Notes under the pieces: model-generated | Told to the model about the DNA's origin: nothing | Databases searched by the model: none | Seen by the model: only the letters and a program-made list of their open reading frames with translations | Program-made: the position numbers and the translations under genes | Assembly: GCA_022824685.1 (NCBI GenBank) | Contig: JAJDZJ010000007.1 | Span: forward strand, 1 to 64,000 | Length of the DNA: 64,000 nt | Direction: 5' to 3' | DNA from: Caldilineaceae bacterium | GTDB taxonomy: Bacteria; Chloroflexota; Anaerolineae; Caldilineales; Caldilineaceae | Part shown: in pieces, positions 1-64,000 of the stretch | Layout: each line of letters opens with the position of its first letter | Position numbering within the stretch: position 1 is the stretch's first letter

Positions 1-288
1 AGGCCCTCAGTCGGCGAGATAAGTTAAATTCTCCGTCTACGTGCCATCTTTCGTACATTTCCCTGTGTCTTACCCCGACCTGGAAGAGTATTCGGCTGCA
101 TTTCGATGTTCTGACCCAATTTAGATGCAATCGCCCTGACCTCTTCACAACGAGTCCTATCCGCTATTGGCGTAGCCAACGGAATTCGACGGCGGGCCTC
201 ATCCAGTCTCCCAAAGAGAGCCTGAAACGCGCCCAACTTTGCCCCGCCCCCCTGTCCATGCCCATCGGCATGCACGCGCGCCGCCTCC

Positions 289-317
289 CCCTGCAGTGGC
301 GTCCCTTGTGGGCGCCC
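289..317 (+). repeat. degenerate copy of a GTAGGGGCG...GGTGGGCGCCC dispersed element
   Basis: ccctgcagtggcgtcccttgtgggcgccc aligns with ccctgtaggggcgcccctggtgggcgccc at 61380-61408. Confidence 0.5.
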
Positions 318-377
318 AAGCCCCTCCGCACAGAAACCCTCCTCCAATCAGGGACGCCAACACCTCCCTCGCGCCCT

Positions 378-462
378 TCCCCGCAGTTCCCCCGCAGTTC
401 TCCCCGCAGTTCCCCTGCAGTTCCCCCGCAATTCCCCCGCAATTCCCCCGCAGTTCTCCCCG
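378..462. repeat. minisatellite, 11-12 bp unit GGGGGAACTGC (minus strand)
   Basis: About seven consecutive units ccccgcagttc/cccccgcaattc visible. Confidence 0.85.
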
Positions 463-555
463 CCACTCACCCCCAAAACAAATCCCATCCCCCAAATCCC
501 CTTCATGTAAGCAGCCACAATCTCGCCCCCATTCTGGACTGCCCCCTTCACTATG

Positions 556-584
556 CTGACTTCGTGCGCCTAAGCGGTTATAAT
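556..584 (+). promoter_or_regulatory. sigma70-like promoter upstream of folK-folP
   Basis: CTGACT, 17 nt spacer, TATAAT. Confidence 0.5.
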
Positions 585-734
585 CACCGTCATGGCAGGC
601 TGGCCCTCGCCTCCCGCCTTATCGATCAACGACTGCTTTCTCTGGAACGGTCATTCTCCTCTGACTCTGAGGCCGGTCCAGCCAGATATTGCGCGACTGT
701 CGTCCTGCTCGACAGAGCCGTCAGGTGAAAACCC

Positions 735-2195
735 ATGACCCACACAGCGTATATTGCCTTTGGGAGCAATATCGGCCACCGCGCCGCCTACATCCACGAC
801 GCGCTGGACCACATGGCGTCCTATGCCACTGTTGTCGAGACATCACATCTCTACGAAACAGACCCCATGCTGGTCACCGATCAGCCGCTCTTCCTGAACG
901 CCGTCTGCCGGATCTCCACCGAGCTCACACCTTCAGAACTCCTGCGCGCCGTCAAACATACGGAAAAAACTCTCGGTCGAACAAAGTCGATCCGTTACGG
1001 ACCCCGCGTCATCGACTTGGACATCCTGTTCTACGACGAATCAGTCGTTGACGCACCCGATCTGATCATCCCCCACATCGGCATCCCCGAACGCGACTTC
1101 GTCCTGGCTCCCCTTCTGGACCTCAACGCCACTCTGCGCCACCCCAAGTTGGACGTGACCGTACGCCAACTCTGGCAGCAGCTTGCCATGTCCCGCCCTC
1201 CCCGCGTTATGCCGGTCGCTGAACGCATCTGGCGCTGGAGCCAGCGCCCCTGCATCATGGGCATTCTCAACATTACGCCGGACTCTTTCTCCGGCGATGG
1301 CCTGGCCGCGGCCCAAGATCCGGTCGCCGCAGCGCTGGCCCAGGCCGGCAAATTTGTCGACGCCGGAGCAGACGTTCTCGATATCGGCGGTTACTCCACC
1401 CGGCCCGGGCATGTCGACATTTCCGCAGCGGAGGAAATCGATCGCGTCGTTCCGGTCATCGACGCCCTGCGCCAAGCCTTTGACCTGCCCCTATCGGTCG
1501 ATACCTTTCGCGTCGAAGTCGCCGAAGCCGCCCTCGATGCCGGGGCATCCTGGCTTAACGACGTATCAGGCCTGCTCCCGCCGTGCCAGGACGAAGCCGC
1601 GTTGCAAGATGGAGAAGAGGGCTCCCGCGTTCCTTCAGCGCCCGGTCTGCCCGCCTCGCAAGGAATGGCCGCCCTGTCGGCCCGCCGCCGCGCCCCCCTC
1701 GTCCTCATGCAAAACCAGGCCCCGCTTAGCGCCATCCCGGCCCGCGCATTTCCCGACAACAGCCACGCGCTGCATCTCCGACGCCCTTCCGGCGACATTG
1801 TCGCAGACGTCGTTCGCGACCTGAAGACCGCGACCGAGTTTGCCCGACGCGACGGTGTGCCGCGCTGGCATCGAATCATCGATCCGGGAATCGGCTTCGG
1901 CAAGTCCCCCGCCCAACATGCCGAACTGATCAACCGCCTCGACGAACTGCAAGCGCTGGACTATCCACTTCTCTTCGGCTGCTCCCGCAAGGGCTTCCTC
2001 GGCAAAATGGCAGGCGGCGCCGCGGTGGAAGACAGGCTGCCGGCAACCATCGCCGCCAATGTCATGGCTTTGCAGCGCGGGGCAAACATCCTGCGCGTCC
2101 ACGACGTGCGCGAAAACGTGCAAGCCGCCAGGGTCGTCAGCGCAATTTTACACGGTTACACCGACCCGACGGCGCCTTCCCGAATCCGCAGCTGA
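735..2195 (+). CDS. folKP: bifunctional HPPK (FolK) / dihydropteroate synthase (FolP)
   Basis: N-terminal IAFGSNIGHR and RYGPRVIDLDILFYD (HPPK); C-terminal IMGILNITPDSFSGDG and DPGIGFGKS (DHPS). Confidence 0.93.
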   Translation: MTHTAYIAFGSNIGHRAAYIHDALDHMASYATVVETSHLYETDPMLVTDQPLFLNAVCRISTELTPSELLRAVKHTEKTLGRTKSIRYGPRVIDLDILFYDESVVDAPDLIIPHIGIPERDFVLAPLLDLNATLRHPKLDVTVRQLWQQLAMSRPPRVMPVAERIWRWSQRPCIMGILNITPDSFSGDGLAAAQDPVAAALAQAGKFVDAGADVLDIGGYSTRPGHVDISAAEEIDRVVPVIDALRQAFDLPLSVDTFRVEVAEAALDAGASWLNDVSGLLPPCQDEAALQDGEEGSRVPSAPGLPASQGMAALSARRRAPLVLMQNQAPLSAIPARAFPDNSHALHLRRPSGDIVADVVRDLKTATEFARRDGVPRWHRIIDPGIGFGKSPAQHAELINRLDELQALDYPLLFGCSRKGFLGKMAGGAAVEDRLPATIAANVMALQRGANILRVHDVRENVQAARVVSAILHGYTDPTAPSRIRS

Positions 2196-2209
2196 GGAGC
2201 GGCTACGCC

Positions 2210-2665
2210 ATGCGATTCCCCTTGACCTTGACCAATCTTGACGGACGTACCGCCGTGGTCGTCGGCGGAGGAACTGTCGGCGAGCGCAAAGTGCGCAGCC
2301 TGCTCGCGGCGGGAGTCCCCGTTCGCTTGATCAGCCCCTCAGCAACCAGACAGCTGACCGCCTGGGCCGAATCGGGCAAACTTGAGTGGGCCCGCCGGCG
2401 CTACCGCGACGGCGACGTGGACGAGGCCGGCCTCGTATTCGCCGCCACCAACGTACGCGCCGTCAACCGCGAAATCGCGTCGGCCGCTCACAGAAACAAC
2501 CGGCTCGTAAACGTGGCCGACGCGCCCGCCGAGGGAAACTTCCACTCGCCTGCCGTGCTGCGCAGGGACGACATCATCGTCTCCGTCAGCACCGTTTCCG
2601 CCCGCCCGCGAGCAGCCACAACCACCCGCGACCGCATCGCAGAACTGTTGGAGCCAGACCAATGA
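2210..2665 (+). CDS. precorrin-2 dehydrogenase / siroheme synthase N-terminal domain
   Basis: AVVVGGGTVGERKVRSLLAAGVPVRLISP Rossmann motif; VNVADAPAEGNFHSPAVLRRDDIIVSVST. Confidence 0.9.
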   Translation: MRFPLTLTNLDGRTAVVVGGGTVGERKVRSLLAAGVPVRLISPSATRQLTAWAESGKLEWARRRYRDGDVDEAGLVFAATNVRAVNREIASAAHRNNRLVNVADAPAEGNFHSPAVLRRDDIIVSVSTVSARPRAATTTRDRIAELLEPDQ

Positions 2666-2729
2666 TCCCACGGCCTTCAAGCCACCTGCACCTCTCTCTC
2701 GCACGCGACCCCGCCAGTGACAGCGCCAA

Positions 2730-3521
2730 ATGACCGGCAAGGCTTTCCTCGTCGGCGCGGGACCCGGACGCGCTGACCTGATCAGCGTGCGCGGCCTGAA
2801 CCTGTTGCGATCCGCCGACGTAGTCGTCTACGACCGCCTGGTCGCGCCCGGGCTCCTGGACGAAATCCCACCCCGGGCCGAACGAATCTTCGTCGGCAAA
2901 ATGGGCTTCGGGCAAAGAGTGATGCGGCAAAGCGAAATCAACGCGCTTCTCGTCGAACGCGTTCGCTCCGGCCTGCAGGTTGTTCGTCTGAAAGGAGGAG
3001 ATGGATTCGTCTTTGGCCGCGGCGGCGAAGAGTGCCTTGCGCTCGCCTCAGCCGGATTGAACTTCGAAGTTGTGCCCGGCATCAGCGCCGCCGTCGCCGC
3101 GCCCGCCTATGCCGGAATTCCCGTCACCGACCGCCGCCTCGCAAGCGCATTTACCGTGATCACCGGCCACGAAGACCCCGCCAAAGAAGAGTCCGCCATC
3201 GACTGGTCTCTCATGGCCAAGACACCAACCCTCATCGTCATGATGGGCGTCCGCTCCGCCGCCAGAATCTGCGACGCGCTCATCGCACACGGCCGCGACC
3301 CCGTCTCGCCCGCCGCCGCCATCGCAAGCGCAACCACCGCCCAGCAGAAAGTGGTCCGCTCAACCGTCGCCGAACTTGCCAGTTCCTTGAACTCGGCCGG
3401 CATCCAGGCCCCGGCTGTGCTCGTGTTCGGCGAAGTCGTCGCCCTGCACGACCGGCTTGACTGGTTTTCCCCCGCGGAAGGCGGGCAAGGCTTCCATCCA
3501 ATCGAACAGCCGGACCAGTGA
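2730..3521 (+). CDS. cobA: uroporphyrinogen-III C-methyltransferase
   Basis: FLVGAGPGRADLISVRGLNLLRSADVVVYDRLV; VRLKGGDGFVFGRGGEE; VVPGISAAVAAPAYAGIPVTDR. Confidence 0.95.
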   Translation: MTGKAFLVGAGPGRADLISVRGLNLLRSADVVVYDRLVAPGLLDEIPPRAERIFVGKMGFGQRVMRQSEINALLVERVRSGLQVVRLKGGDGFVFGRGGEECLALASAGLNFEVVPGISAAVAAPAYAGIPVTDRRLASAFTVITGHEDPAKEESAIDWSLMAKTPTLIVMMGVRSAARICDALIAHGRDPVSPAAAIASATTAQQKVVRSTVAELASSLNSAGIQAPAVLVFGEVVALHDRLDWFSPAEGGQGFHPIEQPDQ

Positions 3522-3585
3522 AACGCGCCATTTAGTCCCGCGTCAACTGCCCTTTACCCCCGGCGCAGCGCCTGCCGCGCCGCCG

Positions 3586-5223
3586 CTACTCGCGGTAATG
3601 GCAACCGACACTTTGCCGGTTGGCCCACGCCGCATTGGCGACGATGATGGCCGCCCGCACCGCATTGCGCAACCCGAGCAAATCGTCCGTCAACGCCTGA
3701 CTGCGGTAAAAGCGCTCGATCTCATTCTCCAGCGTCCGCAGCTGGCGTACAGCACGCGCCAACCGTCGCGTCGTCCGCACCAGACCCACATAGTTCCACA
3801 TGATCTGTTGTAAAGCGCTCATGTCCTGACTGATCAGAGCAGGGTCGGCCGCGCCGTCCGCCGCGTAACTCCATTCAGGAATGTCATCGGCGCTGTGCAA
3901 TTCGACCTGGGCCCTACCCCGCTCCTCGGCCGGCCAGTTGCCGCCACCGCCGCCGGCATCCCTTTCTACGCCGGGCCCAAGCCGCGCTTCGATGTGACGG
4001 GCCGCGCGTCGCCCCCATACAAGCCCCTCCAGCAGCGACGCGCTCGCCAACCGGTTGGCCCCATGCACGCCAGTACACGATACTTCGCCGACACTGTACA
4101 GACCGTCCACTGTCGACCGGCCCCACTCATCTACCCAGATTCCGCCGCACGAATAATGCGCGGCTGGCACAACAGGCACGAGGTCTTTCTCGATATCCAG
4201 CCCAAATCCCAGCGCCCGCGCCCGAATCGTCGGAAAATGCGACAAAATTTCGTCCCGGTCAATGTAAGAACGCAGGTCCAGGTAGACGTTCGAAACCCCG
4301 CGCGCCAACATCTCTCGGTGAATGGAACGGGCAACCACATCACGCGGCGCCAGGTCCTTCCATTCCGGCGCGTGATTCTGCATGAACGGCTGCCCGTCCC
4401 GGTGCGCCAGCCTCGCGCCCGCGCCCCGCACCGCCTCCGACACCAGAAAATGGACCTGGCCCTGATGGTAAAACGCGGTCGGATGAAACTGAACGAACTC
4501 CGCGTTGATCACCCGCGCCCCCGCCCGATACGCCATCGCCAATCCATCGCCCCGCGCGCCCCGCGGGTTCGTTGTCCGCAGAAAGATCTGGCCCAACCCT
4601 CCGGTGGCCAGCACCGTGAACCTGGCTATCGCCCGCTTTACCTGTCCGCTCGCCCTGTCCAGCAAGTACGCGCCCACACAGGACCGCCGCCCATAGACCG
4701 CCAACCGGTTCCGGCCATGATGATCAGGCGTCAGCAGATCCACCGCGGTATGCCCCGTCAGTAGGGTCACCTTGGGATGGTTCTCCAGCGCGTTAAGCAG
4801 CGCCGTCTCGATACTCTTCCCCGTCGCGTCCGCGGAATGGATGATTCGCGGAAGGCTGTGCCCCCCCTCAAGCGCCAGCGACAACGCCCCCTCGCCATCG
4901 CGATCAAATTCCACCCCCGCGCGCTTCAGCAGCACCTCCCGCACCGCCTCAGGCCCTTGCTCGGCCAGAATCCGGACCGCGGCAGGATTGCAGTGGCCTG
5001 CGCCAGCCCGCCGCAAGTCCTCCTCAAGCAGCGCAGCGCTATCACCCTTGCCTACGTAGATGATTCCGCCCTGCGCCAAATATGTGTTTGAACTGTGTGG
5101 CTTTTCCCCGCGGGTGACGAGCGTCACCGCCGCGCCGGCGTCTGCCAGCTCCAGCGCTGTCGTCGCGCCCGCAATGCCCGTGCCGATGATCAGGACGTCG
5201 CAGGTCAGCAGATCATCCGCCAT
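3586..5223 (-). CDS. nadB: L-aspartate oxidase
   Basis: CDVLIIGTGIAGATTALELADAGAAVTLVTRG; SEAVRGAGARL; GEVSCTGVHGANRLASASLLEGLVWG. Confidence 0.95.
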   Translation of the reverse strand: MADDLLTCDVLIIGTGIAGATTALELADAGAAVTLVTRGEKPHSSNTYLAQGGIIYVGKGDSAALLEEDLRRAGAGHCNPAAVRILAEQGPEAVREVLLKRAGVEFDRDGEGALSLALEGGHSLPRIIHSADATGKSIETALLNALENHPKVTLLTGHTAVDLLTPDHHGRNRLAVYGRRSCVGAYLLDRASGQVKRAIARFTVLATGGLGQIFLRTTNPRGARGDGLAMAYRAGARVINAEFVQFHPTAFYHQGQVHFLVSEAVRGAGARLAHRDGQPFMQNHAPEWKDLAPRDVVARSIHREMLARGVSNVYLDLRSYIDRDEILSHFPTIRARALGFGLDIEKDLVPVVPAAHYSCGGIWVDEWGRSTVDGLYSVGEVSCTGVHGANRLASASLLEGLVWGRRAARHIEARLGPGVERDAGGGGGNWPAEERGRAQVELHSADDIPEWSYAADGAADPALISQDMSALQQIMWNYVGLVRTTRRLARAVRQLRTLENEIERFYRSQALTDDLLGLRNAVRAAIIVANAAWANRQSVGCHYRE

Positions 5224-5330
5224 TGGATCTCACTGGGTTTGCTCGCGTCCCTCTCGGCAATCCGATCCCCGTCCGGTAAGCCCTGGGTTCCCCTGCCTGC
5301 CATCAAAACTCGGCAAGTATCCCCGCAGGG

Positions 5331-6521
5331 CTAACCGATCTCCACCATCCGTTGCACAGACAGCGCCGCCCGCGCCAGAATCTCCTCGGGAACGCTGATC
5401 TCGTACTGCATCTTCTCTAGCGCCGCCAGCGTATCCTCCATCGTGATCTGGCCCATGTGAGGGCACCGCACCGAGCAAAGTCGCAGCATCTCCTTCTCCG
5501 GATTTGCGCCGATAATGTTGTCCCCCATCGAGCATTCCGTCAGAAGCAGATAGCGGGGCGCGTCCGTCTCCTCAACGTGCCGTATCATCGCCGTCGTGCT
5601 GCCGGTGAAGTCCGATGCTGCCACGACCTCCGGGCTGCACTCCGGATGGGACAGGATCACAACATCCGGATACTCGGCGCGCACCCGCCGGATGTCATCC
5701 ACCGTAAACTTGTCATGCACCTCACAGCGGCCATGCCAGCCGATCAGGTCGAAATCCTCCCCATCCAGCGGAATGATCGGATGACCCGTCTCCCGGTCGC
5801 GGGCGCCTCCCCCTTCCAAATCCAACGAGATGGGCGTCGACACGCCCCCGTCGTCATGCCCGGAGTCGGGCCCGGCTGAAACCGGGAAGATGATCTGCTT
5901 GCCCGTCTCCTCGGCCACGTTTTTCGCCAGGTACTCATCCGGCAGAAAGATAACCCTGTCAGAATCCAGAGAGTTGACCACGGCCACCGCATTGCCGCTC
6001 GTGCAGCATATATCTGTCTCCGCCTTCACATCAGCATACGTATTCACATAGGTCACCACCGGCAAGCCGGGAAACCGCTCCTTCAGCTCCCGCACATCCT
6101 CGGCGGTGATGCTGGCCGCCAGCGAGCAGCCCGCCTTCTCGGCGGGAAGCAGCACGGTCTTGTCCGGGCTGAGAATCTTGGCGGTCTCCGCCATGAACTC
6201 CACGCCGCAGAAAATGATCACGTCTCGATCCGTCTGAGCCGCCATCCGGCTCAGAAACAGCGAATCGCCGACAAAGTCCGGAATCGAATGAAAGAGGACC
6301 GCTTCCATATAGTTGTGCCCCAGAATAACCGCGTTGCGCTCCTTCTTCAGACGGTTGATCTCCGCCGCCAGCTCCGCCTTGATCCGCAACTCAACGTCCA
6401 GCGCTACATCGCTAAGCTTCCGCGCCAGCGCTTCATACATCAACTTGGCGTCGGTGATCTCCGCCAATCTGTTTTCCAACGTTGTCCCAGTCATAGTTGC
6501 CACCTCACTCCCTCCCACCAC
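5331..6521 (-). CDS. nadA: quinolinate synthase
   Basis: NAVILGHNYMEAVLFHSIPDFVGDSLFLSRMAA; HPECSPEVVAASDFTGST; CSMGDNI; adjacent to nadB and nadC. Confidence 0.95.
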   Translation of the reverse strand: MVGGSEVATMTGTTLENRLAEITDAKLMYEALARKLSDVALDVELRIKAELAAEINRLKKERNAVILGHNYMEAVLFHSIPDFVGDSLFLSRMAAQTDRDVIIFCGVEFMAETAKILSPDKTVLLPAEKAGCSLAASITAEDVRELKERFPGLPVVTYVNTYADVKAETDICCTSGNAVAVVNSLDSDRVIFLPDEYLAKNVAEETGKQIIFPVSAGPDSGHDDGGVSTPISLDLEGGGARDRETGHPIIPLDGEDFDLIGWHGRCEVHDKFTVDDIRRVRAEYPDVVILSHPECSPEVVAASDFTGSTTAMIRHVEETDAPRYLLLTECSMGDNIIGANPEKEMLRLCSVRCPHMGQITMEDTLAALEKMQYEISVPEEILARAALSVQRMVEIG

Positions 6522-6559
6522 TGACCACTGCCGTCCCAGAAAGTGGGTACTCTTCTCAG

Positions 6560-7492
6560 CTACCCCGCCATCTCCAAATCGAAACTGATGTCCAGCGCCG
6601 GCGCCGAATGCGTAAGCGCCCCAACCGAAATGTAGTCCACGCCCGTCGCCGCAATCTCCGCAACGTTCTCCAAAACCACGCCGCCTGAAGCCTCAAGCGG
6701 CGTGCGGCCCGCGGCAATCCTGACCGCCTTCCTAATCTGCTCCGGTACCATATTGTCAAGCAAAATGCGGTCTACGTCAAGCGTCAGCGCCTCCTCCAAC
6801 TGGGCAAAATCCGCCACTTCAACCTCGATAGCCAGGCCCTTGTATCGACTCCGTATCCCCTTAACGGCCGGCGCGATCCCGCCGGCGGCCGCAATGTGAT
6901 TGTCCTTGACCAGCGCCATATCAAAAAGGCCAAAGCGGTGGTTGCTTCCTCCCCCCAACGCCACCGCCCTTTTGTCGAAAAGCCTCAGTCCTGGCACAGT
7001 CTTTCGCGTATCCAGAATCACCGCGCCGGAGCCTCGGGCCGCCTCAACATAGCGCCTCGTCAACGTGGCAATGCCCGACATTCGCTGCAGAAAGTTCAGC
7101 GCCACCCTTTCCGCCGTCAAAAGTGTGCGTGCGCAGCCGGAGGCCCAAGCAACTTCGGTACCCGCCGCGACCGCCGCCCCGTCCCCGACGCAGGGGCGGA
7201 ACGAAACCGGCTGTCGATTGCCGGCTGCAGTCGCGTGCGCCGATCCATCACCCTCACTCCCCGACTTTTCGGGCCTCGCCAAATCTCCAATCGCCTGACT
7301 ATCCGCAAGTATTGAGTACGTCAGTCCTGCAACATCCAGCCCGGCCACGACGCCCGCAGCCTTGGCCAAAAAACGACCCCTCGCCTGCTTCCCGCCTGGA
7401 ATCGTTGCCAGCGTGGTCACGTCCCCACCCTCGATATCCTCAGCCAGGGCCAACTCCACCGCCGGCCTGGCGTGGTCCAGAATCCAGTCCAT
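6560..7492 (-). CDS. nadC: nicotinate-nucleotide pyrophosphorylase (carboxylating)
   Basis: LALAEDIEGGDVTT; LNFLQRMSGIATLT; ILDTRKTVPGLRLFDKRAVALGGGSNHRFGLFDMALVKDNH. Start placed at MDWILDHA. Confidence 0.95.
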   Translation of the reverse strand: MDWILDHARPAVELALAEDIEGGDVTTLATIPGGKQARGRFLAKAAGVVAGLDVAGLTYSILADSQAIGDLARPEKSGSEGDGSAHATAAGNRQPVSFRPCVGDGAAVAAGTEVAWASGCARTLLTAERVALNFLQRMSGIATLTRRYVEAARGSGAVILDTRKTVPGLRLFDKRAVALGGGSNHRFGLFDMALVKDNHIAAAGGIAPAVKGIRSRYKGLAIEVEVADFAQLEEALTLDVDRILLDNMVPEQIRKAVRIAAGRTPLEASGGVVLENVAEIAATGVDYISVGALTHSAPALDISFDLEMAG

Positions 7493-7765
7493 ACGCTTCC
7501 CTTGGAAGAGGCGAACGCCTCCATGTTCGTCCATCAGGTAGGGCTATATCGGTAGGATACCACCGGCGCCAATTCCTTTCAAACCCAGCCCTCTCGGAGC
7601 GTGCTGTCTGAAGTTGGAGTAGCCTGGAGGAGCGGGCTGCATGCCTCATCGTGAATCCCCGCAGCCAGCCTCAAACTTCCGCCCATTCTGCCCCGCCCCC
7701 CCATAACGTTGCCCCATGAGAATTACGCCCCCTCCCCGCAGTTCCTCTGCCTTTCTCCATGCCCC

Positions 7766-7946
7766 TCCGTGGATCAAAAAGGTGTTGCCCTTCTTCGCGC
7801 CCCATCGCGTCCCTTCGCGGATCAACCTGGGGTTGCCGTCTGCCGTTGCCCTGCTCCGTGCCTCTCCGAGTCCCTCCGTGGATCAAAAAGGTGTTGCCCT
7901 TCGCAGTTGCCCTTCTTCGCGCCCCATCGCGTCCCTTCGCGGATCA
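7766..7946. repeat. two copies of tccgtggatcaaaaaggtgttgccctt...ttcgcgccccatcgcgtcccttcgcggatcaa
   Basis: Copy 1 at 7766-7825; copy 2 at 7875-7946 with a short internal insertion. On the minus strand it is a quasi-periodic CACGGAGGGA/CGCGAAGGGA-type sequence. Confidence 0.85.
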
Positions 7947-8077
7947 ATCTGCCGATGCCCTCCACCGTGCCCCTCCCCCGCAGTCCCTACGCCGCGAGGA
8001 TCCGCGTCCGCTTTGCGCGCATCGGCTGTTCGGTTACACTGAAACCCAAATTCAGGCCAACCGTATTGATCAGTGGA

Positions 8078-9169
8078 ATGTCGACGATGAGCGAATCAAT
8101 ACTGTCAGACACCATCGCACCTCCCCCCGCCGGGCGGCACGCCGCCGCGCCGCGTTCCATGTCCGTTTCCGGCCTGAAATTAGACTGGCTCATGTCTGCC
8201 CTGAGCGCCCTCTTCGTGGGCGGCCTCTATCTCGACGGATGGGCCCACAACCATGGTCGCGTTGACGAATCCTTCTTCACAATATGGCACGCCTTCTTTT
8301 ACACCGGCTACCTGCTGGTTGCGATTACTTTCGCCGCCGCGACAATCTCCAACCTGATGCAAGGCTACCCCTTGCCCCTTGCGGTGCCCCGCGGCTATCG
8401 CCTCACAGGAGTCGGCCTCTTCATCTTCGCCGCCGGCGGCGTCAGCGACATGGTATGGCACATCCTCTTCGGCATCGAAGAAGGTATCGAAGCCCTGTTC
8501 AGCCCAACACACATCATGCTCGGCATCGGCATCGGCCTTACTGTCACCGGCCCGCTGCGCGCCGCCTGGCGGCGCCGCGATAAAGACGCCGGCTGGCGAC
8601 TACTCGCCCCCGCAGTCCTCTCACTGGGCATCTTTCTCGCCGCCCTCACCTTCTTCATGATGTTCTTCTTTCCCGTGACAGTTCAGCTCGGTACGCCTGG
8701 AACGGGCCGCGGCTACTTCCACGATGATCTCGGCAAGACCGCCGGCCTGGTCGGCGCCATCCTTACCGCCGCCGCCCTGACAGGACCCATCCTCCTGGCC
8801 CTCCGCCGCTGGCGGCTGCCCTTGGGAGCCGTCGCCACCGCCCTCGGGCTGGCCATCCTGGGCGCCACCATCGTCGACTACGAACAGCCCCGCATGATCT
8901 GGCTGGCGCTCGGCATGGCAGCGGCAGCCCTGGCTGTGGACTACCTGGCTTGGCGCGCCCAACCGAGCCGCCGCCCCGAATCCGTCCGCTGGCTTGCGCC
9001 CACCATCCCATTCCTGCTATATGCCGGCTACTACGCCGTCCTCCTCACAACGACAGGCACAACTTGGTCAGTTCATATGTGGACCAGCACCATCATCATA
9101 CCGGCCCTCGCTTGCTGGCTGCTAAGCTACCTCCTTCTGCCGCCGCTATCTCCGGAACCCCAACCGTGA
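8078..9169 (+). CDS. polytopic membrane protein, unknown function
   Basis: Multiple hydrophobic helices; [51 protein letters not shown]. Start at ATG 8078. Confidence 0.75.
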
Positions 9170-9924
9170 ACCTGCCCGCCCTGACTACAGAACAGATGAA
9201 GGAAGTGGACCGGTTGATGGTGGAGAAATATGGCATCCTGCCGCTCCAAATGATGGAGAACGCCGGCCGCAATCTGGCCCTGCTCGCCGGACGGCTCCTC
9301 GGCAGCGAGGATGACGAAGAGGCTCTCCTCGACCGGCCTATCGTCGTGCTTGCCGGCCCCGGCAACAACGGCGGCGGCGGCCTGGTCGCCGCCCGACATC
9401 TCCTCAACTGGGGCGCCTGGGTCCAAATCGTCCTCACCCATCCTCCCTCAGAGTTGCCCCCAGGCGTGACGAAGAGTCAGCTGTCGATCTTGCAGCAAAT
9501 GCACGCGCCCCTCGCCTGGGCAGAGGAAGGCTGGGAGCTCCCCCCTGCCGACCTGGTCATTGACGCACTCATTGGCCACGGCCTCTCCGGAAAACCCCGC
9601 GGCCGCGCCGCAGACCTGATTCATCTCGCGAACAGCAGTGTCGCGCCGATCCTCAGTCTTGACGCGCCCAGCGGCCTCGACACCACCAGCGGCGCCCTTT
9701 ACGATCCGCACATCTCCGCCGCCGCAACCATGACCCTGGCCCTGCCAAAACTCGGCCTCCTGCACCAGCGCGCCCGCGCCGCCTGCGGACGCCTCTTTCT
9801 CGCCGACATTAGCGTCCCGTCCACCCTCTACGAACGTCTCGACCTTGACGTGCCCCCACTCTTTGCGGCAGACACTGTCATCCCCCTCAAAGTTGTGGAC
9901 GGCCTCGCCCGTGTCGCGGAGTAG
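9166..9924 (+). CDS. nnrE: NAD(P)H-hydrate epimerase (YjeF N-terminal domain only)
   Basis: [70 protein letters not shown] start overlaps upstream stop. Confidence 0.9.
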
Positions 9925-9930
9925 ATCGCG

Positions 9931-10506
9931 GTGACTGACTTCCTTAGCCTTCTCTCCTCCAATCTGCTCTTTGTAATCGCCTACCTGCTTCTGTTTCTCG
10001 GCATTGTCGGCGCGATGGTTCCCGTCCTGCCAGGACCGCTCCTGATCTGGCTCGGCGCATTCGCCTGGGCCTGGGCCGACGGCTTCATCCGCGTCGGCTG
10101 GCCCACCCTCCTCGTCCTGGCCATCCTCACCATCATCTCCTGGGCCGCCGATCTGGGGCTGAGTTTCCTCAGCAGCCGGAAATCGGGCGCCGGTTGGCGT
10201 TCTATCGCTGTCTCCATTCTCGGCGGGCTCCTCGGCGCGATCCTGCTCGCCAGCATCCCCGTCGTCGGCGCATTCATCGGCGCCGCCATCGGCTCAGTTT
10301 CCGCGCTGTGGGTCATGGAATACCGCCGCGCCCAGGTGAACGCCGCGACTGTGGAAGGCGCCGACCCCCAGCATCCGCAACGCAGCAAGGCCGCCGCAAC
10401 CCGTGCCGTAAAAGGCTATGTCGGCGGCTTTCTTCTCGCCATGGTCGTGCAGTTCGCGTTCAGCCTCATCATGCTGACGATATTCGCCTGGCAGGCTTTT
10501 TTGTAG
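9931..10506 (+). CDS. DUF456-type membrane protein
   Basis: VPVLPGPLLIWLGAFAWAWADGF, repeated glycine-rich helices. Confidence 0.75.
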   Translation: MTDFLSLLSSNLLFVIAYLLLFLGIVGAMVPVLPGPLLIWLGAFAWAWADGFIRVGWPTLLVLAILTIISWAADLGLSFLSSRKSGAGWRSIAVSILGGLLGAILLASIPVVGAFIGAAIGSVSALWVMEYRRAQVNAATVEGADPQHPQRSKAAATRAVKGYVGGFLLAMVVQFAFSLIMLTIFAWQAFL

Positions 10507-10521
10507 ATTAGGTGGAGAATA

Positions 10522-11175
10522 GTGCGGGCCGTTATCTTCGTAAACGGAGAGATTGAAAACTACCATGTCTTGGCGCGCTGGCTGCGCGAGGACGACTATC
10601 GCATCGCCGCCGACGGCGGAGCCCGCCATCTGGAGGACCTCGACCTTGCCCCCCATGTCATCGTCGGCGACATGGATAGCATCGACGAACCCCTCCTCAC
10701 GCGCTTCCGGCAACAAGGCGCCGCGATTGAAAGACACGCCGCAGCCAAAGCCGCCACCGACCTGGAGCTGGCGATCGCACGAGCGGTCCGCGATGGCGCA
10801 ACTGAAATCCTCCTGCTCGGCGCCGTCGGCGGACGCCTCGACCAAACGCTCGCCAACCTCCTCCTCCTCGCTCAACGAGCCGGGTCGGCGCCCATCGCCA
10901 TCGCCGAAGGAGACCAGCTCGCACGCGTCCTGCGCGGACCCCAAACACTAACCCTGACCGGCCCCACCGGCGCATACGTCAGTGCCGTCGCTCTGAGTGA
11001 GGAGGTGACCGGCGTTACCTACCGGGGACTCGAATACCCTCTTCACAACGCTACTCTTCGTCTCGGCAGCACACGCGGCGTCAGCAACACACTGGCCTCT
11101 TCACCCGCCCAGATCGCCATCGAATCAGGCATCCTGTTCGTCACCCAGCAGTTCCCATCACCGACAAAACCATAG
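10522..11175 (+). CDS. thiamine diphosphokinase
   Basis: RIAADGGARHLEDLDLAPHVIVGDMDSID; KAATDLELAIARAVRDGATEILLLGAVGGRLDQTLANL. Confidence 0.92.
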   Translation: MRAVIFVNGEIENYHVLARWLREDDYRIAADGGARHLEDLDLAPHVIVGDMDSIDEPLLTRFRQQGAAIERHAAAKAATDLELAIARAVRDGATEILLLGAVGGRLDQTLANLLLLAQRAGSAPIAIAEGDQLARVLRGPQTLTLTGPTGAYVSAVALSEEVTGVTYRGLEYPLHNATLRLGSTRGVSNTLASSPAQIAIESGILFVTQQFPSPTKP

Positions 11176-11218
11176 GGCCCTCTCCGTCTTTCCCGGCGCG
11201 GTTGCCATTTCTTGTGCG

Positions 11219-12043
11219 CTAGTCCGGCCCATGGGACGAACTGCCCGTCCCTTCCCGTCCGCCACCCGCTTGCTCATGAACCGTGTTGCCCCCCTTCCGC
11301 GCCAGGATAGCGGCCGCCCCCAACGCCACCACCAACGCCGCCGCCTGCGTGAACCGCACCGACCCCAGTAGCCGCATATCCGAAGCAAAACCATCAACCC
11401 CCAGCCGCAGCAACGCATAGGCCAGCGCCGCCTGAACCGCAACTCGGAACGGCCTGTCCCAACTGCCCCAAAGCAAGAAACCGCCTACAGCGGCCATCAT
11501 GCCCACCGCCCGGTACAGCGCGACGGGATGACGAACAACACTCCCCCCGGACGCGGCCAGCTCGGACGTGCCTCCAAAAAGGGCCAGCGCCCCCCACAAC
11601 GCGCGCCCCGGCTCGACGGCAGTGCCCACCACAGCGCCCGTCAGAAAGTTCGAAACCTCCAACACCGCCCCGCCCGCCAGCAGCCCAAAAGCTGCCGCAA
11701 CCCCAACCGGCTTGGGATCTGCCCCGACCCGGATCAGGTACAAATACCCCGCAACAGCTGCCCCGACGACCCCCGGCCACAACAAGAGCCCGCCGGGCCG
11801 GATGCTTGCCAGGAGCAACGGCTCCGCGCGATAGACCTCCCAGAACTGGACTGCATGCGCCAGCCGGGCTACAATGACCCCCGCGGCCAACCCTATCGTG
11901 CCCAGATTCCAGATCATGTCCGTATCCAGGCGCAGTCGCCTGCCAACCTGCGCCATAAAGGACAACCCGAACCAGGCCGCGACAATCGCCAGAATCTGCG
12001 CCGTTGGCAGTGAAAGCGGACCAAGAGGCAGTGACGGATACAA
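11219..12043 (-). CDS. divergent Lgt (prolipoprotein diacylglyceryl transferase)-like membrane protein
   Basis: Polytopic; RHPVALYRA resembles the Lgt RHPxQLYE motif, but the HGG and GRxGNFINGE motifs are degenerate. Confidence 0.6.
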   Translation of the reverse strand: MYPSLPLGPLSLPTAQILAIVAAWFGLSFMAQVGRRLRLDTDMIWNLGTIGLAAGVIVARLAHAVQFWEVYRAEPLLLASIRPGGLLLWPGVVGAAVAGYLYLIRVGADPKPVGVAAAFGLLAGGAVLEVSNFLTGAVVGTAVEPGRALWGALALFGGTSELAASGGSVVRHPVALYRAVGMMAAVGGFLLWGSWDRPFRVAVQAALAYALLRLGVDGFASDMRLLGSVRFTQAAALVVALGAAAILARKGGNTVHEQAGGGREGTGSSSHGPD

Positions 12044-12140
12044 AATGACTCCTTCGCTGAAGCCAGCGCAAGAACAATGAGATTCAAAAACCGGCGCCGA
12101 ACGCCATGTAGTATACTATGTTCCCGTTGCAGCCAAACCC

Positions 12141-13982
12141 GTGCCGGACACCGATAGCGTCTATCCCATGAACCTGGATCACATTCGCAACTTCTGCATC
12201 ATCGCCCATATCGACCACGGCAAAAGCACGCTGGCCGACCGCCTCATTCAACACACGGGCACCGTGACCGACCGCGAAATGAAGGAGCAGCTTCTCGACT
12301 CGATGGATCTGGAACGCGAAAAAGGTGTCACAATCAAAGCCAGCGCCGTCCGCATGATCTACCGCCGCCAGGCAGATGGCGGACCCTCCGCCGACTTTGA
12401 AATAAACCTGATCGATACACCCGGACACGTAGATTTCACCTACGAAGTCAAACGCGCCCTCCAAGCCTGTGAAGGCGCCGTCCTCGTCGTCGATGCCTCC
12501 CAGGGCATCCAGGCCCAGACCGTCGCCCATCTCCTGGCCGCGATGGAACTCGACCTCACAATCGTCCCCGTCCTGAACAAGATCGACCTGCCCGCCGCCG
12601 TACCCGACGAAGTCGCCCGCGATATCGAGGACCTTCTCGCCGTTCCGGCCTCCGACATCCTTCGAATCAGTGCCAAAGACAGTGTCAATATCGAAGAGGT
12701 GCTCGAAGAGGTCGTCAAGCAGGTCCCCCCGCCGCAGGGAGATGCCTCCGAAAAGCTGCAAGCGCTCATCTTCGACTGCCATTACGACCCCTACAAAGGT
12801 GTCGTCGCCTATGTCCGCGTCGTCAACGGCGCCATCGCCGCCGCCCAACCCCTGCTCGCAATCTCCGGCAATCAGCGCATCGACCCCATCGAAATCGGCA
12901 TCCTGACGCCCGCCCCTGTCAAAGCCGCCCAACTGACAGCCGGCGAGGTAGGCTATATCGCAACCGGCCTCAAAAGCGTCCAGGATCTGGACGTCGGCGA
13001 CACGATCACGCTTGCGTCCGATCCGGCAACGGAGCCCTTGCCCGGCTACGAGCCCATGAAACCGATGGTCTTCGCCGGCCTCTACCCTACCGACTCCGAC
13101 GACTACCACGATCTCCGTGACGCCCTCGAAAAACTGCGCCTCAACGACGGCGCCCTCACCTTTGAGCCCGAAACCAGCCAGGCCCTCGGCTTCGGCTTCC
13201 GCCTCGGCTTCCTCGGCCTCTTCCACATGGAAATCGTTCAGGAACGGCTTGAGCGAGAGTACGACCTCGACATCATCTTCACCGCACCTTCGGTAGCCTA
13301 CCGTGTCGTTACAAACTCTGGCGACGAATTCCTGCTCGAAAGTCCCGCCGACCTGCCCGACGCCACCGAGATCGACCGCATCGAAGAACCGTGGTGCGGC
13401 CTCCAGATCTACACACCTGCCGAGTACATCGGCCCCATCCTCGAAATGGTGACGGGCCGCCGCGGCCGCGTCAAAAACCAGCTCTGGCTCGATACCAAAC
13501 GCGTCGAGCTTACCTTCCAGATCCCTCTCTCCGAAATCATCGTCGACTTCTACAACGAACTCAAGGCCCGCACGCGCGGCTATGCCTCCATGGACTACGT
13601 CCTGGAAGAGTACCAGGCCTCCGATATGGTCAAACTCGACGTCCTCGTCAACGGCCAACCGGTTGACGCCCTCAGCATTATCACGCACCGCAACAATGCC
13701 TATACCAAAGGGCAGCGCATGGTCAGCAAGATGAAGGACATTATCCCGCGTCAACAGTTCGTCGTGCCCATCCAGGCAGCCATCGGCAACAAAGTTATCA
13801 GCCGCGCCAACGTGAGAGCCGTTCGCAAGGACGTCCTCTCCAAATGCTACGGCGGCGACGTGACCCGCAAGCGCAAACTGCTCGAAAACCAGAAGGCGGG
13901 CAAAAAGCGCATGAAAATGGTCGGCTCAGTTGAAATCCCGCAAGAGGCCTTTATGACTGTCCTGAGCCTGGAGGATGAATAA
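12141..13982 (+). CDS. lepA: elongation factor 4 (LepA)
   Basis: NFCIIAHIDHGKSTLADRL; DTPGHVDFTYEVKRAL; VLNKIDLPAA; C-terminal YGGDVTRKRKLLENQKAGKKRMK. Start may instead be MNLDHIRN at 12168. Confidence 0.97.
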   Translation: MPDTDSVYPMNLDHIRNFCIIAHIDHGKSTLADRLIQHTGTVTDREMKEQLLDSMDLEREKGVTIKASAVRMIYRRQADGGPSADFEINLIDTPGHVDFTYEVKRALQACEGAVLVVDASQGIQAQTVAHLLAAMELDLTIVPVLNKIDLPAAVPDEVARDIEDLLAVPASDILRISAKDSVNIEEVLEEVVKQVPPPQGDASEKLQALIFDCHYDPYKGVVAYVRVVNGAIAAAQPLLAISGNQRIDPIEIGILTPAPVKAAQLTAGEVGYIATGLKSVQDLDVGDTITLASDPATEPLPGYEPMKPMVFAGLYPTDSDDYHDLRDALEKLRLNDGALTFEPETSQALGFGFRLGFLGLFHMEIVQERLEREYDLDIIFTAPSVAYRVVTNSGDEFLLESPADLPDATEIDRIEEPWCGLQIYTPAEYIGPILEMVTGRRGRVKNQLWLDTKRVELTFQIPLSEIIVDFYNELKARTRGYASMDYVLEEYQASDMVKLDVLVNGQPVDALSIITHRNNAYTKGQRMVSKMKDIIPRQQFVVPIQAAIGNKVISRANVRAVRKDVLSKCYGGDVTRKRKLLENQKAGKKRMKMVGSVEIPQEAFMTVLSLEDE

Positions 13983-14850
13983 CAACCCGCCCTCCCCACT
14001 CGAACTGGTCCGCCGTTACAATCTCAACCTCAAAAAGTCCCTCGGGCAGAACCTCCTCATCGACTCCTCCCACCTCGCCCGCATCGCAGCCGCCGCCAAC
14101 CTCGATGCCTCAGATACCGTTCTTGAAATCGGCCCCGGCCTTGGCGCGCTCACCCATCATCTCGCCCAGCGCGCCGGCCGCGTCGTCGCCGTCGAGCTCG
14201 ACCAACGCTTCATCCCCATCCTGCGCGAACAGTTCGCCGGCCAACCCCGCGTCTCCTTCGTCCACGGCGACATTCTCGAGCTCAACCCCGCCGATCTCGT
14301 CAGTGCAAACGCGCCCCGAAACACCGGCCTCGACCTGGACGCCCAGACCTACAAGGTAGTCGCCAACCTTCCCTACTACATCACCAGCGCTGTCCTCAGG
14401 CGCCTCCTGGAAACGGACTGCCCTCCCGTCTTGGCAGTTCTTCTGGTCCAGCGGGAAGTCGCCCAGCGCATCGTCGCTCAGCCCGGCGGCATGTCCCTTC
14501 TCGCCGTGAGCGTTCAGTTTTACGCCCGCCCGGACGTGCTGCACACAGTGCCCGCCGGCGCATTCCTTCCGCGCCCCAAAGTGGACAGCGCCCTCCTCCG
14601 TCTCGATCTGCGCCCGCAACCAGCCGTCCCCGATGTGGACCCGGCCCACTTCTTCCGCATCGCGCGCGCGGGTTTCGGCCAACGTCGCAAACAACTGCGC
14701 AACAGCCTTAGCGCCGGCCTCTCCTCCCCCAAGAAAGACGTAAGCCGCTGGCTGCGAACAGCCGGCATCGATCCCCGCCGCCGCGCCGAAACACTCTCTT
14801 TACAGGAATGGGGCAACCTGGCCAAAACCGCGCCCGGCCCAGAACGATAA
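13975..14850 (+). CDS. rsmA: 16S rRNA (adenine1518-N6/adenine1519-N6)-dimethyltransferase
   Basis: KKSLGQNLLIDSS; VLEIGPGLGALTHHLAQRAGRVVAVELD; VVANLPYYITSAVL; overlaps the lepA stop. Confidence 0.95.
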   Translation: MNNNPPSPLELVRRYNLNLKKSLGQNLLIDSSHLARIAAAANLDASDTVLEIGPGLGALTHHLAQRAGRVVAVELDQRFIPILREQFAGQPRVSFVHGDILELNPADLVSANAPRNTGLDLDAQTYKVVANLPYYITSAVLRRLLETDCPPVLAVLLVQREVAQRIVAQPGGMSLLAVSVQFYARPDVLHTVPAGAFLPRPKVDSALLRLDLRPQPAVPDVDPAHFFRIARAGFGQRRKQLRNSLSAGLSSPKKDVSRWLRTAGIDPRRRAETLSLQEWGNLAKTAPGPER

Positions 14851-14955
14851 GGAGCAGCCCAGGTTTTGGGTGGTCAGGAGAAGCGGGCTGCAGGATTCAG
14901 TGTCCGTTCCCAGAGGCAGTCTGAGAATTACTCCATTGTGCCCTGCCTCCCATTT

Positions 14956-15045
14956 GCCCGCCCCGCGGCGCCTCCCCGCCCGCCACTGACCACTGTAGTC
15001 CCCCCGTCGATCCTCCATACGCCCGCCCCGCGGCGCTTCCCCGCC
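14956..15045. repeat. 25 bp direct repeat gcccgccccgcggcgcytccccgcc, two copies
   Basis: 14956-14980 and 15021-15045, one mismatch. Confidence 0.8.
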
Positions 15046-15055
15046 ACGCGCAATC

Positions 15056-16000
15056 CTACGGCTGACCCGCCAGCCGCTGAATCTTCTGGCCCGTTTCCCG
15101 CCAGGAGACCTTGCTCAACCCCATCTTCACCCGCAGACTCTCGTCCTTCATCCCCTGCCTGTAATCCCGGACCGCGCTGGTCCAACGCAGCGTCTCAAAT
15201 CCAACCTGGACGCGCCGGATGGCGGCTCGCGTGCCCGCCTCATCCAGCACATACTCCAAATTGCGCGCCGTACACTCAAACAGGAAGTTCTCCGGCTTAT
15301 ACTGCTCCAGGTACTGGTCAAGCGCCCCCAGATAATACGTGTTCAACGGCAGCTGTCGATTCTTGTGCGCGTAACGCTCCTCCTCGTACCGAATCGACAC
15401 CGTAGGCTGCTGCGGATCGCTGCGCCCGATATCCTCTAACAGGATCTTGACCGCCTCGCTCTTCTTGATGCCTGTCTGCAACAGCAAACTGACAAGCACA
15501 TAGGGCCTGGCGTCCGCCCTGTCCCTGTCCCACAACCAGTCTTGGCACACACGGAGCAGCCGGCTGGCCTCCTCGTTGCTCAGGATTACGGGCAGCGGCG
15601 TCCGCACCGAATGCTGAATAATCGGCTCAGCCGGGTCCGTGCCGATCGCGCCAGCGCCGTGCAACCACGAAAAGAACACCTTCAACGTCGTAATGCGCCG
15701 CGAAAGCGTCTTGGCGCTGCATGGCCGCCCTCGCTCACTTTGCATCCACACCAGAAAGTCCTCAAGATGCTGCGTCTGAATCTCCCGCAATACCGCCGAA
15801 CTGTCCATAAACGTTCGAAGTATCTTGAGATCATTGGCAAAGGCCTTGATCGTGTTTTCGCTGAACCCCTTGCGGACCATCTGTTCCTCGAACTCAGCGA
15901 TCGCGTCCCCGAGCGCGCTTGTCGCTCTTAATGCAGGCGCAACGCTTCCGCCGGGATCGACCTCCACTTCAAGTGCTCCCTCGGTCGAATTCTCACTCAT
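15056..16000 (-). CDS. tyrosine-recombinase-fold (XerC/D-like) protein, apparently catalytically degenerate
   Basis: SAM-like N-domain (FEEQMVRKGFSENTIKAFANDLKILRTFM) and LLLQTGIKKSEAVKI / HKNRQLPL / FETLRWTSAVRDY; catalytic residues substituted. Confidence 0.8.
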   Translation of the reverse strand: MSENSTEGALEVEVDPGGSVAPALRATSALGDAIAEFEEQMVRKGFSENTIKAFANDLKILRTFMDSSAVLREIQTQHLEDFLVWMQSERGRPCSAKTLSRRITTLKVFFSWLHGAGAIGTDPAEPIIQHSVRTPLPVILSNEEASRLLRVCQDWLWDRDRADARPYVLVSLLLQTGIKKSEAVKILLEDIGRSDPQQPTVSIRYEEERYAHKNRQLPLNTYYLGALDQYLEQYKPENFLFECTARNLEYVLDEAGTRAAIRRVQVGFETLRWTSAVRDYRQGMKDESLRVKMGLSKVSWRETGQKIQRLAGQP

Positions 16001-16267
16001 CTGGCAACCCCCCGATTCAATGCCCGTCCACAGGCGCGTCTGTCAATTGATCTTGCGTATAGCCACATTCAAATATATCCCCCTCCCACCAAAATGGCAA
16101 CCTCACCACTGCGCTCTTTGCCGAGACCCTCGGCGAAAAACCCCTTGTCTCCCCGTACGCCGCCGTTCACGCAAAACCGGCTGCCTTGCGCTGGCATCCG
16201 CCACTTTCCCCTATGCAATTCCCTATGCATTCCCCTATTCTATTGCGTCCCCGCGTCCCCTGCTTCT

Positions 16268-16296
16268 TTGACAGGTCTTGTGCCTTTTTGTACAAT
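16268..16296 (+). promoter_or_regulatory. strong sigma70-like promoter for the oxidase operon
   Basis: TTGACA, exactly 17 nt, TACAAT. Confidence 0.7.
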
Positions 16297-16407
16297 GTCG
16301 TTCGGGCGAGATACCCGCCCCTGCAACGCCTGCGCCGCGCGTCCAATTCGCGCCCCGCCAGGCACAGGATTGAGACGACCCGGACCGGGATACCTGAGGA
16401 TAACCGA

Positions 16408-17127
16408 ATGGCCAAGAACCGTCGACACTTTGGCATCGCAACCGTGTTGATCGTGATCTGTACCTTTGTCGTTTACTGGGTGCTGGATAGCGTACTCCTC
16501 AAACCCGCCGCGGCCGTCCTCGAAGCAGGCCCAATCGACTATCTCTTCGATCTGCATATCTGGCTGATCGCGTTCCTCTTTGCCCTCGTCGCCGTTTTCA
16601 TGTGCTACGCCCTGATCGTCTTCCGCGCCCGCGGCGATGAAGGCGACGGCGAACACATCCACGGCAACGGTACCCTGGAGATCATCTGGACCGTCGTTCC
16701 CTGCTTTGTCGTCATCTATTTCGCCTGGATCTCAACCACAATGCTGATCGACCTGTCCAGGCCGAATCCTGATGAATACGTCGTAAACGCTGAGGGACGG
16801 CAGTGGAGCTGGCTCTTCACCTATCCCGAATCAGGCGCGGTCACGGCCGACCTGGTCCTGCCCGTTGACACGCCCATCCGCATGGACCTGACGTCCGACG
16901 ACGTCCTCCATAACTTCTGGGTGCCGGAATTCCGTGTCAAGCAGGATTCCGTCCCCGGTATGGTCACACACGTGCGCTTTACCCCTACCGTCATAGGGGA
17001 ATACGTGCTGCGCTGCGCCGAGCTCTGCGGCACAAATCATAGCGGTATGTTGGCCACCGTTCGCGTTGTCTCTGCCGAAGATTTCCAGCTCTGGCAGTCT
17101 GAACAACTCGCCCAGGCCCAGGAGTAA
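16408..17127 (+). CDS. coxB: cytochrome c oxidase subunit II
   Basis: LEIIWTVVPCFVV; EGRQWSWLFTYPESG; CuA motif CAELCGTNHSGM. No fused cytochrome c domain. Confidence 0.95.
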   Translation: MAKNRRHFGIATVLIVICTFVVYWVLDSVLLKPAAAVLEAGPIDYLFDLHIWLIAFLFALVAVFMCYALIVFRARGDEGDGEHIHGNGTLEIIWTVVPCFVVIYFAWISTTMLIDLSRPNPDEYVVNAEGRQWSWLFTYPESGAVTADLVLPVDTPIRMDLTSDDVLHNFWVPEFRVKQDSVPGMVTHVRFTPTVIGEYVLRCAELCGTNHSGMLATVRVVSAEDFQLWQSEQLAQAQE

Positions 17128-17212
17128 TCTACTTCCCGCGGCTGGGGCCGGACTTTCCCGAACACCGCCGCTGTCCGTTTTCGGCTCCGATTTTCTTGCC
17201 AGGAGATTCTTT

Positions 17213-19096
17213 ATGTCGCTCTTCACCTTAGGAATCGCTCGCGGCCTCCTTGGCCAGGTCCTCGGCATGGTCATCGGCATGCTGCTGACCTGCGCCGTGC
17301 GCATCCTGCTCGGCTGGGAAGCCTGGGCCGCCGAACCCGCCTGGACCGTCGGAGCCGTCTGCAGCATCATCGGCTTCCTCCTCGGCGTCGGCTCACTCGA
17401 CGACTGGCTCAAGTGGACCAAGGGCATCCCGACTCCCCTCCACCACGGGCCCCCTGTTGACAAACCGGCCTGGACCCGCTACTTCAGCGTCGACTACAAC
17501 CACAAGGTTATCGGCGTACAATACACAGTCTGGGGCATCCTTCTCCTCATGGTTGGCGGAACTGTCGCCATGATCTTCCGTACGGAGCTGGCCCGCAGCG
17601 GCCTCCAGTTCCTCGGCCTCGACCTCTACAACAGCTTCATCGGCATGCACGGCATGATCATGATCTTCGCCATCCTCCTCGGTGTCGGCGGCATGGCCAA
17701 CTATCTCGTGCCCCTCATGATCGGCGCCGACGACATGGCATTTCCGCGCCTCAACGCGCTCGGCTTCTGGTTCAACGTGCCCGGCAGCATTCTCCTCCTG
17801 CTCAGCCTCTTCATCGGCGGCTGGGACGCAGGCTGGACTGCCTATCCGCCCCTGAGCGCACGCGGCCCAATCGGCTATCAGCTCTTCTTCCTGGGCGTTT
17901 TCGCCATCGGCCTGTCCTCCATCGTCGGCTCTCTCAACCTGTTCGTTACCCTCCTGCGTATGAGACCGGAGGGCATGAGCCTTTTCCGTATGCCCATCTT
18001 CTGTTGGGCCGTTTTCGCCACCAGCTTGATTCAGCTCACCGCCACGCAGCTGATCGGCACCAGCTTCCTCATGGTCTCCGTCCAGCGCGCACTCGGTATG
18101 GGCTTCTTCGACCCCCGCGGCATCCTCGGCGAAGTCAGCCCAATGGTCGGCGGCGGCGACCCCGTCCTGTTCCAGCACCTCTTCTGGTTCTACAGCCACC
18201 CGGCCGTCTACATCTTTGTCCTGCCCGGCCTGGGTATCGTCAGCGAGCTGCTGCCCGTCTTCTCGCGCAAACCCCTGTTCGGATACAAGTGGATCGCCCT
18301 TTCCAGTATGGCGATTGCCATCGTCGGCTTCCTCGTCTGGGGCCACCACATGTTCGTTTCCGGCTATAACGACATTTTGCGCATCCCCTTCATGTACGCA
18401 ACGCTGCTCGTAGCCATCCCCACAGGCGTCAAATTCTTCAGCTGGCTCGGCACAATCTGGGGCGGAAAGGTCCACTTCGATACACCAATGCTCTTCGTGC
18501 TCGGGGCCATCAGCGTCTTCCTGATCGGCGGCCTCACCGGTCCCATCCTGGCGACCGTGCCTACCGACTTCCCATTGCACGACTCCTACTTTGTGGTCGG
18601 CCATTTTCACGCCACCATGTTCGGCGGCTTTGTCTTCCCGTTCTTCGCCGCGCTCTACTACTGGTTCCCCAAAGTGACCGGGCGCATGTACAACGAAACG
18701 CTCGGCAAGATCCACTTCTTCATTATGACCCCCGCCTTCTGGGTGCAGACCCTGGGCCAAATGGGCGTGGGCGTCATGGGGATGCGGCGCCGTATCGCAG
18801 ACTATGATCCAACCCTGGGCGCCGGTCAGATCGAAAACTGGCAGATGGCCGTCACGATCGCCGGGTTCGCCATCGCCTTCGGTGTCATGTTGATGCTCTG
18901 GAACTTCTTTCAGAGCGCCGAAGTCGGCGTGGCTGCCGGTGACAACCCCTGGCGTTCCCGTTCGCCCGAATGGCAAATCCCGTCGCCTGTGCCCGAACAC
19001 AGCTTCCCCGCTCCCCTGCACGTGGTGGGCGAACCCTACGACTACGGCCTCGCAGACGCAGGTTATGTAACCACGGCCTCAACAGGAGATGATTAA
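17213..19096 (+). CDS. coxA: cytochrome c oxidase subunit I, with N-terminal hydrophobic extension
   Basis: WFYSHPAVYIFVLPGLGIVSE; VWGHHMFVSG; HDSYFVVGHFHATMFGG. Start at ATG 17213. Confidence 0.96.
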   Translation: MSLFTLGIARGLLGQVLGMVIGMLLTCAVRILLGWEAWAAEPAWTVGAVCSIIGFLLGVGSLDDWLKWTKGIPTPLHHGPPVDKPAWTRYFSVDYNHKVIGVQYTVWGILLLMVGGTVAMIFRTELARSGLQFLGLDLYNSFIGMHGMIMIFAILLGVGGMANYLVPLMIGADDMAFPRLNALGFWFNVPGSILLLLSLFIGGWDAGWTAYPPLSARGPIGYQLFFLGVFAIGLSSIVGSLNLFVTLLRMRPEGMSLFRMPIFCWAVFATSLIQLTATQLIGTSFLMVSVQRALGMGFFDPRGILGEVSPMVGGGDPVLFQHLFWFYSHPAVYIFVLPGLGIVSELLPVFSRKPLFGYKWIALSSMAIAIVGFLVWGHHMFVSGYNDILRIPFMYATLLVAIPTGVKFFSWLGTIWGGKVHFDTPMLFVLGAISVFLIGGLTGPILATVPTDFPLHDSYFVVGHFHATMFGGFVFPFFAALYYWFPKVTGRMYNETLGKIHFFIMTPAFWVQTLGQMGVGVMGMRRRIADYDPTLGAGQIENWQMAVTIAGFAIAFGVMLMLWNFFQSAEVGVAAGDNPWRSRSPEWQIPSPVPEHSFPAPLHVVGEPYDYGLADAGYVTTASTGDD

Positions 19097-19161
19097 CCTC
19101 TCAGGCGCCGCCTGCCAGGTAGCCTTCGCATTGACGCGTCTGCATCGAGAAGAGAGTCCAA

Positions 19162-19383
19162 ATGAGTGAACAAAGCCGCACCAAACGAAAATCAGCCATC
19201 TATCGCGAAGGAATCATCGTCGCCGTCATCCTTGCCATCCTGACGATCGTCGAATACTATGCCGCGATTACCCCGCCTTTCGACTCCTTCGCCATTCTGA
19301 TGATCCTGGCTCTGTTGAAGGGCATCCTCGTCGTGAACTACTTCATGCACATCCGCAGCATCTGGTCGGAGGATGAACACTGA
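19162..19383 (+). CDS. cytochrome c oxidase subunit IV-like small membrane protein
   Basis: Two hydrophobic helices, LLKGILVVNYFMHIRS; between subunits I and III. Confidence 0.8.
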   Translation: MSEQSRTKRKSAIYREGIIVAVILAILTIVEYYAAITPPFDSFAILMILALLKGILVVNYFMHIRSIWSEDEH

Positions 19384-20057
19384 TGACCGCTACCGCTATC
19401 GAGCATGGCCCCGAACACGGCCACGCCGCCGATGATCATCACCACGCTGGCGATTCTGGCCTGGCAACCTACCTCGAGAACACACGCCGCAACCGGCTTG
19501 GCATGTGGCTGTTTTTCGCCTCCGAAGCCTTCCTCTTCCTCGCCCTGCTGGTTACGCGCTTCTACCTCTGGCGCGGCCCCCACGGCGAAGTCGTCCGGCC
19601 CGAGTTGGACCAGTTCGCCGGTCTTATCGTCACTGTCGTTCTCCTCCTCAGCAGCTACTTCATGAACCGCGCCGAAGTCTCTATCGCCAACGACAAAAGG
19701 ACCGACTTCCTCACCAGCCTTCTCATAACCGCCTTTCTTGGCACCGCCTTTCTCGTTGGCGTCGTCGTCTGGGAATGGGGCATGTTCCCCGGCATCGTTA
19801 AAGGCCATCTCAAACCGACGGACGGCGTTTTCGGCGCTGTTGTCTTCGGCATGACCGGCATGCACGCCCTGCACGTCCTCTCCGGCGTTATCCTGATCCT
19901 CAATGTCTGGTGGCTGGGCCGCAAAGGCCACTTCTCCGGCGAACGACACTGGGGCGTCGAAGCCTGCGCAATCTACTGGCACTATGTGGACCTTGTGTGG
20001 ATCTTCTTCTATCCGGCGATCTACCTGATCGGAACGACCATCGACGTGCCCCACTGA
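19383..20057 (+). CDS. coxC: cytochrome c oxidase subunit III
   Basis: GMWLFFASEAFLFLALLVTRFYLW; FGMTGMHALHVLSGVI; EACAIYWHYVDLVWIFFYPAIYLI. Confidence 0.95.
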   Translation: MTATAIEHGPEHGHAADDHHHAGDSGLATYLENTRRNRLGMWLFFASEAFLFLALLVTRFYLWRGPHGEVVRPELDQFAGLIVTVVLLLSSYFMNRAEVSIANDKRTDFLTSLLITAFLGTAFLVGVVVWEWGMFPGIVKGHLKPTDGVFGAVVFGMTGMHALHVLSGVILILNVWWLGRKGHFSGERHWGVEACAIYWHYVDLVWIFFYPAIYLIGTTIDVPH

Positions 20058-20109
20058 TTGAAGCGCCTGCCCGGCGACGTTCGTACCGTACGACCGAACC
20101 CAATCGCAG

Positions 20110-21045
20110 ATGAACCCGCTAACGAAAGCGCTCCTCCTCTCCTGGGACCTCCGCCCCGAGGTCCTGGTCCCGCTGATCCTGCTGGCCGCGCTCCACTACA
20201 CCGGTTGGCTGAGACTGCGGCGCCGCAGCGACGGCCGATTCGCCAACCACTGGCGCCTCGCTTCCTACACCGGGGGCATCCTTGCGCTGGCATTGGCCCT
20301 GCTATCCCCTATCGATGTCATGAGCGGACAGCTGTTCTCCGCCCACATGGTGCAACATCTCCTCCTGATGATGGTCGCGCCGCCCCTTCTGCTCCTGGCC
20401 AACCCTTTCCCAACTTTTCTGTGGGCCTTGCCTTCCCGCCTGCGCGCCTCACTCTCCGCCGCCTTTCGCCGCCTGACAGCCTGGCTGGCCAGGGACGCCT
20501 TCCTCAGCCACGGTCTTCTCAAGGCAACCGCCCCGTCCAGCGCCTGGGCAATCTACGTCCTCGTCTTCTTCGCCTGGCACGACGGCAACGCCTACAGTCT
20601 CGCCCTCCGCTTCCCGGCTGTCCACCGTCTGGAGCACTTCACATTCGTCGGCGCGGCCCTGCTCTTCTGGTGGCACGTCACCGCCGCCGCCCCCCGTTTC
20701 CATCCCAAACCGGCCCAGTGGATGCGCGTCGCCTACGTGCTGGCGATGATCCCACCCAACATGCTGCTCGGCGTCGCCCTCTCCTTCGCGGCAACGCCTA
20801 TCTATCCCTACTACGAATCAGTGCCGCGTCTCTACGGCTTGAGCGTCCTCGATGATCAGATCTGGGGCGGCCTCATTATGTGGATTCCGGGCAGCATGAT
20901 GTATGTCATCGCCGCGCTGGCCCTGCTGGCCCGCCTCCTGATGACCGCCGAACACAAAGCCCATTCCCGAAGGCCGCATCCCCCCGTGATGCGCCTACAC
21001 AATCGCGCTGACGAGAGCCGCCCCACCGCCGTGGCCTGCAGTTAG
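20110..21045 (+). CDS. ctaG: cytochrome c oxidase assembly protein CtaG (caa3 type)
   Basis: FSAHMVQHLLLMMVAPPLLLL; LEHFTFVGAALLFWWHV; DDQIWGGLIMWIPGSMMYV. Confidence 0.9.
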   Translation: MNPLTKALLLSWDLRPEVLVPLILLAALHYTGWLRLRRRSDGRFANHWRLASYTGGILALALALLSPIDVMSGQLFSAHMVQHLLLMMVAPPLLLLANPFPTFLWALPSRLRASLSAAFRRLTAWLARDAFLSHGLLKATAPSSAWAIYVLVFFAWHDGNAYSLALRFPAVHRLEHFTFVGAALLFWWHVTAAAPRFHPKPAQWMRVAYVLAMIPPNMLLGVALSFAATPIYPYYESVPRLYGLSVLDDQIWGGLIMWIPGSMMYVIAALALLARLLMTAEHKAHSRRPHPPVMRLHNRADESRPTAVACS

Positions 21046-21126
21046 TGGCCGCGGCCCGGCCTTCAGCGGCCCTATTCGTGCCGCTCGACCCCGCAGGCGC
21101 CGAGCCTGCGATTCCCGGCAAACAAA

Positions 21127-21801
21127 ATGCGTAATTCACAACATACCATCCACACACGACTGCTCGCGCTTCTCCTGTTGACCGGCCTCCTCCTGCCAAG
21201 CCCCCTTCTGGCGCACGGCGGCGTCGGCCTCCAGCACCTCAACAACGTGCCCGCAGGCCCCTTCCGCGTCTACGTCTGGTCCGATCCCGAACCCCCTCAG
21301 GTCGGCGAGTACCACGTGACCATCGCCCTTACCGAAAATGTCGAAGGCGACGCCACCGGCCTCGCCGGAGGACCCGTCCTCGACGCATACATTATCGTTG
21401 AGCTACTGCACCAGGAGAGTGGCGCCACCCTCAGCGCCCGAGCCACCCACGACGACGCGCTCAACAAGCTCTTCTACGAAGCCTCCTTTGAGCCCTCGCA
21501 GAAGGGCAACTGGACAGTTCAGGTTCGTATCGCCTCGCCCGGCTGTGGACCAGCCGGCAGCGTCGCCGCCCAGCAGCCCGCGTCCTCTGCCCCGCCCTGT
21601 GAACCACCGCAGGTTGTCAGCTTTCAGGATGAGATTCTGCCCAAAGCCTTCCCTTGGCAGGCCGTTCTCGGTGGCATAATCTCCCTTCTCCTGATGGCTG
21701 GTGCGATGCTGCTCTATTTGATGACCAGGCCACCCGCGCCAGCCGAAAGTCCCGCGCCAGGCAATGGGCAACGCCCCGCCCCCGCCGGAGGCAGCTCGTA
21801 A
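21127..21801 (+). CDS. secreted membrane-anchored protein, FixH/YtkA- or CopC-like fold suspected
   Basis: Signal peptide then AHGGVGLQHL; ~110 aa beta-rich region; C-terminal TM helix; sits between ctaG and the SURF1 gene. Confidence 0.65.
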   Translation: MRNSQHTIHTRLLALLLLTGLLLPSPLLAHGGVGLQHLNNVPAGPFRVYVWSDPEPPQVGEYHVTIALTENVEGDATGLAGGPVLDAYIIVELLHQESGATLSARATHDDALNKLFYEASFEPSQKGNWTVQVRIASPGCGPAGSVAAQQPASSAPPCEPPQVVSFQDEILPKAFPWQAVLGGIISLLLMAGAMLLYLMTRPPAPAESPAPGNGQRPAPAGGSS

Positions 21802-22652
21802 TGGCCCGGCTGCCCGATACACCCGCGGCGCAACGGCCGCCGGGCGCGGCCGAGGCCGCCCTGTTTGCCCGTGAAACGGCAGCCACTCTCGCGCTCCTTT
21901 TCAGCCGCCGCCGGATCCTGCCCACCTTTATCATTCTTCTGGCCATGGCCGCGATGGCCGCGCTCGGCCTCTGGCAGCTCGACCGTCTCGAACAAAGGCG
22001 GGCCTTCAACCAGCAGCGCCGCGTCGCCCTCGCCGCGCCCCCCATACAGCTCTCCGACGCGCCTCTGCCCGCGGGAGATCTCCGCGACCGCCAGGCCGTT
22101 GCGACTGGCGAATTCGACTACGCTCGCCAGGTCGCCATCCGCAATCAAAGCTATGCCGGCCAGCCCGGCTACCATCTCGTAACGCCCCTGCGCATCGCCG
22201 GCGCCGAAAATGCCGTCCTGGTCAACCGCGGCTGGATCCCGCATGGCGAGGCCAATCCAGCCACATGGCGTGTCTTCGACGAACAACAAATCGGTCCACA
22301 GTTCGGAAACCTGCAACCCACCCGCCGCCGGCCCGATGGCGCAATCTCCGCCGTCCCGGAGGACACACAAACCGGTTGGTACCGACTTGATGTCGAGGCC
22401 ATCAGTCAGACATTGCCCTACAACCTGCTTCCGGTCGTCCTGCAGCTTACGCCTGCCGGCAGTGAGGGCGCTGGTATCGGCCGCCCTCGCGCCGGATCCG
22501 ATTCATCCTCTCTTCCCCATCGCATCGAACCCGACCTGTCCTTTTCCGAGGGCAACCATTTGAGCTACGCGCTCCAGTGGTTCGGCTTTGCCATCATCGC
22601 CGCCGTCGTATACGTCTCCATCGTCCGTCGGGCCGAAGCCCGCGACACGTGA
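21801..22652 (+). CDS. SURF1 family oxidase biogenesis protein
   Basis: LGLWQLDRLEQRRAFN; YHLVTPLRIAGAENAVLVNRGWIP; C-terminal NHLSYALQWFGFAIIAAVVYV; TAATG overlap with upstream gene. Confidence 0.9.
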   Translation: MARLPDTPAAQRPPGAAEAALFARETAATLALLFSRRRILPTFIILLAMAAMAALGLWQLDRLEQRRAFNQQRRVALAAPPIQLSDAPLPAGDLRDRQAVATGEFDYARQVAIRNQSYAGQPGYHLVTPLRIAGAENAVLVNRGWIPHGEANPATWRVFDEQQIGPQFGNLQPTRRRPDGAISAVPEDTQTGWYRLDVEAISQTLPYNLLPVVLQLTPAGSEGAGIGRPRAGSDSSSLPHRIEPDLSFSEGNHLSYALQWFGFAIIAAVVYVSIVRRAEARDT

Positions 22653-22741
22653 GCTCAGACACATGCAACCCTGCCCGCCGAGCCGGTCTCCGCGGATCGA
22701 CGCGCCATCGCTACCCTTGGAATGCCACATGCGGCCCCGAA

Positions 22742-22771
22742 TTGATTCCCTATCCTATATGACGATACAAT
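22742..22771 (+). promoter_or_regulatory. sigma70-like promoter
   Basis: TTGATT, 18 nt, TACAAT immediately upstream of the MFS gene. Confidence 0.45.
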
Positions 22772-22784
22772 CAAGGAGTCCCGC

Positions 22785-24002
22785 GTGAGCAGCCAGCGCA
22801 GACTGCTCGTCGCTGCCATCATCTCCGCCTCCCTGGCAGTAATGATCAGTTCCGGAATCCGTTCCAGCTTCGGCCTTTTTCTCACGCCCATCACCGCAGC
22901 GCTGGGAACCGGGCGCGAAAACCTGAGCATCGCCTTCGCCGTTAACAATCTTCTTTTCGGTCTCCCTCTGATCGGCCTCCTCTCGGACCGTTTCGGTCCC
23001 AGGCAGGTGGTCATCGCCGGATCGGCCATGTACGCCGCCGGCCTGCTGCTCGTAACACTCGTCACCACGACGATGGGCCTGTCTCTATCCTTCGGACTGC
23101 TCGTCGGCCTCGGAATGAATGCCACCTCTTTTGTCGTCGTCTTGGGCGCGGTGGCCCAGCTAGTCCCGGAAGAGCAGCGCAGCCGCGTCTTCGGCATTAT
23201 CACCGCGATGGGTTCCGCAGGCATGTTCGTGGTGCCGCCCCTGGCCCAGCTGCTCCTTTCCAACCTCGGCTGGCAGGGCGCGCTCTACGGCCTCGCCGCC
23301 ATCCCCGCCGTCGTCGCGCTGATGGCGTTTGGTCTGCCCCGCCGTTCGGGCAACCGGCAGTCCGATGCGCACACACCGCATGTCGACGAGCCTTTCCGCG
23401 ATGTTCTGCAAAGAGCCTTCCGCCACCGCGGTTTCCTGCTTCTGACGACCGGCTTCTTCGTCTGCGGATTCCACGTCGCCTTCATCGGCGCCCACTTGCC
23501 CGCCCTTCTCGGCGACCACGGGCTGCCCGAATTCGTCGCCGCCGGCGCGCTCGCACTCATAGGCGCCTTCAACATTCTCGGCTCCATGACGTTCGGCTGG
23601 CTCGGCGACCGCTTCTCTCGCAAAAAGATGCTGAGCCTCATCTACCTTGGCCGCGCCGTCGTTATCCTCATTTTCCTGCTCACACCGGTCACACGCGCCT
23701 CCGCCCTCGTCTTCGGCGGATCAATCGGTTTCCTCTGGCTCGCCACCGTGCCGCTGACAAGCGGTTCCGTTGCCCATTTCTTCGGGGCGCGCTACCTTTC
23801 CACCCTCTACGGCATCACCTTCTTCAGCCATCAGATCGGCGCCTTCATCGGCGTCTGGCTGGGAGGACGGTTCTACGATGTCACCGGCTCCTACACGCCG
23901 CTCTGGATCGCGGGCATCGCGCTGGGCATATTCGCCGCGCTCGTTCACCTGCCAATCCCTGAACGGGCCGAACTATCATCCGCCCCTGCCGCAGCCGACT
24001 GA
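22785..24002 (+). CDS. MFS transporter
   Basis: 12-TM pattern; GLLSDRFGPRQVV; GWLGDRFSRKKMLSL. Confidence 0.88.
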   Translation: MSSQRRLLVAAIISASLAVMISSGIRSSFGLFLTPITAALGTGRENLSIAFAVNNLLFGLPLIGLLSDRFGPRQVVIAGSAMYAAGLLLVTLVTTTMGLSLSFGLLVGLGMNATSFVVVLGAVAQLVPEEQRSRVFGIITAMGSAGMFVVPPLAQLLLSNLGWQGALYGLAAIPAVVALMAFGLPRRSGNRQSDAHTPHVDEPFRDVLQRAFRHRGFLLLTTGFFVCGFHVAFIGAHLPALLGDHGLPEFVAAGALALIGAFNILGSMTFGWLGDRFSRKKMLSLIYLGRAVVILIFLLTPVTRASALVFGGSIGFLWLATVPLTSGSVAHFFGARYLSTLYGITFFSHQIGAFIGVWLGGRFYDVTGSYTPLWIAGIALGIFAALVHLPIPERAELSSAPAAAD

Positions 24003-24084
24003 ACGGCGCCACCCGGAGACCCCCTTCCGCCAACCTGCAGCCGAACCTGTTCCAGCCGTTCACACGCCATAATAAGGATGCACC

Positions 24085-24347
24085 ATGACGACGACGCAAC
24101 CGCAACGTGCCGGATCGCTTACAAAGCCGCCTTCGGCCTTGGCATGAGCGCCCTGGTCGATCCACATGCCTTCGGCTTCCCTGGTAGCGTCGGCAACTAT
24201 GGGTGGTGCGGCCTGGCCACGACTCGATTCTGGATCGACCCGCTGGAAGACATGGCCGCCCTGCTCATGACCCAGTTCATTCCCTCCGACTACTACTCAA
24301 TCGAACGTGAAATCACTCTGGTCGTCTATCAAGCGCTCGTCGACTAA
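24085..24347 (+). pseudogene. internally deleted paralog of the downstream serine hydrolase
   Basis: N-terminal MTTTQPQRAG (vs MSTNQMQRAG) joined out of frame to FGLGMSALVDPHAFGFPGSVGNYGWCGLATTRFWIDPLEDMAALLMTQFIPSDYYSIEREITLVVYQALVD. Confidence 0.85.
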
Positions 24348-24430
24348 GCTGAAAGTCTGTGGCAGTTTGCCGAAAGTCTGGCATATCGGAGTTCGGGCGC
24401 CCATACCCCATACAAACTCAAGGAATCCCA

Positions 24431-25672
24431 ATGTCCACCAATCAAATGCAACGTGCAGGCTTCTCTGTCCAACGCCTCTCCCGTATCGACAGGCTGCTTG
24501 AACGCTACGTCGATGAAGGAAAACTTGCCGGTGTCCTCGGGATGGTTTGCCGCAACGGCGAAACTGCCTACTGCAACGCCTTCGGCCATCGCGAACTCGA
24601 GACAGGGCAGCCCATGACGGAAGATACAATCTTCCGCATCTACTCAATGACCAAACCGATCACCGCTGTCGCCGCCCTTATGCTGTTCGAGGACGGCCGT
24701 TTCCTCCTCGATGACCCGGTTGCCGACTACCTGCCTGAATTCGCTGATACCCAGGTCTGCGTCGGTGACCTCGAAAATCTTGTGCAGCCGCAGCGCCCCC
24801 CGTCCGTCAAAGACCTCTTCATGCACACCGCCGGCCTGAGCTACGGCTGGTGGCAGGACTCCCCTGTCGAAAACCTGTATCGCCAGACCTTTGGCGAACG
24901 TCAGCAGGAGTCCCTGGAGAAATTCGTGCACAGCATCGCGGCGCTGCCCCTCCTCTACCATCCCGGCGCCCGCTGGCGCTACAGCTATGCCACCGACGTC
25001 CTCGGACGCCTCGTCGAGGTTGTCTCCGGCAAATCGCTCGACGACTTCTTCCGCCAGAAGATTTTCACGCCGCTCGCTATGGATGACACCGACTTCCACG
25101 TCCACGCCGACTCCGTAGACCGGTTCTCCGCCTGTTACTGTCCCCCCGGCGGCTTCACCCTCGGCAGCGATACCGATTCCGACGACAGACCAGGCGACAG
25201 CGGATCCGCCATCGCCCTCCACGAAGCCTCTCGCGACAGCCGCTTCACCCGGCCTCCTGCATTTCTCTCCGGCGGCGGCGGCCTCGTCTCCACCCTCGGC
25301 GACTACCAGCGCTTCTGCCAGATGCTTCTCAACGGCGGCGCCCTCGATGGCAGCCGGCTCCTCGGACCCAAGACCGTCGAACTGATGCGCGCCAACCATC
25401 TGCCGCCCAGCCTGATTCCAATCGGGATCGGCGACAATGTCGACGCAGGCTATGGCTTCGGTCTGGGCGTAAGCGTGCTAACCGATCTCCCCGCCACCAG
25501 CACGCCCGGCAGCGTCGGGAACTACGCCTGGGGCGGCGCCGCCTCCACCCAATTCTGGATCGATCCCGTTGAAAACATGTTCGGTATCTTCATGACCCAG
25601 TTCATGCCCGCCGGTCACTACCCCATCGCCCGCGAATTCCGTGTCGCCGCCTACCAGGCTCTGATCGACTGA
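24431..25672 (+). CDS. serine hydrolase, beta-lactamase family (class C-like)
   Basis: DTIFRIYSMTKPITAVAALMLFEDGR (SxxK); YSYATDVLGRLVEVVSGK (YxN-like region); GGGGLVSTLGDYQRFCQMLLNGG. Confidence 0.92.
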   Translation: MSTNQMQRAGFSVQRLSRIDRLLERYVDEGKLAGVLGMVCRNGETAYCNAFGHRELETGQPMTEDTIFRIYSMTKPITAVAALMLFEDGRFLLDDPVADYLPEFADTQVCVGDLENLVQPQRPPSVKDLFMHTAGLSYGWWQDSPVENLYRQTFGERQQESLEKFVHSIAALPLLYHPGARWRYSYATDVLGRLVEVVSGKSLDDFFRQKIFTPLAMDDTDFHVHADSVDRFSACYCPPGGFTLGSDTDSDDRPGDSGSAIALHEASRDSRFTRPPAFLSGGGGLVSTLGDYQRFCQMLLNGGALDGSRLLGPKTVELMRANHLPPSLIPIGIGDNVDAGYGFGLGVSVLTDLPATSTPGSVGNYAWGGAASTQFWIDPVENMFGIFMTQFMPAGHYPIAREFRVAAYQALID

Positions 25673-25697
25673 ACACCGACAACCGCCGGAGATCCAC

Positions 25698-26783
25698 ATG
25701 CCCATCCCCAAGGAGCCGCGTCTGCTTCGCATAGCCGTCGTCGGCGCCGGACCCATCGCCCAAATCGCCCATCTGGAGTCCTGCCGCAAAGGGCGCAATA
25801 CCCAGTTATACGCCCTCTGCGAAGCCGCGCCCGATCTCCTGGCCCGCGTCGCCGCCGTCCATCGGCCCCAGCGCAGCTTCACCCGCTATGCCGACATGCT
25901 GGCCGATCACCAAGTCGAGGCCGTCATTGTCGCCGCAGCCGATCAGTTCCACGTCGACCTTGCTACCCAGGCCCTCAGAGCAGGCAAACATGTCCTGGTC
26001 GAAAAGCCCATGGGCGTCACCATCGAGGAATGCGAACGGCTGCGCGACGAAGCCGTCGCCTCCGGTCTCACCCTCCAGGTTGGCCACAATCGCCGCTTCG
26101 ACCCCGGCGTCATCCACGCCCGCCGCTTCATCCAGGATAGAATCGGCGGCCTCATGTCCGCCCAGCTCTGGTACTACGACTCAGTCCATCGCTACACCAT
26201 GACCGACGCGCTCCAGCCGCTCGTCGAGTCCAGCGCCGACGCCCTCCGCCCACCCGGCAACCCCAAAGCTGACCGCCGCCGCTATCTCATGCTAGCCCAC
26301 GGCAGCCATCTGACCGACACAACGCGCTTCCTCGCAAAAAGCGAAATCGTGCAGGTGCGCGCCCGCTACCTGCACCGTTTCGACCGTCACTGCTGGTTCG
26401 TTGACGTCGCCTTCGCCGACGGCAGCCTCGGCAACTTGGAGTTGACCATCACCGTCGCCGGAGACTTCGAAGAGGGTTTCCGCATCCAGGGCGAACATGG
26501 CAGCGTCCGCGGCCGCCTGCCCCTCTCCTGGTACCACAAGACCGGCGCCGTAGAGTGCTTCTCCACCGAGGACGACCTCTACACCCGCCCGCTCGGCCAG
26601 GATGGCCACGGCTACCGCCAGCAGCTCGAAGGCTGGGCCGACACCATCCTCCATGGCAAGCCCCAATGGGGCGCCACCGTCCACGACGGCCTCGCTTCCA
26701 TGCGCGCCATGGCCGCCATCGCACGCTCCGCCGCCAGCGGCGGCGGCTGGGTTGAACTCGAATCAGTCAAAGGAGGAGTCTGA
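25698..26783 (+). CDS. Gfo/Idh/MocA family oxidoreductase
   Basis: RIAVVGAGPIAQIAHLESC; ALRAGKHVLVEKPMGVTIEECERL. Confidence 0.92.
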   Translation: MPIPKEPRLLRIAVVGAGPIAQIAHLESCRKGRNTQLYALCEAAPDLLARVAAVHRPQRSFTRYADMLADHQVEAVIVAAADQFHVDLATQALRAGKHVLVEKPMGVTIEECERLRDEAVASGLTLQVGHNRRFDPGVIHARRFIQDRIGGLMSAQLWYYDSVHRYTMTDALQPLVESSADALRPPGNPKADRRRYLMLAHGSHLTDTTRFLAKSEIVQVRARYLHRFDRHCWFVDVAFADGSLGNLELTITVAGDFEEGFRIQGEHGSVRGRLPLSWYHKTGAVECFSTEDDLYTRPLGQDGHGYRQQLEGWADTILHGKPQWGATVHDGLASMRAMAAIARSAASGGGWVELESVKGGV

Positions 26784-27620
26784 ATGGAAATCGGGATCTT
26801 CGCGCGTACCTTCGATGCACCTTCGTTGGCAGGCGTCCTCGACGCAGTCACCCAGCACGGCATCCGCCGCATCCAGCTGAACATCAGCTCCATGGGGCGC
26901 GCCGACATGCCCGACGGCCTGAATGCCGCCGCCTGCCGCAAGGCCCGCCAGGAAATCGATGCCCGCAACATCAACGTCGACTCCCTCTCCGCCACCTACA
27001 ACATGATCCATCCGGACCCGGCCGCCCGCGCCCACGGCATCAGCCGCCTTGCCCTCCTCGCCTCGCACGCCGCCGAGCTCGGCACAGACCTCCTCACACT
27101 CTGCACCGGCACCCGCAACCCGCATAACATGTGGCAGGATCACCCCCAAAACGGCTCGCCCGAAGCCTGGTCCGATCTCCTGGCCGCCATGGAACAAGCG
27201 CTCGCCCTCGCCGAAGAACACGACGTCCGTCTCGGCATCGAACCCGAAGTCTCAAACGTCGTCAGCTCTCCCGCCAAGGCCCGCAAACTGTTGGACACCA
27301 TGCGCTCCGACAGGCTCACCATCGTCATGGACGGCGCCAACGTCTTTCCCGCAGGGACTATTCATCGCCAGCGCGAAATCCTCGACGAAGCCTTCCAACT
27401 GCTTGGCGACCGCATCGCCCTCGCCCACGCCAAAGACCTCAGCCGCGACGGCGAAGCGGGACACGAAGCAGCCGGCGCCGGCCTGCTCGACTACGACTAC
27501 TATCTGCGCCTCCTCAGCCAGAGCGGCTACACCGGAGCTCTCGTGCTCCACAGCCTCACACCGGCGCAAGTGCCCGGCTGCGTCCGTTTCCTGCAGGAGA
27601 AACTGCAAAGGCTTCCGTGA
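26784..27620 (+). CDS. sugar phosphate isomerase/epimerase family (AP endonuclease 2-like TIM barrel)
   Basis: LGTDLLTLCTGTRNP; VRLGIEPEVSNVVSSPAKARKLLDTM; RIALAHAKDLSRDG. Confidence 0.88.
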   Translation: MEIGIFARTFDAPSLAGVLDAVTQHGIRRIQLNISSMGRADMPDGLNAAACRKARQEIDARNINVDSLSATYNMIHPDPAARAHGISRLALLASHAAELGTDLLTLCTGTRNPHNMWQDHPQNGSPEAWSDLLAAMEQALALAEEHDVRLGIEPEVSNVVSSPAKARKLLDTMRSDRLTIVMDGANVFPAGTIHRQREILDEAFQLLGDRIALAHAKDLSRDGEAGHEAAGAGLLDYDYYLRLLSQSGYTGALVLHSLTPAQVPGCVRFLQEKLQRLP

Positions 27621-27719
27621 CTTCGGTCAATGCAAGACTCGCTGTTCTGATCGCCCGAACGCTGCCACCAACAACCTGCCGACCGCACGCCTACGTCAGG
27701 GAAAGTAGGGAAACGCGCC

Positions 27720-28178
27720 ATGACCCCATCGATGTCCGTTTCAGAACTGCTTGAAGCAGCCCTTTACGTCCAGGACCTTCCGGCCGCCGAACAGTTCTAC
27801 ACCCGAATCCTGGGACTCACCTTGTACTCGAAAATTGATGGCCGCCACGTCTTCCTGCGATGCGGCCAGCGAATGGTGCTCCTCTTCAACGCCGAAGCAA
27901 CCGCGATCTCCGCCGGTGGCGCAAGTGATGCGCCCGTCCACGGCACGACCGGCCCCGGTCACCTGGCCTTTGCCGTGCCCTTAAGCGAAATCGATCGATG
28001 GAAGGAACACTTAGCCAGGAACGGAGTCGAAATCGAAAAGGAAATCCACTGGGAGCGGTGCCGCTCACTCTACTTCCGCGATCCCTCCAACAACAGCGTC
28101 GAAATCACCTCGCCTCTGCTATGGAGAATCCCCGAAGAGTCCATCCTGCCCCCCAGCGTCGTACCCAGGCCAAAGTAG
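27720..28178 (+). CDS. VOC family (glyoxalase/dioxygenase-like) protein
   Basis: LEAALYVQDLPAAEQFYTRILGLTLYSK; GHLAFAVPLSEIDRWKEHLARNGVEIE; SLYFRDPSNNSVEITSP. Confidence 0.9.
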   Translation: MTPSMSVSELLEAALYVQDLPAAEQFYTRILGLTLYSKIDGRHVFLRCGQRMVLLFNAEATAISAGGASDAPVHGTTGPGHLAFAVPLSEIDRWKEHLARNGVEIEKEIHWERCRSLYFRDPSNNSVEITSPLLWRIPEESILPPSVVPRPK

Positions 28179-28350
28179 AGGACCCGACAAGCTGAGAAGC
28201 CGCCGCCCCATCAAACCATCGCTCCCGTTGTGGCGGCCGCTGTGCGCGCCCGAACCTGAAACGCGGACCCAGGGATCAATAATGCCTCTATCCCTGTAGG
28301 CCGCGAACCTCTCGCAGCCGCGGTCCGCTGCTTTTCAGCCTTTCTGCCGT

Positions 28351-29166
28351 TTATCCGTCTCCGTCCGTCGCGCCTGGAAACAGCTCCTCCATCCACCTGC
28401 GCCAGCGCGGCTCCTCACGCGCAACAACCGCTGCCGCATCCGCGCCGTACAGATAGAACCTGACCGACAACAGTACCTGCCCGTCAACCGGCCACACAAA
28501 CAGATGCACCGCGCCGCCGGTCGGTTCGTCAAGGTGCAAGATTATCTCCGTCGTGTCGGGCACGGCGTGTACCTGGCCGCCAAACTTCATCCTGCCGCCT
28601 GCCGCTTCGAACCGCTCGCCTGCCGCCTTCCCGCAAAAGCCGAGCGCGCCAGCCAGCTTCTCCCACGCCCCGGAATTGGCGCCGACCGCGCCCATCCACT
28701 CCAGCAGCGCGCTGGGCTGACCCCGATGATGCGTCATATGGAGTTGCAAGATGCTGAAGAACGCGGGCCAGCCCGCCTCTGTCGCCTCAATGTGGTTATC
28801 GTGTGTATCGCTGTCGTCAAAAAGACTGTGCTCGACGCGCACAATGCATGTCTTTCCTTCCCCCTCCACGATGCTCCATTCCGTTGCGACCTCAGGCCCG
28901 CCCGGTATGAACTCATCGCTCGTCACCGCAAATCCCCGCGGCGGGTTCCAAGCCGTGATCGTCGCCGCCGAGTCCATCCCCATTCCAAAATCGATCAGGA
29001 GCCGCGACGGTTGCCCGTCCGCTCCCTTCTCGAACTCCGATCGTGTAAACCACGATGAAAGTCCGGCGTCTGTGCTGATCGTCTTCCACACCTCCTCCAC
29101 AGTGCCTGGCGTCTCTACCTCCGCCCGCACCCATCTCCGCCCGGATTCATCAACTCTTACAGCCAT
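28351..29166 (-). CDS. SRPBCC/AHSA1 domain protein
   Basis: VETPGTVEEVWKTISTDAGLSSWFTRSEFE; WNPPRGFAVTSDEF. Confidence 0.8.
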   Translation of the reverse strand: MAVRVDESGRRWVRAEVETPGTVEEVWKTISTDAGLSSWFTRSEFEKGADGQPSRLLIDFGMGMDSAATITAWNPPRGFAVTSDEFIPGGPEVATEWSIVEGEGKTCIVRVEHSLFDDSDTHDNHIEATEAGWPAFFSILQLHMTHHRGQPSALLEWMGAVGANSGAWEKLAGALGFCGKAAGERFEAAGGRMKFGGQVHAVPDTTEIILHLDEPTGGAVHLFVWPVDGQVLLSVRFYLYGADAAAVVAREEPRWRRWMEELFPGATDGDG

Positions 29167-29359
29167 AGACTCTCCAATCTGATTTCCTGGCTCAGGTTCT
29201 CACCCTCCGATCTTCTCCCAATTCCCTGCTTCCTGCAACTTGCCAAGCTGTAGTATGCTGTCTCACGCACCACCAACTGCGTAAGCCTGCTGACTGGGAG
29301 CAGACCCTCGCCAGCAGCGAGAATTCCACTGCAATGCTCTACTGTCAAAGGAAATTCCC

Positions 29360-30016
29360 ATGGACATCCAACTCATCTTTCGAACGTGGGTGAATGCGCT
29401 GACCAAGCCCGGCGAAGATTTCTTCGCCGCCGAACGACAGAAGTCCTCAGCGACGCTGTCGACCGCGCTGACATGGATCATTGCAGCTTCGGTTATCGCC
29501 GCTTTGCTCAATGCGCTCCGGTCCAGCGTTTTTTCGTCAACAATGGGCGGGTTTGAACAGTTTATGGACCTGCTTCCTCCTGATGTCCAAAGCGACTTCG
29601 GCACTGTTGTCGAATCCGGCGGGGCCGGGGGAACGGCATTCAGCTTCGCCTACATAGTAATTGGACCCGTCAGCTTTCTTATCGGAGTAGGCATCTACCA
29701 CTTAGTCGCAAGGATTCTGGGTGGGAGTGGACAGTTCGGTCGCTACGCCTATCTTTTTTCCACCTTTGCCGCCCCTATCATGATCGGTACGTCCATCCTC
29801 GGATTCATACCCGTGCTTGGAGGCTGTGTCAGCGCTATCCTGGCAATCTACCAGCTCGTCCTCGCCTACTATGCGACAAAAGTAGAATACAGCCTGACTG
29901 AAGGCAGGGCCATCATAGTAGTCGCCGCCCCGCTCATCGCCGGACTCTTCCTGGCTGCTTGCACTGCAATATTTGCCCTCAGCGCAATTCTCTCCCTCCT
30001 GAGTGCCTCCGCATGA
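29360..30016 (+). CDS. Yip1-like membrane protein
   Basis: FRTWVNALTKPGEDFFAAERQ; five hydrophobic segments; LSTFAAPIMIG-like region. Confidence 0.7.
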   Translation: MDIQLIFRTWVNALTKPGEDFFAAERQKSSATLSTALTWIIAASVIAALLNALRSSVFSSTMGGFEQFMDLLPPDVQSDFGTVVESGGAGGTAFSFAYIVIGPVSFLIGVGIYHLVARILGGSGQFGRYAYLFSTFAAPIMIGTSILGFIPVLGGCVSAILAIYQLVLAYYATKVEYSLTEGRAIIVVAAPLIAGLFLAACTAIFALSAILSLLSASA

Positions 30017-30918
30017 CCATCATCGACGCCCACAACCACCCCGACTGGCTCGGACACGATCTGCCCAAATTCCTCGCCAACATGGACCGCTTCGGTATCG
30101 ACAAGACCTGGCTCCTCACCTGGGAGTGCCCTGCCGACGAGTACAATCCGGCCATCTACTACCCAGCCATGCACTTCGGCAGCGGCTGCGCACACCCCGT
30201 CCCCTTTGAATCCTGCCTCCGATACAAACAGGCCGCCCCCGACCGCTTCATACTTGGCTATGCCCCCGACCCCCGCCGCCCTGAAGCCATCGACCAGCTC
30301 CACGCCGCCATTGAGATTTACGGCGTCCAGGTCTGCGGCGAAATCAAGCTGCGTATGCTCTACGACAATCCCGATGCCCTGCGGCTCTTCCGCTTCTGCG
30401 GCGAGAAGGGACTGCCTATCACCTTTCACATCGACTATCCCATCCCCACCGGCCACCGCTATCCCCGCACCGACTGGTGGTACGGCGGAAGCATCGACTC
30501 CTTTGAGAGGGCTCTGCAGGTCTGCCCCGACACCGTCTTCATCGGCCACGCCCCTGGTTTCTGGGCCCATATCTCCGGCGACGATCAGTTCGACAAAGTC
30601 GGCTACCCCAAAGGCCCGGTCCTGCCCGGCGGCAGACTGTTCGACCTCTTCCGTGCCTATCCCAACCTCTACGCAGACCTCTCCGCCGGCTCCGCCTACA
30701 CCGCGCTGACACGCGACTTCAGCCAGCTCGAACAGCCCCCTTTCTCCCCTCACACCGGACCCTCAGCCGAGCCCTTCCTGCTCGAGTTCCAGGACCGCCT
30801 CCTCTTCGGACGCGACCACTTCGACGACCGCATGCAGACCCTGCTCAACAACCTCCACCTACCCCCGCTGGTGCGCCAAAAGATCTTCAGCGCCAATGCA
30901 GAAGCTCTCCTGTCCTGA
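30013..30918 (+). CDS. amidohydrolase family protein
   Basis: IIDAHNHPDW; LPITFHIDYPIPTG; VFIGHAPGFWA; DRLLFGRDHFDDR; ATGA overlap with upstream gene. Confidence 0.88.
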   Translation: MTIIDAHNHPDWLGHDLPKFLANMDRFGIDKTWLLTWECPADEYNPAIYYPAMHFGSGCAHPVPFESCLRYKQAAPDRFILGYAPDPRRPEAIDQLHAAIEIYGVQVCGEIKLRMLYDNPDALRLFRFCGEKGLPITFHIDYPIPTGHRYPRTDWWYGGSIDSFERALQVCPDTVFIGHAPGFWAHISGDDQFDKVGYPKGPVLPGGRLFDLFRAYPNLYADLSAGSAYTALTRDFSQLEQPPFSPHTGPSAEPFLLEFQDRLLFGRDHFDDRMQTLLNNLHLPPLVRQKIFSANAEALLS

Positions 30919-31105
30919 AGACCCGCGGTCCCCTCTGTCTTTCATTACCCCAAACGCCCTAACATTCCTCCCTTCACTGCCGACCACCTGCAAAACCCAA
31001 TCCAACCCCCTCCAGCGATGCCCCAACGTCTCCGCTCCACCCCTGCCCTCTACGTGTACTTCCGTGACACTCCGTGGAAAATAGGTGTTGCCGTTCGCCG
31101 CTGCC

Positions 31106-31172
31106 CTTCCCAGTCGCTCCCCGCCGTTCTCCCGCAGTTCCCCTGCAGTTCCCCCGCAGTTCCCCCCCGCAC
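31106..31172. repeat. GGGGGAACTGC minisatellite, second locus
   Basis: ctcccgcagttcccctgcagttcccccgcagttccccccc. Confidence 0.75.
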
Positions 31173-31350
31173 ATACCCATTCCTGGCCAACAAAAAACGG
31201 AGGCCGCCCCGAACCTTAAGGACGCCCCCGTAAGCGGCTAAACGAATACGCGTGTTTCTCCCTAAGCAGAGCCAAATTCAAAAGGAGCCGTCTCTAGCCC
31301 GGCCAACTCCTACCCTCCAAACGGCCAGCTAAAGCCTATGCCGCACTGCC

Positions 31351-32310
31351 CTAATCCGCCAAAGCCTCCACCGCGCCCAAGGCGGTCGCCATCAAGCGCC
31401 GGTAACGGGCCGCATCCACTCCTGTGACAACATCGAGCGTCGCCCATCCGTCGGTTTCATCCTCGCGCTGCATCGCGCTGCGCCGGTCAAAGACCGTTGC
31501 CCCTCGCGTCGCGCCCCCCGCCAACTCCACATGCATTGACCGGCACCCCACCGTCGCTCCCTCCGGGTCGATCACCGCGGCAACCGTCCCCGCGTCCCCG
31601 ATCAGCGAAAAGTCCGCCCCAAAAAAATTGCAATAGTGCAACCCAATGCCTCCTGCAATCTGCGCGCCTGCCCCTTCCGCCCTCGACAGCGCCATCGCCT
31701 CTTCCCGCGTAAACCCCACCTGGATGAACGGATCTAGTGGATACAGCGTTACCGGCAACCCGCTCTGCAGTACCACGGCAGCCGCCTCCGGATCGTACCG
31801 AACATTGAACTCCGCCGCCGCCGTCGTATTCCCCGGCGCCGCGTACGTACCCCCCATCACATAGAGCCGCCCAATCTTCTCGCCAATCCGCGGATACATC
31901 CGCAACAGCATCGCTATATTGGTCAGCGGCGCTAGACAGATCAGAGTCATCGGCTCGGAAGCCTCCGACAGCGAATTCCGCAGGAACTCAACCGCATGGG
32001 CATCCACCGTTTTTCTCCGCGGCGCCGGCAGCCCCAGATCTCCCATCCCATCGCTGCCATGCAGCGCGGGCGCCGGCAGTCCCGGCGCCACCATCGGCCG
32101 GTCCATCCCTGCCGCCACCGGCGTCGCCCCCGCGCCGATCGCGTCCAGCAGCGCAAGCGTGTTCGTTACAACCTGCTTCAACGAACAGTTCCCGGCCACA
32201 CATGTGATGCCCCGTACGTCCAGTTGCGGCGACGCCATCGCCAGCAGCAACGCCAGCGCGTCGTCCCCGCCGGTGTCCACATCCATCAGTACAGGAAGCG
32301 ATTCTGACAT
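31351..32310 (-). CDS. nucleoside hydrolase (inosine/uridine-preferring type)
   Basis: PVLMDVDTGGDDALALLLAM; VAGNCSLKQVVTNTLALLDAIGAGATPVAAGMDRP; MGGTYAAPGNTTAAAEFNVRYDPEAA. Confidence 0.93.
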   Translation of the reverse strand: MSESLPVLMDVDTGGDDALALLLAMASPQLDVRGITCVAGNCSLKQVVTNTLALLDAIGAGATPVAAGMDRPMVAPGLPAPALHGSDGMGDLGLPAPRRKTVDAHAVEFLRNSLSEASEPMTLICLAPLTNIAMLLRMYPRIGEKIGRLYVMGGTYAAPGNTTAAAEFNVRYDPEAAAVVLQSGLPVTLYPLDPFIQVGFTREEAMALSRAEGAGAQIAGGIGLHYCNFFGADFSLIGDAGTVAAVIDPEGATVGCRSMHVELAGGATRGATVFDRRSAMQREDETDGWATLDVVTGVDAARYRRLMATALGAVEALAD

Positions 32311-32326
32311 CCCGGTTCTCCTGTTG

Positions 32327-33562
32327 CTACGACGTCCCGCGAGTCGTCTCCATTGACAGGCCCCCGCGCCTGGTCAGCGCCAGCGCAAAGACCCCCATCA
32401 GCAGAGCCCCCAATACCGGCGCAACGACCAGGCCCTCCAGAGCCCTGTCCAGCGTCAGCTGATCCGCCAGCCATCCGGTCAACGTGGCGCCCAGGCCCCC
32501 AGGCCACCAGCCCAGCCCCATCACCAGGCCGGATGCCATCGCCAGCCCTCGCGGCCATACCTCCTGCGCAATCACGACCGTGGTCGGGTACGTGCAGCCC
32601 AGCAAAAACCCAATCGCGCCCGCGTAGATGAACTGCGCGCTGCCGCCCGCGTGAATGAACAGCCAGTATCCCGGCCCCAGCAGGGCGAAACAGGCCAGCA
32701 ACACCTGCCAGCGCCCAAATCGGTCAGACAGGATCCCGCCAAAAAGGCTGCCTACTCCGACCAACAGCGACATGACAAAGAGCATCTGTCCGCCATACAC
32801 CACCGAATACCCGCGATCCTCCAACAGCGTCGGCAAGTAGGTGATCAGGCTCAACTGGAACCACGCTCTCGTCATCGCAAAAACTGTGATCAGGATCAAC
32901 CCCAGCAGAAAGCCCTGCTCCGCCCGCGACTGCCGCTGCCGGTGTGCCTCGCGGTCCCCTCGGCTCTCGCTCCCAAGCCCGCCCACCAGCCAGATGCCCG
33001 CAATCAACACCAGCGGCAGGAGAACAACCGTCCCCCTCAGACCCAGCAACCCCAATCCAAATGCCAGCAACAGCGGGGAGCCCGCCGAACCCAAATTGCC
33101 CCCGACCGCAAAAAAGGAGACCGCGCGCCCTCTCCTCCCGTCAGCGGTGGCCTTCGTAACGACCGATGCCCCCGCCGGGTGAAACGCCGCCGAGCCAAAC
33201 CCGGCCAACGCCACCCCCACAAGCAGAGTCCAATAGTTGCTGCTGAAGCCAAGCACAGCCATGATCAGCCCCAGCCAGACCACGCTCAGCGCCGTGATGC
33301 GCCTCGCATCCCACCGGTCGATGAAGTATCCGAAAAACGGCTGCGCCAGCGCCATCGTCGTCGTCCCGACCATCGTCACCACGCCGATCTGCCCATAGGT
33401 CAGCCCGTACTCAGCGCGGAACAGCGGAAAAAAGACCGGCAGGTACTGATGGAAGAGCTCCAGCACAAAGTGCCCGCCCGAGACCAGAAATACCGTGTTC
33501 GTCAAAAACCCGCGCCGGAGTATCGTCTGCGGGAATGATTGAACCCGTTCGTCTCTTATCAT
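32327..33562 (-). CDS. MFS transporter (fosmidomycin-resistance-like)
   Basis: FLVSGGHFVLELFHQYLPVFFPLFRAEYGLTYGQIGVV; GYFIDRWDARRI; start placed at MIRDERVQ. Confidence 0.85.
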   Translation of the reverse strand: MIRDERVQSFPQTILRRGFLTNTVFLVSGGHFVLELFHQYLPVFFPLFRAEYGLTYGQIGVVTMVGTTTMALAQPFFGYFIDRWDARRITALSVVWLGLIMAVLGFSSNYWTLLVGVALAGFGSAAFHPAGASVVTKATADGRRGRAVSFFAVGGNLGSAGSPLLLAFGLGLLGLRGTVVLLPLVLIAGIWLVGGLGSESRGDREAHRQRQSRAEQGFLLGLILITVFAMTRAWFQLSLITYLPTLLEDRGYSVVYGGQMLFVMSLLVGVGSLFGGILSDRFGRWQVLLACFALLGPGYWLFIHAGGSAQFIYAGAIGFLLGCTYPTTVVIAQEVWPRGLAMASGLVMGLGWWPGGLGATLTGWLADQLTLDRALEGLVVAPVLGALLMGVFALALTRRGGLSMETTRGTS

Positions 33563-33850
33563 TTCGTCATTTTCATCGCTGTAATCTGGAAGCAGGCACT
33601 GACTGAACCCTCCGCCGCTTGGAGATCGCCCGGACAAACCCGTGAGGCCCGCCGCTTCAGGCCAATTCCCCGCCCCGCCGCAGACTCACAAAAGTAAAGA
33701 GGGATCGAAGATCAGGAATCTTCATCCCTCCGCCACGCCATGATAATATGCAAACAGGGAACTGGCAACTTTGGCCGCTTCCCGCTTGCCTCCCCAAACC
33801 TCGCTCGCAAGGCCAGCAATCCGGCCGCCGCAGGGGGCGGCGTATACAAC

Positions 33851-34561
33851 ATGTTCAACGTCTGTGCCAGCTGCGGACTCTATCGCGTCGACAAAATCGT
33901 AACCGAGCCGACCGGCGTTGTCGCACCTGTCCCGCCCGATACCCAGCCCGACCTCCGGCCCGTGACAAGGAGAGCGGCGGCCGCCTGCCCGCACTGCGGA
34001 CACAACCACCCCTTCCTGCGCCAGCCTCTCCTGCTGGTCGGCGGCGCCAGCGCAATAGGCAAGAGCGCCATTCTTCAGCAGCTGACAGGCCGTGTCACCG
34101 CAGCCGTCCTGCTTGACGCCGACCTCCTCTGGCTGCAAGAGTTCGAGAGTCCAACCGACGGCAACCGCAGATTCTTCGAAACCTGGCTGCGCCTCGCAAA
34201 AAACATCGGCCAGAGCGGACGCCCCGTTGTCCTCTTCGGCGCCGGCCTTGCCGTGTCCGAGAACATCGAATCCTGCCTCGAACGACGCTACTTCAGCCGC
34301 GTCCGCTACCTCGCCCTCGTCTGTGACGAAGACGAGCTTCGCCGACGTCTCCTCGCCCGGCCCGCATGGCGCAAGAGCGGCCAGCAGCGGCAGCTCAAAG
34401 AACAGCTGAACTTCAACCTCTGGCTCCAACAGGAGGGCCCAAATCAGACGCCCCCCTTAACCCTCCTGGACACAACCGACGCCACCATCCAGGACGCCGC
34501 TGACGCCGTCAAGGACTGGATCGCGCGCCTGCTTGAGCCCCAGGCCCCATCCGCGTCTTGA
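33851..34561 (+). CDS. P-loop NTPase/nucleoside-kinase-like protein with N-terminal zinc ribbon
   Basis: CASC...CPHC pairs; LLLVGGASAIGKSAILQQL Walker A; AVLLDADLLW. Start may be 33740. Confidence 0.7.
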   Translation: MFNVCASCGLYRVDKIVTEPTGVVAPVPPDTQPDLRPVTRRAAAACPHCGHNHPFLRQPLLLVGGASAIGKSAILQQLTGRVTAAVLLDADLLWLQEFESPTDGNRRFFETWLRLAKNIGQSGRPVVLFGAGLAVSENIESCLERRYFSRVRYLALVCDEDELRRRLLARPAWRKSGQQRQLKEQLNFNLWLQQEGPNQTPPLTLLDTTDATIQDAADAVKDWIARLLEPQAPSAS

Positions 34562-34564
34562 CCC

Positions 34565-35827
34565 ATGACCCTCTCCGGCCCCCTCTGGCGCAACAGGGCA
34601 TTCATCCGCCTCTGGATCGCCCACGTCACCTCGGGCGCCGGGACAGCCGTCACCAACGTGGCCCTGCCCCTGGCTGCCGTTCTCGTTCTCGGCGCAACGC
34701 CGGCGCAGATGGGCCTGCTTGCCGCCGCCAGCTCTCTGCCCAACCTGCTCTTCGGCCTCCTCGCCGGCGTCTGGGTGGACAGAGTCCCCCGCAGGCCAAT
34801 ACTCGTCTGGTCCGATCTCGGACGGGCCCTCCTCCTCCTCTCCATTCCCGCTGCCGCTTGGCTTGGCCAGCTATCCTTCGCCCACATCTGGCTCGTCGCC
34901 TTTGCCGTCGGCACCCTCACAGTATTCTTCCAGATCGCGGCCATTTCCATTCTGCCCGCCCTCGTTAAGAAGAGCCAGCTCGTTGACGCCAACAGCAAAC
35001 TCTCCACCAGCGAGGCCGTAATCGCCATCGCCGGACCCGCCGCGGCCGGCGGTCTCGTGCAGCTCTTCAGCGCACCCAGAACAATACTCCTCGACGCCCT
35101 GTCCTACCTCCTCTCTGCCCTCGCCCTGAGAGGCCTCAAAGAGGAAGAACCGCAGCCCGCAACGCAGCGCAGCGACGAAGAAGCCGCCGCGGGATTACGG
35201 TCCGCCGCGATTCTGATCTACAAGGAAGTTGGGGAGGGAATACACGAGCTACTTCGAACGCCCCTGCTGAGAGCGCTCACAGCTACTTCCAGTCTGGGAA
35301 TGCTGGCCGGCTCGATCGCTGCAGCTGTGCAGATGCTCTTCCTCGTCGACCAGCTCAACTTCACGCCGACCGTCATCGGAATCGTTGCCGCCTGCGGCGG
35401 TGTCGGCTCCCTCGTTGGCGCGCTGCTCGCCGGAAACCTGGCGCGCGTCCTCCAGGCCGGCAAAACACTCGTCCTGGGAAAGCTCCTATGGATCGCCGGT
35501 AGCCTGCTGCTGGCCGGCGCCGACCTGACCGGGTTCGAACTGGCTGCCGCCGGGGTCGCCCGCGCGCTGGTCGGTTTCGGCAGCGCCATCTACTTCGTCA
35601 ATCAGGTCAGCCTGCGCCAGGCAATCACCTCCGTGCGCCTCCTGGGCCGCGTCACCGCAGCCCGCCGCTTCCTGCTCTTCGGCGTGGCAACCGTCGGCGC
35701 CTTCATCGGCGGCGCGCTCGGCGAAACCATCGGCCTCCGGGCGACGCTGCTCACCGCCTCCGCCGCCCTGCTCGTCGAACTGGCCCTGCTCTACCTCTCA
35801 AGAGTCAGGCGGGCGCACATCGCCTAG
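34565..35827 (+). CDS. MFS transporter (multidrug/enterobactin exporter-like)
   Basis: WRNRAFIRLWIAHVTSGAGTAVTNVALPLAAV; GVWVDRVPRRPILVWSDLGRALL. Confidence 0.9.
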   Translation: MTLSGPLWRNRAFIRLWIAHVTSGAGTAVTNVALPLAAVLVLGATPAQMGLLAAASSLPNLLFGLLAGVWVDRVPRRPILVWSDLGRALLLLSIPAAAWLGQLSFAHIWLVAFAVGTLTVFFQIAAISILPALVKKSQLVDANSKLSTSEAVIAIAGPAAAGGLVQLFSAPRTILLDALSYLLSALALRGLKEEEPQPATQRSDEEAAAGLRSAAILIYKEVGEGIHELLRTPLLRALTATSSLGMLAGSIAAAVQMLFLVDQLNFTPTVIGIVAACGGVGSLVGALLAGNLARVLQAGKTLVLGKLLWIAGSLLLAGADLTGFELAAAGVARALVGFGSAIYFVNQVSLRQAITSVRLLGRVTAARRFLLFGVATVGAFIGGALGETIGLRATLLTASAALLVELALLYLSRVRRAHIA

Positions 35828-35879
35828 CCGCCAGCAGGGCTCTCATCCCCACCCCCTCCGCTCAGCGACCCTCCCCCAC

Positions 35880-37208
35880 TCAGATACGCCACCCCGTACC
35901 TCGCGCAGTGCCCCGCAGTTCCCCGTTCCTCCCCGCAGTGCCCCTGCTCTGCCCCGCCATCGTCCCAAATTCAACGCGATAGGATCGCAAATGCAACACC
36001 AGAGCCCCCGCCAGCAGCATTCCCGCAAACATCCAGAACATCCCGCCGTACCCCAGTCCGCCAACCAATAGGCCACCCAGCACCGGCCCAGCCACCTTGC
36101 CGCCATTCTTGAGCGAGCCGGCCAGCCCCATCCCCGCGCCCACCTGGCCCGTCGGCGCCTGCTCCGCAATCAATGCCACCGTCGCCGGGAAGATCAACGC
36201 CTGCGCCCCGCCCATCGCCGCCGCAACCGCCAACAGCCCCACCGTCCCGCCCGCCGCCAGCAGAAATGGCAGCGTTATTGCCAGGCAGACCATCCCCAGC
36301 GATACGGCCCGCAGATGGCCCAGCCGATCGCCCAACCGTCCGCCCCACGGCCTTAACAGGATCAAGACGCCCTCTTGCGCGCTGAAAAACAGCCCGATCT
36401 CCACAGTCGTGTACCCCGCCGTCAGAGCGTAAATCGGCAGAAACGCCTTGATCACGTAGGTCACCACATACACCGCCGCCTCCAACGCGCCCGAAAGCCA
36501 CACCGCAGGTGTCCCCGCCACCGCCGCCTCTCGCTTGAAAAACCTCCCCACTGCCTCGAAGGCAATAGCCCAGTTGCTTGCCCTATTGCCTTTGGACCTG
36601 GAACGGAGCGAGTCCTCCCCCTGCCGCCGATGCCTATCCCCTCCCAACCAAAGCACCGGCACAAACGCCGCCATACTCAACACGCCGATCAACGTAAAGA
36701 CCGCGACCGGATCCAGAGACAGTAGCAGCCAGCCCGCCGCGGCCGGCCCCACCAGGTATCCCCCGCTGCGCGCCATCCCGAACCACCCAAGGCTCTCCGC
36801 CCTTCGTCTGCCGCCCCGTTCCGCCACATACGCAACCGTAACCGGGCCATAGATCGCCGTCGCCGTACCATGCAGCAGGCGAATGGCCACCAGCTGGCCC
36901 GGTGTCTCGATGAGCGTGTACAAAAAGGGCGCGCCCGCAAAGATGAGCGTCCCGATCAAAAGCCACAACCGTCGCCCCATCCTGTCCGAGAGCAGACCGA
37001 AGAGCGGCTTCGTCGCCATGCCTGTCAGCGTCGAGACCGAAACAATTACGCCCAGCAGCGCATCCGACGCGCCCAGCGAAGCCGCGAAAATCGGCAGCAG
37101 CGGCGTCTTGCCCATCTGATAGGCGCTGCGAACAATGAAGTCCGCCAATGAGATCCGCAAGAGCGCAGGAAACCCTGCGCTCTTGCGGCCAGCAATTAGG
37201 GTGCCCAT
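35880..37208 (-). CDS. MFS transporter, C-terminus encoded by repeat DNA
   Basis: ATKPLFGLLSDRMGRRLWLLIG; start placed at MGTLIAG; C-tail AGQSRGTAGRNGELRGTARGTGWRI lies in the minisatellite. Confidence 0.85.
   Translation of the reverse strand: MGTLIAGRKSAGFPALLRISLADFIVRSAYQMGKTPLLPIFAASLGASDALLGVIVSVSTLTGMATKPLFGLLSDRMGRRLWLLIGTLIFAGAPFLYTLIETPGQLVAIRLLHGTATAIYGPVTVAYVAERGGRRRAESLGWFGMARSGGYLVGPAAAGWLLLSLDPVAVFTLIGVLSMAAFVPVLWLGGDRHRRQGEDSLRSRSKGNRASNWAIAFEAVGRFFKREAAVAGTPAVWLSGALEAAVYVVTYVIKAFLPIYALTAGYTTVEIGLFFSAQEGVLILLRPWGGRLGDRLGHLRAVSLGMVCLAITLPFLLAAGGTVGLLAVAAAMGGAQALIFPATVALIAEQAPTGQVGAGMGLAGSLKNGGKVAGPVLGGLLVGGLGYGGMFWMFAGMLLAGALVLHLRSYRVEFGTMAGQSRGTAGRNGELRGTARGTGWRI
35900..35956. 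repeat. GGGGAACTGC/GGGGCACTGC minisatellite, third locus
   Basis: cgcgcagtgccccgcagttccccgttcctccccgcagtgcccc. Confidence 0.7.
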
Positions 37209-37218
37209 CTCGACGACT

Positions 37219-40200
37219 CTACACGACAACCGGAGGCACGTCTGCCGCCTGCACCGCCGCATTGAAGTCTGCCACACTCTCTCCCAAAATCGATTCCAGC
37301 TTGTCGAACTGGGAATCCACCTGGTTGCTCAGTTCCTCGAAAACATCATGAGCCTGGCGCGGCGGCGCCGCGTCCGCCGCGGCGATCACGCTGATCAGAT
37401 TGTGCAGCTTGGCGTTGAGCATCGTCCGAAGCCGTAACCGGTCAAAGGCCACCTTGGCCTCCGGCTGAACGAGCTCAGACTCAACCTCTCCCAGCTGCTC
37501 AGCGATCTGGTCCGCCCTCTCCTGGACCGCGCTCTTCGTTTCCTCGTCGGCTTCACTCTCCGCCACCATCTCCGCCATCGTCTTTACACGCGCCCGCGCC
37601 CGCCGCAGCCGCTTGACCGCCCGGTGCGTCTCTGACAGCTTTCCGTTCACCTCCTGCCACATGTCAAACTGGGCCTGCATCGCTTCCTCGCTGGCATTCA
37701 CCCCTGGGTCAATGTAAATTTCAAACGTCTCCGTCTGGCTCTCGCCGTCAACCGTCAGCCGCGCCTGGTATTCCCCCGGTGGCGCCAGCGCCCCCGTAAT
37801 GCTCTTCTCCGTGAACGGGTCTCCCGGCAGCTCCTCGGCATCCGCATATCGCATGCTCCACACAAATCGATTCAATCCGGCATCGGTCGAGACGTACTGC
37901 GCGGAGGGCGCTTCCTCCTCCTCCGAGTCAGACTCCGCCGGCCTGGGCCCGTACGTACGGATCTCATTGCCGTCAGCGTCCAAAAACGTCAGGCAGACCT
38001 CCTCCGCGCCTTCAGGCAGCGTATAGTGGACAAGCACGCCCTGCGGCGGATTTTCGCCGCCGTCGATAATCCGCCGCACGTAGTCCCCGTTCACGTCCTT
38101 TTCGTCCCGGTACGTGATCAACTGGCCGAATGCCAGCCCATAGCTGCGCCCTTCCCCGCGCGCCGGCGCAACGCTCCAAGGCAGCCACCTCCGCAAAGTC
38201 CTGCGCGGCGGGAACAGTCGCGCCCCCTCGTCGCTTCCGTCCAGCGAACCGACCTCCCGCAACGGTGTGAGATCATCGAGAACCCAGAAGGCCCGACCGT
38301 GCGTCGCCACCACAAGGTCATCATCCTTGACCGCCATGTCGTAGACCGGCGCAACCGGCAGATTCCCCGGCATCCTCTGCCACGAGGACCCATCGTCGAA
38401 GGAAACGAATACACCCGATTCCGTCCCCGCATACAGGAGACCCTCACGCACCGAGTCCGCCCGCAACATGCGCGTGATCTCCCCCTGGGGGAACGCTGCG
38501 TCCAGCCGCTGCCAGCTTTGGCCCAGGTCCGTCGTCTTGAACAGATATGGGCTGTAGTCGTCCAGCTTGTAACGCGTGGCCGCCACATAGACCGTGGAAG
38601 GATCGTGCGCGCTTGGCTCGATCACCGTCACGAAGCTCCACTCCGGCAAATCCGGCGGCGTCACATCGCGCCAGCTGCCTCCGCCGTCCTCGCTGATATG
38701 CACCAACCCGTCGTCGCTCCCGGCCCAGAATAACCCCTTCTGATGCGCCGATTCGATAAACACCGATATCGTGCAATAGTGCTCGGCCCCGCTCGTATCC
38801 AGCGTAAGCGGCCCCCCCGAAGCCTCCAGCTTGCTCTCGTCGTTGCGCGTCAGATCCGGGCTCAGGACCTCCCACGAACTGCCCTCATCCGTCGTGCGGA
38901 AAACGTGGTTGCCGCACGTGTACAGAACGTTGCTGTCGTGCGGGCTGAACAGAATCGGAAACGTCCATGGAAAACGGTACTTCATCGTCTTAGCGCCGAA
39001 ACCGCTGAACGGCTCCGGCCACACCGTCACCAGCCGAATCTGCTTCGTGCGGTGATCGTACCGCTGCAACGCGCCCCCGCCCCCCGGCGAAGAACCCACC
39101 GCGCCCACGTAAACAATGTTGGGATCATCCGGCTTGACGGCGATGTACCCGCTCTCCCCTGTGCCCGCCGGGTAGCAGTCTCCCCACGGGATCGCGCCTT
39201 TCTCCGTCGCGCTCGGCACCGAGATGCTCGAGTTGTCCTGCTGCGTGCCATAAACGCGGTACGGCAGCTGATTGTCCACGTCCAAATGGTAATACTGCCC
39301 CGTCAGCTGATTGTAGATCGTGCTCCACGTGTCGCCGCCGTTAAAACTGACACAGGCGCCGCCGTCGTTGCCGTTGATCATCCGCTGCGAGTCCACCGGA
39401 TCGATCCACAGATCATGATTGTCCCCGTGCGGGGTCGCAATATCTTCCCAATTCTTGCCGCCGTCAATGCTCTTCCACATCTTCAGATTATTAACATAGA
39501 CCGTGTCCGGGTCCTGGGAATCCGCAAAGATGTGCATGTAATACCACGGCCGGTTCAGCAAATCCTGGTTGTTGGTCAGCTGCTCCCAGTTCGCCCCGCC
39601 ATCATCAGAACGGTAAACGCCAGACTTGTCCCCCTCCGCCTCAACAATCGCCCACACCCGCCGCGGCTGCGCCGGAGAGACAGACACGCCAATCTTTCCC
39701 AGGATCCCCTCCTGCGGCAGGCCGGGGTTGCGGCTGATATCTGTCCAACTGTCCCCGCCGTCAGACGACTTCCACAGCCCGCTGTCCGGGCCGCCGCTGA
39801 TCAACTCCCAAAAGTGACGGTGTACCTGCCATATCGAAGCATAGAGTATGCGGGGATTGTTCACATCCAGCGCCAGGTCCACCGCTCCCGCCCTCTCGCT
39901 CACATGCAGGACGCGCTCCCAGGAGGCGCCCCCGTCAGTCGTCCTGTAAACACCGCGCTCATCGTTCGGCCCGAACGCATGCCCCAGCGCCGCAACATAC
40001 GCCACGTCCGGGTCGCGCGGATGGACGCGGATCTCCCCAATATGATGGCTGTCCCTCAACCCTACGTTTTTCCACGTCTCACCGCCATCGGTGGACCTGT
40101 AAACCCCGTCCCCCCAGCTTACATCCAGCCGGATCGTCGACTCACCCGTCCCCGCATAGATGACATTCGGATCCGCCTCGGAAACCGCCAGCGCGCCCAC

Positions 40201-40404
40201 CGAAGACACAGCAAACTGCCCGTCCGTTATATTCTCCCAGTACTGCCCGCCGTCAACCGTCTTCCAGACTCCGCCGGCCACCCCGCCGAAGTAGAAAACA
40301 TTCTTATCGGTCGGATGTCCTGCCGCCGCCACCACGCGGCCGCCGCGCGGCGGACCAATACAACGAAACTTGAGTGCATCCCACGCCGACAGTTCGTTTT
40401 TCAT
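37219..40404 (-). CDS. large VPS10/sortilin-like or BNR-repeat beta-propeller protein
   Basis: Repeated YRSTDGGETWKNVG, YRTTDGGASWERV, WKSSDGGDSWTDIS, FRTTDEGSSWEVL, FKTTDLGQSWQRL motifs; start placed at MKNELSAW. Confidence 0.88.
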   Translation of the reverse strand: MKNELSAWDALKFRCIGPPRGGRVVAAAGHPTDKNVFYFGGVAGGVWKTVDGGQYWENITDGQFAVSSVGALAVSEADPNVIYAGTGESTIRLDVSWGDGVYRSTDGGETWKNVGLRDSHHIGEIRVHPRDPDVAYVAALGHAFGPNDERGVYRTTDGGASWERVLHVSERAGAVDLALDVNNPRILYASIWQVHRHFWELISGGPDSGLWKSSDGGDSWTDISRNPGLPQEGILGKIGVSVSPAQPRRVWAIVEAEGDKSGVYRSDDGGANWEQLTNNQDLLNRPWYYMHIFADSQDPDTVYVNNLKMWKSIDGGKNWEDIATPHGDNHDLWIDPVDSQRMINGNDGGACVSFNGGDTWSTIYNQLTGQYYHLDVDNQLPYRVYGTQQDNSSISVPSATEKGAIPWGDCYPAGTGESGYIAVKPDDPNIVYVGAVGSSPGGGGALQRYDHRTKQIRLVTVWPEPFSGFGAKTMKYRFPWTFPILFSPHDSNVLYTCGNHVFRTTDEGSSWEVLSPDLTRNDESKLEASGGPLTLDTSGAEHYCTISVFIESAHQKGLFWAGSDDGLVHISEDGGGSWRDVTPPDLPEWSFVTVIEPSAHDPSTVYVAATRYKLDDYSPYLFKTTDLGQSWQRLDAAFPQGEITRMLRADSVREGLLYAGTESGVFVSFDDGSSWQRMPGNLPVAPVYDMAVKDDDLVVATHGRAFWVLDDLTPLREVGSLDGSDEGARLFPPRRTLRRWLPWSVAPARGEGRSYGLAFGQLITYRDEKDVNGDYVRRIIDGGENPPQGVLVHYTLPEGAEEVCLTFLDADGNEIRTYGPRPAESDSEEEEAPSAQYVSTDAGLNRFVWSMRYADAEELPGDPFTEKSITGALAPPGEYQARLTVDGESQTETFEIYIDPGVNASEEAMQAQFDMWQEVNGKLSETHRAVKRLRRARARVKTMAEMVAESEADEETKSAVQERADQIAEQLGEVESELVQPEAKVAFDRLRLRTMLNAKLHNLISVIAAADAAPPRQAHDVFEELSNQVDSQFDKLESILGESVADFNAAVQAADVPPVVV

Positions 40405-40769
40405 CTTGAGTTCTCTCTCTCTTTTCTGTTCCTTCAATCTGGAAATCGTGCAACCCGACCGGATCCACCCTGCTCATCCTCGCGCCGCTTGGAAGTTGGC
40501 AGGCGCCGTCCCGAAATCGTCCATCTGACCGTGCCCGGATTCCCGTGCGCTGCGACGGAACGGTTGCCGGGCGCTCGACAACTGCCGGCAAAGACGCAAG
40601 GTCCAGGTCGGTTCACCTGAACCGAGTCCGCAATCGCCGCAAAAATGGCCCTCTGGTAACACTTCGCAAGTGGGAATCCAGCGCCCGATCAAAACGCGCA
40701 TATCCTACCCGATTCTTCCCCACTGGTCAAAACCGCCCCGCCAGTCCCCGCGCTGCCCACCCACTGTAA

Positions 40770-40835
40770 ACCGACCACCGACCACCGACCACCGACCACT
40801 GACCACTGACCACCGACCACCGACCACCGACCACT
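40770..40835. repeat. tandem heptanucleotide repeat ACCGACC/ACTGACC
   Basis: About nine head-to-tail units. Confidence 0.93.
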
Positions 40836-41186
40836 ACTTTTTCAGGGCGGTCGCCCGCAAGCGGCCTCCCTTGTGCGGGGGGATTCCCCCCGCAACGCCC
40901 CCCTATGGTCACGCCCCGCTGCTACTGTGCGGCAAGGTTACAATGTTGGCGCCCCGCCCAACCCGTCTTGAAACCCAGGCAGTCGTGCCCCGGTCCGACA
41001 CGGTTCGCGGTCCCAAGATCATGCCGCACTGCTCACACCCGTTTCGTCGCCAGCCGCGTGCGGCTTCCTTCCACTTACCGGTTTGCAATCTGCGCCGATC
41101 TGACGCGACAATACAAGCGCCGCGCTGCCATTTCACTGCGTCGGCAGCGCCCAACGCTCCCCTCCACTCATGCAAAGGAAAACACC

Positions 41187-42152
41187 ATGCCTCTGCTCTT
41201 TGACATGCCGCTCGTCAAACTCCCTACCTACCAGGGTACCAACCCCCGTCCCTCCGACTTCGACCAATACTGGGACACCGCTCTCGCCGAACTCGCCTCA
41301 GTCGATCCCGACGTGGCGCTCGTCCCCGCCGACTTCCAGGCCCCCTACGCCGAATGTTTCCACCTCTACTTCACCGGAACCCGCGGCGCCCGCGTCCACG
41401 CCAAACTGCTGCGTCCCCGCGCCGCCCAGGAACCCCATCCCGCTCTTCTCATGTTCCACGGCTACAGCGGCAACGCCGGTGACTGGCAAAGCAAACTCGG
41501 CTACGCCGCCGCCGGCTTCACCGTCGCTGCCCTCGACTGCCGCGGCCAGGGCGGCGGCCGCTCCGTCGACGTCGGAGGCGTCCCCGGCTGGACGCTGCGC
41601 GGACATATCGTGCGCGGCCTCGCCGGCGAACCCGATGACCTGCTCTACCGCCACACCTTCCTCGACACCGCCCGCCTCGCCCAAATCGTCATGGACATGG
41701 ACGACGTCGATGCCGAACGCGTTGGGGCAACCGGCGGCAGCCAGGGCGGCGCGCTGACCCTCGCCTGCGTCTCTCTCGAACCACGCGTCAAACGCGCCGC
41801 GCCCATCTACCCCTTCCTCTGCGACTACAAACGGGTCTGGGACCTCGACATGGACCAGAACGCCTACGCCGAACTGCGCGAATGGTTCCGCAACTTCGAT
41901 CCGCGCCACGAACGCGAGGAAGAGGTCTTCACCCGTCTCGGCTACATCGACGTCCAATTCCTCGCCCCCCGCATCCGCGCCGAGATCATGATGGGCGTCG
42001 GCCTCATGGACCAGGTCTGCCCGCCGTCAACCCAATACGCCGCATACAACAAGATCACGTCGCCCAAGCGAACAGTCATCTACCCCGACTACGGCCACGA
42101 GAAACTTCCAGACTTCGACGACATGATCTTCGAGTGGATGGTCGAACTATAG
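41187..42152 (+). CDS. acetylxylan esterase / cephalosporin-C deacetylase family hydrolase
   Basis: ALLMFHGYSGNAGDW; DCRGQGGGRS; VGATGGSQGGALTLACVSLEPRVKRAAPIYPFLCDY; GLMDQVCPPSTQYAAYN. Confidence 0.93.
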   Translation: MPLLFDMPLVKLPTYQGTNPRPSDFDQYWDTALAELASVDPDVALVPADFQAPYAECFHLYFTGTRGARVHAKLLRPRAAQEPHPALLMFHGYSGNAGDWQSKLGYAAAGFTVAALDCRGQGGGRSVDVGGVPGWTLRGHIVRGLAGEPDDLLYRHTFLDTARLAQIVMDMDDVDAERVGATGGSQGGALTLACVSLEPRVKRAAPIYPFLCDYKRVWDLDMDQNAYAELREWFRNFDPRHEREEEVFTRLGYIDVQFLAPRIRAEIMMGVGLMDQVCPPSTQYAAYNKITSPKRTVIYPDYGHEKLPDFDDMIFEWMVEL

Positions 42153-42164
42153 CCTGGGTGAGAA

Positions 42165-43145
42165 CTACGCCGCGTACACCGCCTGCCGCAAACCGCGTAC
42201 ATAGCCGATCGCGTACAACCTGCCAATCGAAGAATAGCCGGCGTTATCGTTGCTATCCCCCTCCATCGTCGGCACATGATCGGGTCGCAGCACGCCGTCG
42301 AAGCCTATGTCGCGATAGGCTTCCATGCAGGCCAGCATATCCGTCTTCCCGTTATCATGGAAGGTCTCGTTGAACTTCTCCGGCACGCCCCGCACATCGC
42401 GGAAGTGGACGAAATATATTCTGTTCTGCTCGCCGAAATGGCGGATTGCCGCCGGCAGGTCGTCGGTCATCAACGTGAAGTTGCCCTGGCACAGACAGAT
42501 GCCGTTGGCTGGGCTGGGAACCAGGTCGATAAGGCGCTGGAAATTCTCTACGCTGCGCATGATCCGGCCCAGGCCCCGGATCGGCGACAGGGGCGGGTCG
42601 TCCGGATGCATCGCCATCTTCACGCCCGCCTCTTCCGCCACCGGCACAACCGCCTCCAGGAAATACTTCAGATTGTCCCACAACTTCTCCTCGCTCACCT
42701 CGCCGTACTCGGTGAGCGGCGCGTTGCGCATCACGTCGTAGTCAAAACCCGTCACCAGCGCGCCGCCCCGCTCGGGAATCGTCGTCGCTGTCCGCATCCA
42801 GTTGAATATCGGCATCCATTCGCTGCACCACACAGGAATCTCCAATCGGCCCATGTTGCGGAGCAGCTCGCGCACCGTCTCAATCTCCTCGTCCCGCCCC
42901 GGCAGCCCCAACTTCGCCTTGTCCAGCGGCGGCCTGCTCTCCAGGACCTCCAGCCGAAAGCCGGCGTTCTCGTACGCGCTCTTCACTCGCACCAGGCTCA
43001 TGAATCCCCACGGCCTCATATCCGCGTCCGGGTGATCAATCGTCGACATGTCCATCGCCCCCACCGCCCTGTTGACCCCGCACTGTTTGACAAGAGTCCA
43101 CAGCGGCGAAGGCTCCGGCGGCAGCATCTCAGCAATTTGAATCAT
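42165..43145 (-). CDS. uxuA: mannonate dehydratase
   Basis: [66 protein letters not shown]. Confidence 0.93.
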
Positions 43146-43323
43146 CTGTCCCTTTCCTTTGCACACATGACCGCGAGCGCCGTCCATTTCCCGCCCGCGC
43201 CAGAAACATATCACAAGTCGTCCACATAGCAAGCAAAAGCAATCCCCCAACCCAACCGCATAACCCCACCCACTACCCCCAACTCCCCACCCCCAAAGTC
43301 CTGCCCCAACGCTGCTCCTACCA

Positions 43324-43472
43324 ATCCTGCAAACCCCCAAATCGTCTCCAAAATCCTGATTCCCTGCTCCCCTGCTTCCTCCCATCCTGCAAACCCCCAA
43401 ATCGTCCCAAAATCCTGCTTCCCCTTTTCCTATCCTCAGAAATCCCGTTTCAATCGTCCTCAAAATCCTGAT
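43324..43472. repeat. ~40 bp degenerate repeat, three copies (minus strand: ATCAGGATTTTGGnGACGATTTGGGGGTTTGCAGGAT)
   Basis: aatcctgcaaacccccaaatcgtctccaaaatcctgattcc and two further variants. Confidence 0.85.
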
Positions 43473-43607
43473 CTCGGTTGGATTCCCGCTCTACCTGCGG
43501 TAAGATACATCCATCAGCCTCCGTGCCCTTCACCTGCCCGCCGCATCAACATCGCGCATCGTGAGAAAGCTGCCCACCCTGGGTTCAATAGCGAGGGAGT
43601 GCCTGCA

Positions 43608-44162
43608 ATGACCGAGAATAACCGAAATTCCCAGGAAGTTGCCACCTTGGGCGGAGGCTGCTTCTGGTGCCTCGAGCCCCTCTACGAAGAGCTGCAAGGT
43701 GTCAGCCAGGTCCTGTCCGGCTACGCCGGCGGCCACCTGCATAACCCAACCTACGAGCAGGTCTGTTCCAAGACCACCGGCCACGCCGAAGTCATCCAGG
43801 TCACCTTCGACCCGGCCATCGTCTCGTATCGTGAAATCCTCGAAGTCTTCTTCACCTCCCACGATCCCACCACACCCAATCGCCAGGGCAACGACGTGGG
43901 GCCCCAGTACCGTTCCATCATCCTCTACCATAATGATCGGCAGAAAACTATCGCCGAGGAGATGATCCGCGACGACGCCTCCCAGATCTGGGACGCCCCC
44001 ATCGTGACCGAACTCGTCCCTCTCGACACCTTCTACGTCGCCGAGTCCTACCATCAAAACTACTACCGCGACAACGGATTCCAACCGTACTGCCTCTTCG
44101 TGATCCGTCCTAAAGTGGCCAAATTCCGTAAGGAATGGCAGGCCAAACTGAAAGCGAGCTGA
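43608..44162 (+). CDS. msrA: peptide-methionine (S)-S-oxide reductase
   Basis: [51 protein letters not shown]. Confidence 0.96.
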
Positions 44163-44170
44163 AACCGCCC

Positions 44171-45472
44171 ATGAATTCACAGACCGATATCGCCGCCTTC
44201 ATCCAGCAGACGCCGCTCGTCGACACCCACGAGCACATGAGGCGCGAAGAAGACTATCTCGACGAAAGCCCCGACATCCTCAGTCAACTCTTCCAGAACT
44301 ACGTTGGCGCCGATCTCTTCGTGGCGGGAGCGTCCCAGGAGGCCCTCGACAAGTTGTCCGACCAGGACGACCCCGATGTGGCCGCCCGCTTTGCCGGCAT
44401 CCAGCAAGCCTGGTCCCGCGCGCAGCATACCGGCTATGGCGAAGCCGTCAGCATCATCGCCAAAGAGCTTTACAACCTCGATGAACTGACGCCCGACTCC
44501 ATCGCCGCCGCCCAGGAGCGGAACGCCGCCTTCAACCGGCCCGGCGAGCGCCTGCGCCTGCTACGCGACGAGGCAAATCTGGACCACATTCAGACCGACG
44601 CCTTCTCAATCCAGGTGACACCCGATCTTTCGGGGCCCGACTTCTTCTTCAACGACATCTCCTGGGCCGCGATGTGCTCCGGGCAACCGAACCACGAAGA
44701 GATCGCCGAACACACGAGCCAGGAAATCACCGACCTTCCCTCCCTCAAGCGGGTCATGGAGACCATCTTCCAGAAATTCTCATCCCCCGCCATCGCCGTC
44801 AAAGCCCAGCATGCTTACAACCGCACCCTGCGCTGGCAGGAACGCAGCGATCGCGAGGCCGCCAACGCCCTCGACGTCTACCTGCGCGATGGCGAAGAGA
44901 TCGAAGAAAGCGCCAGGCTCTGCCTCGGCGACTGGTGCTGGGCCCGCGGCGTCGAACTTTGCATCGAACATGACCTGCCCATGAAGCTGCATACCGGCTA
45001 CTACGCCGGCCACAGCCGTATGCCCGTCGACTACATCCGCAGCGGCAACCTCTGCCCCCTCCTCGCCAAATACCCCGATGCCCGCTTCGTCCTCATGCAC
45101 ATCGCCTACCCCTACACCGAGGAACTGGTCGCCCTGGCCAAGCACTACCCCAACGTCTACGCCGACCTCTGCTGGGCATGGAGCATCAACCCCTACAGCT
45201 CCATGGAATTCGTGCGCCGCTTCATCCACGCCGCCCCCGCCAACAAGCTGTTCCTCTTCGGCGGCGATACCGGCTTCCCAGGCGCCGCCCTCGCCTACGC
45301 CAAACAGGCTCGAAACTGGTTCACCAGGACAATGCAAGCCGAGATCTCCGAAGGCCTCCTCACCGAGTCCCATGCCATCGACCTGGCCCGCCGCTTCATG
45401 CGCGACAACCAGTATGAGTGCTTCCGCGTCGACGAAAAGAAAGAGACCCTGCGCGCCGCCGCGGCGCAGTAA
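44171..45472 (+). CDS. metal-dependent hydrolase, glucuronate isomerase-like / amidohydrolase
   Basis: PLVDTHEHMRREEDYL; LPMKLHTGYYAGH; RFVLMHIAYPYTEEL; LFLFGGDTGFPGAAL. Confidence 0.85.
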   Translation: MNSQTDIAAFIQQTPLVDTHEHMRREEDYLDESPDILSQLFQNYVGADLFVAGASQEALDKLSDQDDPDVAARFAGIQQAWSRAQHTGYGEAVSIIAKELYNLDELTPDSIAAAQERNAAFNRPGERLRLLRDEANLDHIQTDAFSIQVTPDLSGPDFFFNDISWAAMCSGQPNHEEIAEHTSQEITDLPSLKRVMETIFQKFSSPAIAVKAQHAYNRTLRWQERSDREAANALDVYLRDGEEIEESARLCLGDWCWARGVELCIEHDLPMKLHTGYYAGHSRMPVDYIRSGNLCPLLAKYPDARFVLMHIAYPYTEELVALAKHYPNVYADLCWAWSINPYSSMEFVRRFIHAAPANKLFLFGGDTGFPGAALAYAKQARNWFTRTMQAEISEGLLTESHAIDLARRFMRDNQYECFRVDEKKETLRAAAAQ

Positions 45473-45493
45473 CCTCCTCAGGAGTCCACCCGC

Positions 45494-46924
45494 ATGGCCG
45501 ACAGCCGTCCCAACATTATCCTCATCATCACCGACCAGCAGCGCTTCGACACTATCAACGCGCTGGGCTTCGAATACATGGACACCCCCAACCTCGATCG
45601 CCTCGTCCACGAAGGGGTGAGCTTCACCAACTGCCACATCACCGCGCCCTCTTGCGCGCCCGCACGCGCCAGCCTCTTCACCGGCTACTACCCCCACACC
45701 ACCGGCATCCTCAAGAACGGCGATCGCTGGACACGCTCCTGGGTCGAGGACCTCAACGCCGGCGGCTACCACTGCGTCAACGTCGGCAAAATGCACACCT
45801 CGCCCTTCGAAACGCCCCTCGGCTTTCACGAGCGCTACGTCGTCGAGAACAAGGATCGCTATCTCGAAGGCCGCTACTACTTCGACGAATGGGACAAGGC
45901 CCTCCGTGCCCGCGGCCATGTCAAACAGCAACGCGCCCTCTACCGCCAGCGCGACGACTACAACGAATCCCTCGGCGCATTCGACTGGGAGCTGCCCGAA
46001 GACCTGCACTCAGACATGTTCGTCGGCGATTTCGCTGCCTGGTGGCTTCGCAACAAACCCAAACCCGACGGCCCCCTCTTCCTTCAGGTTGGCTTCCCCG
46101 GCCCCCATCCCCCTTACGATCCAAGCCCCCGCTTCAGCCAGCCCTACATGGAAAAGGAGCTGCCCGTCCAGGAAGTAACCGAAGAAGAACTCGCCGGCCA
46201 GCCTCCCCCCTTTCAGGAAATGCGCGTCCACAACTCCGAGGTGGATCACGACTCCGTCATGCACCTCCTTGACCCTACGCCTGAACAGCGCCAGCGCCAG
46301 CGCGCCTACTACATGGCCAACGTCTCCATGATCGACGAAAAAGTGGGCGAGCTGCTCACCGCGCTCGAAGAACAGGGCTACCTCGAGAACGCCGTCGTCA
46401 TCTTCACCTCGGACCACGGCGACTGCCTGGGCGACCACGGCCACAGCCAGAAATGGACGATGTACGACATTATCACCCGCGTCCCGACCATCGTCTGGGC
46501 GCCCAACCGTTTCGCCGGCGGCCGCACGCTCAGCCAGCTCTGCTCCCTCTTCGACCTGGGGCCTACGATTCTCGAACTTGCTGGGCTCGAGACGCCGGAG
46601 GACTTCGCGGCCGAATCCCTCCTGCCCGCCCTCGAAGGCACCAGCTGGCCCGGCCGGGAAACGGTCTTCGCCGAGCACTGCCGCGACGGGCTCCTTCCCG
46701 CCGAGTACATGTCCATGGCGCGTACCAAAGACTGGAAACTGGTTCACTTTGTCGGCGAACAGTACGGCCAGCTCTTCGATCTGGCCAATGACCCGCAGGA
46801 AGTCGTAAACTTGTGGGATGACCCTGCCCACGGGGCCCGCAAAGAGGAGCTTCTCCACACGCTGCTGACCTGGCGAATCCGCAACGGCCTGACCGCCCGG
46901 AATTGGGCGGTTGACAGCCGCTAG
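45494..46924 (+). CDS. sulfatase / arylsulfatase-like
   Basis: PNIILIITDQQRFDTINALG; CAPARASLFTG (CxPxR sulfatase signature); IFTSDHGDCLGDHG. Confidence 0.94.
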   Translation: MADSRPNIILIITDQQRFDTINALGFEYMDTPNLDRLVHEGVSFTNCHITAPSCAPARASLFTGYYPHTTGILKNGDRWTRSWVEDLNAGGYHCVNVGKMHTSPFETPLGFHERYVVENKDRYLEGRYYFDEWDKALRARGHVKQQRALYRQRDDYNESLGAFDWELPEDLHSDMFVGDFAAWWLRNKPKPDGPLFLQVGFPGPHPPYDPSPRFSQPYMEKELPVQEVTEEELAGQPPPFQEMRVHNSEVDHDSVMHLLDPTPEQRQRQRAYYMANVSMIDEKVGELLTALEEQGYLENAVVIFTSDHGDCLGDHGHSQKWTMYDIITRVPTIVWAPNRFAGGRTLSQLCSLFDLGPTILELAGLETPEDFAAESLLPALEGTSWPGRETVFAEHCRDGLLPAEYMSMARTKDWKLVHFVGEQYGQLFDLANDPQEVVNLWDDPAHGARKEELLHTLLTWRIRNGLTARNWAVDSR

Positions 46925-46936
46925 AGGGAGATCAAC

Positions 46937-48076
46937 ATGCAAATCACCGATGTCCGGACCATTTTCGTTGACCGCTACCTGTTCGTAGAAGTGGACACGG
47001 ACGCCGGCATCACCGGCCTCGGCGAATCCGGCGCCTGGGGCTTCCTCGAAGCGTCAGCCGGCGCTGTCGAAACCTTCAAGCGCTACCTTATCGGCCAGGA
47101 CCCCCTCCGCATCGAGCACCACTGGCAGTACCTCTATCGCTGGAGCCACTTCCGCGGGGCCGCCGTCATGGGCGCGCTCAGCGCCGTCGACATCGCCCTC
47201 TGGGACATCGCCGGCAAGCACTTCGGCGTCCCCGCCTACCAGCTTCTCGGCGGAAAAGTGCGCGACAAGGCCCGCGTCTACTACCACGTCTTCGGCCAAA
47301 CCAAGGAAGAGCTCATCGCCGGCTGCGCCGACGCCCGCAAGCGCGGCTTCACCGCCGTCGGACACCTTACCCCTTTCCTCGACGACAGCCGCGACCTGCC
47401 CTACTTCAAGACCCACGTCGACATGATCGAGGACGCCATCGAAACCGTCGCCGCCTACCGCCAGGCTGTCGGCCGCGACGTCGACCTCTGTATCGAAATT
47501 CACCGCCGCCTCACCCCCAGCGAAGCCATCGTGCTCGGCCGCGGCATCGAGCCCTTCCACCCCTTCTTCTACGAAGATCCCGTCACGCCCGACAACCTGG
47601 ACGAAATGGCGCTCGTCGCCTCAAAAATCGGCATCCCCATCGCCACCGGCGAACGCCTCCACAGCATCTGGGAATTCCAGGCCCTCCTGCAGCGCGGCGC
47701 CGTCCAATTCGTGCGCCCCGACGTCTGCATGGTCGGCGGGCTGAGCCACGCCAAAAAGATCGCCGCCCTCGCCGAAGCCTTCCACGTTCAGGTCGTCCCC
47801 CACAACCCGCTCAGCCCCGTCAGCACCGCCGCCTGCATCCAACTGGCCGCCTGCATCCCCAACTTCGCTCTCCAGGAGTACCCCATCGGCGAGGACGTGC
47901 CGCCCAAAAGCGAAATCGTCAAGACCGCCCTGGCCCAGGAAGACGGCTTCCTCATTATCCCCGACGCCCCCGGCATCGGTATCGAGCTGGCCGAGGGCGC
48001 CGCCGAGCGCCACCCTTACGTCCCGCGTGCAGTCAAAACGCGCCTCCACGCCGACGGCTCAGTGGTGGACCAATAG
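46937..48076 (+). CDS. mandelate racemase/muconate lactonizing enzyme family, galactonate/mannonate dehydratase-like
   Basis: ALSAVDIALWDIAGKHFGVPAYQLLGG; CIEIHRRLTPSEA; FYEDPVTPDN; IATGERLHS; VVPHNPLSPVST. Confidence 0.92.
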   Translation: MQITDVRTIFVDRYLFVEVDTDAGITGLGESGAWGFLEASAGAVETFKRYLIGQDPLRIEHHWQYLYRWSHFRGAAVMGALSAVDIALWDIAGKHFGVPAYQLLGGKVRDKARVYYHVFGQTKEELIAGCADARKRGFTAVGHLTPFLDDSRDLPYFKTHVDMIEDAIETVAAYRQAVGRDVDLCIEIHRRLTPSEAIVLGRGIEPFHPFFYEDPVTPDNLDEMALVASKIGIPIATGERLHSIWEFQALLQRGAVQFVRPDVCMVGGLSHAKKIAALAEAFHVQVVPHNPLSPVSTAACIQLAACIPNFALQEYPIGEDVPPKSEIVKTALAQEDGFLIIPDAPGIGIELAEGAAERHPYVPRAVKTRLHADGSVVDQ

Positions 48077-48143
48077 GCTGACGGTCCCGTAGCCCGTCAA
48101 GAGTCAGGCTGACGACACCGCGATTCCGCGCATCCGCAAATGG

Positions 48144-49001
48144 TCAGCCCCGGTCCTGCAGTACGAACCGTCTCACGGCCCAGGCCACCCCCTCATCATC
48201 ATTCGACGGCCCAACGACTGTGGCCGCGGCCTTGACTTCAGGCGGCGCGTTGCCCATCGCTACGCTGACGCCCGCTGCGCCAAACATCGGCGCGTCATTC
48301 GGGTTATCGCCGATGGCGAGAACCTGCTCGAGAGGAATCTCCAGCCTCCCGGCCACGAACCTGAGCGCCGTTCCTTTATCGGCTCTGCGGGGCAGAATGC
48401 ACAGAGAATGCAGCCGGCCGTCCGGCCTGTAGTAAGTCTCGGTCCTGCACGCCTGCGAGTGCTGCGCGGCAAGTTCCTTCGCCGCGACAATCGCCTCCGG
48501 TTCATGCAGGAGCATCCGCTTCGGCTCTGCAACGAGAGCTTCCTCGTTCGTCCCCACGACGATCACCTGGGTCCGGCTCTGCGGGCCTTCCCCGCTTGGG
48601 GACAAACCGAATTCAACGGGCCCGAGTGCCTGCCCCGGCCTCTGCCGAAAATAGCTGTTGCTGCCCACGCTGGTGCTGATCTCCCAGCCATTGCGATCTG
48701 CGAGCTGGGCAATTGAGCGGGCTACATCCTTAGGGATCGTATACGACGCCCACAAGGGGCCTCCCGGGGCCGCAAAGATCTGCGCCCCGTTCGTACAGAT
48801 CAGCGGATCGCGCAAACCCAACTGCGCGCACACATGGCCGACACTGCCCGCGTTTCGCGTCGTGTTGATGACGACCCGCGCACCTGCCCGCCGAGCAGCC
48901 TGCAACTGCCGCAAGCCATCGGGCGCCGGCGTCCCATCACTGCGATACAATGTACCGTCAAGGTCGACCGAGATCAGTCGAATTGAGTGAGTCCGAGCCA
49001 T
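48144..49001 (-). CDS. HAD superfamily phosphatase, Cof type
   Basis: LISVDLDGTLYRSDGT; VLAIGDNPNDAPMFGAAGVSVAMGNAPPEVKAAA. Confidence 0.93.
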   Translation of the reverse strand: MARTHSIRLISVDLDGTLYRSDGTPAPDGLRQLQAARRAGARVVINTTRNAGSVGHVCAQLGLRDPLICTNGAQIFAAPGGPLWASYTIPKDVARSIAQLADRNGWEISTSVGSNSYFRQRPGQALGPVEFGLSPSGEGPQSRTQVIVVGTNEEALVAEPKRMLLHEPEAIVAAKELAAQHSQACRTETYYRPDGRLHSLCILPRRADKGTALRFVAGRLEIPLEQVLAIGDNPNDAPMFGAAGVSVAMGNAPPEVKAAATVVGPSNDDEGVAWAVRRFVLQDRG

Positions 49002-49088
49002 TCTTTTTCTCTCCTACGGAACTGTTCAAGATTAGGGACCAAATGTCTACCCCCTCTTAACCGCGACTTCATCCGATAGCCCCGTCAA

Positions 49089-49109
49089 GTACACTGTATT
49101 ACACTGTAC
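49089..49109. promoter_or_regulatory. near-palindromic operator-like site GTACACTGTATTACACTGTAC
   Basis: 21 bp with 9 of 10 symmetric pairs matching apart from the two C positions paired with each other; contains TACACTGTA twice. Confidence 0.4.
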
Positions 49110-49321
49110 ACGTCGTCATCATATGCGAGGTAATCTCAGCCCGTGTGGTCCAGTTATTTCGAAGTCGATCAGCAATGCAACGCCTTCTCAGTCTTTTGCG
49201 CAATCGTCACATGACTTGGGTGCTCAGCCTTTCTGGACTTTCCGGCTTCTCGACTTTCCTTTTGGTAAGTCGTCCGCCCGCAAAGATTCTCCCGCCCGCA
49301 AAGTTGCAACCATATTGATTC

Positions 49322-49358
49322 GTAGCGACAACTGAGTCGCCCCTGAAGGGAATGAAAC
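49322..49358 (+). other. isolated CRISPR-repeat-like 37-mer, no array
   Basis: GTAGCGACAACTGAGTCGCCCCTGAAGGGAATGAAAC: GT start, CCCTgaAGGG inner dyad, GAAAC end; only one copy seen. Confidence 0.25.
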
Positions 49359-49382
49359 ACGGTTCGACTTCTGAATGAGTTG

Positions 49383-49404
49383 CGTCGCCAGGCGGCGCCC
49401 CTAC
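49383..49404 (-). repeat. GTAGGGGCGCC dispersed element copy
   Basis: Minus strand gtaggggcgccgcctggcgacg. Confidence 0.45.
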
Positions 49405-49469
49405 CTCATTCACCTGGCATCAATGTACTGATTGCCAGACCGCTTGAACATCGCCGCGAAAGGTAGAAC

Positions 49470-49700
49470 ATGGAAGCGTTTCCAAGAGCTACTTTCGACC
49501 AGAACGTGATGGGAGGCAAAGCATGTATTCGAGGGCTGCGCGTGACGGCTGGAACTGTCGTCGGACTCCTGGCAGCCGGGCGAACGACCGAAGACATCCT
49601 GGCAGCATATCCGTACTTTGAGCGCGAAGACATCGACCAGGCCTTAGCCTACGCGGCATGGAGGCTGGAAGAACGGGAATCTCCCCTTTCAATCCCGTGA
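49470..49700 (+). CDS. DUF433 family protein (antitoxin type)
   Basis: ATFDQNVMGGKACIRGLRVTAGTVVGLLAAGRTTEDILAAYPYFEREDIDQALAYAAW. Confidence 0.92.
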   Translation: MEAFPRATFDQNVMGGKACIRGLRVTAGTVVGLLAAGRTTEDILAAYPYFEREDIDQALAYAAWRLEERESPLSIP

Positions 49701-49839
49701 TCCTCACAGTCGTGGTCGATATGAGTTTGTCTCCCCTCTGGCTGCCGTAAACCAGCACGGCAATGACCTTGCAACAGGCGCGCCGGTCGCTGTGGACGAA
49801 GCCAGAAGTCGAGTCAGGCTCTTGCCTATTGTCCGCTGA
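49697..49839 (+). pseudogene. internally deleted DUF5615-like (PIN-like) toxin
   Basis: GTGA overlap with antitoxin stop; VVVDMSLSPLWLP then frameshifted NQHGND joined to LATGAPVAVDEARSRVRLLPIVR-stop. Confidence 0.75.
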
Positions 49840-49941
49840 GCTCGATCAAGGTGTCCCTTTCCTCTTCATCGTTCATAAAATTCTCTTTACGTGCATGTGA
49901 ATTAACCCCTCGCCGCTTTTCGCGACCAGAAAAAGACGTGG

Positions 49942-49947
49942 TATACT
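49942..49947 (+). promoter_or_regulatory. possible -10 box upstream of leuS leader
   Basis: TATACT, with TTCGCG 17 nt upstream. Confidence 0.35.
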
Positions 49948-49957
49948 TGCCCGCAAT

Positions 49958-50062
49958 ATGAGATACGACGCACGCAAACCCCGTATTCCAGTCCCTTTCG
50001 CCATCGGCGGGCTCTCCGTCGGCGGCCTCCTCGCTCTTACTTGGCCCGCGCCAGGGAACTGA
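49958..50062 (+). CDS. candidate leuS leader peptide, 34 aa
   Basis: MRYDARKPRIPVPFAIGGLSVGGLLALTWPAPGN; four Leu codons within nine; starts ~10 nt after TATACT. Confidence 0.35.
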   Translation: MRYDARKPRIPVPFAIGGLSVGGLLALTWPAPGN

Positions 50063-50229
50063 GTTCCACATTCCCTGCGTCTGAGCGGGCCCAACCGCAA
50101 AATGAGATAGGCAACATGAACCGCACTGGCGCGCGCATGTTTGACATACGCCGCGTCGCCAAGGCCTTCTGATAACAGCCTAAAGACATTTGCAAGCCCA
50201 AAATCCCTCCGTGACAGGAGACGTCTACA

Positions 50230-52767
50230 ATGTCTGACAGATATAGACACGCAGAGATCGAACCAAAATGGCAGGCCGCATGGGATGAACAGGGCCTCTA
50301 CGACACGGCCGAAATCCCCGGCAAACCCAAGTGGTATGCCCTGACCATGCTGCCCTACACCTCCGGCGACCTGCACACCGGCCACTGGTATGCCATGACG
50401 CCCAGCGACGCAGCCGCACGTTTTCGCCGCATGAGCGGTTACAACGTCTTCTTCCCCATCGGCTTCGACGCCTTCGGCCTGCCCGCCGAAAACGCTGCCA
50501 TCCAGAACAACGTCCATCCCCAGGAATGGACCTACGACAACGTTGAACGCATGCAAGGCCAGCTGCGCCGCATGGGCGCGATGTGGGCCTGGGATCGCGA
50601 AGCCATCAGCTGCGACCCCGAATACTACAAGTGGTCCCAGTGGTTCTTTCTCAGACTCTACGAAATGGGGCTGGCCTACCGCGAATTCGCCCCCGTTGAC
50701 TGGTGCCCGAAATGCAACACCACCTTGGCGCGCGAGCAGGTCTGGGGCGAAGACCGCCACTGCGAACGCTGCGATACACCCGTCATCAAAAAAGATCTGA
50801 ACCAGTGGAAGTTCCGTATCACAAATTTCACCGAAGAACTGCTGGACGACCTGGACAAAATCGACTGGCCGGAACCTGTGAAGACGATGCAGACCAACTG
50901 GATCGGGCGCAGCGACGGCGCGCAAGTGACATTCCTCACCGAAGACGGCGATCCGATCGAGATCTTCACCACCCGGCCAGACACGCTCTGGGGAGCCACC
51001 TTCATGGTCCTGGCGCCAGAGCATCCGCTGGTCGACAAAATCACCACCGACGAGCAGCGCGGCGCGGTCGACGACTGCGTTGACCAGGCTGCCCGCCTGG
51101 ACGAAATCGCGCGCACAGGCGAAGACAAGGAAAAGACCGGAGTCTTCACCGGCGGCTACGCCATCAACCCGGTCAATGGCGAACGCATCCCCGTCTGGGT
51201 CGCAGACTACGTGCTCATGGGCTATGGCACCGGTGCCATCATGGCCGTGCCCGGCCATGATGAACGCGACTTCGAGTTCGCCAAAAAGCACGACCTGCCC
51301 ATCGTCCTCGTTGTCCAGCCGCCGCCTGACAGCGAGGCCGGTCACGTTCGCTGCGCCGACGACCTGGCGTCTGCCTGGCCCGGCGACGGCGTAATGATAA
51401 ACTCAGGGCCCATCAACGACGCCGACGTAGGCAAAGAAGAAGGGCAAAGTGTCAAAGCGGCCATCGCCTGGCTGGAGGAAAATGACAAAGGGACTGGCGC
51501 CGTAAACTACCGCCTGCGCGACTGGCTGATCAGCCGCCAGCGCATGTGGGGCACACCTATCCCCATGGTCCACTGCGCCAGGTGCGGAACCGTCCCTGTT
51601 CCCTACGCCGACCTGCCCGTCCGGCTGCCCGACGATGCCCAGTTCAAACCCACCGGGGAAAGCCCGCTCAACTATCACGAAGGCTTCCGTTACGTCAAGT
51701 GCCCCCAATGCGGTGGCGGCGCCGAACGCGAAACCGACACCATGGACACATTCATGTGCTCCAGCTGGTACCAGTACGCCTACGTCGACCCTTACCACAA
51801 AGCCGGCCAGCCTCTGGCGGCAAATGACATGCCATGGGACAGCGGCCGCGGTAGCTACTGGCTGCCGGTCGACCAGTATACCGGAGGCATCGAACACGCC
51901 ACCATGCACCTGCTCTACACGCGCTTCTTCACCAAAGCGCTGCGGGACATGGGCGTCGTCGACTTCGACGAACCCATGCTGCGCCTCTTCAACCAGGGTA
52001 TCATTCTCGGCCCTGATGGCGAACGCATGTCAAAGAGTCGGGGCAACGTCGTCAACCCCGACGAATACGTCGACCGTTACGGAGCCGACACAGTCCGCGG
52101 CTACCTCATGTTCATCGGCCCCTGGGAACACGGCGGGCCCTGGGACCCCAGCGCCATCGAAGGGGTCAGCCGCTTCCTCTACCGCGTCTGGGGCGTCGTC
52201 CAAGACGCGCCCGGTTCCAATGGATCTGCCGCGTCCGCAACCGCAGACGACATTCGCTCCCTGGAGCGCAAACTGCACCAGACCATTCTGAAAGTGTCCG
52301 AGGACTTTGGCAGCTTCCGCTTCAACACCGCGATCGCCGCCATGATGGAGTTCAATAACCATCTCATCAGGGTAAAGAATGCCTTCACCGGTCCCAGTTC
52401 CGGCGAAGAACAAACCGCCATCTGGCGAGACTCCGTGCGCGCACTGCTGCTGATGATGGCGCCCGTCTTTCCCCATATCAGCGAAGAGCTCTGGCAGCGG
52501 CTGGCCGCCGGCGCTGAAACCGCAAGCATTCACCTGCAGGATTGGCCCCAGGCCGACCCGCAGAAGGCCAAAGAGGACGAGATTACTGTCGTCGTTCAGG
52601 TGAATGGCCGCGTGCGCGACAAACTGAGCGTGGCGCCCAATACCGCATCCGAAGACCTGGAGACCAGGGCTCTGGCCTCCAACAACGTTCAACGCTGGAC
52701 GGACGGCAAGCAGATTCGCAAAGTCGTGGTCGTGCCCGACAAACTGGTCAATATCGTCATCGGATAG
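50230..52767 (+). CDS. leuS: leucine--tRNA ligase
   Basis: MLPYTSGDLHTGHWYAMTPSD (HIGH-like); DWCPKCNTTLAREQV; GERMSKSRGNVVNPDE (KMSKS). Confidence 0.97.
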   Translation: MSDRYRHAEIEPKWQAAWDEQGLYDTAEIPGKPKWYALTMLPYTSGDLHTGHWYAMTPSDAAARFRRMSGYNVFFPIGFDAFGLPAENAAIQNNVHPQEWTYDNVERMQGQLRRMGAMWAWDREAISCDPEYYKWSQWFFLRLYEMGLAYREFAPVDWCPKCNTTLAREQVWGEDRHCERCDTPVIKKDLNQWKFRITNFTEELLDDLDKIDWPEPVKTMQTNWIGRSDGAQVTFLTEDGDPIEIFTTRPDTLWGATFMVLAPEHPLVDKITTDEQRGAVDDCVDQAARLDEIARTGEDKEKTGVFTGGYAINPVNGERIPVWVADYVLMGYGTGAIMAVPGHDERDFEFAKKHDLPIVLVVQPPPDSEAGHVRCADDLASAWPGDGVMINSGPINDADVGKEEGQSVKAAIAWLEENDKGTGAVNYRLRDWLISRQRMWGTPIPMVHCARCGTVPVPYADLPVRLPDDAQFKPTGESPLNYHEGFRYVKCPQCGGGAERETDTMDTFMCSSWYQYAYVDPYHKAGQPLAANDMPWDSGRGSYWLPVDQYTGGIEHATMHLLYTRFFTKALRDMGVVDFDEPMLRLFNQGIILGPDGERMSKSRGNVVNPDEYVDRYGADTVRGYLMFIGPWEHGGPWDPSAIEGVSRFLYRVWGVVQDAPGSNGSAASATADDIRSLERKLHQTILKVSEDFGSFRFNTAIAAMMEFNNHLIRVKNAFTGPSSGEEQTAIWRDSVRALLLMMAPVFPHISEELWQRLAAGAETASIHLQDWPQADPQKAKEDEITVVVQVNGRVRDKLSVAPNTASEDLETRALASNNVQRWTDGKQIRKVVVVPDKLVNIVIG

Positions 52768-52771
52768 CCCC

Positions 52772-53083
52772 ATGAAAGTCATCATCGACCTCTGCGTCGT
52801 CCCCATCGGAGTCGGAGTTTCAGTCTCAAAGTACGTCGCCGCCTGCGAGCGCATCCTCGACGATGCCGGCCTCAGTCACCAGATGCACGCCTACGGCACC
52901 AACGTCGAAGGCGAGTGGGACGACGTCTTCGCCGCCGTGAAGCGATGCCATGAAGTTGTACACGCAATGGGCGCGCCCCGCATCACGACCAGCCTGAAGA
53001 TCGGAACGCGCTGCGACCGCGAGCAAAGCATGAAGGACAAAATCGAAAGCGTCAACCGGAAACGAGGAAGAGGTTCCCAATGA
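52772..53083 (+). CDS. MTH1187/YkoF-type thiamine-binding family protein
   Basis: IDLCVVPIGVGVSVSKYVAACERIL; MHAYGTNVEGEWDDVFAAVKRCHEVVHAMGAPRITTSLKIGTR. Confidence 0.9.
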   Translation: MKVIIDLCVVPIGVGVSVSKYVAACERILDDAGLSHQMHAYGTNVEGEWDDVFAAVKRCHEVVHAMGAPRITTSLKIGTRCDREQSMKDKIESVNRKRGRGSQ

Positions 53084-53430
53084 AAGTGGACTGCATCTTC
53101 TGCAAAATCGTCGCGGGGGAACTGCCTTCGCAACAGTTCTATCAGGATGAGCTGGTAACCGCCTTTCAGGACATTTCGGCCCAGGCGCCCGTTCATGTGC
53201 TGATTGTCCCCAATCAGCATTTCAATGATCTGGGCGAAATGGGGGACGCGCAAGCGGAGATCCTGGGGCGGATCGTCCAGGTCGCAGGGCAAATTGCCGC
53301 CAGAGAGGGAATCGCTTCTGAAGGTTGGCGCCTCGTCACCAACATCGGCAAAAACGGCGGCCAGGAGGTATTCCACACCCATTTCCATCTTTTGGGGGGC
53401 CGCCCCCTCGGGCCGCTCCTCTCCCGCTGA
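53080..53430 (+). CDS. HIT family hydrolase (histidine triad)
   Basis: CIFCKIVAGELPSQQFYQDELVTAFQDISAQAPVHVLIVPNQH; HTHFHLLGG; ATGA overlap. Confidence 0.95.
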   Translation: MKVDCIFCKIVAGELPSQQFYQDELVTAFQDISAQAPVHVLIVPNQHFNDLGEMGDAQAEILGRIVQVAGQIAAREGIASEGWRLVTNIGKNGGQEVFHTHFHLLGGRPLGPLLSR

Positions 53431-53454
53431 ATCCGACAAGACGACCCAAGACAG

Positions 53455-53491
53455 GCGCCGGGGCCCAACTTCTGACGTTAAGCCCCGGCGT
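53455..53491 (+). terminator. hairpin downstream of the HIT gene, possible terminator
   Basis: GCGCCGGGGC - 17 nt loop - GCCCCGGCGT; weak T tract. Confidence 0.4.
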
Positions 53492-53753
53492 CGTATTTCA
53501 GTATGATTTCGTGTCTCGAACCCGTAGCCGGGCTTCAAATCTGTCCGCGACGCCGCCAACCCTGACCCACTGACTCAACATGAAGGTCTGCGGCTGTTCC
53601 GCCCCGCCGCCAGCAGAAAAAACTGGTACCCGCGAAGACGGCTGTTGTTTCTGCCAGGACGCATCCTGGGCGTCGTGTTCCACGAAACCGCATGGAACCG
53701 CGCTGCAACGCACCTGACGTCCGGCGCCGTTCAACGCCCATTCTCCGGCGCCC

Positions 53754-54404
53754 TCACTTCACCACGGCCATCGCCAGCCCGTCCGAATACGGAACGACCG
53801 TGCTCATGAGCCTCTCGTCTTTGCTGAGCATTCGCGCAAAACTGCGCATACCCTGCACCCACTCCGAGTCCTGCCTCTCCGGATCGACCACGCTTCCGCC
53901 CATATGGACGTTGTCCCCCAGAATCACCGTGCCCGGGCGGCTATACCGGACTGCATAGTCCAGGTATGCCGGGTAGTTCCCCTTGTCCGCGTCAATGAAA
54001 ATCAGGTCGAACGGCGCTTCGCCCGCCAGCCCCGGCAGCGAATCCAGCGCCGGACCAACCCGTACCTCAATCCTGTCGGCCAGCCCCATCCGCTTCCACT
54101 GCATGCAGGCGAAGTCGGAGTGCTTCTGCTCCAGCTCCAGTCCGATCAGCTTGCCTCCCTCTGGCAGCGCTCGCGCGATCCACGCCCCGCTGTATCCCCC
54201 CAGAACACCAATTTCCAGTGCCTTCCTGGTCCCCGTCAGCTGCACCAGCAACTGAAGGAACTTGCCTTGCTCCGGGCCAATGCTTATCTTCGGGAGCCCC
54301 TCAGCCTCTGCCTCTGCTTGCAGCCGGGATAGATCCGCGTCGTCGCTGTGAAACAGGTCGCGTAGATACGCCTGATATGGATTCACTTCAGCCAACCTGG
54401 ACAT
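53754..54404 (-). CDS. O-methyltransferase (class I SAM, CCoAOMT-like)
   Basis: RKALEIGVLGGYSGAWIARALPEGGKLIGLELE; FDLIFIDADKGNYPAYLDYAVRYSRPGTVILGDNVHMGG. Confidence 0.93.
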   Translation of the reverse strand: MSRLAEVNPYQAYLRDLFHSDDADLSRLQAEAEAEGLPKISIGPEQGKFLQLLVQLTGTRKALEIGVLGGYSGAWIARALPEGGKLIGLELEQKHSDFACMQWKRMGLADRIEVRVGPALDSLPGLAGEAPFDLIFIDADKGNYPAYLDYAVRYSRPGTVILGDNVHMGGSVVDPERQDSEWVQGMRSFARMLSKDERLMSTVVPYSDGLAMAVVK

Positions 54405-54427
54405 TTCCTCTCTCCGTGTTCGACAAT

Positions 54428-55866
54428 TTACTTCAACAGCGCCGCATCCAGCGCCTCGGATACCGTGCGCGCGCCGATGACTTTGATTTCAGCCGGCAAG
54501 TCCGATGAACTGGCTCCGGCATCGCCGCTGCCCGCCTCCCGTCCTTTCCGCCGCAGCGCATGTCGCGGCACGATCGCACGCGCGAAGCCGAGCTTTGCCG
54601 CCTCATGCAACCGCAGCGCCAGCTGGCTCACGCTGCGCAACTCACCGCTCAGGCCAATCTCTCCAATCAGCGCCGCATCCGCTGCCAGCGGAGCATTGCG
54701 GTAGCTGCTCGTGATCGCCGCGGCGATGGCCAGGTCCGCCGCAGGCTCACCGACCCGCAGCCCGCCTATCACGTTCACGAATATGTCCTGCGCGCTCAGC
54801 GAAAGGCCCATCCGTTTGCTCAACACCGCAGTCACCAGCAGCAGGCGGTTGAAGTCGACGCCGTTCCCCGTCCGCCGCGGTTGACTGAACGCCGTCGGGC
54901 TCGCCAGCGCCTGTACCTCCACCAACAGCGGCCGGCTCCCCTCCAGCGGCACGGCGATCGCGCTACCCGCCGCATTCGGCAACCGCTCCGCCAGAAACAT
55001 CGCCGACGGATTCGCAACCGGCGCCATGCCCCGCCCCGTCATCTCAAAGACTCCGACCTCATTCGTGCTGCCAAAGCGATTCTTCACCGAGTGCAATAGC
55101 CGGTAGGCGTGGAAACGTTCACCCTCCAGCTGCAGCACGGCATCCACCATGTGCTCCAGCACACGCGGGCCTGCAATCGCGCCCTCTTTCGTCACATGTC
55201 CTACCAGAAAAAGCGGAATGTTCAGCTGCCGCGACTGCCGCAGCAAATGCCCCGCGCAGTCTCTCACCTGCGAAACAGAGCCGGCCGCGCTTGCGCTGGC
55301 ATTGCTGTGAATCGCCTGCACCGAATCAACGATTACCAGTGCCGGCCTCACCCGCCCAATCTCTTCAAGAATCGTCTCCAGGATCGTGTCGGCCAGAATC
55401 AGCAGCCGCGCCTCGTCCAACCCCAATCGTGACGCCCGCCGCCCAATCTGATAGGCGCTCTCCTCCGCGCTGACGTACAACACCTTGCCAACATGCCGCG
55501 CCACCTCTGCCGCCGTCTGGATCAGCAGCGTGCTCTTGCCAATGCCCGGGTCGCCTCCAACCAGAATCCCCGCGCCCGGCACGATCCCGCCCCCCAATAC
55601 GCGATTCAGTTCAGAATTCTCGAGGACAAGGCGGCGTGATGGCTCATCCGGGATCTCCGGCAGCGAGACGGGCCCTGGCGCGCCGGCAGGCCCTGCACTG
55701 CCGCCGGCAACAACCGTTGGCCTCTCCTGCACCCGGCTTTCCACGAGCGTGTTCCACTCCCCGCATTCCGGGCATCGCCCCATCCACTTCATCTGCGCGC
55801 CGCCGCACTCCGTGCAGATGAACTGCGTTCTGACCTTGGTCGCCACAACCCCCTGCCTTTTCCGAA

Positions 55867-55870
<4 letters not shown>
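54428..55870 (-). CDS. radA: DNA repair protein RadA
   Basis: [21 protein letters not shown] zinc finger; [32 protein letters not shown]-terminal Lon-like region. Confidence 0.96.
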
Positions 55871-57183
<1,313 letters not shown>

Positions 57184-57286
57184 CAGTATCCGCTCCAGTG
57201 CCGAACGATCAAAAAAAGGGGGATTACATACTCTAATGCCGCGTCGTCTTCAAGTTTTCGTACAGCAATGAGGACATCGCCGGGAC

Positions 57287-57760
57287 TCAATCAGCACCTG
57301 GCGTACTTGTGGCCAACACCTCAATCGTCGGCGTCGGCGGCGCCTCGACTACCTCAACCAAATCGGAATTCACAGCCGTCTCGAATGGCGCATACAACCA
57401 CCCGTGCGCATCCTTACCGATGTTGTCCACAAAAACGATCATCCACCAGTCACCCGCCTGATTCCGACCCACAATCCTATACTCTTTCCCCTCAATCGCG
57501 TGACCCATAATGGTATAATCTGCTCCAGGTCCCGACATGATCTTCATGCCATAATTCTTCACCACCACTTTCGGCACAAACGCACCAGAAACTATACGAT
57601 CAACAGAGGCCGCCGTCGCCACAACTTCCGGAGTAACCAATACCGTCTCCACAACCGGCGTCACACTCAACTCCTCACCTGACCCCATCACATAGCCCAC
57701 AACGCCGCCCACCACAGTGCCAAACAAGATCCAGCCCGCAATCACCAAGCCCCTTTTCAC
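57287..57760 (-). CDS. membrane-anchored SH3b-like domain protein
   Basis: N-terminal TM segment; VKNYGMKIMSGPGADYTIMGHAIEGKEYRIVGRNQAGDWWMIVF. Confidence 0.65.
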   Translation of the reverse strand: MKRGLVIAGWILFGTVVGGVVGYVMGSGEELSVTPVVETVLVTPEVVATAASVDRIVSGAFVPKVVVKNYGMKIMSGPGADYTIMGHAIEGKEYRIVGRNQAGDWWMIVFVDNIGKDAHGWLYAPFETAVNSDLVEVVEAPPTPTIEVLATSTPGAD

Positions 57761-58127
57761 CTTACACAGATCCCCTGCCTCATTTCAAACACTCACCTTC
57801 TCGACACAGTGACCACGCTCAAATGCCAGATGCCTCACACCACCAGGAGAATTGTCATGCGATGGCACTATTGCATATGATCCCCAAAAAAAGACACAGT
57901 AACTGTAGATATCACACCAGCAGAGAACCTTAGCACGCGCCAACCTATTCGTCAATTTCAGATGGCATATTACCGGCCCGACTGCCCGCATTTGGGCCTC
58001 GTCTCCCAGCCCAAACACGACGCCCCAACTTCCAGCCCGCGCTCTACCTTGCAGCGGACATCGCCTCGTCAAGTCGGCCTATGGTAGAATTGCTCTGGCA
58101 AATCAACAGAAATCCTTCACCTCCAAA

Positions 58128-58907
58128 ATGGGCGCATCGATCCAGTCCACTGCAAATACTGTGAAAGGAGCGGGGTTCCAGCCGCGCCCCAAACTCCATC
58201 TGCCTACGACCGTTACCAAGCCCTCCGGCCACATCATCAGCAGGCCAACTGGCCTGTCAGTCGACCCGTTGGCGGCGTTGCAAAGCCGCGCCGCGACCCG
58301 GGGACGCCCAAAACTGATACCGCCCTCCCTCTGCTGCCTCCTCCTGATGGTTTTTCTCTGCGCCGCCTGTACCCGTCATCAGTACACCGGCACAGTGTTC
58401 GAAGAAGACCAACCGGCAGCGCCAATTCGAGGCCAAAACTATGACGGCGCGCCCTTTGAACTCGCCGACCTGAAAGGGTTCCCCGTCCTCCTCTTCTTTG
58501 GCTATACCTTCTGCCCCGACATCTGCCCCCTGACCATGATGGAGATCGCCTCCGCCCAGCGCGCCCTGGAGCAGCAGGCTCCCGCCCTGGCCGCTGACCT
58601 GAAGGTCGTCTTCGTATCCGTCGACCCGCAGCGCGACACGCTCGCCCGTCTGGAGCCCTACATCCACGCATTTGACCCGCGATTCTATGGCGTTCGCGTG
58701 GAGGACGCCGAGCTGGATCTGTTAAAGCCTGCCTACGGTCTGTACACCGAAGCCGCCGAGGGCCACAGCCTTTCCGATGATTACTATCTGCTCGACCACA
58801 CCTCGCGCGTCTTTCTCGTCGACCGTGAAGGGTACTGGCGCGCCCTGTTCAGCGCCGATGTGACCGCCCAGGCCCTTGCCGCAGATCTTCGGGCCCTGTT
58901 CCGTTGA
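58128..58907 (+). CDS. SCO1/SenC family copper metallochaperone, lipoprotein
   Basis: LMVFLCAAC lipobox; VLLFFGYTFCPDICPLTM; VFVSVDPQRDT; YLLDHTSRVFLVDREG. True start probably downstream of 58128. Confidence 0.92.
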   Translation: MGASIQSTANTVKGAGFQPRPKLHLPTTVTKPSGHIISRPTGLSVDPLAALQSRAATRGRPKLIPPSLCCLLLMVFLCAACTRHQYTGTVFEEDQPAAPIRGQNYDGAPFELADLKGFPVLLFFGYTFCPDICPLTMMEIASAQRALEQQAPALAADLKVVFVSVDPQRDTLARLEPYIHAFDPRFYGVRVEDAELDLLKPAYGLYTEAAEGHSLSDDYYLLDHTSRVFLVDREGYWRALFSADVTAQALAADLRALFR

Positions 58908-58952
58908 CCAACCGGTAACCTTGCCCGTATTTCGTGGCCGCCATCCTATACC

Positions 58953-59558
58953 ATGCGCGCCTTTGTCGCCATAGAAATCCCTCCCAGAGCAAAGCAACAG
59001 CTTCGGGCGCAGCAGGACCGCCTGCGCACTCTTCCTGCCTTGCGCGCCCGTCCCTCCCCTCTCCGCTGGACCGATCCCGAGAAAATGCACCTGACACTGC
59101 GGTTTCTGGGCAAAACCGAACCGCCCCAGCGCGATCAGATGCAAGAAGGGCTGGCGGCCATTGGCAAGAGACATGCGCCCTTCAAAATGGCCCTGTCAGG
59201 ACTGGGCTGTTTCAATTCCTGGAGAAATATGAGGGTCTTGTGGGTGGGAATTACAGGCGACTCAGACGCGCTGCAGGCAGTCCAATCCGAGGTCGAACTG
59301 CTAACCCGCCAAGTGGGATTCGCCCCCGTCACCAAACAGTTTTCCCCTCACATTACCCTGGCCCGAACCGCCCGCAGTGCCCCGCGCGACGCGATGCGCG
59401 CGGCTGCGGATCAGCTGCGTTCGGCAGCCCGGCATGAAGATCGCCGGATTCAGTTGGAATGGAGGGTAAACGAACTGCATCTCATCCGCAGCGTCCTGGG
59501 GCGTGGCGGCGCCCAGTATTTCAATCTTGCCACCTGCCCCCTATCCGCCGGAAACTAA
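58953..59558 (+). CDS. thpR: RNA 2',3'-cyclic phosphodiesterase / 2'-5' RNA ligase
   Basis: Two HxTx motifs, MHLTLRFLGKTE and HITLARTA. Confidence 0.93.
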   Translation: MRAFVAIEIPPRAKQQLRAQQDRLRTLPALRARPSPLRWTDPEKMHLTLRFLGKTEPPQRDQMQEGLAAIGKRHAPFKMALSGLGCFNSWRNMRVLWVGITGDSDALQAVQSEVELLTRQVGFAPVTKQFSPHITLARTARSAPRDAMRAAADQLRSAARHEDRRIQLEWRVNELHLIRSVLGRGGAQYFNLATCPLSAGN

Positions 59559-59671
59559 CTGCCCTACTGGAAGCGGGGTTCCTCCACAGGCGCCTCAGCC
59601 GTCGATCGGGCAGCCATCTCCTGCGAGGGCGGGACTCCCTCTCGCGGGGCCCTCGACTCCTCAGCCCGATA

Positions 59672-61048
59672 TTACGGCCGCCTCCGAACCTGCTCCTGCG
59701 GCGCTGCATCTTCACTGCCCCGGACCGCCCTGCCAATTCCAAAGAAGAACAGCCCCAATGGGACGCAAATCAGGCTGCCGCTGACAAAACCCCACAGGCC
59801 CAACCAGACAATGCCAATGACCTGCGCCTGTATCTGACCGAAAAAGTCAGGCCGAAAACCCTGCGCCGCCAGCAACCCCGTGACGCCCTGCCCTTGAACA
59901 CCTAGATAGCTGCCCGCGCCTATCTGCTGCCAGCCAGCGCCGGCCGCGCCGTCGGCGAATATGCCCACACCCAGCAGCCCAATCGCAGCCGGCAATCCCG
60001 CTACGGCAAAGATCCCGGAGCCGTCGTCAAGGCGGAACACTCTGTTAAGCGTAAAAGTCAAGAATGGTACACTGCCCCCGGCAAGCAGTCCAATCAAGAG
60101 CGCACCCGTATGCCCGGGAAACGGCCCCGCGGCCAGTCCCGCAATCGCGCCCGCCGCCAAACCCCGGGCGCTCATCCCCGGGTCGCTCGTCCCGGTCACG
60201 AACCACGTGTATAGCAAGGGAACGGTCACACCGCCGGCGGCATAGAGCAGCCCGTTGACTGCAGTTCGCACAACCGTAAACGCATCCATTCCCGGCTGCT
60301 GAACAGGGCTCGCCCAAGTCCAGGCCAGCACACCGGCCATCACGAACATGGCCCCCACAACCGAGAGCAGCGGCAAATGCACTGCCGGCAAGCCAGAGCG
60401 CGCGGCATCCGTCTGTGCATTCCTCCGCGGCGGCCAAACGAGCAGAGCGGCAAGTGACGCTGAAGCTGAGACCAGAAACACGGTGCCCCCGCCGCCAAAG
60501 TCGACCAAACCGTGCCCCAGGCCCGCATTCCGCCCCAGCGCGGCCAGCCAGCCTCCCCCCTGCACCCAATTTCCCGCCAGAGGATACACTATCCCGCCGA
60601 GCGCCAGCGCGACAATCAAGGTCGCGAGCGCCGGCGCCCGCCCCCGCAACGCCAGCACCGGCAACAACGCCGCCGCCGCCGCCCACGGCGCATGCGCCAG
60701 AAACAGGCCCATCGCTGTCGGCGTCGCCGCCGGACCCGTCAGAAACCAGCCCTCCAGCCCCGCCGCTATCCATCCCACGCCCCATCCTTCCGGAAGCGGG
60801 GTCCACCCCCGCAACAGGGCCGACAGCTCAGGATGATCCGTGTAGAGGAATCCAACGCTCCCGAACTGAAAGGCAAACCCTAGTGCCCAGTAGCCCACCC
60901 CTCCAAGACAAAAGGCTGCCAATCCGCCCAGCGCTGCATCCCACGCCGTCTCAGCTCGCATCCCAGAGGCCGCGACCAGAATCAAGCCGGCCGGCAGCAG
61001 AAATGCAAAACCAGCGGCGGTCAGATGCCAGAAAAAAGTGCTGTCCAT
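59672..61048 (-). CDS. Amt/Rh/MEP-family membrane protein, divergent, twin-His motif absent
   Basis: Polytopic; LGHGLVDFGGGGTVFLVSASASL and FRLDDGSGIFAVAGLPAAIGLLGVGIFAD align to Amt signatures. Confidence 0.8.
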   Translation of the reverse strand: MDSTFFWHLTAAGFAFLLPAGLILVAASGMRAETAWDAALGGLAAFCLGGVGYWALGFAFQFGSVGFLYTDHPELSALLRGWTPLPEGWGVGWIAAGLEGWFLTGPAATPTAMGLFLAHAPWAAAAALLPVLALRGRAPALATLIVALALGGIVYPLAGNWVQGGGWLAALGRNAGLGHGLVDFGGGGTVFLVSASASLAALLVWPPRRNAQTDAARSGLPAVHLPLLSVVGAMFVMAGVLAWTWASPVQQPGMDAFTVVRTAVNGLLYAAGGVTVPLLYTWFVTGTSDPGMSARGLAAGAIAGLAAGPFPGHTGALLIGLLAGGSVPFLTFTLNRVFRLDDGSGIFAVAGLPAAIGLLGVGIFADGAAGAGWQQIGAGSYLGVQGQGVTGLLAAQGFRPDFFGQIQAQVIGIVWLGLWGFVSGSLICVPLGLFFFGIGRAVRGSEDAAPQEQVRRRP

Positions 61049-61387
61049 GTTTGTGCAGTTCCTACGTCGGCACGTAAAACTCCAACAGTTGTCGACCGGC
61101 GACCATCCAAGACCGCTGCGCCTCGGGACACTCTCTGCCTCACGCCCGCGCCGCCAACAACATGCCGCACGAACGCCTGCCCTCCGGCAGTCGGCCCGCG
61201 AATCCTGCTCACGCTGACAAGGAACGCGTCCGGTATCGGGTCAAATCATCCGGGAAAAGCTACTCACCGAACCTAGCATATCAAAAAATCAGAGCCGGAA
61301 CAAAGCACACGCCCCGCGGCGCATCCCGGTCCCGCCCCCTTGCATGTTCGCACCTCGGCCTTTCCCTTCACCGTCATCCCCCTGTAG

Positions 61388-61408
61388 GGGCGCCCCTGGT
61401 GGGCGCCC
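61388..61408. repeat. GGGCGCCC-CTGGT-GGGCGCCC inverted/direct element (GTAGGGGCG family)
   Basis: gtaggggcgcccctggtgggcgccc. Confidence 0.6.
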
Positions 61409-61618
61409 TCCCCGCCACCCACTGACCTCTTACCCCCGCCACCCCGTCCCCGCCGCTCCCCCCCAATCTCCGCCCAGACAGCAACCCATCCCCCAAATCG
61501 CTTTAATCCCCCCAAATCCCCGTCCAGACAACAGCCCCACCGCCCATCCCCGTCGCTTCCAAAACCTTCGCCCGTTGGTCTATATTCGGCCAAGTGGTAC
61601 AATTCGCTGGCTGTCAGA

Positions 61619-62914
61619 TTGCTGTTGAAGCGGCTTGCCGCCCTGAATCTTGGAATACTGACTGTGGAAAGGGTTGCCCCAACGCACCGCGCCTCCGAAC
61701 AGGACAAAAAGGATCCCTTGCTCTTCAATCTGATTCGGGTTTCCTTCCTGATTCTGGTTCTCTTTGTTCTGTGGAACGTGTTCAGCGTTACGCGCGCGCA
61801 CCTGACCGAGCAGTTCCTTGCGGTTGAATACCAGTCCGCCGCGCTGATCGATCCGGACGAAGGCGAGGACGCCCTGACTCCGGAAAACATTGAGGCCTAC
61901 ATTCTGGCCTTGACACTGCGGCTGCGTGAAGAACAACTCGATATTCCCGCCGGCGACGACCCTCGTCCGCGCGCCTTTACGATCAATCCCGGCGAACCTG
62001 CCCGCTATATCGCCGCCCGTCTCGCCGCAGCCGGCTTTATCAGCGATGCCGACCTGTTCAACCTGTACCTGCGCGTCAACCGGCTCGACAGAAATATCGA
62101 AGCCGGCAACTTTATGCTGGCAGAGTCAATGACCATTCCCGAAATTGCCGGCGAACTGCAGCAGGCCCGTTTCGAAGAGGCGCTCGTAACCATACCCGAA
62201 GGCTTCCGTGCCGAGGAGATCGCCGAACGGCTGGCCGCAAACTTTGTCATCGACAGCGAGCGCTTTCTCACAGCCGTTCGACAGCCCCAATCCCTTGACC
62301 TGCTTTCCGACTACGACTTCCTGTCCAATCTGCCTCCCGGCGCCTCGTTGGAAGGCTACCTGTTCCCCGATACCTATCGCTTCCCTGTCAACGTCAGTGG
62401 GCCCGAGATCGTCCTGGCTTCCATGCTGGACAACTTCAGAAATCGCGTCGGCGCAGACGGCCTGACTGGGGGAACCAGCGGCATCAGCGGCCATGACCTG
62501 ATTACGCTGGCATCCATCGTGGAGAGAGAGGCCGTCCAGGATGACGAACGACCTCTGATCGCCAGTGTCTATCTCAATCGCCTTGCCCAAAGCTGTCGGG
62601 ACGTCGGCGGCCCCTATCTACAGGCCGACCCAACCGTGCAGTACGCGAAAGGCGCAACCGGCAACTGGTGGTGGAAGCCGCAAACAATCGAAGAGTACAG
62701 CCAGGTCGATAGCCTCTACAACACCTACCTTCATCCCGGACTGCCGCCCGGCCCGATTGCCAGCCCTGGCCAGCGCGCCATCGAGGCAACCAGAAATCCA
62801 GGTCAAACCGTCTACTGCTTCTTCCTCGCAACAGGCGACGAAGGCAGGCATGTCTTCGCGCAAACGCTGGCTGAACACGAACGAAATCTGTCGATCTATG
62901 GCTACCAGCCCTAG
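61619..62914 (+). CDS. mltG: endolytic transglycosylase MltG
   Basis: [62 protein letters not shown]. Confidence 0.95.
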
Positions 62915-62928
62915 GCCGTCGCCTTTTT

Positions 62929-63990
62929 GTGACCGGATGTGTCGAGAATGCGCGACGGCGCCGCGCTAACATGAACTGTCAGAGCCATACAAGAGTGACC
63001 GCCCCCTTTTGCGGGCTGGCGAAAAATAGGGCCAGTAAGGTTCTCGCCAGATTCCCATCGGCCCATTTCGTTTACATTCTCTTCTTTTCCCTGTTGCTGT
63101 CATCCTGCTCTCCAACGCGGCCTGTAATGAAAATCGGTCTGTTGGCTCCCTTTGAGGGGATGCACCGGGAGAGCGGATACAATGCGCTGGCCGCCATGCG
63201 CGCCGCGCTCAACGACCATCCTCTGGACGGGGTTGATGTCCTGCCCCTCGCGTTGGACACCTCAGCCAGCCCGTCGCAAGCGCGCCGCGCCGCCCTGAAA
63301 GTGCTCCGAGACGATTCTGTGGTTGCGGTCGTCGGGCCGCTGCAGACAAAAGAGGTCTCCGCTGTGGCAGAGGTAATGGCTGCTTCGAATCTGGACTGGC
63401 AGCTGCCCGCAACCCCGGCCACGCAAGAGGAGGCCCGGGCGTTCATCGAGGCCCTGATCTTCGAGATCGATGGCCGGAACATCGCGCTCGCCGGCTTCGA
63501 TGACGGCTGGCCGCAACTGTCCCCAAGCCAGTGGTCCTCCTCCACCGGAAAGACGGTATCCGCCGCGGCTGACGAAAGCGATGCCGCAAAGGCAGACGGC
63601 GTTCTCTGGCTGGGGGATGCCCCGGGGGGCGCCGCGTTCCTGGCCCGCCTGAGAGCGCGCAACCATAGCGTGCCCTTCTGGACAACGACCGTTGCTGCCG
63701 ACCCGGTCTTCGCCTACCTTGTCCAGGACTACCTGGCAGGTGACCCGCCTGGCCCCGTCTACTGGGCAGCCCATCTGGACGAAAATCCCAGCCTCTACTC
63801 AGGCTGGGCTGATGAAAACGCGCAGCACGCGCCAGCCGCTTTCGCCGTCTACCTTGCTACGCGTAGGGCCCTGACCAAGTTGGCCGGCCAGCCGGTCCTT
63901 TCGAACAACGCGGGGCTGGCAGTCTTTAGGTTCGACAACGAGGGGAACAGTCACATGGCGCATTTTGTACCCCTTCACCCAAGTCCGTGA
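62929..63990 (+). CDS. ABC-type branched-chain amino acid-like substrate-binding lipoprotein
   Basis: SLLLSSCSPTRPVMKIGLLAPFEGMHRESGYNALAAMRAALND; VVGPLQTKEVSAVAEVMAASNL. Confidence 0.82.
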   Translation: MTGCVENARRRRANMNCQSHTRVTAPFCGLAKNRASKVLARFPSAHFVYILFFSLLLSSCSPTRPVMKIGLLAPFEGMHRESGYNALAAMRAALNDHPLDGVDVLPLALDTSASPSQARRAALKVLRDDSVVAVVGPLQTKEVSAVAEVMAASNLDWQLPATPATQEEARAFIEALIFEIDGRNIALAGFDDGWPQLSPSQWSSSTGKTVSAAADESDAAKADGVLWLGDAPGGAAFLARLRARNHSVPFWTTTVAADPVFAYLVQDYLAGDPPGPVYWAAHLDENPSLYSGWADENAQHAPAAFAVYLATRRALTKLAGQPVLSNNAGLAVFRFDNEGNSHMAHFVPLHPSP

Positions 63991-64000
63991 AACTCTAATC

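Follow-up and report, generated by a model that had tools for sequence, protein, structure and literature searches.

Ammonium transporters of the Amt/Mep/Rh superfamily have a conduction pore lined by a pair of histidines (the twin-His pair), and Asp160 is an essential residue in the Escherichia coli member AmtB. The pore histidines are presumably absent from RhCE and RhD, which we take to be non-transporters that form mixed trimers with RhAG. The twin-His is stated to be invariant in natural Amt/Mep/Rh proteins, save for some fungal Mep proteins in which Glu occupies the first position; the AmtB double variant H168A/H318A binds NH4+ and does not transport it, and the single-His variants, H168A or H318A, gain channel activity for hydrated NH4+ and K+ (PMC7447429). 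Growth on ammonium is not sustained by AmtB or Mep2 once both histidines are mutated, and the W212A variant of AmtB is inactive (PMC3647058). Ne-Rh50 lacks the W148/S219 recruitment site and keeps the twin-His (PMC10433425).

The gene described here lies in a window of 64,000 nucleotides (Caldilineaceae bacterium, assembly GCA_022824685.1, contig JAJDZJ010000007.1, positions 1 to 64,000 of the forward strand), the whole stretch of DNA that was analysed; the same genome carries two further Amt genes, L001 and L002, both canonical. The window protein matches the Pfam model PF00909 (Ammonium_transp) over residues 7-428 with 101 bits, above the gathering score of 23.2, and falls below the threshold of the NCBIfam amt model TIGR00836 (108 bits, cut-off 343). 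It belongs to the Amt/Mep/Rh superfamily but lacks defining features of canonical ammonium transporters, and no description of a prokaryotic Amt devoid of the twin-His was found in the part of the literature that was searched.

Table 1. Coordinates of the gene, of the reading frame beyond its stop and of the codons aligned with functional residues of AmtB (fractions refer to the 38 family members unless stated)
Feature	Position	Strand	Remarks
CDS of twin-His-less Amt-like membrane protein	59672..61048	(-)	458 aa + stop, 11 predicted TM segments
In-frame continuation past stop	59567..59671	(-)	35 codons matching the C-terminal tail of orthologues; profile match reads through one TAA
His119 codon = AmtB Q104	60692..60694	(-)	3 residues before Trp122; His in 32/38, T or A in deep branch
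Trp122 codon = AmtB F107 (Phe gate / S1)	60683..60685	(-)	W 36/38
Gln163 codon in GNWVQGGGW = AmtB W148 (ammonium recruitment site S1)	60560..60562	(-)	Q 38/38; canonical W 53/53
Asp183 codon = AmtB D160, retained	60500..60502	(-)	D 38/38; canonical D 53/53
Phe191 codon = AmtB H168 (first pore His)	60476..60478	(-)	F 36/38, H 2/38
Trp243 codon = AmtB F215 (Phe gate)	60320..60322	(-)	W 38/38
Ala350 codon = AmtB H318 (second pore His)	59999..60001	(-)	His 0/38: A16 T9 L3 F3 S2 + others

E. coli AmtB was the yardstick in an alignment that further comprised the window protein, orthologous sequences and additional Chloroflexota Amts; 38 family members were scored, with 53 canonical Amts as controls (24 from this alignment, 29 from the bacterial family of the window). 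The register was counted gapless from the invariant Asp (AmtB D160, D183 in the window protein), H168 lying at D+8 and H318 at D310+8. The sequence-only reading of this gene had both pore histidines replaced, the first by Leu and the second by Ala, with the Asp of a VDF motif retained. The Asp and Ala350 are borne out by this count and no other His falls at either twin position, the first site being Phe191; Leu192 lies one residue too far and was rejected as the equivalent of H168. The register at this site is fixed because two orthologues, L019 (GTVHL) and L030 (GSVHL), place a His precisely at the H168 column, the second His being absent from both. In the tree these two are scattered within the Phe-bearing clade. 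L044 (42% identity) reads DYAGSGVVF where the canonical sequence is DFAGSGVVH, and in six deep members (L035, L036, L038-L040 and L043) a one-residue gap is required at site 1, which makes the residue there less sure. Homologues with Leu and Ala at the two sites had been envisaged; the search did return a family, whose 38 members uniformly lack the second His, though with Phe or, in two cases, His at site 1 instead of Leu.

Other functional positions are replaced as well. W212 of AmtB corresponds to V240 (mostly Val, Ser or Ala across the 38 members), T273 to L305 (Leu in 36/38) and N216 to T244 in the window protein, while the S1 site F107/W148/S219 reads W122/Q163/S247, so that Ser alone is retained. 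The canonical controls carry H, H, W, F, F, W, S and D at the corresponding sites in 53/53 cases, with no exceptions. His119 is the sole near-conserved intramembrane His in the 38 members; the family alignment shows no titratable residues lining the aligned pore, nor the C-terminal Amt motif (GLD..EHG..AY) associated with trimer coupling and GlnK. Since the twin-His-less pattern is common to the 38 homologues and missing from the 53 canonical Amts, it is not a matter of chance.

An AF2 model of the monomer, built from 37 aligned sequences, has a mean pLDDT of 83 and a pTM of 0.86. Foldseek searches of the PDB with it gave Amt/Mep/Rh structures only among the best 50 matches listed (E down to 1.8e-14), led by Ks-Amt5, Sd-Amt1, Af-Amt1 and AmtB with scores too close for their order to be meaningful. 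As predicted by this model, the window protein adopts the Amt fold. The claim of an intact 458-residue Amt fold is thus upheld by PF00909, AF2 and Foldseek as regards the fold and is qualified at the C-terminus, where the window copy ends with TAA at a codon that is CAA in the 96% identical relatives L004/L005. Either the window copy is shortened at its C-terminus or the TAA is an assembly error; another genome of the same bacterial family (G332) also has one TAA within its profile match. The tail of the orthologues shows weak conservation (30-83% identity, compared with 75-95% in the rest of the protein), hence loss of its 35 residues may be tolerated.

The gene is maintained under strong purifying selection, as dN/dS values between orthologue pairs are 0.08-0.25. 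The location of the constraint was examined as mean column entropy, in zones set by the helices of the model and dependent on a MAFFT alignment at ~20-30% identity. The overall mean is equal in both sets (1.33). In the canonical Amts, the cytoplasmic loops are the most conserved zone (1.02) and the periplasmic loops stand at 1.43, whereas in the twin-His-less family the cytoplasmic loops are the least conserved zone (2.06) and the periplasmic loops stand at 1.11. Conservation on the periplasmic face comprises three invariant Trp in the TM2-TM3 region, GNWVQGGGW, LGHGxVD and the Trp/Trp pair replacing the Phe gate. By these column values, constraint has been lifted from the face that contacts GlnK and links the subunits, and the outer face is now the conserved part.

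A scan with the window protein of one genome per species over 84,980 species, whose reach is close relatives only, gave 37 relatives, all of them in the Chloroflexota and mostly in the Caldilineaceae. The gene is present in 39/46 genomes of the bacterial family of the window; the seven non-carriers are all four genomes of genus g180 and three less complete genomes (69-89%). The g180 genomes (G301-G304) lack the gene despite 94-98% completeness; three of them carry three Amts that score as canonical, and the remaining one carries two. In a phylum-wide sample of 300 genomes, related twin-His-less proteins (L043, L044, L046, L047, L048, L052 and L066) occur in a few further lineages.

In a careful maximum-likelihood tree, from which the pore columns were left out and which is unrooted with long branches for L048 and L066, the family forms one clade with the five additional twin-His-less proteins of the data set (98/93 support), and the canonical Amts all lie beyond a 100/100 branch. 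L045 is placed just outside the twin-His-less clade; it keeps the second His alone (Gln/His) and still has W148. Labelling the tree for none, one or both histidines, two changes suffice. A loss of the first His, then of the second, and then, in the family only, of W148 is a reading of this tree and not a proof. These proteins are best read as a vertically kept, ancient, non-assimilatory paralogue of the ammonium transporters in the Caldilineaceae and other Chloroflexota. The gene for the one-His relative L045 follows a gene for a Ras-like small GTPase (L111:121-2170), and the two lie downstream, on the same strand, of an apparent amino-acid ABC transporter cluster.

The window gene, whose product ends after TM11, has thpR, SCO1 and mltG as neighbours and stands alone. 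The convergent neighbour is the LigT/thpR RNA phosphoesterase gene in 28/38 stretches, that of the window included; the divergent gene on the upstream side is mltG (YceG) in the genus of the window and encodes a TMEM260-like O-mannosyltransferase in others. These neighbours were discarded as a functional hint, for thpR, SCO1, mltG and the TMEM260-like gene are kept in place with unrelated functions. Two distant twin-His-less relatives (L112 and L115) adjoin a rodA/minD-like cell-shape cluster, which together with the mltG gene beside the window gene makes a link to the cell envelope possible. An ORF resembling periplasmic binding proteins (PF13458) directly follows mltG at 62929-63987 of the window.

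No PII gene was seen near the twin-His-less gene in the stretches around family members, and none was found in the genome assembly of the window, although its congeners have a canonical amt with one or two glnK genes beside it. The missing PII is probably an assembly gap, because the canonical amt L001 lies ~200 bases from the end of its contig (C142 of G000), at the place where glnK follows in other genomes of the genus; on the same grounds the missing PII was rejected as evidence for a PII-free life.

With the twin-His bridge, the W148/F107 recruitment site and W212 replaced, the NH4+ deprotonation and proton-wire route would be lost. To judge from the published AmtB variants, it is very unlikely that this established route works in the window protein; it has lost the two His as well as W212 and has Phe, not Ala, at site 1, so the known route is unlikely to support electrogenic transport of ammonium. 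The constraint has moved to the periplasmic face, with the outer vestibule rebuilt; a small ligand may bind in this vestibule, and its binding may then be relayed or an uncharged species alone let through. The window protein is perhaps, then, a receptor or a passive neutral pore. The reading favoured here, at a probability of about 0.5, is that of a non-assimilatory Amt paralogue that binds a small ligand at the rebuilt periplasmic vestibule and carries no ammonium ion inward; it is preferred because that vestibule is both conserved and rebuilt. The protein has probably ceased to serve as an ammonium transporter, though selection preserves the gene. Against this reading count the retention of Asp183, which fits some residual ammonium chemistry, and the channel activity of the single-His AmtB variants, by which a change of histidines need not close the pore.

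The main rival is an electroneutral channel, through which small uncharged molecules such as NH3, CO2, methylamine or another gas would pass by way of an all-hydrophobic, His-less pore. The residues at the two His sites, hydrophobic or small (F, A/T), the want of a titratable residue in the aligned pore and the likewise missing W148/S219 recruitment site of Ne-Rh50 (PMC10433425) agree with such a channel; however, Rh50 retains the twin-His, the bulky gate aromatics W122, W243 and F191 suggest a narrow or closed pore, and the H318 site is variable, unlike a selected pore lining. We regard this channel as unlikely, but as deserving consideration. An accessory subunit that tunes or anchors canonical Amts in mixed trimers, as in the case of RhCE/RhD with RhAG, is improbable: AmtB-type proteins are trimers and a canonical Amt is present in 39/39 carrier genomes of the family, but the gene is unlinked to any canonical amt, an identity of ~20-30% makes a common trimer interface unlikely, and conservation is lowest in the cytoplasmic loops and the C-terminal region, through which subunits are coupled.

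The sequence-only reading had suggested transport of something else or a sensor. A function other than ordinary ammonium uptake agrees with the reading preferred here, while a sensor of the known kind finds little in its favour. A role in cytoplasmic signalling, as a sensor or transceptor for ammonium, is quite doubtful, for although the nearest solved sequences and folds include Ks-Amt5 (6eu6) and Sd-Amt1 (8qj3), the transporter Af-Amt1 scores an equal TM, the protein and its neighbours show no fused or linked cytoplasmic output domain or signalling gene (neither glnK nor a kinase is adjacent), the cytoplasmic face is poorly conserved, and the cation site of Ks-Amt5, itself a twin-His-bearing protein, is absent. 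Slightly less credible still is a non-selective channel or one for a different cation, e.g. K+ or an amine: the AmtB singles H168A and H318A conduct hydrated NH4+ and K+ and Mep2 double variants did pass K+, but AmtB H168A/H318A gave no K+ current (PMC7447429) and the bulky Phe at site 1 would not hydrate the pore. A functionless decaying duplicate or an assembly artefact, to which the stop removing the tail of the window copy might point, is largely refuted by the dN/dS values, the near-universal presence in the family and the conserved place beside thpR.

A broader proposal, advanced more tentatively than the favoured reading, is that a Chloroflexota subfamily of the Amt fold lost the whole mechanism of ammonium transport step by step, beginning with the first His and followed by the second His and then the exchange of W148 for Gln, and took on a new periplasmic function in which it binds or conducts some ligand that is not the ammonium ion. 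The existence of a conserved bacterial clade without either His contradicts twin-His invariance as a general statement. Purifying selection, together with normal Amts in the same cell, makes these genomes a natural experiment on the role of the histidines, and the one-His, no-His and W148Q relatives constitute a series for testing the order of loss.

Compared with AmtB and A. fulgidus Amt1, the window protein has PF00909, length, Asp160, Tyr140 and the fold in common, with TM-scores to 1u77 and 2b2f of 0.65-0.69 by query and 0.76-0.80 by target. It differs from a canonical Amt in lacking both pore His, W148, both gate Phe (now Trp), W212, T273 and N216, as well as the C-terminal motif and the glnK linkage. 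Rh folds match less well than Amt folds (TM by query 0.56-0.58 for Rh50 and 0.48-0.57 for the human Rh chains), and Foldseek revealed no specific relationship to Rh; the loss of the W148-type recruitment site is shared with Ne-Rh50, the retained twin-His being the difference. With the sensors Ks-Amt5 and Sd-Amt1, its top Foldseek and phmmer matches, it shares the notion of an Amt that binds without transport; Ks-Amt5, however, has W144/S227, the Phe gate, the twin-His and a histidine kinase domain, and its intramembrane cation site Q24/E31/N47/D50/T51 aligns with P19/A26/G42/A45/F46. The fungal Mep1/Mep3 proteins have likewise lost the first pore His naturally, but they carry an acid (Glu) at that site and are still active transporters, whereas both sites are non-polar in the window protein.
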